A stretch of 38,985 nt of DNA, taken from a virus. How positions within the stretch are numbered: position 1 is the first letter of the stretch; the number at the start of each line of letters is the position of its first letter. The translations under genes and the position numbers were made by a program. Below are positions 1 through 38,985 of the stretch, in pieces. Under the pieces are notes generated by a model that worked only from the letters and a program-made list of their open reading frames with translations, was not told the DNA's origin and did not search any database. The stretch lies in IMG/VR virus record IMGVR_UViG_3300037502_000692, positions 1 to 38,985 of that record; one strand, 5' to 3'.

Positions 1-202
1 TAATCAGAAGAAGACTGACAGGATTATGTGGAGTTTACAGGGAAACTTTGAACACTCCCGCATTATCCTTAACGCTGATGAAGACTGGTCTGAGTTTGTT
101 GACCAGTATTTGATGTTCCCGTCAACTCAGGTTCACGATGACTTGATTGATGCTCTTTCCTATGTTGACCAGCTTGCTAAAACAATCAACATGGAAGAGT
201 TT
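1..202. repeat. Left copy of the imperfect terminal overlap
   Basis: These 202 bases match 38784-38985 except at positions 34, 35, 37, 40, 73, 74 and 75. All lie inside the terL reading frame. The first four changes are synonymous and the last cluster changes one Ala to Ser. The simplest reading is that both ends of a circular or circularly permuted genome were assembled from slightly different population members. A packaged direct terminal repeat would normally be identical in both copies. Confidence 0.9.
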
Positions 203-247
203 GATGAAGAAGAGTGGACACCGATGGACGATGTTGTAGGTTACTAA
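2..247 (+). CDS. terL: Terminase large subunit, C-terminal part (gene continues from 38985)
   Basis: This is the 3' end of the large terminase gene whose 5' part lies at 37777-38985. The frame is open from base 2, and the first internal Met is at base 26. It encodes the end of the RNase H-like nuclease domain, including the metal-binding HDDLIDALSY motif, and finishes in an acidic tail ending DDVVGY. Joined across the closure point, the protein is about 417 residues. The nuclease domain cuts concatemeric DNA during headful packaging. The portal gene follows after 15 bases, the usual order. Confidence 0.93.
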   Translation, partial: NQKKTDRIMWSLQGNFEHSRIILNADEDWSEFVDQYLMFPSTQVHDDLIDALSYVDQLAKTINMEEFDEEEWTPMDDVVGY

Positions 248-262
248 CCAAGGAATCATAGA

Positions 263-2224
263 ATGGATAATTATAATCAGTTAGCAGGGTGGGTGCTTGG
301 TCAATGCGAAGATTGGCGCAATCACCGAGATACAAACTATCTTGAAGACTGGCTTGCCTATGAGCGCCTATGGCGTGGTATCTGGTCTGGTGAAGACACC
401 ACTCGTGACTCTGAGAGAGCCAAGATTGTCACCCCTGCACTGCAGCAAGCAATTGAGACTCATGTCGCTGAGATTGAAGAAGCAGTGTTCGGTAGAGGTG
501 AGAAGTTCTTTGACATCTCTGATAACTTTGCTGACCAGCAGCGTATTGATGTAGAGCAAGTCAAGAACCAACTAACTGAAGACTTTAAGAAGAACAAGGT
601 TCGTAAGTCCATCAGTGACATTGTACTGCTGTCTGCTGTCTACGGAACCGGCATCGGTGAGATTACGCTAGAAGAGAAGACTGACCTTGCTCCTGCAATG
701 CGTCCTATCGTTGAGATGGGTTTAACCGCTGTAGGCGTAGAAGAGAAGCAACGCTTTGCAGTAGCGCTAAAACCAATCAATCCTAGAAACTTCTTGATTG
801 ACCCCAATGCCGCTGCTATCGAGGATTCTCTTGGTGTTGCCATTGAAGAGTTTGTACCGCTGCATAAGGTTGTACAGGCTATGGAGTCTGGTATGTACGA
901 GAAGGTGTCAGAAATCTCGTCTACCGCTGTTGACACTGATCTAGAGCCAGTACAAGAAGATGTACACAATCAGCAGAATCGTGTCAAGTTGATGCGCTAC
1001 TATGGCCTAGTGCCGAAGGCTCTGTTGGATAACGCCTTTGAGAACAAGTATGTTGACCTGTTTACCGAGGGTGATCAAGATGTTGGTCAAGTAGGTGCAG
1101 AGTTCTCTGAGTTGGTAGAGGCTATTGTCGTTATCGCTAACGATATGTACCTGCTCAAGGCTGAAGAAACGCCTTACATGATGAAGGATCGTCCTGTTGT
1201 TGCCTTCCAGAATGACTCCATGCCTAACCACTTCTGGGGTCGTGGTATCGCTGAGAAGGGCTACAACATGCAAAAGGCTATTGATGCACAGATTCGTTCG
1301 CATCTGGACAGCCTAGCATTGACCACAGTGCCGATGATGGCTATGGATGCTACCAGATTGCCTCGTGGTAGCAAGTTTGAAGTTCGTCCCGGTAAGACTA
1401 TTCTGACCAACGGCAATCCTTCAGAGACTCTTCTGCCGTTTAAGTTCGGCAATACTGACGCAACTAACCTTGCAACTGCCAAAGAGTTTGAGCGAATGAT
1501 GCTTATGGCTACCGGTACGGTTGATTCTGCTGGTATTCCTGCTGTTGGTGCTGATGGGCAGGGCTTGAATCCTGCCATGTCTGCACTGGTGAAGAAGAAT
1601 AAGCGTACTTTGGTTAACTTCCAAGAGCAGTTCTTGATTCCTTTTGTTAAAAAGAGTGCTTTCCGCTACATGCAGTTTGATCCAGAGCGTTATCCTGCTG
1701 CTGATTATGACTTTGTGGCCTCTTCTAACCTTGGAATCATCGCTAGAGAGTACGAACAGATGCAGTTTATGAACCTGTTGAAGACTCTTGGCCCTGAAAG
1801 TCCTGTTGTTCCTCTGGTTTTGAAGGCAATTATTGAAAATAGTGGCCTAAACAACCGTGAAGAACTGATTGCACAGCTTTCACAGATGATGCAGCCTAAT
1901 CCGCAGCAGCAACAAGCACAACAAATGGCTGTTCAGTTGCAAATGCAGAAGGCTCAGTTGGAATTGGCTGACTTGCAGGCTGATGTACAACTAAAACAAG
2001 CCAAAGCACAGAATGAGATTGTAGATGCTCAACTAAAACCTGCTGAATTGCAGGCTACAGTGGCTGCTAGTGCTTCTAAGTACCTTGGTGAAAGCAATGA
2101 TCCTACCGCTGAGTTTGAGCGCAGGATTAAACTGGCTAATGTGGCCCTCAAAGAGAAGGACATTAACACCAAAGCACAGATTGCTCAGTTACAAGTTCTA
2201 GCAGCAAGAGCAAATACTAAATAA
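263..2224 (+). CDS. Portal (head-tail connector) protein
   Basis: This 653-residue protein follows terL directly and precedes scaffold and capsid genes, which is the portal position. Size and composition fit a podovirus portal: an N-terminal region with aromatic residues (GRGEKFFDISDN near residue 78), a mixed core, and a C-terminal stretch (about residues 545-620) very rich in Gln and Ala that probably forms the coiled-coil barrel. A dodecameric portal would sit at one capsid vertex and act as the DNA channel and terminase docking site. The start is preceded by AAGGA. A sigma70-type promoter begins four bases after its stop. The call rests on position, size and composition. Confidence 0.85.
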   Translation: MDNYNQLAGWVLGQCEDWRNHRDTNYLEDWLAYERLWRGIWSGEDTTRDSERAKIVTPALQQAIETHVAEIEEAVFGRGEKFFDISDNFADQQRIDVEQVKNQLTEDFKKNKVRKSISDIVLLSAVYGTGIGEITLEEKTDLAPAMRPIVEMGLTAVGVEEKQRFAVALKPINPRNFLIDPNAAAIEDSLGVAIEEFVPLHKVVQAMESGMYEKVSEISSTAVDTDLEPVQEDVHNQQNRVKLMRYYGLVPKALLDNAFENKYVDLFTEGDQDVGQVGAEFSELVEAIVVIANDMYLLKAEETPYMMKDRPVVAFQNDSMPNHFWGRGIAEKGYNMQKAIDAQIRSHLDSLALTTVPMMAMDATRLPRGSKFEVRPGKTILTNGNPSETLLPFKFGNTDATNLATAKEFERMMLMATGTVDSAGIPAVGADGQGLNPAMSALVKKNKRTLVNFQEQFLIPFVKKSAFRYMQFDPERYPAADYDFVASSNLGIIAREYEQMQFMNLLKTLGPESPVVPLVLKAIIENSGLNNREELIAQLSQMMQPNPQQQQAQQMAVQLQMQKAQLELADLQADVQLKQAKAQNEIVDAQLKPAELQATVAASASKYLGESNDPTAEFERRIKLANVALKEKDINTKAQIAQLQVLAARANTK

Positions 2225-2227
2225 TAC

Positions 2228-2256
2228 TTGACTTTTTTGTTGATGTGTAGTATAAT
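2228..2256 (+). promoter_or_regulatory. Strong sigma70-type promoter for the scaffold/capsid genes
   Basis: TTGACT (2228-2233), a 17-base spacer and a perfect TATAAT (2251-2256) lie in the 98-base gap between the portal stop and the next start. The expected transcript starts near 2263 and would feed the two small genes, scaffold and major capsid protein, ending at the terminator at 4639-4669. It would give the capsid genes a separate boost of transcription by host RNA polymerase. Confidence 0.8.
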
Positions 2257-2322
2257 GCGAGTATAGACAGAAGTAAACGCTTACCAACTTACTTATAAAG
2301 CACTCACTTCGGGAGACAATGC

Positions 2323-2565
2323 TTGGAAGACAGGGAACTACAGCAGTTTTACGAACACCGTTTTGACTTATTTGTACAGGCTGGTTGGAAAGACCTTGTA
2401 GAAGACTTCCAAGAGTTAGCAAAGACAGTTGGTGACATAACGAAGTGCAGTGACGAAGCAGATTTGTGGTACAGGCGTGGTCAGTTAGACATGATCAATT
2501 ATCTAATCAACCTGCAGAGCCTAACAGAGGCGGCTTACGAGGAATTAGATGAAGATACTAAATGA
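2323..2565 (+). CDS. Hypothetical 80-residue protein (TTG start)
   Basis: I do not recognise the family. The 80-residue protein is acidic and rich in aromatic and Leu residues, probably helical, with no membrane segment or metal motif. TTG at 2323 is chosen because GGGAG sits about 8 bases upstream and no in-frame ATG precedes the conserved-looking start (EDRELQQFYEHRF). The ATG at 2319 is in another frame and stops after 15 codons. It is the first gene after the 2228-2256 promoter and overlaps the next gene by 17 bases, so the two are probably co-translated. Confidence 0.75.
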   Translation: MEDRELQQFYEHRFDLFVQAGWKDLVEDFQELAKTVGDITKCSDEADLWYRRGQLDMINYLINLQSLTEAAYEELDEDTK

Positions 2566-2794
2566 CTTTCAATGCGCCAAAGGACATAAAGAAGAATACT
2601 TTGTTGATTCTTCTGTAATGGTAGTTACTTGTAGGCATTGCGGTAATGATGCCTCTAAGTTACTTGCAGCACCCCGGTCAAAGCTGGAAGGCATTACTGG
2701 GGCTTTTCCAGACGCTTATAGAAAGTGGGATAAAAACCGCCAATCTCATATAGCGTGGGAAAGAAAGACAGGCCGCTCTGACGAGTGGAAGTAA
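2549..2794 (+). CDS. Small zinc-ribbon protein, FmdB-like
   Basis: An 81-residue protein with two metal-binding knuckles: Cys9 with His13 (CAKGH) and CRHCG at about residues 28-32. A basic C-terminal half is rich in Lys, Arg and Trp. Similar FmdB-like zinc ribbons are common next to phage portal and scaffold genes and their role is not established. Start chosen at ATG 2549, with GAGG six bases upstream, inside the end of the preceding gene. Confidence 0.75.
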   Translation: MKILNDFQCAKGHKEEYFVDSSVMVVTCRHCGNDASKLLAAPRSKLEGITGAFPDAYRKWDKNRQSHIAWERKTGRSDEWK

Positions 2795-2859
2795 GCGGAA
2801 AAGGAAACCCCGCAAGTAATTAAAGTGTTCTTCCTAAAAAGCTATTTGCCTAGGAGACA

Positions 2860-3654
2860 ATGATGGCTGAGTTTATTGAAGAAGGTAGTAATGAAGTCGC
2901 TGCAGAGGAAGTTCAAGAACTTGATCAACCAATGCAAGAAGTACAACAAGAAGAAGAAGTAGTTCAACAACAAGAAGTCGATGAGATTCCCGAAAAATAC
3001 AAGGGCAAGGATCTCAAAGAAATTATCCGGATGCACAGTGAGGCTGAGAAGCTGATCGGTCGTCAGGGTAGCGAAGTTGGTGAATTGCGTAAGATTGTTG
3101 ATGACTTTATTAAGGCCCAAACTGCTAACAACCAGCAACTGCAAGAGGATGTAAACGAAGATGACTTCTTCGCTGATCCAAAAGCAGCCGTAGCAAAGGC
3201 AATCGAGAATCACCCCAAAGTAAAGCAGGCTGAAGTTGCTGCTGTAGAGATGGCGAAAGCAAAGATTCTACAGAACTTACAAGCAAAGCATCCTGATTTT
3301 CTTAATGTGGTTCAAGATAATGGTTTTCAAGACTGGGTTAAGGCTTCTAAAGTTCGTTCTGAACTGTTCTTTAGGGCTGATAAGCAGTTTGATTTTGATG
3401 CCGCTGATGAACTCCTTAGCACTTGGAAGGATCGTCAAGGGGTGGCAAAGCAGACTGTTTCTGCTGAGAAGCAGGCAAGGTCGCAAGCCATTAAAACTGC
3501 CTCTACTGCTGTATCTGGTGGAAGTGACGAAGCACCGTCTAAGAAGATATATCGTCGAGCAGACATTATTCGACTCATGCAAACTGACCCTGACAAGTAT
3601 GACATGATGCAGCCTGAGATTATGGCGGCTTATGCAGAAGGCAGGGTTAGGTAA
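2860..3654 (+). CDS. Scaffold (capsid assembly) protein
   Basis: A 264-residue protein directly upstream of the major capsid gene. The first 45 residues are extremely rich in Glu and Gln (runs such as VQQEEEVVQQQEVDE), followed by a helical middle and a basic, Arg-rich C-terminus (KIYRRADIIRLM near residue 228). Acidic, helical proteins with a basic capsid-binding end at this position are typical phage scaffolds, which guide procapsid assembly and then leave. GGAG precedes two ATG codons at 2860 and 2863, and either could be used. Confidence 0.85.
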   Translation: MMAEFIEEGSNEVAAEEVQELDQPMQEVQQEEEVVQQQEVDEIPEKYKGKDLKEIIRMHSEAEKLIGRQGSEVGELRKIVDDFIKAQTANNQQLQEDVNEDDFFADPKAAVAKAIENHPKVKQAEVAAVEMAKAKILQNLQAKHPDFLNVVQDNGFQDWVKASKVRSELFFRADKQFDFDAADELLSTWKDRQGVAKQTVSAEKQARSQAIKTASTAVSGGSDEAPSKKIYRRADIIRLMQTDPDKYDMMQPEIMAAYAEGRVR

Positions 3655-3680
3655 CTAACTTTTTATAAAGGACATTTAAA

Positions 3681-4622
3681 ATGGCACTAGGCGCAAACCA
3701 TGTAGTTCAATCAGCCGTTAACTCGGCTGGTTTTATCCCTGAGGTATGGTCTGATGAAATTATCGCTGCTTACAAGAAGAACCTTGTTGCTGCTAATCTG
3801 ATCAAGAAGATGAACATGAAGGGTAAGAAGGGCGATGTTGTTCATTTCCCCGCTCCCGCTCGTGGCACTGCTTCTGCTAAGACTGCTAACAGCCAAGTTA
3901 CTCTGATTGCTGAGAGCGGTACTGAGAAGACTGTTACCATCAACAGCCACTTCGAGTACAGCCGACTGATCGAAGACTTTGCTGAAGTTCAGGCTCTGTC
4001 GTCGCTGCGTCGCTTCTACACGGATGACGCTGGTTATTCTCTGGCTACTCGTATTGACACTGACCTGCTGGCTCTGGCTGCTGGTCTGCAGGGTGGAACT
4101 TCCTACTCTGGCGCTTTCATCGGCGGTGACGGTTCTACCGCTTGGGATGCTACCGCTAACACCAACTCTGGTAACGAAACGGCTTTGACTGATGACGGTA
4201 TTCGTCGCACCATCCAGCGTCTTGACGATGCTGATGTTCCGATGGACAATCGCTTCTTCATCATCCCTCCTGTTGCTCGTAACACGCTGATGGGTCTGAA
4301 CCGTTTCACCGAGCAGGCTTACACCGGTGAAGTTGGTTCTGCTAACACCATCCGTAACGGTCAGATTGGTGACATCTACGGCGTTAAGGTCTATGTTTCG
4401 ACCAACTGCCCCACGGTTGCCACCGCCAGCACCGCTGACACGGATCCCCGTGTTGCTCTGATGGCTCACCCTGAGTTTGCTGTTCTGGTTGAGCAACTTG
4501 GCGTTCGTGTTCAGACTCAGTACAAGCAAGAGTACCTCGGTACGCTGCTCACCGCTGACACGCTGTACGGTGTTGGTGAACTGCGTGACACCTCTGGTGT
4601 TGCTCTGATCATCCCCGGCTAA
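3681..4622 (+). CDS. Major capsid protein
   Basis: A 313-residue protein immediately after the scaffold gene. Length and features suit an HK97-fold coat protein: an N-terminal helix-rich segment (EVWSDEIIAAYKKNL near residue 20), a long spine-helix region, and a C-terminal beta-rich domain with GQIGDIYGVKVYVS near residue 225, a common coat-protein pattern. Codon choice differs from neighbours, with more C-ending codons and frequent CTG, GGT and ACC, as expected for a very highly expressed gene. AAGGAC lies upstream of the start, and an intrinsic terminator follows 17 bases after the stop. Confidence 0.9.
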   Translation: MALGANHVVQSAVNSAGFIPEVWSDEIIAAYKKNLVAANLIKKMNMKGKKGDVVHFPAPARGTASAKTANSQVTLIAESGTEKTVTINSHFEYSRLIEDFAEVQALSSLRRFYTDDAGYSLATRIDTDLLALAAGLQGGTSYSGAFIGGDGSTAWDATANTNSGNETALTDDGIRRTIQRLDDADVPMDNRFFIIPPVARNTLMGLNRFTEQAYTGEVGSANTIRNGQIGDIYGVKVYVSTNCPTVATASTADTDPRVALMAHPEFAVLVEQLGVRVQTQYKQEYLGTLLTADTLYGVGELRDTSGVALIIPG

Positions 4623-4638
4623 TAACATTAGTCAGGTT

Positions 4639-4669
4639 CTCCCCAGTCTCACAAGGATTGGGGAGTTTT
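4639..4669 (+). terminator. Intrinsic terminator after the capsid gene
   Basis: A GC-rich seven-pair stem (CTCCCCA at 4639-4645 with TGGGGAG at 4659-4665) with a 13-base loop is followed by TTTT. It lies just after the capsid stop, so it should limit read-through from the capsid genes into the fibre genes. Confidence 0.8.
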
Positions 4670-4697
4670 CTATATAGATTCCATAGAGTCTATATAG
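4670..4697. repeat. Perfect 9-bp inverted repeat upstream of the fibre gene
   Basis: CTATATAGA (4670-4678) pairs with TCTATATAG (4689-4697) across a 10-base loop. It directly abuts the terminator and ends 19 bases before the next start codon. It could be a hairpin in the 5' leader of the fibre mRNA, an RNase processing site, or a protein-binding dyad. The sequence alone does not decide. Confidence 0.6.
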
Positions 4698-4716
4698 GAA
4701 ACTAAACGGAGAAGAC

Positions 4717-6225
4717 ATGATTCCTCGCACCTTCCCCTCAACCTTTGAAACTACCAACGGTCAACAACGTGTGGTGGTTTTCTTTTTGTCCAGTATTACT
4801 GGCTTAGAGCGCTGGGTTGACTATATTCCTGTAAAGTTTGTTCAGTATCAAGATCAAGAAGTTAATACCTACAATGCAAAAGGTATTCACTTAGTTGATC
4901 CATTGGATTCTACAAGCGGTAAACAGGCATGGGTTGACTACATCCCAGTATATCAAGATAGCAGTGCCACTGATGCTACGTTGGTATCTGCCAATGGTTT
5001 TATTCCTGTAGGGTTTAACACCGCCCCTACTCTGTCTCTGGACTTTACTGATTCTGCAGAGACCCTTGACTCTCGTATTACTTTCTCCCGAGGTTCTTCT
5101 GGCACACGTTTTAATAGCAGCGGTGTTCTTGAAAGCATTTCTTCAAATAACCCCCGCTTCGACTATGACCCAGTAACGCTGGCTCCGAAGGGTTTGCTGA
5201 TAGAAGAGCAGCGGACTAATTTGATGACTTACTCTGAGCAGTTTGATAATGCTGCTTGGGCTAAAGGAAACTCTAGTGTCTCTGCAAATACAATAACTTC
5301 TCCTGATGGAACTATTGATGGTGATAAGTTAGTTGAAAACACTTCCAATTCTACTCATACAGTTGACCAAACATTTTCTTTTACTTCTGGAACAGCATAT
5401 ACAGCATCAGTTTATGTAAAAGCGGGTGAACGACCAACCATTCAAATGGTTATCGTTGGGACTGCTTTTAATGAAAGCCGCACATGGTTTAATTTAAGCA
5501 CATTAACCGCAACAACAACCTCGGGGTCTGTTACTTCTTCTTTTATAACCCCAGTTGGAAATGGTTGGTATAGAGTTGGGGTAACTCAATCTGCAATAGC
5601 AACAAATACTGCTAATATTTCATTTAGAATATGGAACGGATCAACTGCTTTATACACAGGAGACGGAACATCTGGTGTTTATCTCTGGGGTGCACAGTTA
5701 GAAGCCGGAGCCTTTGCTACTTCTTATATCCCCACCACCACTGCGCAGGTTACTAGATCTGCTGATGTAGCCAGTATCACCGGTGCTAACTTTAGTAGCT
5801 GGTATAACGCTACAGAGGGTACGTTGTACGGTGAGGCATCGACTTATGATGTGTCTACAGGTCGCACAAGTTTTGCGGTAACTGATGGAAGCACAAGCAA
5901 TCGAATCCATTTAAATGCATCAACAAGCGTAAAAGTGTTTATTGCTAACGGCGGAGCAACTCAGCTTACTCAAGCAATTCCATCTGTTACTTATACAAAC
6001 AATACATTTTCAAAAACTGCGTTGGCGTATGCAAATAATGATGGAAATGGTGCGGCAAATGGCACTATTGCAACAAACGACACTTCATTGTCAGTTCCTA
6101 CGGTCAATCAAGCACAAATTGGCGCATTGACTTCTACAAACAGCATCCTAAACGGCACAATCAAAAAAGTTGCTTACTACCCTGCTCGCCTAAGTAACGT
6201 ACAACTGCAAGCACTCACAAGTTAA
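4717..6225 (+). CDS. Fibre or decoration protein with carbohydrate-binding-like domain
   Basis: A 502-residue protein, Ser/Thr/Asn-rich and poor in Cys, typical of virion surface proteins. The N-terminal 75 residues include two copies of a WVDYIPV motif. The segment from about residue 105 (DSRITFSRGSSGTRF) to PKGLLIEEQRTNLM near residue 160 is a signature of phage adsorption proteins. The domain after it (about 170-345) looks like a beta-sandwich carbohydrate-binding module, and the C-terminal part resembles a LamG-type domain. It probably binds host surface sugars, as a head fibre or tail fibre. GGAG precedes the start. Confidence 0.7.
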   Translation: MIPRTFPSTFETTNGQQRVVVFFLSSITGLERWVDYIPVKFVQYQDQEVNTYNAKGIHLVDPLDSTSGKQAWVDYIPVYQDSSATDATLVSANGFIPVGFNTAPTLSLDFTDSAETLDSRITFSRGSSGTRFNSSGVLESISSNNPRFDYDPVTLAPKGLLIEEQRTNLMTYSEQFDNAAWAKGNSSVSANTITSPDGTIDGDKLVENTSNSTHTVDQTFSFTSGTAYTASVYVKAGERPTIQMVIVGTAFNESRTWFNLSTLTATTTSGSVTSSFITPVGNGWYRVGVTQSAIATNTANISFRIWNGSTALYTGDGTSGVYLWGAQLEAGAFATSYIPTTTAQVTRSADVASITGANFSSWYNATEGTLYGEASTYDVSTGRTSFAVTDGSTSNRIHLNASTSVKVFIANGGATQLTQAIPSVTYTNNTFSKTALAYANNDGNGAANGTIATNDTSLSVPTVNQAQIGALTSTNSILNGTIKKVAYYPARLSNVQLQALTS

Positions 6226-6233
6226 GGAAAGAC

Positions 6234-6551
6234 ATGGAAGAGATTATTGAAGACACTCCTGTATACCAAGACCTGTGCTTGAAGGCTGCTAACGAAACAA
6301 CGATGAAGACTGCATTGACCAATGCTGGTTTGATTGACTCTGAAGGCAATCCTGTGAACTGCTTGGTGGACGTTATCGGTCAGATATGGAAACCTACCGG
6401 TACTACCAAGACTGATGAAGATGGCATGATCGTGCCAGTAATGAGCATGGTTTCTGGCTGGCATGTAAACCTGCGTGGTTCATTTACAGAGGCTCAAAAG
6501 GCATTGCTACCGATTGTTGAAGTATCTACACCGATGAGGGTCTGGGCATAA
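6234..6551 (+). CDS. Hypothetical protein of the fibre cluster
   Basis: A 105-residue acidic protein with AAGGA before the start, lying between two fibre genes and sharing its last base with the next start (TAATG). I do not recognise a named family. The middle reads NCLVDVIGQIWKPTG and the end FTEAQKALLPIVEVSTPMRVWA. No signal peptide or membrane segment is visible. Its position suggests a small structural or fibre-assembly protein. Confidence 0.7.
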   Translation: MEEIIEDTPVYQDLCLKAANETTMKTALTNAGLIDSEGNPVNCLVDVIGQIWKPTGTTKTDEDGMIVPVMSMVSGWHVNLRGSFTEAQKALLPIVEVSTPMRVWA

Positions 6552-7231
6552 TGGCTACTATTCTACTTAAAAAACGTGATACCACTGGCGCACCTAGTGC
6601 CGGTGACTTAACCAACTCCGCTAGTGGCGCTGAAGTTGCTGTTAATACCTACGACAAGCGTCTGTATAGTAAAGACAGCGGCGGTAATGTTGTAGAACTA
6701 GGTACTGCTCCTTCTACTATTGATATCAATGCTGGTTCTATCGATGGCACTCCTGTAGGCGCTAACAGTGCTTCTACCGGTGCATTTACCTCATTGACTT
6801 CTAGCAGCACTACGACGCTCAACGGTACAACTATCCCATCTAGTAAGACTCTGGTTGTTACCACTGACATTGGATCGACTGTACAGGCTTATGATGCCGA
6901 CACCGCCAAGACTGATGTAGCACAGACCTTTACAATCTCTCAGCGTGGCACTGTTACTACGGACAACGATGGTTCGTTCTCGATGTCGGCTACGAATAAT
7001 TTTAAATGCACGCCAACTGGTAACTTCACGCTCACCTTTACCAACATCACGGCTGGTCAGTCTGGCTTTATCCTGCTGGTGAACTCTGGTGGCTACACAG
7101 TCTCTGCCGCTGCTACGACCAAGGTATCTACCACGGCTCTAGCGACTATCTCTGCCGCTGGGACATATCTGCTTTCGTATTTTACTGATGGCACGAATGT
7201 GTATGTTGTTAACTCAGGAGCATTGGCTTAA
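6551..7231 (+). CDS. Tail fibre-like structural protein
   Basis: A 226-residue protein rich in Thr, Ser, Gly and Ala. The N-terminus (MATILLKKRDTTGAPSAGDL, then GEVAVN-like GAEVAVNTYDKRLY) matches the usual opening of phage fibre and baseplate proteins. A middle linker repeats Thr/Ser-rich turns (GAFTSLTSSSTTTLNGT), and the C-terminal 100 residues look like a compact beta domain. It overlaps its neighbours by single bases on both sides, so the three fibre genes are translationally coupled. Confidence 0.72.
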   Translation: MATILLKKRDTTGAPSAGDLTNSASGAEVAVNTYDKRLYSKDSGGNVVELGTAPSTIDINAGSIDGTPVGANSASTGAFTSLTSSSTTTLNGTTIPSSKTLVVTTDIGSTVQAYDADTAKTDVAQTFTISQRGTVTTDNDGSFSMSATNNFKCTPTGNFTLTFTNITAGQSGFILLVNSGGYTVSAAATTKVSTTALATISAAGTYLLSYFTDGTNVYVVNSGALA

Positions 7232-9633
7232 TGGCTATCCTACCTGTTGGGTTCGCCGCTGAAGAAGGCGGCTACCAGATTGAAAGAAGTCTGCGGTTTA
7301 ACTCTGCGGATTCTGCCTACCTAAACCGCACACCGGGCAGTGCTGGCAATCGTAGGACTTGGACTTTATCTTTTTGGCACAAGCGTTCTAAGATTTCAGA
7401 GAGTGCAATCACTCCAATTCTAGGAACTCCAAGCAATACGGATCTTATTAGCTTTGATACCGATGATGTCTTGCGGGTATGGTTTGGCACAAACACTTAC
7501 AACATTGAAACTACGCAGGTGTTTCGAGATGTTAGCGCATGGGGACACTGGGTTATTTCGGTCGATACCACACAGGGAACATCCAGCAACCGAGTAAAGA
7601 TTTACTACAACGGGTTTGAGATCACAGCATTCTCAACCGCTTCATATCCAACACAAAACTATGACACTGGCGTAAACAACACAGTCGAGCATCGCATTGG
7701 AAGAATGCCATCTGGAGATTACAACTATCTCAATGGTTATTTGGCAGAGATGCATCTCATCGATGGTCAAGCCCTGACCCCATCCTCATTTGGTGAGACC
7801 GACACCGACACCGGCGTATGGAAGCCTAAAGCCTACTCTGGCTCTTATGGTACTAACGGCTTCTACCTAGACTTTGCTGACAACTCCAGCACTACTGCAT
7901 TGGGTTATGACGCTGCTGGCTCTAATGACTGGACACCTAATAACTTTAGCGTGACTGCTGGTGCTGGTAATGATTCTCTGGTGGACTCGCCTACTCGCTA
8001 CGGCACAGACACCGGTGTTGGTGGTGAGGTGCGTGGGAATTATGCTACGCTGAATCCGCTTGATAAGAACGCAGCAGTTACAACTGTTAATGGAAACCTG
8101 TCATATACTTCATCAAACGATCGAATTGTTAAAGCAACAATTGGCGTTACTACTGGAAAATGGTATTGGGAATTTGCTCCGGGCGGCGGTGGCTCAACAA
8201 GCGGGTGTGGTGTAATAAATCCATCTGTAAATATTCATGCCACAGTCAATCTAAATATTGCTACAGCCGGAGTGTCTTATCTTGGCAACGGAAATAAATC
8301 TGTTAATGGTACTGCCTCATCATATGGAGCAACATATACATCTGGGGATATCATTGGCGTTGCCCTTAATTTGGATAGCAACTCCGTAACCTTTTATAAA
8401 AATAATACAAGTCAAGGATCAATTTCACTTACTAGCGGATTGGAGTGGTTCCCGGCTTTTGATCAAAACACAGGGACAAATTTTGTCAACTTCGGTCAAC
8501 GCCCATTTGCCTACACCGCCCCCTCTGGTTTCAAGGCACTCTGCACAACCAATCTTCCGGAACCAACCGTCGCAGACGGGGGTGAGTACTTTAATGCGGT
8601 GCTTTGGACTGGTAACTCAACAAACAATCGTCAAATTACAGGTGTTGGGTTTGCGCCTGAATTTGTAATGACAAAAGCACGAAGTGCCGCATATACAGGA
8701 AGCGTACAAGATATTGTTCGTGGCACTGGCGCAGATAAACAATTGCACACTAGCACAACAGAGGCCGAAAATTCAACTGGAAATAATGTCTACGGCTATA
8801 TTAGTTCGTTTAATGCAGATGGTTACACACTAACGGCAGGAACAGACCCCGGAAACCCATACGCAGTCAACAACGAATCAGGCGTTACCTACGTTGCATG
8901 GAACTGGAAAGCCAACGGCTCTGGTGTAAGCAACACTGATGGCACTATCACCAGCACAGTCTCGGCTAATACCACTGCTGGGTTTAGCATTGTTACCTAT
9001 ACAGGAAACGGAACAAGCGGGGCAACAGTTGGGCATGGGCTTAATAGCCCTATAAAAATGTTGATCTGCAAGCAAAGGAATGGCGGGACATACGGCTGGA
9101 ATAGTTGGCATACAGGCTTGAGCGCAGATTATTACATCGCTCTAAATTCTACTGGCGGTCAGGATAACAGTGTATTTATTTGGGATACATCTGGTATGAC
9201 TAGCACAGTCTTTACACATGGTTCAGACACAATTTATATGAACAATAGTGACTCAACCTATGTAGCCTACTGCTTCGCCCCCATCGCTGGTTATAGCGCA
9301 TTCGGGAGTTACACCGGAAATAATTCCAGCACAGACGGAACATTTGTTTACTTAGGATTTAGACCAAGATTCATAATGATTAAGTCAACAGCCAGCGACA
9401 CAGAATGGGTCATGGTTGATACATCATCTTTGCGTGGGCCATATAATTTGGTTGACACTTCTTTGTATGCAAATCGGGCTTACTCTGAATCCACCATTGG
9501 AACAGTTAACGACATAGACATACTAAGCAATGGATTTAAGTTGCGTAACAATACAGGGTATGTAAACGCATCACAGACATACATCTACGCAGCCTTCGCT
9601 GAAAACCCCTTTAAATATAGCCTTGCACGATAG
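7231..9633 (+). CDS. Large receptor-binding protein with LamG-like and SPRY-like domains
   Basis: An 800-residue protein and the largest fibre-cluster product. Residues about 15-190 form a concanavalin/LamG-like sandwich (TWTLSFWHKRS, GHWVISVDTT, YLNGYLAEMHLIDG). Residues about 290-410 show the SPRY pattern: GKWYWEF, then GDIIGVALNLDSNSVTFYKN, then LEWFPAFD. From about 435 to the end are repeated blocks with TGVGFAPEFVMTK and VAWNWKANG, known from aquatic phage tail proteins (DUF7483-like). It is probably the main adsorption protein recognising a cell-surface glycan or protein. Domain borders are by eye. Confidence 0.72.
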   Translation: MAILPVGFAAEEGGYQIERSLRFNSADSAYLNRTPGSAGNRRTWTLSFWHKRSKISESAITPILGTPSNTDLISFDTDDVLRVWFGTNTYNIETTQVFRDVSAWGHWVISVDTTQGTSSNRVKIYYNGFEITAFSTASYPTQNYDTGVNNTVEHRIGRMPSGDYNYLNGYLAEMHLIDGQALTPSSFGETDTDTGVWKPKAYSGSYGTNGFYLDFADNSSTTALGYDAAGSNDWTPNNFSVTAGAGNDSLVDSPTRYGTDTGVGGEVRGNYATLNPLDKNAAVTTVNGNLSYTSSNDRIVKATIGVTTGKWYWEFAPGGGGSTSGCGVINPSVNIHATVNLNIATAGVSYLGNGNKSVNGTASSYGATYTSGDIIGVALNLDSNSVTFYKNNTSQGSISLTSGLEWFPAFDQNTGTNFVNFGQRPFAYTAPSGFKALCTTNLPEPTVADGGEYFNAVLWTGNSTNNRQITGVGFAPEFVMTKARSAAYTGSVQDIVRGTGADKQLHTSTTEAENSTGNNVYGYISSFNADGYTLTAGTDPGNPYAVNNESGVTYVAWNWKANGSGVSNTDGTITSTVSANTTAGFSIVTYTGNGTSGATVGHGLNSPIKMLICKQRNGGTYGWNSWHTGLSADYYIALNSTGGQDNSVFIWDTSGMTSTVFTHGSDTIYMNNSDSTYVAYCFAPIAGYSAFGSYTGNNSSTDGTFVYLGFRPRFIMIKSTASDTEWVMVDTSSLRGPYNLVDTSLYANRAYSESTIGTVNDIDILSNGFKLRNNTGYVNASQTYIYAAFAENPFKYSLAR

Positions 9634-9642
9634 GAGCAACAA

Positions 9643-10170
9643 ATGGCTTTTGAACTAAACGGACAACCAATCTCAATTGACCGCCCCTATACCACTGAGG
9701 CTGGGGTTAAGTATCCCCACCTTCGTAGCGCAGAACTGCGCCAGAAACTAGGCGTGGTAGAAGTAGCCGATCCAGAGTCTTACGATCAGCGATTTTACTG
9801 GGGCGTGGGCAATCCTAAACTACTCGATGACAGGGAAGAAGTAGACGAGAACGGCAACCATCTGTATGTCCAAGAGTACAACCCGCTGACCGAGACCATG
9901 CAGAACACCACCAAGCGGCTGGTAACTAAGGGTCTGAAGTCGCAGTGGACAGCACAGGTCAAGGCTACGGCAGGCTCGCTGCTGGCTCAGACCGACTGGT
10001 ACATTATTCGCAAGGCAGAGCGCAATATTGACATACCAGAATCTGTACAGTCTTACAGAACTGCAGTAGTAACTGAAGTTAATCGCTTAGAAACCGCTAT
10101 CGCTGGTGTTACCAGTGTTGAGCAGTTGATTGACACTGTTAACACAATGAATTGGCCTAAGGGAGACTAA
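9643..10170 (+). CDS. Probable fibre-associated or tail assembly chaperone-like protein
   Basis: A 175-residue hydrophilic protein right after the large adsorption protein, with GGAGCAAC before the ATG. The C-terminal part (AGSLLAQTDWYIIRKAERN near residues 109-127, then a helical ending) resembles the motif of phage tail-fibre assembly chaperones, in which LLxxTDWxxxR is common. The N-terminal part begins FELNGQPI, also typical of tail-associated proteins. It may help the preceding fibre trimerise or may be a virion component. Confidence 0.6.
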   Translation: MAFELNGQPISIDRPYTTEAGVKYPHLRSAELRQKLGVVEVADPESYDQRFYWGVGNPKLLDDREEVDENGNHLYVQEYNPLTETMQNTTKRLVTKGLKSQWTAQVKATAGSLLAQTDWYIIRKAERNIDIPESVQSYRTAVVTEVNRLETAIAGVTSVEQLIDTVNTMNWPKGD

Positions 10171-10172
10171 TT

Positions 10173-10352
10173 ATGGCACTGCATGGCGTTTCTGAAGGCA
10201 CTAAACACGCTGTTGATGCCGTATCTGTAGTTACTGTTGTAGGCACTTTAGCTGAGATTCTACCTGCTGTTGCTGCTTTGTTTACGATTGTGTGGACAGG
10301 GATTAGAATACTCGAAACTGAGACAGTAAGAAAAATGTTAGGTAAGAAATAA
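10173..10352 (+). CDS. Small membrane protein, holin-like
   Basis: A 59-residue protein with GGGAG nine bases upstream of the ATG. Residues about 17-46 are hydrophobic (VVTVVGTLAEILPAVAALF then TIVWTGIRI), enough for one long or two short membrane segments, and the C-terminus is short and basic (KMLGKK). Size, topology and position after the fibre genes fit the class II holins of T7-like phages, which sit apart from the endolysin. A second holin candidate at 19880 lies next to the lysozyme, so either could set lysis timing. The stop overlaps the next start. Confidence 0.6.
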   Translation: MALHGVSEGTKHAVDAVSVVTVVGTLAEILPAVAALFTIVWTGIRILETETVRKMLGKK

Positions 10353-10702
10353 TGGTAGGCCGTAAGGTTAGCGCTGTACAGCAAAGAACCAGCACTACTA
10401 AGTATACTTTGTATACAGTGCCTTCAAAGCATCATGCCTTGTGGGAAGTTCTTTATGTTATTAGTCTAGCAAGTAATGACAGCCCTAGCGTTTACTGGTA
10501 TGATTCTTCTACCAGCACTGAATATCAAATCTTTGGTGGTAAGAACCTAGGCGCTGGTGAATATCTTCTTCTTTCTAACGCTGAAGTAGCATTAGAAGAA
10601 GGGGATGAAATAAGAATACAGAATAGCACCACCAATGCTGTAACTTATATTTGTACCTTTGAAGCAATTCAGAACCCCGCAACTGGTCGTTATAACGGAT
10701 AA
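10352..10702 (+). CDS. Hypothetical structural protein, probably beta-rich
   Basis: A 116-residue protein that shares one base with the upstream stop. It alternates hydrophobic and polar residues (TKYTLYTVPSKHHALWEVLYV, EGDEIRIQNSTTNAVTYICTF), suggesting a small beta-sandwich domain like those of virion decoration or tail proteins. No metal or catalytic motif is visible. Its place in the late operon supports a virion role, but no function can be assigned. Confidence 0.65.
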   Translation: MVGRKVSAVQQRTSTTKYTLYTVPSKHHALWEVLYVISLASNDSPSVYWYDSSTSTEYQIFGGKNLGAGEYLLLSNAEVALEEGDEIRIQNSTTNAVTYICTFEAIQNPATGRYNG

Positions 10703-10714
10703 GGAGTTTACATT

Positions 10715-10849
10715 ATGCCTATGGTCGATAAAAAGAAGTTTCCTTACACTGCTAAGGGCAAGAAAGAAGCAAAAGAGTATGCAATGAAAACAGGCAAGAA
10801 AGTTATGCCTAAGCCTGCTAAGAAGGTTGGAGCAAAGCGTGGGTACTAA
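10715..10849 (+). CDS. Small Lys-rich protein
   Basis: A 44-residue very basic protein (MPMVDKKKFPYTAKGKKEAK at the start, ending KRGY) preceded by AAGGAG eight bases upstream. Lys-rich Ala/Pro composition suggests nucleic-acid binding or a DNA-associated virion peptide. No family name is known to me. It overlaps the next gene by 11 bases in another frame. Confidence 0.7.
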   Translation: MPMVDKKKFPYTAKGKKEAKEYAMKTGKKVMPKPAKKVGAKRGY

Positions 10850-10997
10850 GCCGGGACTATATGCCAACATCGCCGCTAAACGCAAGCGTATCGCTGCTGG
10901 ATCGGGTGAGAAGATGCGTAAGGTAGGTTCTAAAGGCGCTCCTACCGCTAAAGACTTCAAAGACGCTGCTAAGACGGCTAAGAAGCCAAAGAAATGA
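10839..10997 (+). CDS. Small Lys/Ala-rich protein (GTG start)
   Basis: A 52-residue basic protein starting at GTG 10839 inside the end of the previous gene (MGTKPGLYANIAAKRKRIAA), ending in a KTAKKPKK tail. The stop overlaps the next ATG (ATGA). Together with the preceding and the 11179 genes it forms a run of three Lys-rich proteins just before the tail-tube genes. They could be virion-packaged DNA-binding peptides. This is inference. Confidence 0.7.
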   Translation: MGTKPGLYANIAAKRKRIAAGSGEKMRKVGSKGAPTAKDFKDAAKTAKKPKK

Positions 10998-11179
10998 ACT
11001 TCTGGATTGCTGTAGCCTTCTTCTGCATTAACGATAGTTGTGCCTTTTGGAAAGCAGATGAAAACTTTTACAGCCAAGAGAAGTGCGAAGCAAAAGTAAT
11101 AGAAATAATCAACGCTGTAGAAAAAGCAAAAGGTGTAGCAGATGGTGTTTGCTTACCAATTAAACCGGGACAGACATAA
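10994..11179 (+). CDS. Hypothetical small protein with hydrophobic N-terminus
   Basis: A 61-residue protein coupled to the previous gene by an ATGA overlap and to the next by TAATG. The N-terminus (MNFWIAVAFFCINDSCAFW) is hydrophobic with two Cys and may be a signal or weak membrane segment. The rest is charged and includes two more Cys. It could be a small exported or disulfide-bonded protein. No family is recognised. Confidence 0.6.
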   Translation: MNFWIAVAFFCINDSCAFWKADENFYSQEKCEAKVIEIINAVEKAKGVADGVCLPIKPGQT

Positions 11180-11424
11180 TGGTTAAGAAAGTATATCAGA
11201 ATCCTGAAGGTGGTCTTAACGCTAAAGGTCGTGCGTATTTTAAGGCTAAAGAAGGGGCTAACCTAAAGCCTCCAGTGTCTGCCAAAGAAGCTGCTAAGTC
11301 ACCTAAGAAGGCTGCTCGTAGGAAGTCCTTCTGTGCAAGGATGAGCGGTGTAGCAGGCCCAATGAAGGATGAGAAAGGCAGACCAACTCGTAAAGCATTA
11401 GCACTAAAGAAATGGGATTGCTAG
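11179..11424 (+). CDS. Small basic protein, DUF6321-like
   Basis: An 81-residue, strongly basic protein (VYQNPEGGLNAKGRAYFKAK near the start, FCARMSGVAGPMKDEKGRP in the middle, ending ALKKWDC). I associate this pattern with a domain of unknown function (DUF6321) of aquatic phages, but that is from memory. The CARMSG...KGRPTRKALAL arrangement looks like a compact nucleic-acid-binding motif. It directly abuts the tail adaptor gene, with stop and start codons adjacent. Confidence 0.65.
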   Translation: MVKKVYQNPEGGLNAKGRAYFKAKEGANLKPPVSAKEAAKSPKKAARRKSFCARMSGVAGPMKDEKGRPTRKALALKKWDC

Positions 11425-12081
11425 ATGGCTACTACATACTTACAATTAGTTAATGATGTATTGACAAGACTGCGTGAATCTACTGTTGCTTCTGTAGATC
11501 AGAATACTTACTCTGCCTTGATTGGCAAGTTAGTTAATGATGCTAAACGTGAAGTAGAAGATGCTTGGTCGTGGGATTGTCTACGAGATACATATACTGT
11601 GTCTACTGTTGCTGATACTTATAACTACACAATTACCAACGTTGGTAACAAGTTTAGAGTAATTACTTCTTACAACGATACAGAAGATTTGTTTATGGAG
11701 TATCGTCCAAGAGATTACATGGTAGAGAATCTTTCTTTAACAACAAGTGTTCAAAAAGCAGCTCCACAGTATTATAACTTTAACGGTGTTACTGCTGGTG
11801 GTGATGCTAAGATTGATGTTTTCCCTGTTCCTGATGGTGTGTACTCTCTTAAGTTTGATGTTGTTAAACCAGAAGCAGAGTTAGATGAAGATACAGATAC
11901 TACAGCACTTCCTAAGAATCCCATAGTGCTGCTGGCATGGGCCAAGGCTATTGAAGAGCGTGGTGAAGACGGTGGTATCAATGTATCAAGCCAATATGCA
12001 GTTGCACAGAAATCTTTGTCAGACCATATTGCAATTGAGGCAGAACGCCGTCCTGATGAAACTAACTGGAACTGGGTATAA
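11425..12081 (+). CDS. Tail tubular protein A-like / head-tail adaptor
   Basis: A 218-residue protein immediately upstream of a large tail-nozzle-like gene. The start (TTYLQLVNDVLTRLRESTVA) and the following AKREVEDAWSWDCLRDTYTV are the typical opening of gp11/gp4-type adaptors: an N-terminal helical bundle that packs against the portal. A central beta region and a C-terminal helix follow (ALPKNPIVLLAWAKAIEERG). It likely forms the ring linking the portal to the nozzle. Its stop overlaps the next start by one base. Confidence 0.72.
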   Translation: MATTYLQLVNDVLTRLRESTVASVDQNTYSALIGKLVNDAKREVEDAWSWDCLRDTYTVSTVADTYNYTITNVGNKFRVITSYNDTEDLFMEYRPRDYMVENLSLTTSVQKAAPQYYNFNGVTAGGDAKIDVFPVPDGVYSLKFDVVKPEAELDEDTDTTALPKNPIVLLAWAKAIEERGEDGGINVSSQYAVAQKSLSDHIAIEAERRPDETNWNWV

Positions 12082-13682
12082 TGCCTAACAAGCCACTACA
12101 ATCCATATCGCTGACCTCACCGGGGTACTTTGGTCTTAATAACCAAGACTCTCCTGTAACGCTTAATCCTGCCTTTGCTACGCAGGCCTACAACGCTGTT
12201 ATTGACAAGTTTGGTAGGATCGGTGCTAGAAAGGGTTGGACATATTCTACCACCTCTGGCGGCACTAGTTCCAACATCAAGGCTATGTTTCAGTTTGACA
12301 ATGGTGACGCTACTTACACCATCATCTCTGCCGGTAATGCCAAGTTGTTTACTGGCGAGACAACGCTGACTGAGAAAGCAGTGCGTAACAGTGACGACAC
12401 TGCTGACTTAACCTACACAATCAGTGCTGATAACTGGCAGATTGTTCAGCCTATTTATGATAGTGGTTTAAATCTATCGCCTCATGCTTATCTAGTTCAA
12501 AAGAATCAACCTACATTGGTATTCCATGAACTTGGTGCTACTGCTCATGCTCATACCGGTAGTTTAGGTTTCCAGCGTCTAGGTGATGTTGGTACTGTCC
12601 CTACCGGATATAGCGTAACTACATTCATGCCTAACTGCGCCTTGGCTGCTTATGGTCGTATGTGGATGGCTGACATTGGTTCTGATAACAACACTATTTA
12701 TTATTCAGCACTATTAGAGCCTGATAATTTTACTGGCGTAGGCTCTGGATTTATTAACCTTGAGCAGGTAGTTCCCGGTGGTGACAAGATTGTAGCACTG
12801 GCTGCTCATAATAATTTCTTGGTTGTATTCTGTCAAAACAATATCGCTATCTACAGCGGTGCAGATAACATTGACACCTTGCAACTTAGTGATGTAATTA
12901 AAGGTGTTGGTTGTATTGCTAGAGACAGTGTACAGAACATTGGTACAGATATTATCTTCTTGTCTAACAGCGGTGTTCGTAGCCTTGGTCGTACAATCCA
13001 AGAGAAATCTTCACCGATGCGTGACATTAGCAAGAATGTTCGTGACCAGTTCTTGTTAACTTTGACCAACGAAGACAAAGACACCCTCCGCAGTGTCTAT
13101 TATGAACAAGATGCTTTCTATCTGTTGGCTTTGCCTACCAGCGGTTTTACTTATTGCTTTGATGTTAGAGCGCCGCTAGAAGATGGGTCTTTTAGAGCAA
13201 CCATCTGGGATACCATCAATCCTACATCGCTGCTTGCCACTAGAAACCGTAGACTGCTAATGGGTAAAACTAATGGTATTGCTTTGTACAATACTTACCA
13301 AGACAACGGTAGCAACTATACTTTTAGTTACTACACGCCATACATTGACTTTGGCGCTCCTTCAGTAACCAAAGTATTAAAGAAAATTGTTGTAACTGTG
13401 GTCGGTGGAAGCAACACAACACTTGACATTAAGTGGGCTTTCGATTATAATACAAACTACAACACTGCTACAGCAATTACGCAGACTGCCCCTACTTTTG
13501 AGTATGGCACTGCTGAGTACAATGTTGCTGAATACGCAGCTTCAATATTTATTGACCAACTCCGTCAGCAATTGTCTGGTAGCGGTAATGTGGTTCAAAT
13601 TGGAGTGGAGGCAGCTATCAACGGTAATCCGCTGTCTCTACAGAAACTTGACATTTATTCCGTTGTCGGAAGGACGATCTAA
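12081..13682 (+). CDS. Tail nozzle / tail tubular protein B-like
   Basis: A 533-residue, beta-rich protein beginning with a long extended segment (SLTSPGYFGLNNQDSPVTL), then AYNAVIDKFGRIGARKGWTY, a pattern shared by podovirus stabilisation and nozzle proteins (P22 gp10-type, T7 gp12-type). Repeated short beta blades suggest a propeller core. Coupling to the upstream adaptor and the following ejection-protein genes support a role as the distal tail tube. Exact homology to gp10 or gp12 cannot be settled by eye. Confidence 0.72.
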   Translation: MPNKPLQSISLTSPGYFGLNNQDSPVTLNPAFATQAYNAVIDKFGRIGARKGWTYSTTSGGTSSNIKAMFQFDNGDATYTIISAGNAKLFTGETTLTEKAVRNSDDTADLTYTISADNWQIVQPIYDSGLNLSPHAYLVQKNQPTLVFHELGATAHAHTGSLGFQRLGDVGTVPTGYSVTTFMPNCALAAYGRMWMADIGSDNNTIYYSALLEPDNFTGVGSGFINLEQVVPGGDKIVALAAHNNFLVVFCQNNIAIYSGADNIDTLQLSDVIKGVGCIARDSVQNIGTDIIFLSNSGVRSLGRTIQEKSSPMRDISKNVRDQFLLTLTNEDKDTLRSVYYEQDAFYLLALPTSGFTYCFDVRAPLEDGSFRATIWDTINPTSLLATRNRRLLMGKTNGIALYNTYQDNGSNYTFSYYTPYIDFGAPSVTKVLKKIVVTVVGGSNTTLDIKWAFDYNTNYNTATAITQTAPTFEYGTAEYNVAEYAASIFIDQLRQQLSGSGNVVQIGVEAAINGNPLSLQKLDIYSVVGRTI

Positions 13683-13684
13683 TC

Positions 13685-13915
13685 ATGTCAGATTATGTAA
13701 AGGTAACTAACTTCGCAACAAAGGATAGCCTTCCTAGTGGCGACACTAACAAGGTTGTTCGTGGTACTGAGATTAACACTGAGTTTGACAACATTGCTAC
13801 CGCTGTTGCTACCAAGGCAGATAAGGCTGGCCCTACCTTTACTGGTACGGTTACGGTAGCAAACTTAACTGTATCTGGTACTTTCACAGGGACTATTGGT
13901 GGCGGCACTTACTAA
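13685..13915 (+). CDS. Short fibre-anchor-like protein
   Basis: A 76-residue protein. The first 45 residues (KVTNFATKDSLPSGDTNKVV then GTEINTEFDNIATAVATKAD) match the N-terminal virion-anchoring segment common to phage tail fibres. The rest is a Thr/Val/Gly-rich shaft start (TFTGTVTVANLTVSGTFTGT). It then stops, with no distal receptor domain. It may be a minimal anchor onto which a separate fibre docks, or the remnant of a longer fibre. It overlaps the next gene by 17 bases. Confidence 0.65.
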   Translation: MSDYVKVTNFATKDSLPSGDTNKVVRGTEINTEFDNIATAVATKADKAGPTFTGTVTVANLTVSGTFTGTIGGGTY

Positions 13916-14198
13916 AATACCTGTAATCTATAAAAAAGATTATACGGTGTTATTTGAAGCATTTGCTGATAAGTTGTGGATTCACTGTAAAGTAAATAAG
14001 TGGTCTAAAACTGTAAAGCAAAGTTTAAAGCAAGATTTTAATACTTTAATGTCTTTGGTTAATCTGCCAGTATTCGCTCTGCATGACCCAGAAGACCTAA
14101 AACACAAGAAGTTTTTAAATCTTTTTGGTTTTGTTTATCTTAAAGACACTCTAGGTAAAGATAACAAACCTAGACAGATTTTCTTCAGGAGCAAATAA
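13899..14198 (+). CDS. Hypothetical protein, probable internal or tail protein
   Basis: A 99-residue basic protein. GTG at 13899 is preferred over TTG at 13896 because AGGGA lies six bases before the GTG. The sequence is rich in aromatic and Lys residues (LFEAFADKLWIHCKVNKWSK, ending RQIFFRSK) with a helical central part. No known motif is seen. It lies between the fibre anchor and the first ejection-type protein, and the stop shares a base with the next start. Confidence 0.65.
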   Translation: MAALTKIPVIYKKDYTVLFEAFADKLWIHCKVNKWSKTVKQSLKQDFNTLMSLVNLPVFALHDPEDLKHKKFLNLFGFVYLKDTLGKDNKPRQIFFRSK

Positions 14199-15553
14199 TG
14201 GGCGGATTTATTGGTGATGTTTTTGGTGGTCTTGGTGACATCGTTAGTGATGTTGCTGGGGGCATTGGCGATGTCGTTAGCGGCGTCGGTGATGTTGTTT
14301 CTGACATCGGTTCCGGTCTTGATGACTTTGTTAACGATACTGTAGGTTGGCCTACAATTGCTGCCGTTGCCGGCACAACCTTTGGTCTTCCTTCTAGTTT
14401 GTTTTCTTCTGCTGGATCTGCAGCAGCCGCTGATGCTGCCTTTGTTGCTGCTGACGCTGCTCAACTAGCAGCACAAGGACTATCTCAAGCACAGATTGCA
14501 TCAACACTGACTTCTTCAGGTGTTCAGTCGTTTATCGCTGCTGACGCTGCTGCTCTAGCCGCCTCTGGGCTTAGCGATGCTGCGATTGCTCAGAACTTGA
14601 CTCAATCTGGTTCCGGACTAACAAGCTTGTTTACCTCACCACAAGCAGCCGCTACTGCAGCCTCTAATCCTTCTTTGCTTAACAAAGCAGGAAGCATCTT
14701 GAAGAATGTTTTTGGCGGTACTAGCGGAACCGGCGCTACAGGTACTACTGGTGGTTCAACATTGGGTGGATTGTTTGGTGCGGGTATTGATGCCATTACT
14801 GCTGCCAACATTGCTAACCAACTTAAGTCTACCGGTACTGGAATTACACAGCAAGCAACACAGGCTGGTGCAGCCGCTGCTGTGCCGTTTACTCCGTACA
14901 CTGTAACCACCGGTACTGGCACTGCTACTGTGTCGCCTACCGGCGCTACTGCTGCTCTATCGCCTGAACTACAGGCAATCCAGAATCAGTTGTTCACTAG
15001 CGCTGGGCAGTCTATCGGTGCTATCAATCCTGCACAGGCTTCGCAGACCTTGTTTGGTCAACTAGAGGCACTGGCACAACCACAGCGTGAGATTGAGCAA
15101 ACAAGACTTCTTGGCTCACTTGGTCAAAAAGGACTTCTTGGTTTTGGTCAAAACATTCCAACTATTGCTGGTGTACAGACTGTTAATCCTTATGTTCAAT
15201 CGTTGTTGTCTGCACAGCAACAAGCACAGGCACAAAATGCTCTTGCTGCACAACAGTTTGGTACTAGCGAAGCACAGCGTCAAGCCAGCCTTGGTCAAGG
15301 GCTACTGACCACGGGAACAGGACTGCAGGCACAAGCAACTAATCCTCTTGCTAGTGCTTACCAGTTTGGTACTGGTCTTACAGGTCTTGCACAGACTGAT
15401 GCTGGTCGTCAACTTGAAGCAACTCTGCGTGGACTTGGTTATCAAGTTCCGTTCCAGACCACTGCTGCTAATATTCAAGCAGGTCAAACAGCATTGGCTG
15501 GTCAATCAGCTAAGGCCGCTACCGAAGCAATTCTCAAAGGTATCTTTAGTTAA
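14198..15553 (+). CDS. Internal virion / DNA ejection protein (Gly-Ala-rich)
   Basis: A 451-residue protein of very low complexity: Gly, Ala, Ser, Thr and Gln dominate. The first 50 residues repeat G(D/I)-V-(V/S)-S-(D/G)-V-G heptad-like units (DVAGGIGDVVSGVGDVVSDI), an amphipathic pattern suited to membrane insertion. Later parts are Gln/Ala-rich (residues 325-360). Such composition and a place right after tail genes match ejection proteins that leave the capsid and form a channel across the cell envelope. Exact equivalence to T7 gp14-16 or P22 gp7, gp16 and gp20 is not established. Confidence 0.62.
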   Translation: MGGFIGDVFGGLGDIVSDVAGGIGDVVSGVGDVVSDIGSGLDDFVNDTVGWPTIAAVAGTTFGLPSSLFSSAGSAAAADAAFVAADAAQLAAQGLSQAQIASTLTSSGVQSFIAADAAALAASGLSDAAIAQNLTQSGSGLTSLFTSPQAAATAASNPSLLNKAGSILKNVFGGTSGTGATGTTGGSTLGGLFGAGIDAITAANIANQLKSTGTGITQQATQAGAAAAVPFTPYTVTTGTGTATVSPTGATAALSPELQAIQNQLFTSAGQSIGAINPAQASQTLFGQLEALAQPQREIEQTRLLGSLGQKGLLGFGQNIPTIAGVQTVNPYVQSLLSAQQQAQAQNALAAQQFGTSEAQRQASLGQGLLTTGTGLQAQATNPLASAYQFGTGLTGLAQTDAGRQLEATLRGLGYQVPFQTTAANIQAGQTALAGQSAKAATEAILKGIFS

Positions 15554-15562
15554 GGAAAAAAC

Positions 15563-16699
15563 ATGGCACAAGGATTTGATGTTACCCAGTCATTGTTTGG
15601 TAATGTATTAACACCAGAACAACAAGCAACCAGTGCGGCGATGCAGCAGGCGCAACTAGGTGGTCTTGGCGGTGCGGAGTTTCAAGCGTTTAGAGCGCAA
15701 GAGTCTGCTCGTCAACAGATTCCTAAAATCTTTGGTCAACAAAGTGAAGATGATATTGTTAAGGATGTTCGTAACAAGAATCTTCCTATTTTACAAAGCA
15801 AAGGAAAACTTGCTTATTTAGATGCAATTATTGCTGATTTTTCTACTCGTGGTCTTGGTAACAAGGCTTTCTTGGCTCAACAACTAAAAGATCAAATTGC
15901 TGAAGCAGAACAAAAGAAACAAGCTGATCTAGAATTGACCGCTGCAAAAACTGCACAGGCAAGAGCGGCTGCAGAAAAATCAGGGCAAGAAAAAATATCT
16001 AAAATTGGTGTAAGTTCTGATGGAAAAGCCGTATATCGGGTGGGGACAGAAGAGTTTACATTGGTAAATGGTCAGCCTGTTAGATTTAGCGGTTCTTTGA
16101 GAAAAGAAGCTGGAGACATCAATGTTGGCGGTGAAGATGTGTTTAAAGCTATTAACCAAGTTAATACTGCCACTAAACAACTAGATACTCAAGTGTCTGC
16201 TTTAGATGATGCTCTTGCTTTATTAAATAAAAGTGATTCTCCGTTTGCTCAAGCCGCTTTTGGTCAACAAGTTGCTTCTGTATTCGGAGATTCACAAAAA
16301 GCAGCGTCTGAAATTAAAGCTCTTATCAATACCGGAAATCTTGGTCAGCGTATAGAAAACACCTTTACTAAATTTCTTACTGGCGAAATTGGAAAGGTTA
16401 CTAAAGACGATCAAAGAGAAGCATTGTTGGCTCTTCGTCAAGAAATCGGAAAACGCTTTAACAATGTTACAAAAGGTTATAGAGCAGCAGCAGAAAAGGA
16501 TCCAAAATATAGAGAATCAGCTTCTCAAATTGCCCCTAAGTTTGAAGAAAAATACGGTAATCCTCCGGAAGCAAAAGAAATTATCTCTGTTCCTCCTTCA
16601 GTGGTGGCTGAAAAAGGATGGAAAGATGGTGCAAAAGTAAAAAGAGGAAATAAGAAGTATACTTTCTCTGCTGCTAAAAATCAACTGATTGAGGACTAA
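15563..16699 (+). CDS. Internal virion / DNA ejection protein
   Basis: A 378-residue protein with AAGGAAAA before the ATG. The N-terminal third is Gln/Ala-rich (QQATSAAMQQAQLGGLGGAE), followed by a long helical, charged segment (AEAEQKKQADLELTAAKTAQ near 112) and a small C-terminal beta domain (VVAEKGWKDGAKVKRGNKKY). It lies between two other ejection-type genes. It probably travels into the cell with the DNA. No catalytic motif, such as a transglycosylase, is evident. Confidence 0.6.
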   Translation: MAQGFDVTQSLFGNVLTPEQQATSAAMQQAQLGGLGGAEFQAFRAQESARQQIPKIFGQQSEDDIVKDVRNKNLPILQSKGKLAYLDAIIADFSTRGLGNKAFLAQQLKDQIAEAEQKKQADLELTAAKTAQARAAAEKSGQEKISKIGVSSDGKAVYRVGTEEFTLVNGQPVRFSGSLRKEAGDINVGGEDVFKAINQVNTATKQLDTQVSALDDALALLNKSDSPFAQAAFGQQVASVFGDSQKAASEIKALINTGNLGQRIENTFTKFLTGEIGKVTKDDQREALLALRQEIGKRFNNVTKGYRAAAEKDPKYRESASQIAPKFEEKYGNPPEAKEIISVPPSVVAEKGWKDGAKVKRGNKKYTFSAAKNQLIED

Positions 16700-16700
16700 T

Positions 16701-19379
16701 ATGGCAAAGAAGGAAACAGTTATTGATTGGGGAGAATTTGAAGAAGCTCCTTTACCACAAATGACTCCTTCCACAGGGGTTGGCAAAGAAATACCTCTAG
16801 AATCCAAAGTTTCTCGTGGCGGTTTTGAGTATGTTCTACAGAATAATCTCCGAGCAGGATTGGCTGATCTTACTCAACTTCTAACTCTTGTTCCTCGATT
16901 TGGTGCTACTGCTTTTAACTATGACCCAGAAGGAACTGGCAGGGTAATGGAAAGAGCGCAGGAATCTGTGGTATCGGCTGTAGGGCCACAAGATATACCT
17001 ACCGGTTCTGGGCCTGTACAAAAGATTGTTGCTGGTGGTGTTCGTGCAGTTCCAACTACACTATTACCGGGGCCGAAGGGAGCAACGCTGTTTACAAAAT
17101 CTCCTAGAGAGGCTGGTGAAGCCGCTGTTTCTGCTTTTGGTGTTGGTGCAGGAATGGAAGCCGGTAGAATTGCCGGTGAAGGTTCGGCATTTGAAATTCC
17201 TGCACAATTGGCGGTCGGTTTGTCTGCCGGTATAGCCACTAATACTGTTTACAATCTTTTGTCTGGTAAACTAATTGATTTTACCAAGCCGCAAGGAATT
17301 AAACTTCGTCAAAAGATTTATGAGTCTGTTGGCGAAGAGAATTTCCAGAAAATGCTTAGAGCAACAACAGCAGGTCAGTTGAATCAGATTCTAAAAGAGA
17401 ATCCAAATATTATTACACAACTTGACCGTGTTGAAGAACTTCGTGAACTTATCCCCGGCTTTGCTCCTAACTTGTTTCAAGCATCCGGCGCTACAACTGT
17501 TCGTCTTCGTGGTAAGGAAGCGCTAGAGCGTCAGCCTGAGTTTATTCCTCAACTTGAACAACAAACAGAGAAAAGCGCACAGGCTGTTCGTGCTAAAACT
17601 GCTGAACTGTTCCCAGTAACAGAATCTTCTTTTGCTTTTGCTGGTCGTCAGCAGAATAAAACTCAAGCAGCGATTGCAACACTTGTACAAAAAGCAGACC
17701 AAGAGATTGAAAACCTAAGCAGTCAATTTGTTAGGACTGGTAAGCAAGACATTGGTCAGCGTATTCGTGCGTCTTTTGAAGCACGGAAAGAAGCAGTAAA
17801 TAAAGTGTTTAAAGAACAGTATACTGCGCTTGATCAAGAAGCAGCACAGGCTGGTGTTCGTCTTCCAAAAGAAAATGTTAGCGGTATTTATAATACTGTT
17901 GAAGCAAACAGGGAAGTATTTGAAAGTTCACCTGAACTGTTACAACTTGTTCAAAACACTTTTAAACCAAGGCAGGTAGAAACTGGCGGTGTTATCCTTA
18001 ATGCTGCCGGTCAGCCAGTAACTCCACCAGAAACAAGACTGGAGTTTGAAGACATTGGTTTTGATACTTTTAGATCGCTATCTCGTAGAGTAAACCAAGA
18101 TTTCTATGCCGCTACACAGGCCGCTGCAAATCAAGTTCCCGGTGCAGGTAGGAAGGCTTTTGTACTTGGTCAACTTAAACAACAAGTGGATGCTTCTCTT
18201 GATGCTTTGCCATCTAACATTTCCTCTAAGTTTAAGTCTCTTAATCAAGCCTATGATGACCAGTACCGTGAAGTGTTTAAGAAGGGTCTTGGTGGAATCA
18301 TCGGTGCAAAAACTCGTCTAGGTGAGCGTATCCTTGATGAAGATTTGTTTAAACAACTTACCAAAGAAAGCAATGTAGATGACTTCTACAAAATCTTTGG
18401 TAATACTCCTGAAGCGCAGGATTTCCTGACTACAGGTCTTGTAGAGAAATTCTTAAATCAGCCTAACTCTCTTAGCGCTGCAGGAACAATCAATCAAGAA
18501 GCCTTGACTAAGTTTATACGCCAGAATGAAGGTGTTATTGGTAAGGTTCCTAAACTGCAAGAGTTTTTGTCCTCTGCTCAAACTAACATTGCTACTTGGG
18601 CTGAACGAAAGAACGCAGCAGTTTTGGGAAGACAGCAACTAGAAAACTCTGCACTAGCCTCTATAAACAAGAAACAAGACCTTTCATCTGTTTTGTCCCT
18701 GTCTGAAGGTGGTGCATTTAAAGATTTGAACAAACTTTCTCAACTAATTGGTGCGTCCAAAGCAGATCCTTCTGGAAGGGCTTTAAAAGGACTGCAGGGC
18801 AGCATGATTGAGAAAGCATTTGAATCTGCTGATCCTGCAAAGTTCTTGCAAACTAATCAAAAGGCTTTTGAGAGGGCTTTTGGAAGTGATTATAAAGTAG
18901 CTGCTAATCTTGTAGAAGCAATGTCCATCCTAAGTAGGAAGTTTTCTATAGAGCCTCCTGTAAGGGTTCTTGAGGGGGATGTTCTACAAAAAGCAACTGG
19001 TTCAGGTATTCCTCAAGTATTCTCTATTCTTAGGGATAGGATTACTAGTGTTCCGACAAAAGCCGCTATCCTGTTTTCTCGCCTAACGCAGTCTAAAGGT
19101 CTTCTTGAAAAAGATAAGGCTTTCTTGGAAGTGTTTAAAGACCCTGCTGCTGCTAAAGAAGCGTTGAAATACACCGTTCAACTTAACTCACCAGTTACTA
19201 GCCAAGAAGTAAAAAGCAAAGCAATGGAAGCATTAACAGGGCTAATTACTCGTTACGGAGTTAATTTGTATAGAGCTGCTGAAGTTGGGGCAGCAAAACA
19301 AGCCGGAGAAGTTAGAGAAGAAGCGCAACAAGAGCGTCAACAAGGAGCTTCTTTTAATGACTTTGAAACGGTAGAGTAA
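16701..19379 (+). CDS. Large internal virion / DNA ejection protein
   Basis: An 892-residue protein, the largest product of the genome. ATG 16701 is preferred because GAGG precedes it; an in-frame TTG four codons upstream overlaps the previous gene. The N-terminal domain includes Gly-rich hydrophobic patches (about residues 130-185) that might touch membranes, followed by a long Gln/Glu/Lys-rich helical body (about 240-800) and an acidic C-terminus. This is typical of the large podovirus ejection protein, but no lytic transglycosylase or protease motif was found. Confidence 0.65.
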   Translation: MAKKETVIDWGEFEEAPLPQMTPSTGVGKEIPLESKVSRGGFEYVLQNNLRAGLADLTQLLTLVPRFGATAFNYDPEGTGRVMERAQESVVSAVGPQDIPTGSGPVQKIVAGGVRAVPTTLLPGPKGATLFTKSPREAGEAAVSAFGVGAGMEAGRIAGEGSAFEIPAQLAVGLSAGIATNTVYNLLSGKLIDFTKPQGIKLRQKIYESVGEENFQKMLRATTAGQLNQILKENPNIITQLDRVEELRELIPGFAPNLFQASGATTVRLRGKEALERQPEFIPQLEQQTEKSAQAVRAKTAELFPVTESSFAFAGRQQNKTQAAIATLVQKADQEIENLSSQFVRTGKQDIGQRIRASFEARKEAVNKVFKEQYTALDQEAAQAGVRLPKENVSGIYNTVEANREVFESSPELLQLVQNTFKPRQVETGGVILNAAGQPVTPPETRLEFEDIGFDTFRSLSRRVNQDFYAATQAAANQVPGAGRKAFVLGQLKQQVDASLDALPSNISSKFKSLNQAYDDQYREVFKKGLGGIIGAKTRLGERILDEDLFKQLTKESNVDDFYKIFGNTPEAQDFLTTGLVEKFLNQPNSLSAAGTINQEALTKFIRQNEGVIGKVPKLQEFLSSAQTNIATWAERKNAAVLGRQQLENSALASINKKQDLSSVLSLSEGGAFKDLNKLSQLIGASKADPSGRALKGLQGSMIEKAFESADPAKFLQTNQKAFERAFGSDYKVAANLVEAMSILSRKFSIEPPVRVLEGDVLQKATGSGIPQVFSILRDRITSVPTKAAILFSRLTQSKGLLEKDKAFLEVFKDPAAAKEALKYTVQLNSPVTSQEVKSKAMEALTGLITRYGVNLYRAAEVGAAKQAGEVREEAQQERQQGASFNDFETVE

Positions 19380-19876
19380 TGTCAGATCCTATCGGGGAAG
19401 TAAAGGATCTTATCTCTAGTCCTTTAAATCAACTAAGAGCAGGTGTAGACGGCGCAAAAGAAGTCATTGCCATTGCTGAGGACATGGAAGGTGTTGTTCG
19501 CCAAGTCCAACAACTCAATGAAAAGACCATCGCTGCTAGAACTGCTTGGCGTAAAAAGAAAGTACAAGTCAAAGGTGACTATGCTTTCGTAGACGCAGTT
19601 GATGAATATACTCGTGTTAAAGAAGCACAAAAGATGCGAGAAGAACTAAAGAAAGAAGTTATTAGGAAGTGGGGAGAGTCTGGCTGGGCTGAAGTAGAAG
19701 TCATAGAAGAACGCCAAAAAGAAGACTTAAAGAAAATATACACTGAAGAAGGCCACGATAGAGATAAGTTGCGTAGGTTCACAATGATCTATTGGTCTCT
19801 GTCTTTTATCTTAGTTGGTTATTTGTGGGTTGCTGGCTACATTAGGCAATGGTCTATGGTTGTTTTTCCGGAGTAA
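19379..19876 (+). CDS. Membrane-anchored coiled-coil protein of the lysis region
   Basis: A 165-residue protein sharing a base with the previous stop. Residues 20-125 are charged and helical (long Glu/Lys/Arg runs with AEVEVIEERQKEDLKKIYTE), and a single strong transmembrane segment lies near the C-terminus (IYWSLSFILVGYLWVAGYI, about 137-155). A C-terminal tail-anchored topology is unusual for a spanin, which has an N-terminal anchor. Next to the 3TM holin it may be an antiholin or other lysis partner. This is inference. Confidence 0.6.
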   Translation: MSDPIGEVKDLISSPLNQLRAGVDGAKEVIAIAEDMEGVVRQVQQLNEKTIAARTAWRKKKVQVKGDYAFVDAVDEYTRVKEAQKMREELKKEVIRKWGESGWAEVEVIEERQKEDLKKIYTEEGHDRDKLRRFTMIYWSLSFILVGYLWVAGYIRQWSMVVFPE

Positions 19877-19879
19877 ATA

Positions 19880-20380
19880 ATGTTATCACTTATCTCATCA
19901 GCAATTGGTTTCTTCGCCTCTGGCTTGCCTAAGGTACTAGAGTATTTCCAAGACAAGGCTGACAAAGCCCATGAACTTAAACTTGCTCAGATGCAGACTG
20001 AGCGTGAGTTGCAGTTAGCCAAGGAAGGCTTTATTGCTCAGGCTAAGATTGAAGAGATTAAAACTGAGCAGATTGCTATGGAGACTGATGCTCAGCGTCA
20101 AGGCGCTGCCCTAGATCACGACAAGGCTATCATGTCTCGTGCGTCTTCTTGGGTGGTTAACTTGAATGGCATTGTTCGTCCCGCAGTTACCTTCATCTTT
20201 GTTATTGAACTACTGCTGATCAATATTGCTCTGACTGCTTGGTTCATGATGTCTGGTGAAGTACAGTCTGTCGATGATATGATCAAAGCTAGTGATGTTA
20301 TCTTCTCTGAAGATGAAATGGCATTGCTCAGTGGTATTATTTCCTTCTGGTTCGGAAGCCGCCAGTGGGGTAAGAAGTAG
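19880..20380 (+). CDS. Holin, GTA-type three-transmembrane family
   Basis: A 166-residue protein with one N-terminal hydrophobic segment (LISSAIGFFASGLPKVL), a long charged helix (about 25-85, QMQTERELQLAKEGFIAQAK), a hydrophobic hairpin near 98-123 (IVRPAVTFIFVIELLLINIA) and a C-terminal segment ending LLSGIISFWFGSRQWGKK. The RASSW...RP...F(W)FG(S)R ending is the signature of the GTA_holin_3TM family. It lies directly upstream of the lysozyme, and its stop and the lysozyme GTG share one base, so it probably forms the inner-membrane holes that release the enzyme. Confidence 0.8.
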   Translation: MLSLISSAIGFFASGLPKVLEYFQDKADKAHELKLAQMQTERELQLAKEGFIAQAKIEEIKTEQIAMETDAQRQGAALDHDKAIMSRASSWVVNLNGIVRPAVTFIFVIELLLINIALTAWFMMSGEVQSVDDMIKASDVIFSEDEMALLSGIISFWFGSRQWGKK

Positions 20381-20889
20381 TGCAGACTTCTGACAAAGGC
20401 ATCCATGTGATGCACCAGTTTGAAGGTTACAGAAACAAGCCATATCTTTGTCCTGCTCATATCTGGACTGTTGGCTGGGGTGAGGTTCTATACCAAGAGC
20501 AGATCCGCTTGCCAATGGTGCGAAAAGAAGGATACACAGGCTTAATTAGGAAAGAGTATCCGCTTAAGCCTGAAGATAACAAAGTATGGGATAAGGAAGA
20601 GCTAAAGAAAAGGTTTAAGAAGTTACTACGATACTTTGAGCGTGGTGTTCTTAAACTTGCACCGAACTTAGCAGGCAACCAAGAGTTATTTGATGCTTGT
20701 GTCTGCCTATCTTACAACATCGGATTAGGTGGGTTTCAGCGATCAACTCTGAGGCAGCGTATACTTCGTAATGAAGACCCAGAGAAGATTGCTGAAGGTT
20801 TTATGATGTACACCAAGGCTGGTGGTAAAGTGCTGCCGGGACTAGTAAAGCGTAGACAGGCAGAGGTGGCTTTGTTCTTGGAAGACTAA
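20380..20889 (+). CDS. Phage lysozyme (GH24 endolysin)
   Basis: A 169-residue protein with the GH24 catalytic signature E-x8-C-x5-T: Glu15, Cys24 and Thr30 in FEGYRNKPYLCPAHIWTVGWG positions 14-34. Cys replaces the Asp of T4 lysozyme, as in P22-type enzymes. CVCLSYNIGLGGFQRSTLR and a C-terminal helix complete the fold. It cleaves the MurNAc-GlcNAc bond of peptidoglycan. The GTG start overlaps the holin stop (TAGTG). I see no signal peptide or SAR segment, so export should depend on the holin. Its stop codon overlaps that of the convergent gene. Confidence 0.92.
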   Translation: MQTSDKGIHVMHQFEGYRNKPYLCPAHIWTVGWGEVLYQEQIRLPMVRKEGYTGLIRKEYPLKPEDNKVWDKEELKKRFKKLLRYFERGVLKLAPNLAGNQELFDACVCLSYNIGLGGFQRSTLRQRILRNEDPEKIAEGFMMYTKAGGKVLPGLVKRRQAEVALFLED

Positions 20890-21020
20890 CTCTTTTCCCA
20901 AGTAAACATCAGCCTCACTATAAACAAATCTACAACCACATGGTTTAACTCTGAGTCGTCATCGTAGACATACTCAAAACCGCACATACATCCACCAATC
21001 AGACTCAGAGTTATTTGCAT
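20886..21020 (-). CDS. Small acidic protein at the end of the leftward operon
   Basis: A 44-residue protein (MQITLSLIGGCMCGFEYVYD at the start, ending RLMFTWEKS) with AGGAG eight bases before the ATG. The GGCMCGFEY...LFIVRLMFTW pattern recurs in small phage proteins of unknown role, probably membrane-associated. It is the last gene leftward and its stop overlaps the lysozyme stop by four bases, so the two transcripts converge with no space for a terminator. Confidence 0.65.
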   Translation of the reverse strand: MQITLSLIGGCMCGFEYVYDDDSELNHVVVDLFIVRLMFTWEKS

Positions 21021-21029
21021 ACTATCTCC

Positions 21030-22928
21030 TTAGATTTCGCACTGACCGGCTGTACAAGCAAGCATTTGAGCTCCTTCTACATTGTCCTCTTGCTCTACAA
21101 GATCATCCCATTTAATATCTTTAGGCATCTTAGCAAGCAAGGCTTCGTAGTCTTCTTTAGAACACTCTTCATAAGGCGCTTGGCGATAACTTCCCCCGTC
21201 ATGAGGCAGGAAACTTACGCCTGATACCTCATCAAAGTTCTTCCAAACCCAAGCACCAACATCCATCCATTCGTGTTCTTTGACACTAATCGTCACAGAA
21301 GGCTTATGATGACACCAATGGCGCTGATACATAAGCCAAATGTCAAGATGTTCAATCGCTGTAAGATCCTCTCGCACACGAGCGCCATCAGGGGCTTTCT
21401 TGGGGAAAGAGAATACAACAGTGCTTTCAGGCTTCATAACACAAGGCTCTGCTGGAATACCTGCATTAATCAAGAAGCTAGTCAACGGATCTTTCATGTC
21501 GCCACGAACACGCCGAATGTAATAGGGGCTATGACGAGTATGGATACCGGAAGCACAGTCAACAAGTTGAGAAACAGTGCCACTAGGTTTAACACAAGTA
21601 ATAGCGGCTGATTGGGGGATACCAACAGCCTCAGCAAACTCCTTGTTTACATCGACCGTAATCTCACGAAGTGCTTCTAGTTTTGCTCTAGTATCGTCAT
21701 TAACAGCGCCCATCCACTGATTGTCAAGGATACCGGTCAAAGACACGCCGAGCAGACGCTCTTCTTCGGTGTTCTTCTGCCATACCTTGCGTAGATAAGG
21801 GAAGTGAGTAAGAGTGGCTTGAAAAGTGCCCATAATTGCTGCAATGCGTACTTTACGAGCAAGAGTATCAAAAGTATCGTCTTGACGAACAACCACATCA
21901 CAAAGATTACAGAATTGATAGGGCCTCAGAATAATTTCTGAACAAGGATTGGTTCCAAAATCATAATTAGGATTTCTCCTACCAATCTTCTCTACCGTAG
22001 ACTTTGCGGCAGCACGACTAAAAATGCCACGCTCACCAGAATGACTATGATAAAGAGAAGTCCACTCATCCAGATATTGCCCAATATCAGGTTTAGCAAG
22101 ATAAGTAGCAGAATTGTTCGCCAAAGCACGCTGACCATTTTGTTCCCACCAAGCACCAGCCTTAGCATGGCGCATCTTGTCATCTTCGAGATCAGACAGA
22201 CTAATCATTGCCGAGCGTCTGACACCACCCACAACAACAACTTCCCCGATTTTGCAGAGAATATCGTGACACTCGAGGGAAGTAAGTTTACGACCAGCGG
22301 CCCCCTTGAATTTTGAAATACAAAACTTAAAAAGTTCTTCCAATGGTGCAGGGCCTGATGCCCTTCCACCAAATGTCTTAAGTCGTGTTCCTGCAGCTCT
22401 GATGCGAGATAGGTCGTACTTTGCAATTTCGCCAGAGTATAGTAGAGCGATGAGTTGACGAAGAGATTTTGCCCACCCCTCTTTGCTATCAGGAACGCTG
22501 ATAACAGTTTCACTATCAAACAACTGATCAGGCACTTCAGGTAACTGATTAACATACTTCTGCTCCACAGAGAAGCCTACACCAGTACCACACAGCAAAA
22601 TGTACATGGCCTCATCAAAGGCTTTAGGATCGTCAATAGGAAGGTAACTACAGTTATAAACAGCAGTGTTGTCACGCTCTGCGGCCTTGCCAGCAGTCAT
22701 CAAGGCACGCATGGAAGGCATAACTTCTAGGTTGACAACTGCTTGCTCTAGTTCATTACGCAGTTCTTTAGTGAGGTCATAGTTGTTATTTTTCTTGAGT
22801 TGTTCTTCAAGAAAGTCAAAGTATCGAGACACAGTTTCATGCCAATGTTCACGACGCTTTTTGTCATTCAGAAACCGAGCATAGCGGCTCTTAGAGATGA
22901 ATTGGGAATAGGTATCTAGTTTAGTCAT
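21030..22928 (-). CDS. nrdJ: Adenosylcobalamin-dependent ribonucleotide reductase, monomeric class II
   Basis: A 632-residue enzyme reducing ribonucleotides to deoxyribonucleotides with a cobalamin radical. Key residues are visible: Cys93 (YNCSYL), radical Cys329 in NPCSE with Glu331, Cys340 eleven residues later (NLC region), and the C-terminal redox pair Cys625 and Cys630 in CTAGQC. The Cys329/Cys340 and Cys625/Cys630 spacings match C408/C419 and C731/C736 of the Lactobacillus ribonucleoside triphosphate reductase. It is shorter than that 739-residue enzyme. It should recycle host nucleotides for phage DNA synthesis and removes the need for a separate small subunit. The start overlaps the end of the 52-residue gene upstream. 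Confidence 0.93.
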   Translation of the reverse strand: MTKLDTYSQFISKSRYARFLNDKKRREHWHETVSRYFDFLEEQLKKNNNYDLTKELRNELEQAVVNLEVMPSMRALMTAGKAAERDNTAVYNCSYLPIDDPKAFDEAMYILLCGTGVGFSVEQKYVNQLPEVPDQLFDSETVISVPDSKEGWAKSLRQLIALLYSGEIAKYDLSRIRAAGTRLKTFGGRASGPAPLEELFKFCISKFKGAAGRKLTSLECHDILCKIGEVVVVGGVRRSAMISLSDLEDDKMRHAKAGAWWEQNGQRALANNSATYLAKPDIGQYLDEWTSLYHSHSGERGIFSRAAAKSTVEKIGRRNPNYDFGTNPCSEIILRPYQFCNLCDVVVRQDDTFDTLARKVRIAAIMGTFQATLTHFPYLRKVWQKNTEEERLLGVSLTGILDNQWMGAVNDDTRAKLEALREITVDVNKEFAEAVGIPQSAAITCVKPSGTVSQLVDCASGIHTRHSPYYIRRVRGDMKDPLTSFLINAGIPAEPCVMKPESTVVFSFPKKAPDGARVREDLTAIEHLDIWLMYQRHWCHHKPSVTISVKEHEWMDVGAWVWKNFDEVSGVSFLPHDGGSYRQAPYEECSKEDYEALLAKMPKDIKWDDLVEQEDNVEGAQMLACTAGQCEI

Positions 22929-23079
22929 TAAGTTCTCTTTCTAGTTCTTCGTAGTTTTCTTCAATTTTGTCTGTAAATCGTTCCACTAGATCTTCTGCTG
23001 TGATGTTTAACACCTCCAATAAAGTTATTTCGTCCAGTTGCTTTAATCTACTCATAACATCAGTTAAAGTCAATGGCAT
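22921..23079 (-). CDS. Small acidic helical protein
   Basis: A 52-residue protein (MPLTLTDVMSRLKQLDEITL at the start, ending ENYEELERELND). GGAGGA lies six bases before the ATG, inside the end of the glycosyltransferase gene. Its stop overlaps the reductase start by eight bases. The length pattern L-x2-L-x2-LDEI-x-LLE-LNI suggests a compact helical bundle. Function unknown. Tight coupling suggests co-translation with the reductase. Confidence 0.72.
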   Translation of the reverse strand: MPLTLTDVMSRLKQLDEITLLEVLNITAEDLVERFTDKIEENYEELERELND

Positions 23080-23993
23080 AGTTCCTCCAGTGCAAGTGTC
23101 ATAGATGTCTCCCAGTTGTCATAAGGTTCATTGTAAATACAAGTAACGCTGTCATACCATGAAGTCTTAGGCTGCTTTGGAAACCATCTCCAACATAAGT
23201 TATCACCGTTACCGACTAAGCCATAAGTTTTAGTACCAACACTACCTGCCAAATGCAATACTGCGCTGTCAATGGCAATAACCGCTTTTAGCTGTTGAAT
23301 CGCATCAGCGGAACCTGCCATGCTATCACAATTTAGGTATTTAGTCAAGAAAGTATTTTCCATTTGCAGAGAAACAATGTCGGCAGTAGGGAATTTATTG
23401 ACAACTTTCTCAACCAGTTCATGTGGTATCTTCCTGTACTTATGATTCCAAGAGTTATTGGTTGTATACCATTGAATACCTATTTTATCATTCTTTTCTG
23501 TAATGCTGGGATTGGCAAAGTAGCCTTCTGACTTGTAATGCTTGTCTGTCCAAGTTTTAGGAAACAAGCCATGCTCTAAAAGAAGCGCTGGCAGGCTCAT
23601 CATCTTGATCCTAATACTACCCCTTTCAATGCTATCGTCAGGCCGTTGTAGCGTCTTATAGCCTAGTCTACGCACCAATGAAACCAGTTCACGCAGACAC
23701 AAGACAGTGATAGAGGCAACTCCTAAGTTTTCTAACAATGGAATAAACCTAGAAAACTGGATGATGTCACCTCTACCTCCTTCGTGGTCTACAACGATGT
23801 GTCTGCCTTTGACAGGCACACCGGGATGCCAAATCATTGACCTTGTGTAGGAGTTGCGATCACCGTTACCGATAGGATACTTATTAGGAATCCTATGCTC
23901 TAGCATTTGGAAGCCTCTTTCGTAGTTTCCAGCGTAGAGTGCTTGATATGCTTTACGCAGTTCAGGTATGACTGCGTTAGAACCCATCGCCAT
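23070..23993 (-). CDS. Glycosyltransferase family 9-like protein
   Basis: A 307-residue protein. An N-terminal helical repeat-like part (residues 5-35) precedes EGGRGDIIQFSRF (71-83), the usual donor-site loop of this group, and VIAIDSAVLHLAGSVGTKTY (238-257) followed by GLVG and WRW, matching the nucleotide-sugar site of ADP-heptose/TPR-linked GT9 transferases (Asp242, His247). It probably moves a sugar from a nucleotide donor to an unknown acceptor: virion protein, DNA base or host lipopolysaccharide. It overlaps genes on both sides. Confidence 0.8.
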   Translation of the reverse strand: MAMGSNAVIPELRKAYQALYAGNYERGFQMLEHRIPNKYPIGNGDRNSYTRSMIWHPGVPVKGRHIVVDHEGGRGDIIQFSRFIPLLENLGVASITVLCLRELVSLVRRLGYKTLQRPDDSIERGSIRIKMMSLPALLLEHGLFPKTWTDKHYKSEGYFANPSITEKNDKIGIQWYTTNNSWNHKYRKIPHELVEKVVNKFPTADIVSLQMENTFLTKYLNCDSMAGSADAIQQLKAVIAIDSAVLHLAGSVGTKTYGLVGNGDNLCWRWFPKQPKTSWYDSVTCIYNEPYDNWETSMTLALEELCH

Positions 23994-24406
23994 CAGTCTT
24001 CTTTGATCCTGTCAACTACTAGTTGTGCATAGCCAGAAATGTCAACCCAAGAGTCAACATAGTCTTTGTCACCATTGACAATCCTAGCAATCTTGTTAGC
24101 AATCATGTCAAGGCTTTCACGCTGAAACTGATACAACTCATCCCAGTTAGGATTTTGACGAAGAACATTCTTGATGCGTTGGCTGGTGTCAGAGACATCG
24201 CCGTAATCACCATAGCGTTTTTCACGCTTATTTAAAATACCACGAATATCGTTCTCTTCTGTCAGTTTCTCCCTAAGCAGATCACCAAGATGTTGCGTGC
24301 CTGCTTTAGTCCATTCTTCAGGGGTGATGTCGTTCAGTCGTTTAATGTCCATCGTAAAAGCCTTATCAAAAAAGTAGTTGATGTTCCAAAGATTAACTGG
24401 TTGCAT
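23993..24406 (-). CDS. DUF6378-like protein
   Basis: A 137-residue protein. GDYGDVSDTSQRIKNVLR (about 66-83) and MIANKIARIVNGDKDYVDSW (about 100-119) followed by DISGYAQLV match the DUF6378 pattern of phage proteins, which resemble small all-helical nucleotide-binding or pyrophosphatase-like folds. The start at 24406 overlaps the upstream stop (TAATG). A second possible ATG at 24352 (MDIKRLNDI) has AAGG eight bases upstream and may be the true start. Function unproven. Confidence 0.7.
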   Translation of the reverse strand: MQPVNLWNINYFFDKAFTMDIKRLNDITPEEWTKAGTQHLGDLLREKLTEENDIRGILNKREKRYGDYGDVSDTSQRIKNVLRQNPNWDELYQFQRESLDMIANKIARIVNGDKDYVDSWVDISGYAQLVVDRIKED

Positions 24407-25257
24407 TACTCTGTACCGTACACCTCACAGCTTTCAGAACAGCCGCTGTTTTCATCGGGGTTAAATGAGAAAGACAACTGACCGTTGTTTTCCTTAAAAA
24501 GTTTAAACTCTTCTTTTAACATTATAGTTGACTTTTTACCACGAAAGAAATACTGAGGATTACCTTGTAGGTCTAACCTAACTTTACTATATTTTTCTTC
24601 CATCAACTGAGGAAAGTCAAACCATTGTGGGTTTTCATCTAACAATTTAAAGTGTTTGGTTAACGACTTCTTCCAACACCACTTACAGTTTCCTTCGTGT
24701 TCTTTGATGTCAAGAGTAAATGGCATGTCTTCCCAGAAGTCGTTTACATCAATCTTGTCTGTAGGAAACCAGTCAACAAGCGGGTATACAATCCTGTTAA
24801 CATCTGCAGATTTAGATACACGCCTAGTTTCGTCTATCCTGATTCCAATAGCGGTATCATAGTCCTTTCCCCAGCCAAGTTCTTTACGAACATAGTAATG
24901 CATGGGATCGGTTTTAAGCCTTGCTGTGCATTGCGGAGAAATCATATTAGGTATGCCGTGTTTAGCACAAAAGGCATCAAAAGGTTCACCATTACGGCTA
25001 GCCGTTTCATAAGTGACAATCTTTGGCCTAGCGCCGACTCCTTTTCCTTGAATGTCAGATTCAATCCAAACAGTATTAAAACCTAAGTGCTTGTCGCAAT
25101 TGTGTACAAACTCTAAGGTCTTCTCATGCTCTTCACCTGTGTTAGCAAATACTACTACTAACTCATCGTATTGATCCTTATACGAAGATGTTAGGATCTT
25201 GTGTGTCATAAAAGCAGATGTCTTTCCTCCGCTAAAACTAATAAATAATTTTTTCAT
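24406..25257 (-). CDS. PP-loop ATPase of the PAPS reductase / DndC-like family
   Basis: A 283-residue protein. The N-terminal SFSGGKTSA (PP-loop SGGKTS at 9-14) is the ATP pyrophosphatase motif of PAPS reductases and relatives, and SPQCTARLKTDP (about 107-118) matches the following CT-x-R-LK segment. CKWC (191-194) and a C-terminal C-x3-C (273, 277) could hold an Fe-S cluster, as in DndC. The substrate is uncertain: adenylylation and sulfur chemistry on PAPS, tRNA or DNA are all possible. It is not a full PAPS reductase by eye. Confidence 0.75.
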   Translation of the reverse strand: MKKLFISFSGGKTSAFMTHKILTSSYKDQYDELVVVFANTGEEHEKTLEFVHNCDKHLGFNTVWIESDIQGKGVGARPKIVTYETASRNGEPFDAFCAKHGIPNMISPQCTARLKTDPMHYYVRKELGWGKDYDTAIGIRIDETRRVSKSADVNRIVYPLVDWFPTDKIDVNDFWEDMPFTLDIKEHEGNCKWCWKKSLTKHFKLLDENPQWFDFPQLMEEKYSKVRLDLQGNPQYFFRGKKSTIMLKEEFKLFKENNGQLSFSFNPDENSGCSESCEVYGTE

Positions 25258-25988
25258 ATAGAGTTGACAATCTTAACACTTTCTTTCACAGCTTTGGTTG
25301 ACTTAGACCAACTACCGCAATCAGTGCATTGGTATCGTTGATATGTGCCAGTAGTTGTATAAGCAAATCCACGCTTCTGGAGTTTACTAGAACCACAAGT
25401 AGGACAGCCATGACCATCAAACAAGTTATGGTTAGGGTGGTTCTTAATCCAAGGCAATACCTTCGCATATACTTTCTCTAGCAGCAATACATCTTGCTTG
25501 TTGTACTCTTCCATCTTGACCCAAGCATCTTTGTCTTTGTTCATACACTTGACCCACAGTGTATAACCTTCATGCTCAGTTTTCTTTCCTAGTCCCAATC
25601 GTTGAGCAACATAGTCTAGTTTATTACTAGGAAAACGAAACTGCTGACGCACAGACTTTAGCAAGTCAATCTGCTTGTATGGTGCTGGTGGCGGCAGCGA
25701 GTGAAGCAGAAACTCTTTGTTCAGCGTAGGAATGTCAAACTTAGATCCGTTGTAGTGAACAACTGCATCTGCTGAATCAATCAGTTTATGAATCTTACGC
25801 AACATAGTCTTTGCAGAAGACTGCTTCACAGAGTCAAAGAACACTTCCTTGTCGTTGAGCCATTTAGCAGCCCAGCAAAGAACATAGGAAGACTCTAGCA
25901 GATTTTCTGGGCGTATGTATTGGTCTCTTAAACCCCAGATATGCGCAGTCAGTGGTGAAGTTTCTATATCAAGCAACAAAATTCTCAT
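25254..25988 (-). CDS. DEDDy-type 3'-5' exonuclease with C-terminal zinc ribbon
   Basis: A 244-residue protein. The RNase H-like DnaQ fold is marked by LLDIET (Asp7, Glu9), GSKFDIP (Asp85) and EYNKQD (Tyr162, Asp166, Y-x3-D). The C-terminal CPTCGSSKLQKRG...YQCTDCG segment (Cys195, 198, 221, 224) is a zinc ribbon likely to bind nucleic acid. Activity is inferred to be 3'-5' exonuclease on DNA or RNA. The DNA polymerase has its own exonuclease domain, so this enzyme probably serves a separate role such as host DNA degradation or repair. Confidence 0.82.
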   Translation of the reverse strand: MRILLLDIETSPLTAHIWGLRDQYIRPENLLESSYVLCWAAKWLNDKEVFFDSVKQSSAKTMLRKIHKLIDSADAVVHYNGSKFDIPTLNKEFLLHSLPPPAPYKQIDLLKSVRQQFRFPSNKLDYVAQRLGLGKKTEHEGYTLWVKCMNKDKDAWVKMEEYNKQDVLLLEKVYAKVLPWIKNHPNHNLFDGHGCPTCGSSKLQKRGFAYTTTGTYQRYQCTDCGSWSKSTKAVKESVKIVNSI

Positions 25989-26287
25989 TTAAAGATTTCC
26001 CAGTTTTGAGTATCTTCATCTTCTTCCAATGCTTCAGTGATCTTTGAAGAGAGTAGGATCGTCTCAAAGAAGTCATCTTCAATCAATCCTTTGACAGCAA
26101 TCTTCTCACGAATGTCATAGCCATAGATAGAACTAAGGAACAATACAAACTCTTTCAGAGGAACTGTCCAGACTTCATCTTGGTTAATATCAGCGCAGTA
26201 GCGGATGTGACGAGCAACAGGGAATCCCGGCAAGTCTTCTTCTTTCTCACGGAATACAAACTCATAACTATTAACTTTACTGTCCAT
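25985..26287 (-). CDS. Hypothetical acidic protein
   Basis: A 100-residue acidic protein with no recognised motif. The N-terminal half contains EFVFREKEEDLPGFPVARHI and the C-terminus runs to EDEDTQNWEIFK. GGAG lies eight bases before the ATG, and this ribosome binding site overlaps the last codons of the HNH gene upstream. Its stop overlaps the next start (ATGA). Likely a small accessory protein of the nucleotide/DNA metabolism cluster. Confidence 0.68.
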   Translation of the reverse strand: MDSKVNSYEFVFREKEEDLPGFPVARHIRYCADINQDEVWTVPLKEFVLFLSSIYGYDIREKIAVKGLIEDDFFETILLSSKITEALEEDEDTQNWEIFK

Positions 26288-26839
26288 TTAAAATCTCCTT
26301 TTAAATATTGTGTTAGATGCTCTTAACTTAAGTAAAAGACTTTCTCCACCGTCTTCCCATTTACTAATTACTTTCAACAAACTTATAAATTCCTTATCAG
26401 TCATATCGCCTTTTGCTTTGTTTATCATTTGGTCTACCGGAACTAGATTTTCTAAGCTGTTAGTTCCGCCTCTTTTCAAAGGTATTTTATGGTCTATACC
26501 AAAATTTTCTTCATTTATTTCTTTTTTAGAATAAAAACATCCGTTTTTAATTAATTTTTTTATATGCTCTTCTAACAAATTTAAATCTGGTAGCGGATGT
26601 TCGCTTCTGTTTTTCCAATTAAGTCTAGCTTGATTACATCTAAATCTTAAAACATTTTTTGTTTTACTTCTTAATCTTGTTTGTTTTATTTTTTCTTTAT
26701 CATAATTTTGTTTTTTAGATTTAGAAACACATTCTTTACATCTATTTTCTAAACCATCTTTACTGCTCTTCTTTTTTGAGAACAGCGTCGTTGGTAATGT
26801 TTTTTTGCACTTTAGGCATTCTTTTTGGTTTGTTTTCAA
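26288..26839 (-). CDS. HNH endonuclease, homing-type
   Basis: A 183-residue protein. Two CxxC knuckles (Cys8-Cys11, Cys34-Cys37) in CLKCKKTLP...NRCKECV precede the HNH motif GIDHKIPLKRGGTNSLENL (Asp116, His117, Asn131) and the closing MINKAKGD. This is a typical free-standing homing-type HNH nuclease that nicks or cuts DNA. It is very rich in Lys encoded by AAA and in A/T, unlike neighbours, suggesting acquisition. Its first 80 bases overlap the end of the upstream 109-residue gene. Confidence 0.85.
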   Translation of the reverse strand: MKTNQKECLKCKKTLPTTLFSKKKSSKDGLENRCKECVSKSKKQNYDKEKIKQTRLRSKTKNVLRFRCNQARLNWKNRSEHPLPDLNLLEEHIKKLIKNGCFYSKKEINEENFGIDHKIPLKRGGTNSLENLVPVDQMINKAKGDMTDKEFISLLKVISKWEDGGESLLLKLRASNTIFKRRF

Positions 26840-27089
26840 TTGTTATCTTCCTCTTGTTTTTAATCCACGCCTTTGGTATGTGCATCCTAGCATTGGTTTG
26901 GTTATGTGACCAAGTCAATGCAAGACACAAGGCATCATCTGTTTCATCAATGACAAACCCAATGGTAAAGCATGGATGAATCTCCGCTTTTGTTGCGGAT
27001 TCCCAACCAACATCTGCAACAGCGTCTACCCATTCTATGTAGTAAACACTGGGGGTTGCCACAGTTGCTCTTTTTCTCTTCGCAGCCAT
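26760..27089 (-). CDS. Hypothetical protein
   Basis: A 109-residue protein with no named family in my knowledge. The first 80 residues look compact (VYYIEWVDAVADVGWESATK, then HPCFTIGFVIDETDDALCLA, then IPKAWIKNKRKITI). The C-terminal 25 residues are Lys/Asn-rich and coincide with the overlap with the HNH gene, so they may have been remade when that gene arrived. AAGGA lies eight bases before the ATG, inside the end of the flap nuclease gene (55-base overlap). Confidence 0.62.
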   Translation of the reverse strand: MAAKRKRATVATPSVYYIEWVDAVADVGWESATKAEIHPCFTIGFVIDETDDALCLALTWSHNQTNARMHIPKAWIKNKRKITIENKPKRMPKVQKNITNDAVLKKEEQ

Positions 27090-27721
27090 AGTAATTGTCC
27101 TTGCTCCGTTAAGTACTCAATGTTGCCATCATAGGCTTCTAACACTGCATTATACAACTCTTGTTCTGTGTTGCAACCATCGAGGATCTTCTCAGCCTTC
27201 TTTGGGCCAATGCCTTTCAATCCGGGGATGTTATCTGTTCTGTCCCCAGTTAATAACTGAGTGTAGAAGTTCTTGATTGCTTCTTCCTCAGATACATAAA
27301 ATCTCTTGTTCTTACCAAAGTCGTAGTGCCAACCACGCACATTGTTTAAGTCTTTGTCAATGGAGCAAATGATGTAATCTTCTTCGCCAAGTTCGTATGC
27401 TCTGATGGAGACAGCATCATCTGCTTCTTGACCTTCCTGAACTGAAAAAGCCCAAGCATTGATCATATACTCTCGTATAATCCCAAGATGCTTAGGCTTC
27501 TCTAATACTCTGTTGCCCTTATAAGGAACTGTCTTAGCTATGTCGTGACGATAATTGGTCTTGCCAGTAAGATAGCCTTCGCAATCATCGGTGTCAACAT
27601 AGGTGTAGACAAGTTCCTCTAAAAACTCTGATGCTTTTCTTAACGCATGCTTTGCCGGTTCATCATTGCAACCGAAGGCGATACGATAAGCGATAGAATC
27701 AGCGTCAATAAGGGCGATCAA
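27035..27721 (-). CDS. 5'-3' flap exonuclease (FEN/T5-type)
   Basis: A 228-residue PIN-domain nuclease. Metal-binding acidic residues are visible: Asp6 and Asp8 (LIDADS), EADDAVS (Glu99, Asp101, Asp102), SIDKDL (Asp122, Asp124) and TGDRTDNIPGLKGIGPKKAE (Asp160, Asp163, then helix-hairpin helix). It removes flaps or RNA primers and degrades DNA during replication, complementing the polymerase that lacks this domain. The frame opens at TTG 27721; the reading frame gives no earlier ATG. Confidence 0.9.
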   Translation of the reverse strand: MIALIDADSIAYRIAFGCNDEPAKHALRKASEFLEELVYTYVDTDDCEGYLTGKTNYRHDIAKTVPYKGNRVLEKPKHLGIIREYMINAWAFSVQEGQEADDAVSIRAYELGEEDYIICSIDKDLNNVRGWHYDFGKNKRFYVSEEEAIKNFYTQLLTGDRTDNIPGLKGIGPKKAEKILDGCNTEQELYNAVLEAYDGNIEYLTEQGQLLWLRREKEQLWQPPVFTT

Positions 27722-27723
27722 TG

Positions 27724-27885
27724 TTAGGCCTTTACAATGGCAACATTGTTACGACCCAGTGTGCGATCCAGCCCAAGGCTACGCAGATAACGACGAACAG
27801 CGTTACGAGCCATCTCATAGGACTTGAATCCTTCTTTGAAAGTCTTCAGGGTCAGTTTCTTACCATTTACTTTAACGATATACAT
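27724..27885 (-). CDS. Small basic protein
   Basis: A 53-residue protein (MYIVKVNGKKLTLKTFKEGF at the start, ending NNVAIVKA) rich in Lys and Arg. GGAG precedes the ATG by about six bases, and the stop is two bases before the flap nuclease start. A KSYEMARNAVRRYLRSLG helix with several Arg suggests nucleic-acid contact. No known family. It is absent from longer open reading frames because of its size. Confidence 0.68.
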   Translation of the reverse strand: MYIVKVNGKKLTLKTFKEGFKSYEMARNAVRRYLRSLGLDRTLGRNNVAIVKA

Positions 27886-27894
27886 TTTCTCTCC

Positions 27895-28311
27895 TTAAAG
27901 AATATCATCGTCTTGATTACTACCTTCAGGCGCTTCATACGCTTGAAGTTCCTCAATCACCAGTTTCTTGATGGTAGCGGAGCGTCCAGTCTTGTTCTTC
28001 CACTTCCAGTCATAGGCACTGATAACTGCTACCGCAGTGCTGCCATTACCGATAGCAACATTGGATAGGTCTTCGCCTTTGCCATCAAATACCTTGATAG
28101 GCATGGCAGATTTAGCAGTGATGAAGAAACCCTTCTCAGGCTTATCTTCACGCTTACGCACTTCCAAACCGAGACTCTCAAGTGCGCTGACAGCGTTTTC
28201 AGACAGATTGCAAAGATCCATCTGATACTTGCCAGACATCTCGTTAGGCTTATTGTGGAAGCACCACATAACTTCAGCCTTAATCTTTACCGGTTTAACT
28301 AGATCGTTCAT
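27895..28311 (-). CDS. Single-stranded DNA-binding protein, T7 gp2.5-like
   Basis: A 138-residue protein with a beta-rich body (VKIKAEVMWCFHNKPNEMSG, then GFFITAKSAMPIKVFDGKG) and an acidic C-terminal tail ending DDDIL, the protein-interaction tail of phage single-strand binding proteins. It would cover ssDNA and recruit the polymerase and helicase. It has its own promoter at 28376-28404, with a leader motif upstream. The start has AGAAAGGA 6-8 bases before the ATG. Confidence 0.75.
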   Translation of the reverse strand: MNDLVKPVKIKAEVMWCFHNKPNEMSGKYQMDLCNLSENAVSALESLGLEVRKREDKPEKGFFITAKSAMPIKVFDGKGEDLSNVAIGNGSTAVAVISAYDWKWKNKTGRSATIKKLVIEELQAYEAPEGSNQDDDIL

Positions 28312-28327
28312 TTTACTTCCTTTCTGA

Positions 28328-28336
28328 GATACTGCG
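28328..28336 (-). promoter_or_regulatory. Leader motif CGCAGTATC upstream of the SSB gene
   Basis: Read leftward, CGCAGTATC is followed by TCAGAAAGGAAGTAAA and the ATG. The same nonamer and nearly the same next 12 bases precede the gene at 36504, and the nonamer precedes the gene at 35853. Located in the mRNA leader, it could be a translation enhancer, an RNase site or a transcript start signal. No known motif name applies. Confidence 0.6.
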
Positions 28337-28344
28337 GTTATGCC

Positions 28345-28524
28345 CTAGTGGGCGGTTTGTGACTGCAACATCTGCATGGTAATGGATCTTGCAGCCTCTG
28401 TCAAGAGAAACAAAGCATAAAGCGGATCACCCTGCAACTCTTCTGACATTCCGATGTTAAGGTTATCATCTGTGTCTTCCCAGATAAAAATACCTTGTTC
28501 AAATACTTCTGGATCAATCTTCAA
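28345..28524 (-). CDS. Small acidic protein (TTG start), downstream of DNA polymerase
   Basis: A 59-residue protein (MKIDPEVFEQGIFIWEDTDD at the start, ending MQMLQSQTAH). TTG at 28524 overlaps the polymerase stop (ATTGA), with AAGGA about seven bases upstream, so translation is coupled. Acidic N-terminal and helical C-terminal parts; function unknown. The SSB promoter lies inside its coding sequence. Confidence 0.72.
   Translation of the reverse strand: MKIDPEVFEQGIFIWEDTDDNLNIGMSEELQGDPLYALFLLTEAARSITMQMLQSQTAH
28376..28404 (-). promoter_or_regulatory. Sigma70-type promoter for the SSB gene (inside a coding region)
   Basis: On the minus strand TTGACA (28399-28404) is followed after a 17-base spacer by TACCAT (28376-28381). 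It lies in the 59-residue gene and about 70 bases upstream of the SSB ATG. A separate promoter would give the highly needed ssDNA-binding protein extra transcription. Confidence 0.65.
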
Positions 28525-30179
28525 TGCGTTTCCTTCCAGTTAAATCCTACACGATACTCGCCTGTCAAGGGGCAGCGCATGTTTAATACCTTGCCTGCTT
28601 CCTCGATCGCCTCCACGCCCATCTTACCAACCCTATCAGCGTCCTTCTCAATAACTTCAATCTGCCATTCGTCGTGTACATTCGCTACGAAGTGTGCGTC
28701 TATTTTGTGAGTCTTGATCTTCTTATTCAGAATGACCAAGGCTTGCTTCATTACAATCGCACCAGCACCCTGCAGTAGCGTGTTGAGTGCAGCGTGTGCG
28801 GAACGAATGAAAAGTTGCCTGCCGTCAAGACCGTTGAGGTATCCTTTTTCGCCCAGCCTTTCAATCTTTGCTCTAAGTGTTTTGAGCGATGGTGTGTTAT
28901 CAAGAAAGGAATCAATGAGCCGTTGGCCTTCTTTTGCACCCCCACCCACAATACTCCCGATTTTAGATGGCCCTGCTCCGTAGAGAAATGCGTAAATGAA
29001 TGTCTTCGCTTGCGGCCTAGTTTGAAGCCCTGCGGCATTTTGGTTTTTGGTATGAATGTCGCCTTCACAGACTTCTCGAACATATTCTTGATCCTTCATG
29101 TAGTGTGCAAGCATACGCAATTCTAAACCACTAGCGTCAATACCAACTAATTTGTAACCTTTCTCAACCATCCACAGTTCACGGCACTCAGCACCATAGG
29201 GACTGCTACATGATGGAACCTGCGCCATGTTAGGACTGCTGTGAGTCATTCGTCCTGTGACTGCGCCGTTGGTGATGACCTTACCGTGGACACGCCCATC
29301 TTCTCGTACAGCTTCAAGCCATGATTCAACCTGAGCCACCCTTTTCTGAAGCAGCAAGTACTCGGCAATAAGTTGAGCCTCAGCAATAGGGACATTAGCG
29401 AGGACTGTTTCATCAACTATTGCTTGGCCTTTCTCTGTAAATTTCTCTGGCTTCCAGCCTTTCTCTTGGAGGCGTTTGGAAATCTGCTGCCGACTGCTGG
29501 GGTTGAAGACTTCGATTCTGTCTTTGAGGGGCTTTCCTGTTTTTTCGCTGACTCTGGTGTGGACGATTGGCTCGAAGACGGATTGAAGTTGTTGCTCGAT
29601 TCCGGCGGCTTTGTCCCTGAGTAGTGCCACAAACTCCATAGCCTTAGGCACATTGAGTTTAAAGCCTCTTCGCTCTTGCTTTGCAATGATTGCAGCAACT
29701 TCATGCTCCAAGTCCACTGATTGCTCAGAGAATCCAAGAATTCTTTTCTCATTTTCGAGTGCATGGTATACCTCTTCAAGTAAGTTCACATCCTGAATAC
29801 AATAGTCAATCATCTCCTGCGTTAGACCGCCGTCGAAGTCCTGAAAGTCTATCTTGTGATTCTTCAATCTTAGTCCGAAAGCGGCTAGGCTGTGACCGCC
29901 TTCTCGGTTTGGGTTCAGTAGTCTCGACATCAGTAGGGTGTCTTTGCACTGGCTCAAACGAATCTTCGTATTCCATAGCCGATTCAAGATCGCTGCATCG
30001 AACGAAATGAGATTGTGTCCAACGATTGTGTCGCTGTCCTTTAAATACTCGTTCAACTTTCTTGCTTCCGTCCATACCTTTACTTCTCCGTCAGCCTTAG
30101 TAACACAACACCATATCCTATCATGTTGGGTATTCGTCTCTATGTCAAGAAACACCAATCTGTTGCCAGCCACTGTCAT
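28521..30179 (-). CDS. Family A DNA polymerase, T7-like
   Basis: A 552-residue replicative polymerase. Exonuclease domain: FLDIET (Asp12, Glu14), NLISFD (Asp61) and YCIQD (Tyr126, Asp130). Polymerase domain: TGRMTHSSPNMAQVPS (308-323), motif A DASGLELRMLAHY (Asp348), motif B RPQAKTFIYAFLYGAG (Arg388, Lys392, Tyr396) and motif C VHDEW (His502, Asp503, Glu504). It aligns well with T7 gp5 but is about 150 residues shorter, and the thioredoxin-binding loop between residues about 205-225 is missing. Tyr396 is the E. coli 762 position. Confidence 0.95.
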   Translation of the reverse strand: MTVAGNRLVFLDIETNTQHDRIWCCVTKADGEVKVWTEARKLNEYLKDSDTIVGHNLISFDAAILNRLWNTKIRLSQCKDTLLMSRLLNPNREGGHSLAAFGLRLKNHKIDFQDFDGGLTQEMIDYCIQDVNLLEEVYHALENEKRILGFSEQSVDLEHEVAAIIAKQERRGFKLNVPKAMEFVALLRDKAAGIEQQLQSVFEPIVHTRVSEKTGKPLKDRIEVFNPSSRQQISKRLQEKGWKPEKFTEKGQAIVDETVLANVPIAEAQLIAEYLLLQKRVAQVESWLEAVREDGRVHGKVITNGAVTGRMTHSSPNMAQVPSCSSPYGAECRELWMVEKGYKLVGIDASGLELRMLAHYMKDQEYVREVCEGDIHTKNQNAAGLQTRPQAKTFIYAFLYGAGPSKIGSIVGGGAKEGQRLIDSFLDNTPSLKTLRAKIERLGEKGYLNGLDGRQLFIRSAHAALNTLLQGAGAIVMKQALVILNKKIKTHKIDAHFVANVHDEWQIEVIEKDADRVGKMGVEAIEEAGKVLNMRCPLTGEYRVGFNWKETH

Positions 30180-30354
30180 CCCTTTTCACTTTGATAGAGC
30201 CATCAGAGTATAGCACATAAATCTCTTGTACGCCGTTCCTGTTATAGCAGACTGAGATGCTTACTGGCGATCCTTTAGCGACAGCATTATCATCCTTCTT
30301 TGGTCTTGGGTCATCTGCGACCACATCATCAGTTCTCTTTCGGTTCTTTTGCAT
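30145..30354 (-). CDS. Hypothetical small protein, start uncertain
   Basis: The open frame reaches 30363. The ATG at 30354 has GGAAGG about eight bases upstream and gives 69 residues. The C-terminal half (SISVCYNRNGVQEIYVLYSD then GSIKVKRDDSGWQQIG) looks like a real folded beta unit. The N-terminal 25 residues are charged and overlap the DUF1289 gene in another frame, so a later GTG may be the real start. It overlaps the polymerase start by 35 bases. Confidence 0.5.
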   Translation of the reverse strand: MQKNRKRTDDVVADDPRPKKDDNAVAKGSPVSISVCYNRNGVQEIYVLYSDGSIKVKRDDSGWQQIGVS

Positions 30355-30410
30355 GCTGAACACCTTCCTTTAGAATAGTCGAATTTACACACTTTACTGC
30401 AAGGTGTCAA
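30261..30410 (-). CDS. DUF1289 Cys-rich protein (TTG start)
   Basis: A 49-residue protein with PCSKVC (Cys4, Cys8) and CSACKRTEREL (Cys17, Cys20), then MWSQMTQDQRRMIM, the DUF1289 pattern of a Cys-rich, probably metal-binding bacterial domain. A longer frame reaches back to 30476 (ATG), but TTG 30410 is favoured: it overlaps the stop of the upstream gene (ATTGA), has GAGAG upstream, and the motif begins right after the start as usual in this family. Confidence 0.72.
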   Translation of the reverse strand: MTPCSKVCKFDYSKGRCSACKRTERELMMWSQMTQDQRRMIMLSLKDRQ

Positions 30411-30562
30411 TGGTTGCTCTCGTTGACCTTGTTCAACAGTTGAATCTGTGCGTTCGCTAGTGCCGCTTCCAGCCATGTGTTTTCCTTTTCTAGTCGTTCA
30501 TTTCTTGCACGAAGCATCTGGTTTTCACGCTCTAATTCAGCGATGACATCATCGTTGCTCAT
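30407..30562 (-). CDS. Small coiled-coil protein
   Basis: A 51-residue protein (MSNDDVIAELERENQMLRAR at the start, ending NKVNESNH). Leu/Ile/Met at i, i+3/4 spacing across residues 6-44 indicate a coiled coil that probably dimerises. The ATG overlaps the upstream stop (ATGA) and the stop overlaps the DUF1289 start. Function unknown. Confidence 0.7.
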   Translation of the reverse strand: MSNDDVIAELERENQMLRARNERLEKENTWLEAALANAQIQLLNKVNESNH

Positions 30563-31140
30563 GTGTTCTTCTCCTTTAATTTAGCCTCCACCATCCTAGC
30601 AATGCCATAGTGAACATCAAAGACTTCTGTCTTCCATATATCATCAATCTCTTCAACAGTCAGCCCAACCCATTCCGTGTGGAAATCTCCGCAGTTTTTA
30701 CGGATTTCTGTACATGATTGGGGCTCTGCGTATAAAGGCTTCCAGTTTCTGAAGCACTCGTTGTCGTTTCTTTCAAAGGCAACGGTTCGTTTCCATCCAC
30801 CTGACCCAAATACACTGGCCTCGCACATCCACGCCACAGGCTTCGGTACAGGCTGCGACAAACGATCACGCAGTGCTTCTAGAACTGTTAGGCTGCCATA
30901 CCCAACCTCGGCAAGTTCCTCTAGTTCGTCAAACGCTATTTGCAAAAGTTCACGGTCTGTGAATTGTCGTCGTAGTGTGGCTACGACTGGCTCAGTTTTT
31001 TCAAACTCTTCACGCTTATGCTCCATAGCTGCATCCCATCCACGCTCATAGCCACACTGCCATTGATGCTGACCATACCAGTCTTCTTGCTTATCGCTTA
31101 CTGTTGAGGTTGTAGACTTAGTATCAATACTTAGCGTCAT
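30559..31140 (-). CDS. Hypothetical early protein
   Basis: A 193-residue protein. The second half contains KPVAWMCEASVFGSG (about 100-114) and RNWKPLYAEP (about 131-140), a (VAW...PLY) pattern often found in phage proteins of unknown role. The N-terminal half has WQCGYERGWDAAMEH and acidic helices. No catalytic or membrane motif is visible. The start overlaps the upstream stop, so it belongs to the small-protein run. Confidence 0.68.
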   Translation of the reverse strand: MTLSIDTKSTTSTVSDKQEDWYGQHQWQCGYERGWDAAMEHKREEFEKTEPVVATLRRQFTDRELLQIAFDELEELAEVGYGSLTVLEALRDRLSQPVPKPVAWMCEASVFGSGGWKRTVAFERNDNECFRNWKPLYAEPQSCTEIRKNCGDFHTEWVGLTVEEIDDIWKTEVFDVHYGIARMVEAKLKEKNT

Positions 31141-31415
31141 TCTACATCCTCCTTCAACTTACCTGCTTCAATCTGCTCTCGCAGTGCTATCGCTTCAGGG
31201 TTTTGGCAATACTGGTCAAGTTCAAACTCACGACAGAAAGTATCCCATAGCTTCCAATGGCGTAACTCTGACATCTGCCACAGAGCCATCAGCAGGTTGT
31301 CAACCTCATCATGCGACATGAATGGCCCATCACAGTGCCGCTCAAACGCAGCTTTAAGATCTGCTGTCATGTCAGCATCCAAGATTGCCTGCTCAATATT
31401 AAATCTATTAGTCAT
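31137..31415 (-). CDS. Hypothetical acidic protein
   Basis: A 92-residue acidic helical protein (NRFNIEQAILDADMTADLKA, WQMSELRHWKLWDTFCREFE, ending GKLKEDVE). It overlaps both neighbours by four bases (ATGA-type coupling). No motif is recognised. The composition suggests a soluble protein of about 11 kDa. Confidence 0.65.
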   Translation of the reverse strand: MTNRFNIEQAILDADMTADLKAAFERHCDGPFMSHDEVDNLLMALWQMSELRHWKLWDTFCREFELDQYCQNPEAIALREQIEAGKLKEDVE

Positions 31416-31651
31416 TTTGCTTTCCTTATCTTGTTGAATGGATCATTCCAGAAACAACTCTCAGGAATCACAAACTCTTCCTTGACTAGTTCATCAGGGT
31501 AGCAATAAGTCTGATAGAACCGACCATTAAGTTTAACTTTATTGGCCTTCGCAAACAACCCTTTCTTAACACCTTTGATGACGATATTCCAAGCAGTGCC
31601 TTCGGGAATGTCCATATCCCTAGCATACTGCCGCACTGTAAAGCTGTTCAT
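31412..31651 (-). CDS. Small protein with possible winged-helix fold
   Basis: A 79-residue protein. The ATG at 31651 is preferred because AAAGG sits six bases upstream; an in-frame ATG at 31675 would place that site inside the gene. SFTVRQYARDMDIPEGTAWN followed by VIKGVKKGLFAKAN resembles a helix-turn-helix followed by a wing, hinting at DNA binding. That reading is weak. Confidence 0.55.
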   Translation of the reverse strand: MNSFTVRQYARDMDIPEGTAWNIVIKGVKKGLFAKANKVKLNGRFYQTYCYPDELVKEEFVIPESCFWNDPFNKIRKAK

Positions 31652-31653
31652 GT

Positions 31654-31803
31654 TTAACCTTTCCAAGCCAGCCAAGCCAGCCCAATGTTAGAGACAGAGT
31701 AACCGAACCAGACAATGAACATAGCCCAGTTACCCCGCATTGCTTCCATCACGCCAACACTGGCGTAAATGACCATGACTACCAGTATCAGCCACCAAGC
31801 CAT
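31654..31803 (-). CDS. Small two-segment membrane protein
   Basis: A 49-residue very hydrophobic protein (MAWWLILVVMVIYASVGVME, then WAMFIVWFGYSVSNIGLAWL) with two probable transmembrane helices separated by a short basic turn. It lies between two short genes with tight spacing. A role at the host membrane, for example superinfection exclusion or takeover, is possible but unproven. Confidence 0.62.
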   Translation of the reverse strand: MAWWLILVVMVIYASVGVMEAMRGNWAMFIVWFGYSVSNIGLAWLAWKG

Positions 31804-31804
31804 G

Positions 31805-32023
31805 CTATGCCACCACCAGATTGTAGCGGTCTAACGCACACTCTAGCGTCTTGCACTTAGCTTCAAGGTAAGCAAGTTGCATCTTCAGAGTTTCATTCTC
31901 TTTCTCGAAGAAGTCAGCATCTTCGTTAGCACCTTTGAGTTCACGTTGAACCTCGATCAACTGATCTTGCAGTTCGCCGTAGGCATCAATGTGAACATAG
32001 TCTTCTTGATTGTAGTAGCTCAT
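31805..32023 (-). CDS. Small coiled-coil protein
   Basis: A 72-residue protein starting at ATG 32023, which has AGGAG about six bases upstream. The frame continues back to 32107, but that part looks like a shadow. After an acidic N-terminus (MSYYNQEDYVHIDAYGELQD) comes a regular Leu-rich heptad helix (LKMQLAYLEAKCKTLECAL). Predicted to dimerise. Function unknown. Confidence 0.66.
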   Translation of the reverse strand: MSYYNQEDYVHIDAYGELQDQLIEVQRELKGANEDADFFEKENETLKMQLAYLEAKCKTLECALDRYNLVVA

Positions 32024-32025
32024 TT

Positions 32026-32079
32026 TTATCTCCTGATTAAAAAACCAATGAAGGAAACAGCACCCAATAAGAATGTCAT
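32026..32079 (-). CDS. Possible tiny membrane peptide
   Basis: A 17-residue hydrophobic frame (MTFLLGAVSFIGFLIRR) in the gap between the primase-helicase and the coiled-coil gene. AGGAG sits about nine bases before the ATG. The stop lies two bases before the next start. It is too short for certainty, but the ribosome binding site and hydrophobic-then-basic pattern make a small membrane peptide plausible. Confidence 0.3.
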   Translation of the reverse strand: MTFLLGAVSFIGFLIRR

Positions 32080-32093
32080 CACAACACAATCTC

Positions 32094-33692
32094 CTATAAA
32101 GTGTCAATAACTTCGGTCATTCTTCCTGTGACACGGTCATATAAAACCGCACCAGCAGGGCCAGTCTCGCCGTTATAGCGGGATTTGATAACCCTAATCC
32201 GTGTCGTATTGCGTTCAATAGGATCATCTGACTGTGCATGACGCTCTAATCCTAGCACCATGTCTGCCAACTGTCCAATACTTCCTGAACCCCTCAGTTG
32301 AGCCAAGGAAGTAGCCGCACCTTCCTCATGGCCTTTGTTGCCATCTGGCCTGCGGAGATGCGACACCGCAAACAGAGTGATACCAGTCTCTTGAACCAGC
32401 ATCCGCAACTTGGTCATGATCTCATCAATGGCTTTGCGTTCATCACCATGCGACTGGTCAGAGATGACAATAGAGATATGGTCTAGGAAAACATAACGAC
32501 ACTCTAAACCCTTCGCCATGTAACGCACCCTAGACACAATATTGTCAATTGAATTAGACCCAAAGCTGTCATAGAGATAAAGCCTGTCAGACCCTAGTGT
32601 CATGTCATAGGCTTTTTGTTTCTCTGCATCGGTAGCTTCTGTCTCTGCTAGGTGCAATGGCTTGTTGATAGCCAGCGACATGATAGACAAGCCTGTTTTC
32701 CTGACTGATTCCTCCAAGAACATCAGGCCAATATTGTCGCTAGTGCTGGTCAGAAGTGTCCAGACGCATTCACGAAGAAACTGTGATTTGCCAAGGCCGC
32801 TACCAGCCGTTACCACCACCATTTCCTGTGACCGAATACCACCTGTCAAGTCATTAAGTGATGCAAACGGATAGAATGCCGATGCTTTCTCTAACGGAGC
32901 CATCACCTGATCATAGAGTGACGATCCTGTGATAATGCCATCGGGAATGTACTGTTCTGAAGCCCACCATAGCCTGACAAAGTCTGTAGACTTGTTGACG
33001 CTGGAATAATCGCATGCGTCCTTGAATCCTTCAGCATGTTTGAAAATCTTTACTTTAGAACCGAAGATTTCAGCGACTGCATTAGCGGCCTTTTGACCGG
33101 GTTCATCTGCATCAAAACATAGGACAATGCTATCGAACCTGTCTAACCACTCATACGCCTTCTGGCAGTCCTTTGCCGCACCACTAGCACCATTCTTAAC
33201 GCTGACGCATGGATACTTTGAACCTAGCATTTGAAAGCCTGCTAATGCGTCTAGTTCACCTTCAAACACTGTTACCGCCTTACCACCAGCATTGAATCGA
33301 TCCATTCCAAACAAGGGTTGTTCTGACTTTGTGCGCCAATAGAATTCCTTGTCTTCAACCTTTCTGACTTTGATGCCAGAACCATAAGGGTAGAAGTGTT
33401 CGTCATCGGATTGGGTCACATTGTAGAATTTGCAGGTTTCCTTGACAATGCCACGATCAGGAATGCTCAGCAAGGCCCCTAATGGCGTCACTACGGCTTT
33501 GTTTACCTGTTCCCTAGGGTCTGGTATGTCTAAGCCAACAAAAGCCCCTTCTAAGCCGTTCTGAGCGGTTTTGTCAAACTCATTGCAGACGAAGCAATAG
33601 CCATGACCATCATCGTAGACCGCATAGCCATCCGAAGAGGGACAATGTGGACAGGCAGCATGACGCAATAATTTACTTTCTGTTTTCAGCAT
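32094..33692 (-). CDS. Primase-helicase, T7 gp4-like
   Basis: A 532-residue bifunctional protein. N-terminal zinc knuckles: CPHC (14-17) and CFVC (33-36). TOPRIM primase domain about 140-220 with FEGELDALAG (Glu144) and LCFDADEPGQ (191-200). RecA-like helicase: Walker A GSGLGKS (297-303), Walker B VFLDHISIV (401-409) and SHLRR (444-448). It synthesises primers and unwinds DNA for the family A polymerase. AAAGG lies about seven bases before the ATG. The start overlaps the upstream gene by 20 bases. Confidence 0.95.
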   Translation of the reverse strand: MLKTESKLLRHAACPHCPSSDGYAVYDDGHGYCFVCNEFDKTAQNGLEGAFVGLDIPDPREQVNKAVVTPLGALLSIPDRGIVKETCKFYNVTQSDDEHFYPYGSGIKVRKVEDKEFYWRTKSEQPLFGMDRFNAGGKAVTVFEGELDALAGFQMLGSKYPCVSVKNGASGAAKDCQKAYEWLDRFDSIVLCFDADEPGQKAANAVAEIFGSKVKIFKHAEGFKDACDYSSVNKSTDFVRLWWASEQYIPDGIITGSSLYDQVMAPLEKASAFYPFASLNDLTGGIRSQEMVVVTAGSGLGKSQFLRECVWTLLTSTSDNIGLMFLEESVRKTGLSIMSLAINKPLHLAETEATDAEKQKAYDMTLGSDRLYLYDSFGSNSIDNIVSRVRYMAKGLECRYVFLDHISIVISDQSHGDERKAIDEIMTKLRMLVQETGITLFAVSHLRRPDGNKGHEEGAATSLAQLRGSGSIGQLADMVLGLERHAQSDDPIERNTTRIRVIKSRYNGETGPAGAVLYDRVTGRMTEVIDTL

Positions 33693-33882
33693 TGAAATAC
33701 CTTTCTTCAGCGACAGCCGCAGATAGAGACGAAGCTGCTAATTCCAAGTACTTATCTTTATTAGGAATCGCTTTGTGGAGACGATAGACGACATCATAGA
33801 AATCAATCTTTCCGCTAGCGATTAAATCCTGTAGATCATGTAGACAGAAGATCATAGTTCTTTCGATTTGATTCTCTTCCAT
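33673..33882 (-). CDS. Hypothetical early protein
   Basis: A 69-residue protein (MEENQIERTMIFCLHDLQDL at the start) of mixed helical character, ending in Ala/Glu-rich EERYFNAENRK. No family is recognised. AAGGAAAAA precedes the ATG. It sits immediately before the primase-helicase and overlaps its start by 20 bases, so it may be translated with it. Confidence 0.62.
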   Translation of the reverse strand: MEENQIERTMIFCLHDLQDLIASGKIDFYDVVYRLHKAIPNKDKYLELAASSLSAAVAEERYFNAENRK

Positions 33883-33931
33883 GTTTTTTCCTTATCGCTA
33901 TAAAGTCAATATTATGGATATATAGTAATTA

Positions 33932-34051
33932 TTAATAATAAAGATTAAATGCTAATAGTGCTATAAATACAATACTACTATATAGTAATAATATATTAGC
34001 AAGAACTGTGCCAACTGTCTCCACTTCATCAGAGTGTTCGGAATTGATCAT
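33932..34051 (-). CDS. Small single-span membrane protein
   Basis: A 39-residue protein (MINSEHSDEVETVGTVLANI at the start, then a hydrophobic LLLYSSIVFIALLAFNLYY tail). One transmembrane helix with an acidic N-terminus. ATG 34051 lies two bases from the methyltransferase stop, and GGGG sits six bases upstream. The rest of the 171-base interval down to 33882 is AT-rich, with repeated TATATAG motifs. Confidence 0.6.
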   Translation of the reverse strand: MINSEHSDEVETVGTVLANILLLYSSIVFIALLAFNLYY

Positions 34052-34052
34052 T

Positions 34053-34646
34053 TTAACCCCATTGATCTGCCATTGCATCAGCTATTCCCTGGAATGTTTT
34101 GTTTCTCATTCTTTCTCTATCTTTTGGAGGCAATACTGAAGAATCATAAAACCATTTACTCATCTTCTTTCCACTTTTAGAAACCCATACTTCCCCCTTT
34201 GAAACTAGATTAGTAGGTTTTAATACAGGTAAACCTTTCAACCAAAGACAGGTTGCTTTTGTGGTTTCATGCCCATAATGCCAAGGTTGAATGATCTGAT
34301 CCGGTTTCCTATAAATGCTTGACATTATACCTACAGGGTTTTCAATCGCATATTTAGGAATGTTGCTATTTATCAAAGCCATGAAAAAATCAATGCCTTG
34401 TTGCTGCCTGCCATCAGCCCTTTTCTTAGCAAAGTGCCTAGCACCGCTTACAGCAAGATGAGTGCATGGCGGATGAGCTATCATTAAATCCCATCCATCA
34501 TTGATGATGTCAAAAACATCGCCTTGATAATGAGGGCCTGGTTTTTCTGTTGGCTCTAAATCACAAGACATTGCATCATGCCCTCTAGCGATGAAAGCAT
34601 CTCTAACAGTACCGCTAAATTCACACGCAATCAGTACTTTCATCAT
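34053..34646 (-). CDS. DNA methyltransferase-like protein (C5-cytosine type)
   Basis: A 197-residue protein. HPPCTHL (58-64, Pro-Cys catalytic motif) and AIENPVG (100-106) are the motif IV and VI cores of C5-cytosine methyltransferases, and CEFSGTVRDAF (8-18) is a degenerate AdoMet-binding motif I. The WHYGHETTKATCLWLKGLPV segment (about 122-141) is characteristic of this short phage family. It is too short to have a normal target-recognition domain. No companion restriction enzyme is present, so it probably protects phage DNA or has another role. Confidence 0.72.
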   Translation of the reverse strand: MMKVLIACEFSGTVRDAFIARGHDAMSCDLEPTEKPGPHYQGDVFDIINDGWDLMIAHPPCTHLAVSGARHFAKKRADGRQQQGIDFFMALINSNIPKYAIENPVGIMSSIYRKPDQIIQPWHYGHETTKATCLWLKGLPVLKPTNLVSKGEVWVSKSGKKMSKWFYDSSVLPPKDRERMRNKTFQGIADAMADQWG

Positions 34647-34891
34647 CTATCGCTCCATGGAATGTCGTCTTCGATGTCGTCAAAGGGATCATTGTAGAAT
34701 TTAATGTCCAATTGATCGACAATCTGATCATCGTCATCCTCAGTCATTAGTCTAGGATTGCCGAAGGCCAACACATCGTCTTTAATACCAGCAAAACATC
34801 GTTGACATAGGGTCAGATACTCCCCAGTTACCAATGACCGCCTAGATGACTCGAAGTCTGTCAATATCTCATCACAGCTTTTACATTTCAT
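34643..34891 (-). CDS. Small zinc-binding acidic protein
   Basis: An 82-residue protein with two CxxC knuckles (MKCKSC at the start and CQRC near residue 29) that could bind zinc, followed by a very acidic tail (MTEDDDDQIVDQLD, ending DDIEDDIPWSDR). Overlaps by four bases with both neighbours. Acidic zinc proteins of this kind can be inhibitors of host DNA-binding proteins. That is inference. Confidence 0.65.
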   Translation of the reverse strand: MKCKSCDEILTDFESSRRSLVTGEYLTLCQRCFAGIKDDVLAFGNPRLMTEDDDDQIVDQLDIKFYNDPFDDIEDDIPWSDR

Positions 34892-35085
34892 AGTCTGATC
34901 CTTTCATGAGCCAATTGCCAGATTTTGTCCGTAAATTGTAGCATGGCTTCGTCTAGTTCATCTTCAGACAAAGGCGTGCCGTCCAAAAATTCAGCATAAG
35001 CCAAATAAGCATCACAAAAATCAGGATAGTCCCTAGTGTCAATGCCATCTAGTTCAACTGAAGACCAATCAATCTCTTTTAACAT
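34888..35085 (-). CDS. Small acidic protein
   Basis: A 65-residue acidic helical protein (MLKEIDWSSVELDGIDTRDY at the start, ending LAHERIRL). The frame also has an ATG at 35100; the ATG at 35085 is preferred because it gives the ordinary-looking start and a G-rich stretch lies upstream. No family recognised. The start is uncertain. Confidence 0.6.
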   Translation of the reverse strand: MLKEIDWSSVELDGIDTRDYPDFCDAYLAYAEFLDGTPLSEDELDEAMLQFTDKIWQLAHERIRL

Positions 35086-35127
35086 GATAAAAACCCCCAT
35101 AAAGGCCCCTAAAAGGCCATAGAAACC

Positions 35128-35143
35128 GCTAGAATAGTCTAGC
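35128..35143. repeat. Perfect 6-bp inverted repeat with 4-base loop
   Basis: GCTAGA (35128-35133), ATAG loop and TCTAGC (35138-35143), in a gap between small genes. On the minus strand the core reads TAGACTATTCTAG, 12 of 13 bases like TAGACTATGCTAG near 36988 in the control region. It could be a shared protein site or a small hairpin. Confidence 0.5.
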
Positions 35144-35166
35144 CTATACCTACCTATACCAACACT

Positions 35167-35277
35167 CTACCATCGGCTTAGAAGGCCGTTTAAGCGGTAA
35201 CAGTATCGGCACGCATACAAGCGCCTTTTCCAATGCCACGACATTACTTGACCACAATCAGCACATGTCGGATTCAT
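35167..35277 (-). CDS. Tiny zinc-ribbon protein
   Basis: A 36-residue protein (MNPTCADCGQVMSWHWKRRL at the start) with CADC and CRYC knuckles that could hold one zinc. Basic residues between them suggest nucleic-acid binding. Two consecutive ATG codons lie at 35280 and 35277. The second has better spacing from AAGGGG. It overlaps the end of the next upstream gene. Confidence 0.55.
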   Translation of the reverse strand: MNPTCADCGQVMSWHWKRRLYACRYCYRLNGLLSRW

Positions 35278-35458
35278 CATCACCCCTTAATCGGTCATAG
35301 ATAGACGAAACCGGCTTTCCCTTGTTTAGGTTATCTGCGAAGGCCTGCGCCACCTTAGGATTGCCAAACAAGCCGATCCCGTCTTGGTCACTCGGCCCTG
35401 CTATGACATCCCAATAAACCGAATGGAAATATACTAGCTTTCTGATTGTATAGGCCAT
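35258..35458 (-). CDS. Hypothetical small protein
   Basis: A 66-residue protein (MAYTIRKLVYFHSVYWDVIA at the start, then GLFGNPKVAQAFADNLNKGK). ATG 35458 is preferred over GTG 35467 because GGTGG lies about five bases before the ATG. No family is recognised. Confidence 0.58.
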   Translation of the reverse strand: MAYTIRKLVYFHSVYWDVIAGPSDQDGIGLFGNPKVAQAFADNLNKGKPVSSIYDRLRGDDESDMC

Positions 35459-35459
35459 G

Positions 35460-35597
35460 TTATCCACCCATGACCAAAGCTAAAGCGATAGCACCATAAA
35501 AACCTAGGCAGGCCACAATTAAGGCCAGCCAGAACACTATCCCTCCCTTGCAGAGTTCAGAGTCGAACCAGTCATCGAATGTTTGTTTGTTTTTCAT
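35460..35597 (-). CDS. Small single-span membrane protein
   Basis: A 45-residue protein (MKNKQTFDDWFDSELCKGGI at the start) with one long hydrophobic helix (VFWLALIVACLGFYGAIALA) and short ends. It starts close to the next gene's stop. Such small membrane proteins occur repeatedly in this block, and function is unknown. Confidence 0.6.
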   Translation of the reverse strand: MKNKQTFDDWFDSELCKGGIVFWLALIVACLGFYGAIALALVMGG

Positions 35598-35601
35598 GGT
35601 T

Positions 35602-35853
35602 TTATTCCTTCACGATAGAGTGAGCAAAACAGAACACATAGCCGTCTTCAGTGCCGCCATAACGCATGTCGGTCAAGTCCCAGTCTAGTTTATGCTTTTC
35701 GATAAGCGCCTTAACTGCCTGAAAGTGGCTTAGTTCGTATGAGTGTGCATAAGGGTAGGAAATGGTCACGCTGAAGCCTGAATCTGTCCACGCCTTAATG
35801 CGTGAACCACGGCTGTTAGTTGGGCCAAGATATTTAGTCTGAATTGCAATCAT
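35602..35853 (-). CDS. Hypothetical protein of a small phage family
   Basis: An 83-residue protein. Start at ATG 35853 is preferred: GGAG lies eight bases upstream and the promoter at 35901-35930 would begin transcription just before it, while an ATG at 35913 would lie upstream of that start. The opening IQTKYLGPTNSRGSRIKAWT is a recurrent phage signature without a known function. The C-terminus contains DMRYGGTEDGYVFCF. Confidence 0.7.
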   Translation of the reverse strand: MIAIQTKYLGPTNSRGSRIKAWTDSGFSVTISYPYAHSYELSHFQAVKALIEKHKLDWDLTDMRYGGTEDGYVFCFAHSIVKE

Positions 35854-35870
35854 GTCATTCTCCAAAGTTA

Positions 35871-35880
35871 GGATACTGCG
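35871..35880 (-). promoter_or_regulatory. Leader motif CGCAGTATCC (second copy)
   Basis: Read on the minus strand, CGCAGTATCC lies about 18 bases before the ATG at 35853 and about 20 bases after the predicted -10 box. This is one of three copies, the others being before the genes at 36504 and 28311. Confidence 0.6.
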
Positions 35881-35900
35881 AAGGTTTACTGCATCGGCTA

Positions 35901-35930
35901 ATGTTAGCCCCATAAGCGCCTGATGGTCAA
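35901..35930 (-). promoter_or_regulatory. Possible sigma70-type promoter
   Basis: TTGACC (35925-35930 read on the minus strand), an 18-base spacer, and TAACAT (35901-35906). It lies in the gap between two small genes, and the expected transcript would start near 35894. The -35 box is one base off consensus; the -10 is weak. Confidence 0.45.
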
Positions 35931-35951
35931 GCGCCTATAGGATAGCACTAG

Positions 35952-36194
35952 TTAAACAGCGGCAGAGTCAACATAAAGAACACCCTCAACGCATGACGAG
36001 GCAAGGCCAGTAACGCTATCCCTGCAGAATTGTTCATCCTCCGACCAGTCCCAAGTAAGATATCCCCTTGGCAAAGTGTCTAGAAAAGCTTCTAGTTCTT
36101 TTTCCTCGTCATCTGATAAACCAGAATAGTCTCCGTTTTCAATAGCGCATACAAAGTGCGAAGCGATGGCATAGCGGTCATATTCGATAATCAT
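35952..36194 (-). CDS. Hypothetical acidic protein
   Basis: An 80-residue acidic protein (MIIEYDRYAIASHFVCAIEN at the start, then GLSDDEEKELEAFLDTL). ATG 36194 is preferred over the ATG at 36239 because AGGA precedes it by seven bases and the longer frame would overlap the upstream gene. It resembles small phage proteins of the YDRYAIASHF type, with no assigned function. Confidence 0.62.
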   Translation of the reverse strand: MIIEYDRYAIASHFVCAIENGDYSGLSDDEEKELEAFLDTLPRGYLTWDWSEDEQFCRDSVTGLASSCVEGVLYVDSAAV

Positions 36195-36222
36195 GGTGTT
36201 TTCCTTTTCCGATCCGATTAAG

Positions 36223-36504
36223 TTAGTCTTCGATGACAAACATCTCGTAAATGGCTTGATAGTCTTTCTTAAGGATTTTAGCGGCCTTGCCTAGTGCTTC
36301 GTCAAGTGTGCTAGCCTTGCCCCTGTAAGTGCCTTGATCAAGGACAGAGAAAACACCATCTTCATATTTGTAGACTTGCACAATGCCGTCACCATCACAG
36401 CAATAGATGTTGACGATTGCACCATGCTTATGGTGCTTTGCATCTGATGCGGAGCCGTTTAAGACATCCCACTCGATGCTGTGTGCTTGAATAGTGTTGA
36501 ACAT
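36223..36504 (-). CDS. First gene of the leftward operon, hypothetical
   Basis: A 93-residue protein (MFNTIQAHSIEWDVLNGSAS at the start, then GKASTLDEALGKAAKILKKD). It follows the promoter at 36556-36585 and the leader CGCAGTATCC, with AAAGGA before the ATG. As the first product expressed leftward it is a good candidate for an early host-takeover protein, but nothing in the sequence assigns a function. Confidence 0.65.
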   Translation of the reverse strand: MFNTIQAHSIEWDVLNGSASDAKHHKHGAIVNIYCCDGDGIVQVYKYEDGVFSVLDQGTYRGKASTLDEALGKAAKILKKDYQAIYEMFVIED

Positions 36505-36521
36505 TCTTAAGTCCTTTCTTA

Positions 36522-36531
36522 GGATACTGCG
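36522..36531 (-). promoter_or_regulatory. Leader motif CGCAGTATCC (third copy)
   Basis: On the minus strand CGCAGTATCC is followed by TAAGAAAGGA, then the ATG at 36504. The block matches the SSB leader over about 19 of 21 aligned bases with one gap. It lies about 25 bases after the predicted -10 box of the leftward promoter, so it would be inside the transcript. Confidence 0.65.
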
Positions 36532-36555
36532 TTGATGATGTACTACTATGACTAC

Positions 36556-36585
36556 ATATTACGGTTTTAGGTTTCGCTATGTCAA
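36556..36585 (-). promoter_or_regulatory. Leftward sigma70-type promoter of the early operon
   Basis: On the minus strand a perfect TTGACA (36580-36585) is separated by 18 bases from TAATAT (36556-36561). The transcript would start near 36549, about 45 bases upstream of the first leftward ATG, and would serve the whole 36504-20886 block. The dyad array lies immediately upstream, in a position where bound proteins could activate or repress it. Confidence 0.75.
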
Positions 36586-36642
36586 CATCAAAACATTAGG
36601 GAAAACCCTTATCTTGACAAATCTACTCAGGTATTGTCATTG

Positions 36643-36827
36643 TGTGGTAAAAATACAACACTATCCAACATTGGCTGAGTGTTGCATAAATACAACACTG
36701 CACTATAGTGGTGCATTGTGGTACAGATACAACATTGCACTATAGTGGTGCGTTTATTGCATAGCACAATGATGCACTATAGTGGTGCAACATCGCCCCT
36801 CACTGCACTGTGGTATTAATACAACAC
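36643..36827. repeat. Alternating array of two dyad motifs, 37-bp period
   Basis: Motif A, TGTGGTA-N3-ATACAACAC or variants, is a near-perfect 19-base dyad found at 36643-36661, 36680-36698, 36717-36735 and 36809-36827, with a weak copy at 36754-36772. Motif B, TGCACTATAGTGGTGCA, is a palindrome with core CACTATAGTG at 36699-36715, 36736-36752 (last base changed) and 36773-36789. Motif B copies are exactly 37 bases apart, as are the first three motif A copies. This looks like an iteron or operator array bound by one or two regulators. Confidence 0.85.
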
Positions 36828-36831
36828 TATG

Positions 36832-36915
36832 ATGTAAGTCAGCACTAACTAACGATCCTGGCAATGTAAGCACTGACTAACTTGTCAGCTTTGACCATGT
36901 AAGTAAGCGCTAACA
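36832..36915 (+). repeat. Second direct repeat array, ATGTAAG-type
   Basis: Three degenerate copies of ATGTAAGTNAGCRCTAAC occur at 36832-36853, 36864-36881 and 36897-36915, with starts 32 and 33 bases apart, close to three helical turns. A shorter inverted copy (TGTAAGTCA read on the minus strand) lies at 36966-36974, overlapping a TTGACT box. Likely additional protein-binding sites. Confidence 0.65.
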
Positions 36916-37128
36916 TACCGGGGGTGGGGTCATGGTTAATTGTGTTAATTTTGATGAACCAACATTGACTTACAAAAAAGAAAAAATAGACTATGCTAGA
37001 TCTAGTACAAGTCTTTGATAAACAATACTAAATCTAGTACTGAGCAAGACTAAGCAAACTAGACGATAACGAACACTGCGAAGACCGTCATTGAACTGTG
37101 CAATGCGAAGGCCTATGAAAGAAACTTC

Positions 37129-37157
37129 TTGACTTTTTAACAAAAATATGCTAGAAT
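37129..37157 (+). promoter_or_regulatory. Rightward sigma70-type promoter for the terminase/late block
   Basis: TTGACT (37129-37134), a 17-base spacer and TAGAAT (37152-37157) with an extended TG (37149-37150) give a strong host-type promoter. The transcript would start near 37164, leaving a long leader (about 145 bases) before the small-terminase ATG. Related -10-like text (TATGCTAGA) occurs near 36992. Confidence 0.75.
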
Positions 37158-37204
37158 ATTCCTTAATATAGGACTTCGTAAGACGACGAACATTAAGATT
37201 AAGA

Positions 37205-37292
37205 TTTAGAAAAAAAACTCTTTCTAAAGCGATCTAACAGCGTAACGACGAAGAACAATATTGTAAGCAAAGTAGCCTTTCTTTTTAGAAAG
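37205..37292 (+). promoter_or_regulatory. Two perfect leader hairpins before the small terminase
   Basis: TTTAGAAA (37205-37212) pairs with TTTCTAAA (37221-37228), and CTTTCT (37277-37282) pairs with AGAAAG (37287-37292) across a TTTT loop. The second hairpin ends 15 bases before the start, next to the weak ribosome binding site AGAGAA. Could tune translation or protect the mRNA end. Confidence 0.45.
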
Positions 37293-37307
37293 AGAACTAA
37301 ATAAAAA

Positions 37308-37787
37308 ATGAACACTAAAGATGATGTCTCTTTAAATGAGACTGTCTCCGAGGTCTCTAAGGTTTCGGAGCCTGTCTTAACAGAACAGCCTGTCTTAAAA
37401 CCGTTAGGCGCTAACCGACGAAACACTCGTGGTGGTCGGCCTAAGAAGTCTGAGATAGAGAAGCGTCTTAGAAAAGATCCTACCAGAGGTCGTGGTCGTC
37501 CTCCCGGTGAGGCGCAGAAGATTAAAGAGTTAATGGCAAGGATGCTGTTAACTAACGGTGAGAATGTTCTTCAGAAGACAATTAACATTGCTCTTGATGA
37601 CAACCACCAGCATCAGATGGCAGCGATAAAGTTGTTGATGGATAGAGCGTTACCGACTTCGTTCTTTGAGAATAAAGATTCCAATGCTGGCTCAGGGTCA
37701 GGGATTGTTATTAACATCTCTGGTCTTACACCAAAGATAGAGTCTTCAAATGATGTTATAGATGTAGAGGTTGACAGTGGAACTTAA
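37308..37787 (+). CDS. terS: Terminase small subunit (probable)
   Basis: A 159-residue protein immediately before terL. A basic middle contains two AT-hook-like cores, GGRPKK (42-47) and RGRGRPPG (60-67), which could bind the minor groove of AT-rich packaging or origin DNA. The region from about 68 on is helical (QKIKELMARMLLTNGENVLQ). It would recognise the packaging site and present DNA to the large subunit. Identification rests on position and DNA-binding features. It overlaps terL by 11 bases. Confidence 0.75.
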   Translation: MNTKDDVSLNETVSEVSKVSEPVLTEQPVLKPLGANRRNTRGGRPKKSEIEKRLRKDPTRGRGRPPGEAQKIKELMARMLLTNGENVLQKTINIALDDNHQHQMAAIKLLMDRALPTSFFENKDSNAGSGSGIVINISGLTPKIESSNDVIDVEVDSGT

Positions 37788-38985
37788 TTGGTCGCTTCTA
37801 CCTTGGCAGTTAGAGGTATGGCAGGACAGCCACAGGTTTAAGGTTATTGCTGCTGGTCGTCGATGTGGTAAGAGCAACCTAGCCATTAAGATGCTTCTAG
37901 CAAAGGCGCTAGAGGCTCCTGAAGGCTCTGCAGTGGTGTATGTAGCACCGACGCTAGGTCAGGCTAGGCAGATTGCTTGGGATGCCTTGTTAGACCAAGG
38001 TAGGCCAGTGATAAAGCAAGCGCATGTGAACAACATGGACATTACGCTTGTAACTGGTAGGAAGATTCATATTAGGTCTGCAGAGAACCCTGATGCTCTG
38101 CGAGGATTGAAGTTGTATTTCTGTGTGATCGATGAAGCAGCGTTCGTTAAGGAAGATGTATTTACAAAGATTCTTAGACCTGCTTTGGCAGACTTAAAAG
38201 GTGATGCTGTTCTTATATCAACCCCTGATGGTCGCAACTGGTTTTATGACGCATTCAAAACCGGTGAGTCGGATAGTAAAGATTGGAAGTCTTGGCATCT
38301 GACTACCAAAGACAATCCCACGATTGATCCTGAAGAGATACAAGCAGCAAAGGAAACACTAAGTAGCTTTCACTTTAACCAAGAGTTTATGGCTTCCTTT
38401 ACCAACAGCGGTAGCGGAATGTTTAAAGAAGAATGGTTAAAGTATGGCAGTGAACCTAAGGAAGGTTCATGGTATATAGCGATTGACTTGGCTGGGTTTA
38501 AGGATGTAGCCAATGCCAGCACCGCTGCACAGAAGCGCCTAGACCAGAGTGCTATTGCAGTAGTGAAGGCCACTGATGATGGTAAATGGTTTGTAGAGAA
38601 GATTGAGCATGGTCGTTGGGATATCGATGAAACAGCCATGCGTATTCTTAAGAATGTAGAAGAATACAAACCGATGGCGGTAGGGATTGAGAAGGGTATG
38701 GCAAGGCAGGCAGTATTGGGGCCGCTACAATCCTTGATGAGAAGGTATAACAATTACTTTCACATTGAAGAATTAACACACGGTAATCAGAAGAAGACTG
38801 ACAGGATTATGTGGAGCCTTCAAGGAAACTTTGAACACTCCCGCATTATCCTTAATAGTGATGAAGACTGGTCTGAGTTTGTTGACCAGTATTTGATGTT
38901 CCCGTCAACTCAGGTTCACGATGACTTGATTGATGCTCTTTCCTATGTTGACCAGCTTGCTAAAACAATCAACATGGAAGAGTTT
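37777..38985 (+). CDS. terL: Terminase large subunit (continues at base 2)
   Basis: 403 residues to the window end; the last 14 are at the left end. GTG 37777 overlaps the small-terminase stop. ATPase: Walker A AAGRRCGKS (25-33), Walker B YFCVIDEAA (114-122) and STPDGRNW (148-155). Nuclease: IDLAG (236-240), GIEKG (303-307) and HDDLIDALSY (381-390), giving the acidic residues of the RNase H-like metal site. It powers headful DNA packaging and cuts concatemers. The catalytic core is complete. Confidence 0.94.
   Translation, partial: MELNWSLLPWQLEVWQDSHRFKVIAAGRRCGKSNLAIKMLLAKALEAPEGSAVVYVAPTLGQARQIAWDALLDQGRPVIKQAHVNNMDITLVTGRKIHIRSAENPDALRGLKLYFCVIDEAAFVKEDVFTKILRPALADLKGDAVLISTPDGRNWFYDAFKTGESDSKDWKSWHLTTKDNPTIDPEEIQAAKETLSSFHFNQEFMASFTNSGSGMFKEEWLKYGSEPKEGSWYIAIDLAGFKDVANASTAAQKRLDQSAIAVVKATDDGKWFVEKIEHGRWDIDETAMRILKNVEEYKPMAVGIEKGMARQAVLGPLQSLMRRYNNYFHIEELTHGNQKKTDRIMWSLQGNFEHSRIILNSDEDWSEFVDQYLMFPSTQVHDDLIDALSYVDQLAKTINMEEF
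38784..38985. repeat. Right copy of the imperfect terminal overlap
   Basis: Matches bases 1-202 with seven substitutions and no gap. The reading frame is preserved through the overlap, so joining at either copy restores a complete terL. The closed genome would be 38,783 bp. Confidence 0.9.

Follow-up and report, generated by a model that had tools for sequence, protein, structure and literature searches.

A predicted array of host NtrC boxes as a putative remote sigma-54 enhancer of phage replication genes

The dyad array at positions 36643–36827 of the window (the whole 38,985-base stretch of viral DNA analysed here) holds three predicted binding sites for the host nitrogen-starvation regulator NtrC, interleaved with copies of a second palindrome. 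Judging from the sequence, we consider it probable, at roughly three chances in four, that the array acts as a remote enhancer through which host NtrC and sigma-54 would drive the phage replication genes, coupling replication to the nitrogen status of the host; this reading assumes that the host possesses NtrC and RpoN. The array sits in the sole long divergent gap of the window (36505–37307), which separates leftward replication genes from rightward terminase and structural genes.

The palindrome termed motif B, part of an array for which the initial annotation knew no described phage counterpart, has the textbook form of an NtrC box. Its three copies, to which no strand is assigned, lie at 36699–36715 (TGCACTATAGTGGTGCA), 36736–36752 (TGCACTATAGTGGTGCG) and 36773–36789 (TGCACTATAGTGGTGCA) and match the 17-bp NtrC consensus TGCACCAnnnTGGTGCA (PMC8743547; PMC4987338) at 13, 12 and 13 of 14 positions, respectively. 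Cooperative binding by NtrC needs at least two boxes, and the window has three, of which the third is the best preserved in sequence and position in an alignment with four members of its clade (L001, L084, L092 and L234). Motif A is an 18-bp palindrome (consensus TGTKGTATWWATACMACA), likewise unstranded, with copies at 36643–36660 (TGTGGTAAAAATACAACA), 36680–36697 (TGTTGCATAAATACAACA), 36717–36734 (TGTGGTACAGATACAACA) and 36809–36826 (TGTGGTATTAATACAACA), and it abuts the NtrC box with a single base between them. All six start coordinates originally given for the two motifs are exact, as are the 37-bp steps inside each set; however, the order is not A-B-A-B-A′-B but A-A-B-A-B-(relic)-B-A, as no B follows the first A and what stands in register at 36754 is just a relic of A (TTATTGCATAGCACAATG). 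The fourth copy of motif A is a better match than the others and lies 92 bp past the third, off the 37-bp register.

With the score limits applied, the rest of the 38,985-base window contains no further copy of either motif. Dinucleotide shuffles of the window predict 0.18 NtrC-box matches of at least 12/14 and 0.10 motif A matches of at least 15/18, against the three and four observed, and the top 90-bp self-match of the array (70% at lag 37) exceeds the maximum of 50% reached in 200 shuffles. As a control, the same scan applied to E. coli glnA recovered the known promoter and both known boxes, which are spaced by 32 bp. Rfam and tRNA scans gave no hits, and no DNA similarity of the array region to isolated phages was found.

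Dozens of uncultivated relatives of the window phage also have NtrC-box arrays in this divergent region. We searched IMG/VR with two close copies of TGCAC-N7-GTGCA and left the seven inner bases free, which avoids circularity; in the arrays so found, the free bases are C/T-A on the left and T-G/A on the right, as in the NtrC box, with A7 and T11 present in 69 of 98 sites from relatives of the window phage (about 6 expected) and in 87 of 159 sites from non-relatives (10 expected). Relatives are encoded on 42 of the 116 stretches with tandem boxes and on 16 of the 26 with the exact 15-mer. TGCAC-N7-GTGCA is also the commonest palindromic dyad upstream of the large terminase gene (TerL), being present in 29 of 79 non-redundant regions, a sample partly drawn by motif searches and so partly enriched, while any shuffled dyad reaches at most 4–6; it and TGTTG-N8-CAACA (motif A) were both among the top four dyads found de novo in this set. 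The combination is found in at least one phage whose terminase is unrelated, L263, where three sigma-54 promoters (12–13/13) and three perfect NtrC boxes precede the terminase gene, and the recurrence of the same sites at the same place in unrelated phages indicates a shared host protein. Outside the window lineage, perfect NtrC boxes number two to seven in L263, L286 and L259, which have up to three sigma-54 promoters (12–13/13).

The predicted target is a sigma-54 promoter of the −24/−12 type (TTGGCACAGTTCTTGCT; 33998–34014, minus strand, start near 33986) that immediately precedes the primase-helicase operon and overlaps a putative 48-codon ORF (33932–34078). It matches YTGGCACG-N4-TTGCW at 12 of 13 positions, GG-N10-GC included, and is the only match at this level in a scan of the whole window (0.2 expected per shuffled window). 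The first large gene behind it encodes the primase-helicase (32094–33692, minus strand; phrog_239, 5.6e-170; Pfam DnaB_C and Toprim_2), with a family A DNA polymerase (28521–30179, minus strand) further along the same leftward block. The promoter is the best-kept stretch of its surroundings in relatives, where it is codirectional, and 49 non-redundant regions upstream of primase genes contain 25 codirectional sigma-54 promoters and one in the opposite direction (0.7 in shuffles). A coding explanation for the motif was ruled out: in a set of 41 promoter contexts, drawn in part by the sigma-54 pattern itself, 18 lie in no ORF of at least 30 codons and the rest are spread over all three frames, suggesting that the constraint acts on the DNA.

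Sigma-54 matches of at least 11/13 are also enriched in the divergent regions themselves (19 observed, 3.6 expected). L113, L127, L142, L200 and L300 have such a promoter inside the divergent region, facing the early genes, with NtrC-type sites about 100–170 bp upstream, which is the textbook NtrC/sigma-54 arrangement. The divergent region of the window clade contains no local sigma-54 promoter of at least 11/13. A 10/13 match within the array (36745) is unconserved and at chance level, and TTGGC-TGAGTGTTGCA at 36673, one base short of the sigma-54 spacing, may be a decayed promoter, given the full-length version in L234.

To relate the boxes to the distant promoter, we ran a promoter-only search that ignored NtrC and pooled its hits with the TerL loci, the core-pattern loci and the window; 20 phages in the pool carry the promoter with no less than 2.7 kb of DNA upstream of it. 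NtrC boxes lie 0.7–5 kb upstream of the promoter in 13 of these 20, the window counting as one of the 20, and nearby boxes in none; the control contigs, with 3 boxes per 757 kb, predict about 0.02 per phage, and any p-value would be optimistic as the phages counted are related and not independent. No boxes were found downstream of the promoter in the relatives examined. The close group of L005, L008, L227 and L235 retains the sigma-54 promoter and lacks a good NtrC box. Chance as the origin of the motifs was ruled out by the shuffles, the free inner positions, the promoter direction counts and the control-contig background. The three boxes of the window lie 2721, 2758 and 2795 bp from the predicted sigma-54 start. 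About 10-fold activation of a sigma-54 promoter was obtained in E. coli with the NtrC enhancer 2 kb away, and the effect declines with distance up to 11.7 kb (PMC5696343); a natural enhancer at 2.7 kb is thus physically plausible.

The sequence shows sites that are conserved and NtrC-specific, and a sigma-54 promoter that co-occurs with them; from this we infer the following sequence of events. In a cell short of nitrogen, phosphorylated host NtrC would bind the three boxes, and its oligomers would loop across about 2.7 kb to the promoter at 33998–34014 and open the host sigma-54 RNA polymerase waiting there, switching on the primase-helicase operon and with it phage DNA replication. A second dimeric regulator, probably also from the host, would occupy the motif A sites adjoining the NtrC boxes and either help or hinder NtrC.

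The initial annotation read the 37-bp period as about 3.5 helical turns, with successive sites on opposite faces of the helix. As a design rule this is not supported: neighbouring NtrC boxes in other phages (95 pairs) show spacing peaks at 21–23, 29–32, 40–42 and 49–50 bp, that is, at whole turns, as expected of cooperating dimers, and among the NtrC pairs compared a 37-bp spacing is found in the window only. Adjacent boxes of the window do not share a helical face, although the outer two are 74 bp (7 turns) apart; boxes on the same face are usual in NtrC enhancers but not obligatory. Related phages have the motifs at the same place but not at a strict 37-bp spacing. Motif A spacings are 37/57/19/65 in L001 and 37/48/37/65/36 in L084 and L092, with B spacings of 66 and 47, respectively; in L234, whose polymerase is 98% identical to that of the window phage, motif A is absent and there is a single NtrC box. 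The 37-bp A-A step does recur: it separates the first two A copies in four members of the clade and is also seen in a share of other A arrays, accounting for 14 of the A-A distances, about half of them from the window clade. Being unconserved as a rule and off the helical phase, the 37-bp period of the window looks like a local tandem duplication of a 37-bp unit with one A and one B.

Motif A appears to be an operator in many phages, and its reader is probably a host regulator. We found 86 non-redundant A arrays, many of them adjoining terminase genes, which are of more than one type. The arrays have no DNA-binding gene in common, although small proteins with no assigned function remain as possible readers. 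The single-base gap between A and B means that the motif A protein could compete or cooperate with NtrC. String searches of the literature matched no regulator to motif A. NrdR was considered and rejected, as its boxes are 16 bp long, paired 15–16 bp apart and located beside ribonucleotide reductase genes, whereas motif A is 18 bp. The earlier idea of a two-protein nucleoprotein array or master switch is borne out insofar as two interleaved dimer sites occupy a divergent control region; only one of the two proteins, host NtrC, can be named, and that by prediction.

Several other readings of the region deserve consideration. NtrC might act locally, with NtrC-P activating or repressing the leftward sigma-70-like early promoter (TTGACA-N18-TAATAT; 36585–36556, minus strand, predicted start near 36549) or another local promoter, and with a different activator serving the distant sigma-54 promoter. 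In L001, L084 and L092 the hexamers of this early promoter are preserved and its spacer has diverged. The boxes lie 158–232 bp upstream of the predicted early start, which is a usual distance for an enhancer, several relatives have local sigma-54 promoters in the divergent region, and NtrC is known to act on sigma-70 promoters in Rhodobacter capsulatus. It is also true that natural sigma-54 promoters do not usually have their nearest enhancer site as far off as 2.7 kb, and another activator could operate at this one. However, as noted above, the window clade lacks a local sigma-54 promoter, and a sigma-54 promoter requires an activator, for which no other shared dyad is present within 330 bp upstream of the distant one; we regard local action as doubtful, if a serious contender. 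Far harder to credit is a decoy that soaks up host NtrC while the phage DNA multiplies. Several strong boxes per genome, copied in replication, would suit such a role, but the helical phasing of the boxes and their linkage to sigma-54 promoters suit activation better.

A and B might also both be operators of phage-encoded regulators, as in an early/late switch, since multiple interleaved palindromes at a divergent promoter resemble phage operators and motif A is found mostly in this phage lineage (relatives of the window phage are encoded on 34 of the 119 stretches with motif A and on just 4 of the 87 with a scrambled motif; Fisher p = 7e-6). This is improbable, and the initial idea that small phage proteins bind the sites is not supported on the same evidence: no early window gene tracks motif A among relatives, L001 has five A sites and lacks the HTH-like gene at 31412, the A arrays share no DNA-binding gene and also stand beside another terminase type, NtrC-box arrays also precede an unrelated terminase, and the window has no sigma-54 activator gene. 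The suggestion that the region is an origin, with the array as an iteron or initiator site, fared unevenly. The same region in relatives is rich in perfect DnaA boxes (TTATCCACA; 38 in 79 regions, 1.7 expected), a conserved G-rich and then A-rich block follows the array, and the cumulative GC skew has its minimum at the divergent region. On the other hand, the window region has no DnaA box TTATCCACA, even with one mismatch, the GC skew also tracks gene direction, and an origin would not entail NtrC specificity or sigma-54 promoters. We therefore think it unlikely that the array itself is an origin site, though an origin may lie next to the proposed NtrC enhancer, in neighbouring parts of the region.

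The remote enhancer reading can be compared with known systems. Like the window, the E. coli glnAp2 enhancer has 17-bp boxes, more than one of them, and a −24/−12 promoter; its boxes, though, are about 100–150 bp from the promoter and are spaced as given above, in contrast to 37 bp apart and 2.7 kb off, and it controls glutamine synthetase, whereas the window promoter fronts phage genes. The use of host starvation regulators by phages is already known. T4-like cyanophage genomes have predicted sites for the host global nitrogen regulator NtcA (PMC3037559), a different regulator (GTA-N8-TAC) whose sites are scattered genome-wide and do not form a sigma-54 enhancer array. In cyanophage S-PM2d, host PhoB drives replication genes and binds at the DNA polymerase promoter in EMSA, and the same study cautions that predicted regulator sites in phages are not always bound (PMC10976474); there too the regulator is a host starvation regulator, but it responds to phosphate from promoter-proximal sites, with neither sigma-54 nor a long-range enhancer. 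The window shares the T7-type replication module (primase-helicase, family A polymerase and gp2.5-like SSB); in contrast, no phage RNA polymerase gene was recognised among the window genes examined, and the promoters found look like those of host sigma-70 and sigma-54. In a full-text literature search, with subscription journals mostly outside its coverage, we found neither NtrC/sigma-54 control of phage genes nor a long-range phage enhancer.

If the enhancer reading is correct, an abundant uncultivated phage group ties its DNA replication to the host nitrogen-starvation response via NtrC and sigma-54, which would be, as far as we found, the first NtrC case in a phage and a natural long-range phage enhancer. 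Infection should then depend on host glnG, rpoN and nitrogen supply, offering a handle on how nutrient limitation shapes its outcome; the phage could sense host hunger, and an odd element would be explained and would supply a search pattern for more. A broader proposal, which we advance tentatively and rate at somewhat under an even chance, is that the divergent region of this widespread group serves as a hub in which sites for host regulators are exchanged (for NtrC and the motif A protein and, in some members, Fur-like and DnaA boxes) and which senses host nutrition, with NtrC as a natural kilobase-range enhancer and sigma-54-driven replication licensed by nitrogen starvation. The window and L234 form a close pair that differs almost wholly in the array and not downstream of it, so that regulator sites seem to be swapped as a unit.

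Further features mark the divergent region. Left of the array, TTAGGGAAAACCCTTATCTTGACA (36608–36640) is conserved in relatives. Right of the array, a third repeated motif (TGTAAGTcAGCaCTAACTAAC; 36830–36920), a putative operator on sequence grounds, is kept in most relatives, and CACTAAC repeats resembling it are present in the unrelated phage L263. After these repeats comes a block (36919–36985) strongly conserved in close relatives, in which G-rich CCGGGGGTGGGG is followed by TTAATTTTGATGAACCAACATTGA and by an A-rich run; it is a possible origin core. Among TerL-upstream regions, AGGGT-N2-ACCCT is the second commonest dyad and lies near NtrC boxes in non-relatives too, DnaA-box clusters occur in L004, L007, L300, L321, L319 and L330, and Fur-box-like sites (15–16 of 19) occur in L097, L091, L104, L123 and L023 (5 observed, 0.9 expected).

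A Sphingobacteriales host, to which one relative-bearing contig was binned, was rejected, as that genome has no exact NtrC box and the assignment is probably a binning artefact; a search for the host via plasmid relatives gave distant hits only. Two further leftward genes may be of interest: an 82-aa zinc-ribbon-like protein with an acidic tail (CxxC...CxxC; 34643–34891, minus strand), present in most relatives that have a primase gene, is a candidate regulator or RNA-polymerase binder, and an 87-aa winged-helix-turn-helix-like protein with no family match (31412–31675, minus strand) occurs among relatives only in L084 and L092. The rightward block opens with a probable small terminase (37308–37787, plus strand), which precedes TerL and has homologs in relatives, and continues with the large terminase (37771–38985, plus strand) to the window end. 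The first and last 202 bases of the window (1–202 and 38784–38985) are copies of one another that differ at 7 positions, so the record probably represents a whole genome, circularly permuted and about 38.8 kb long, in which two variants have been joined.
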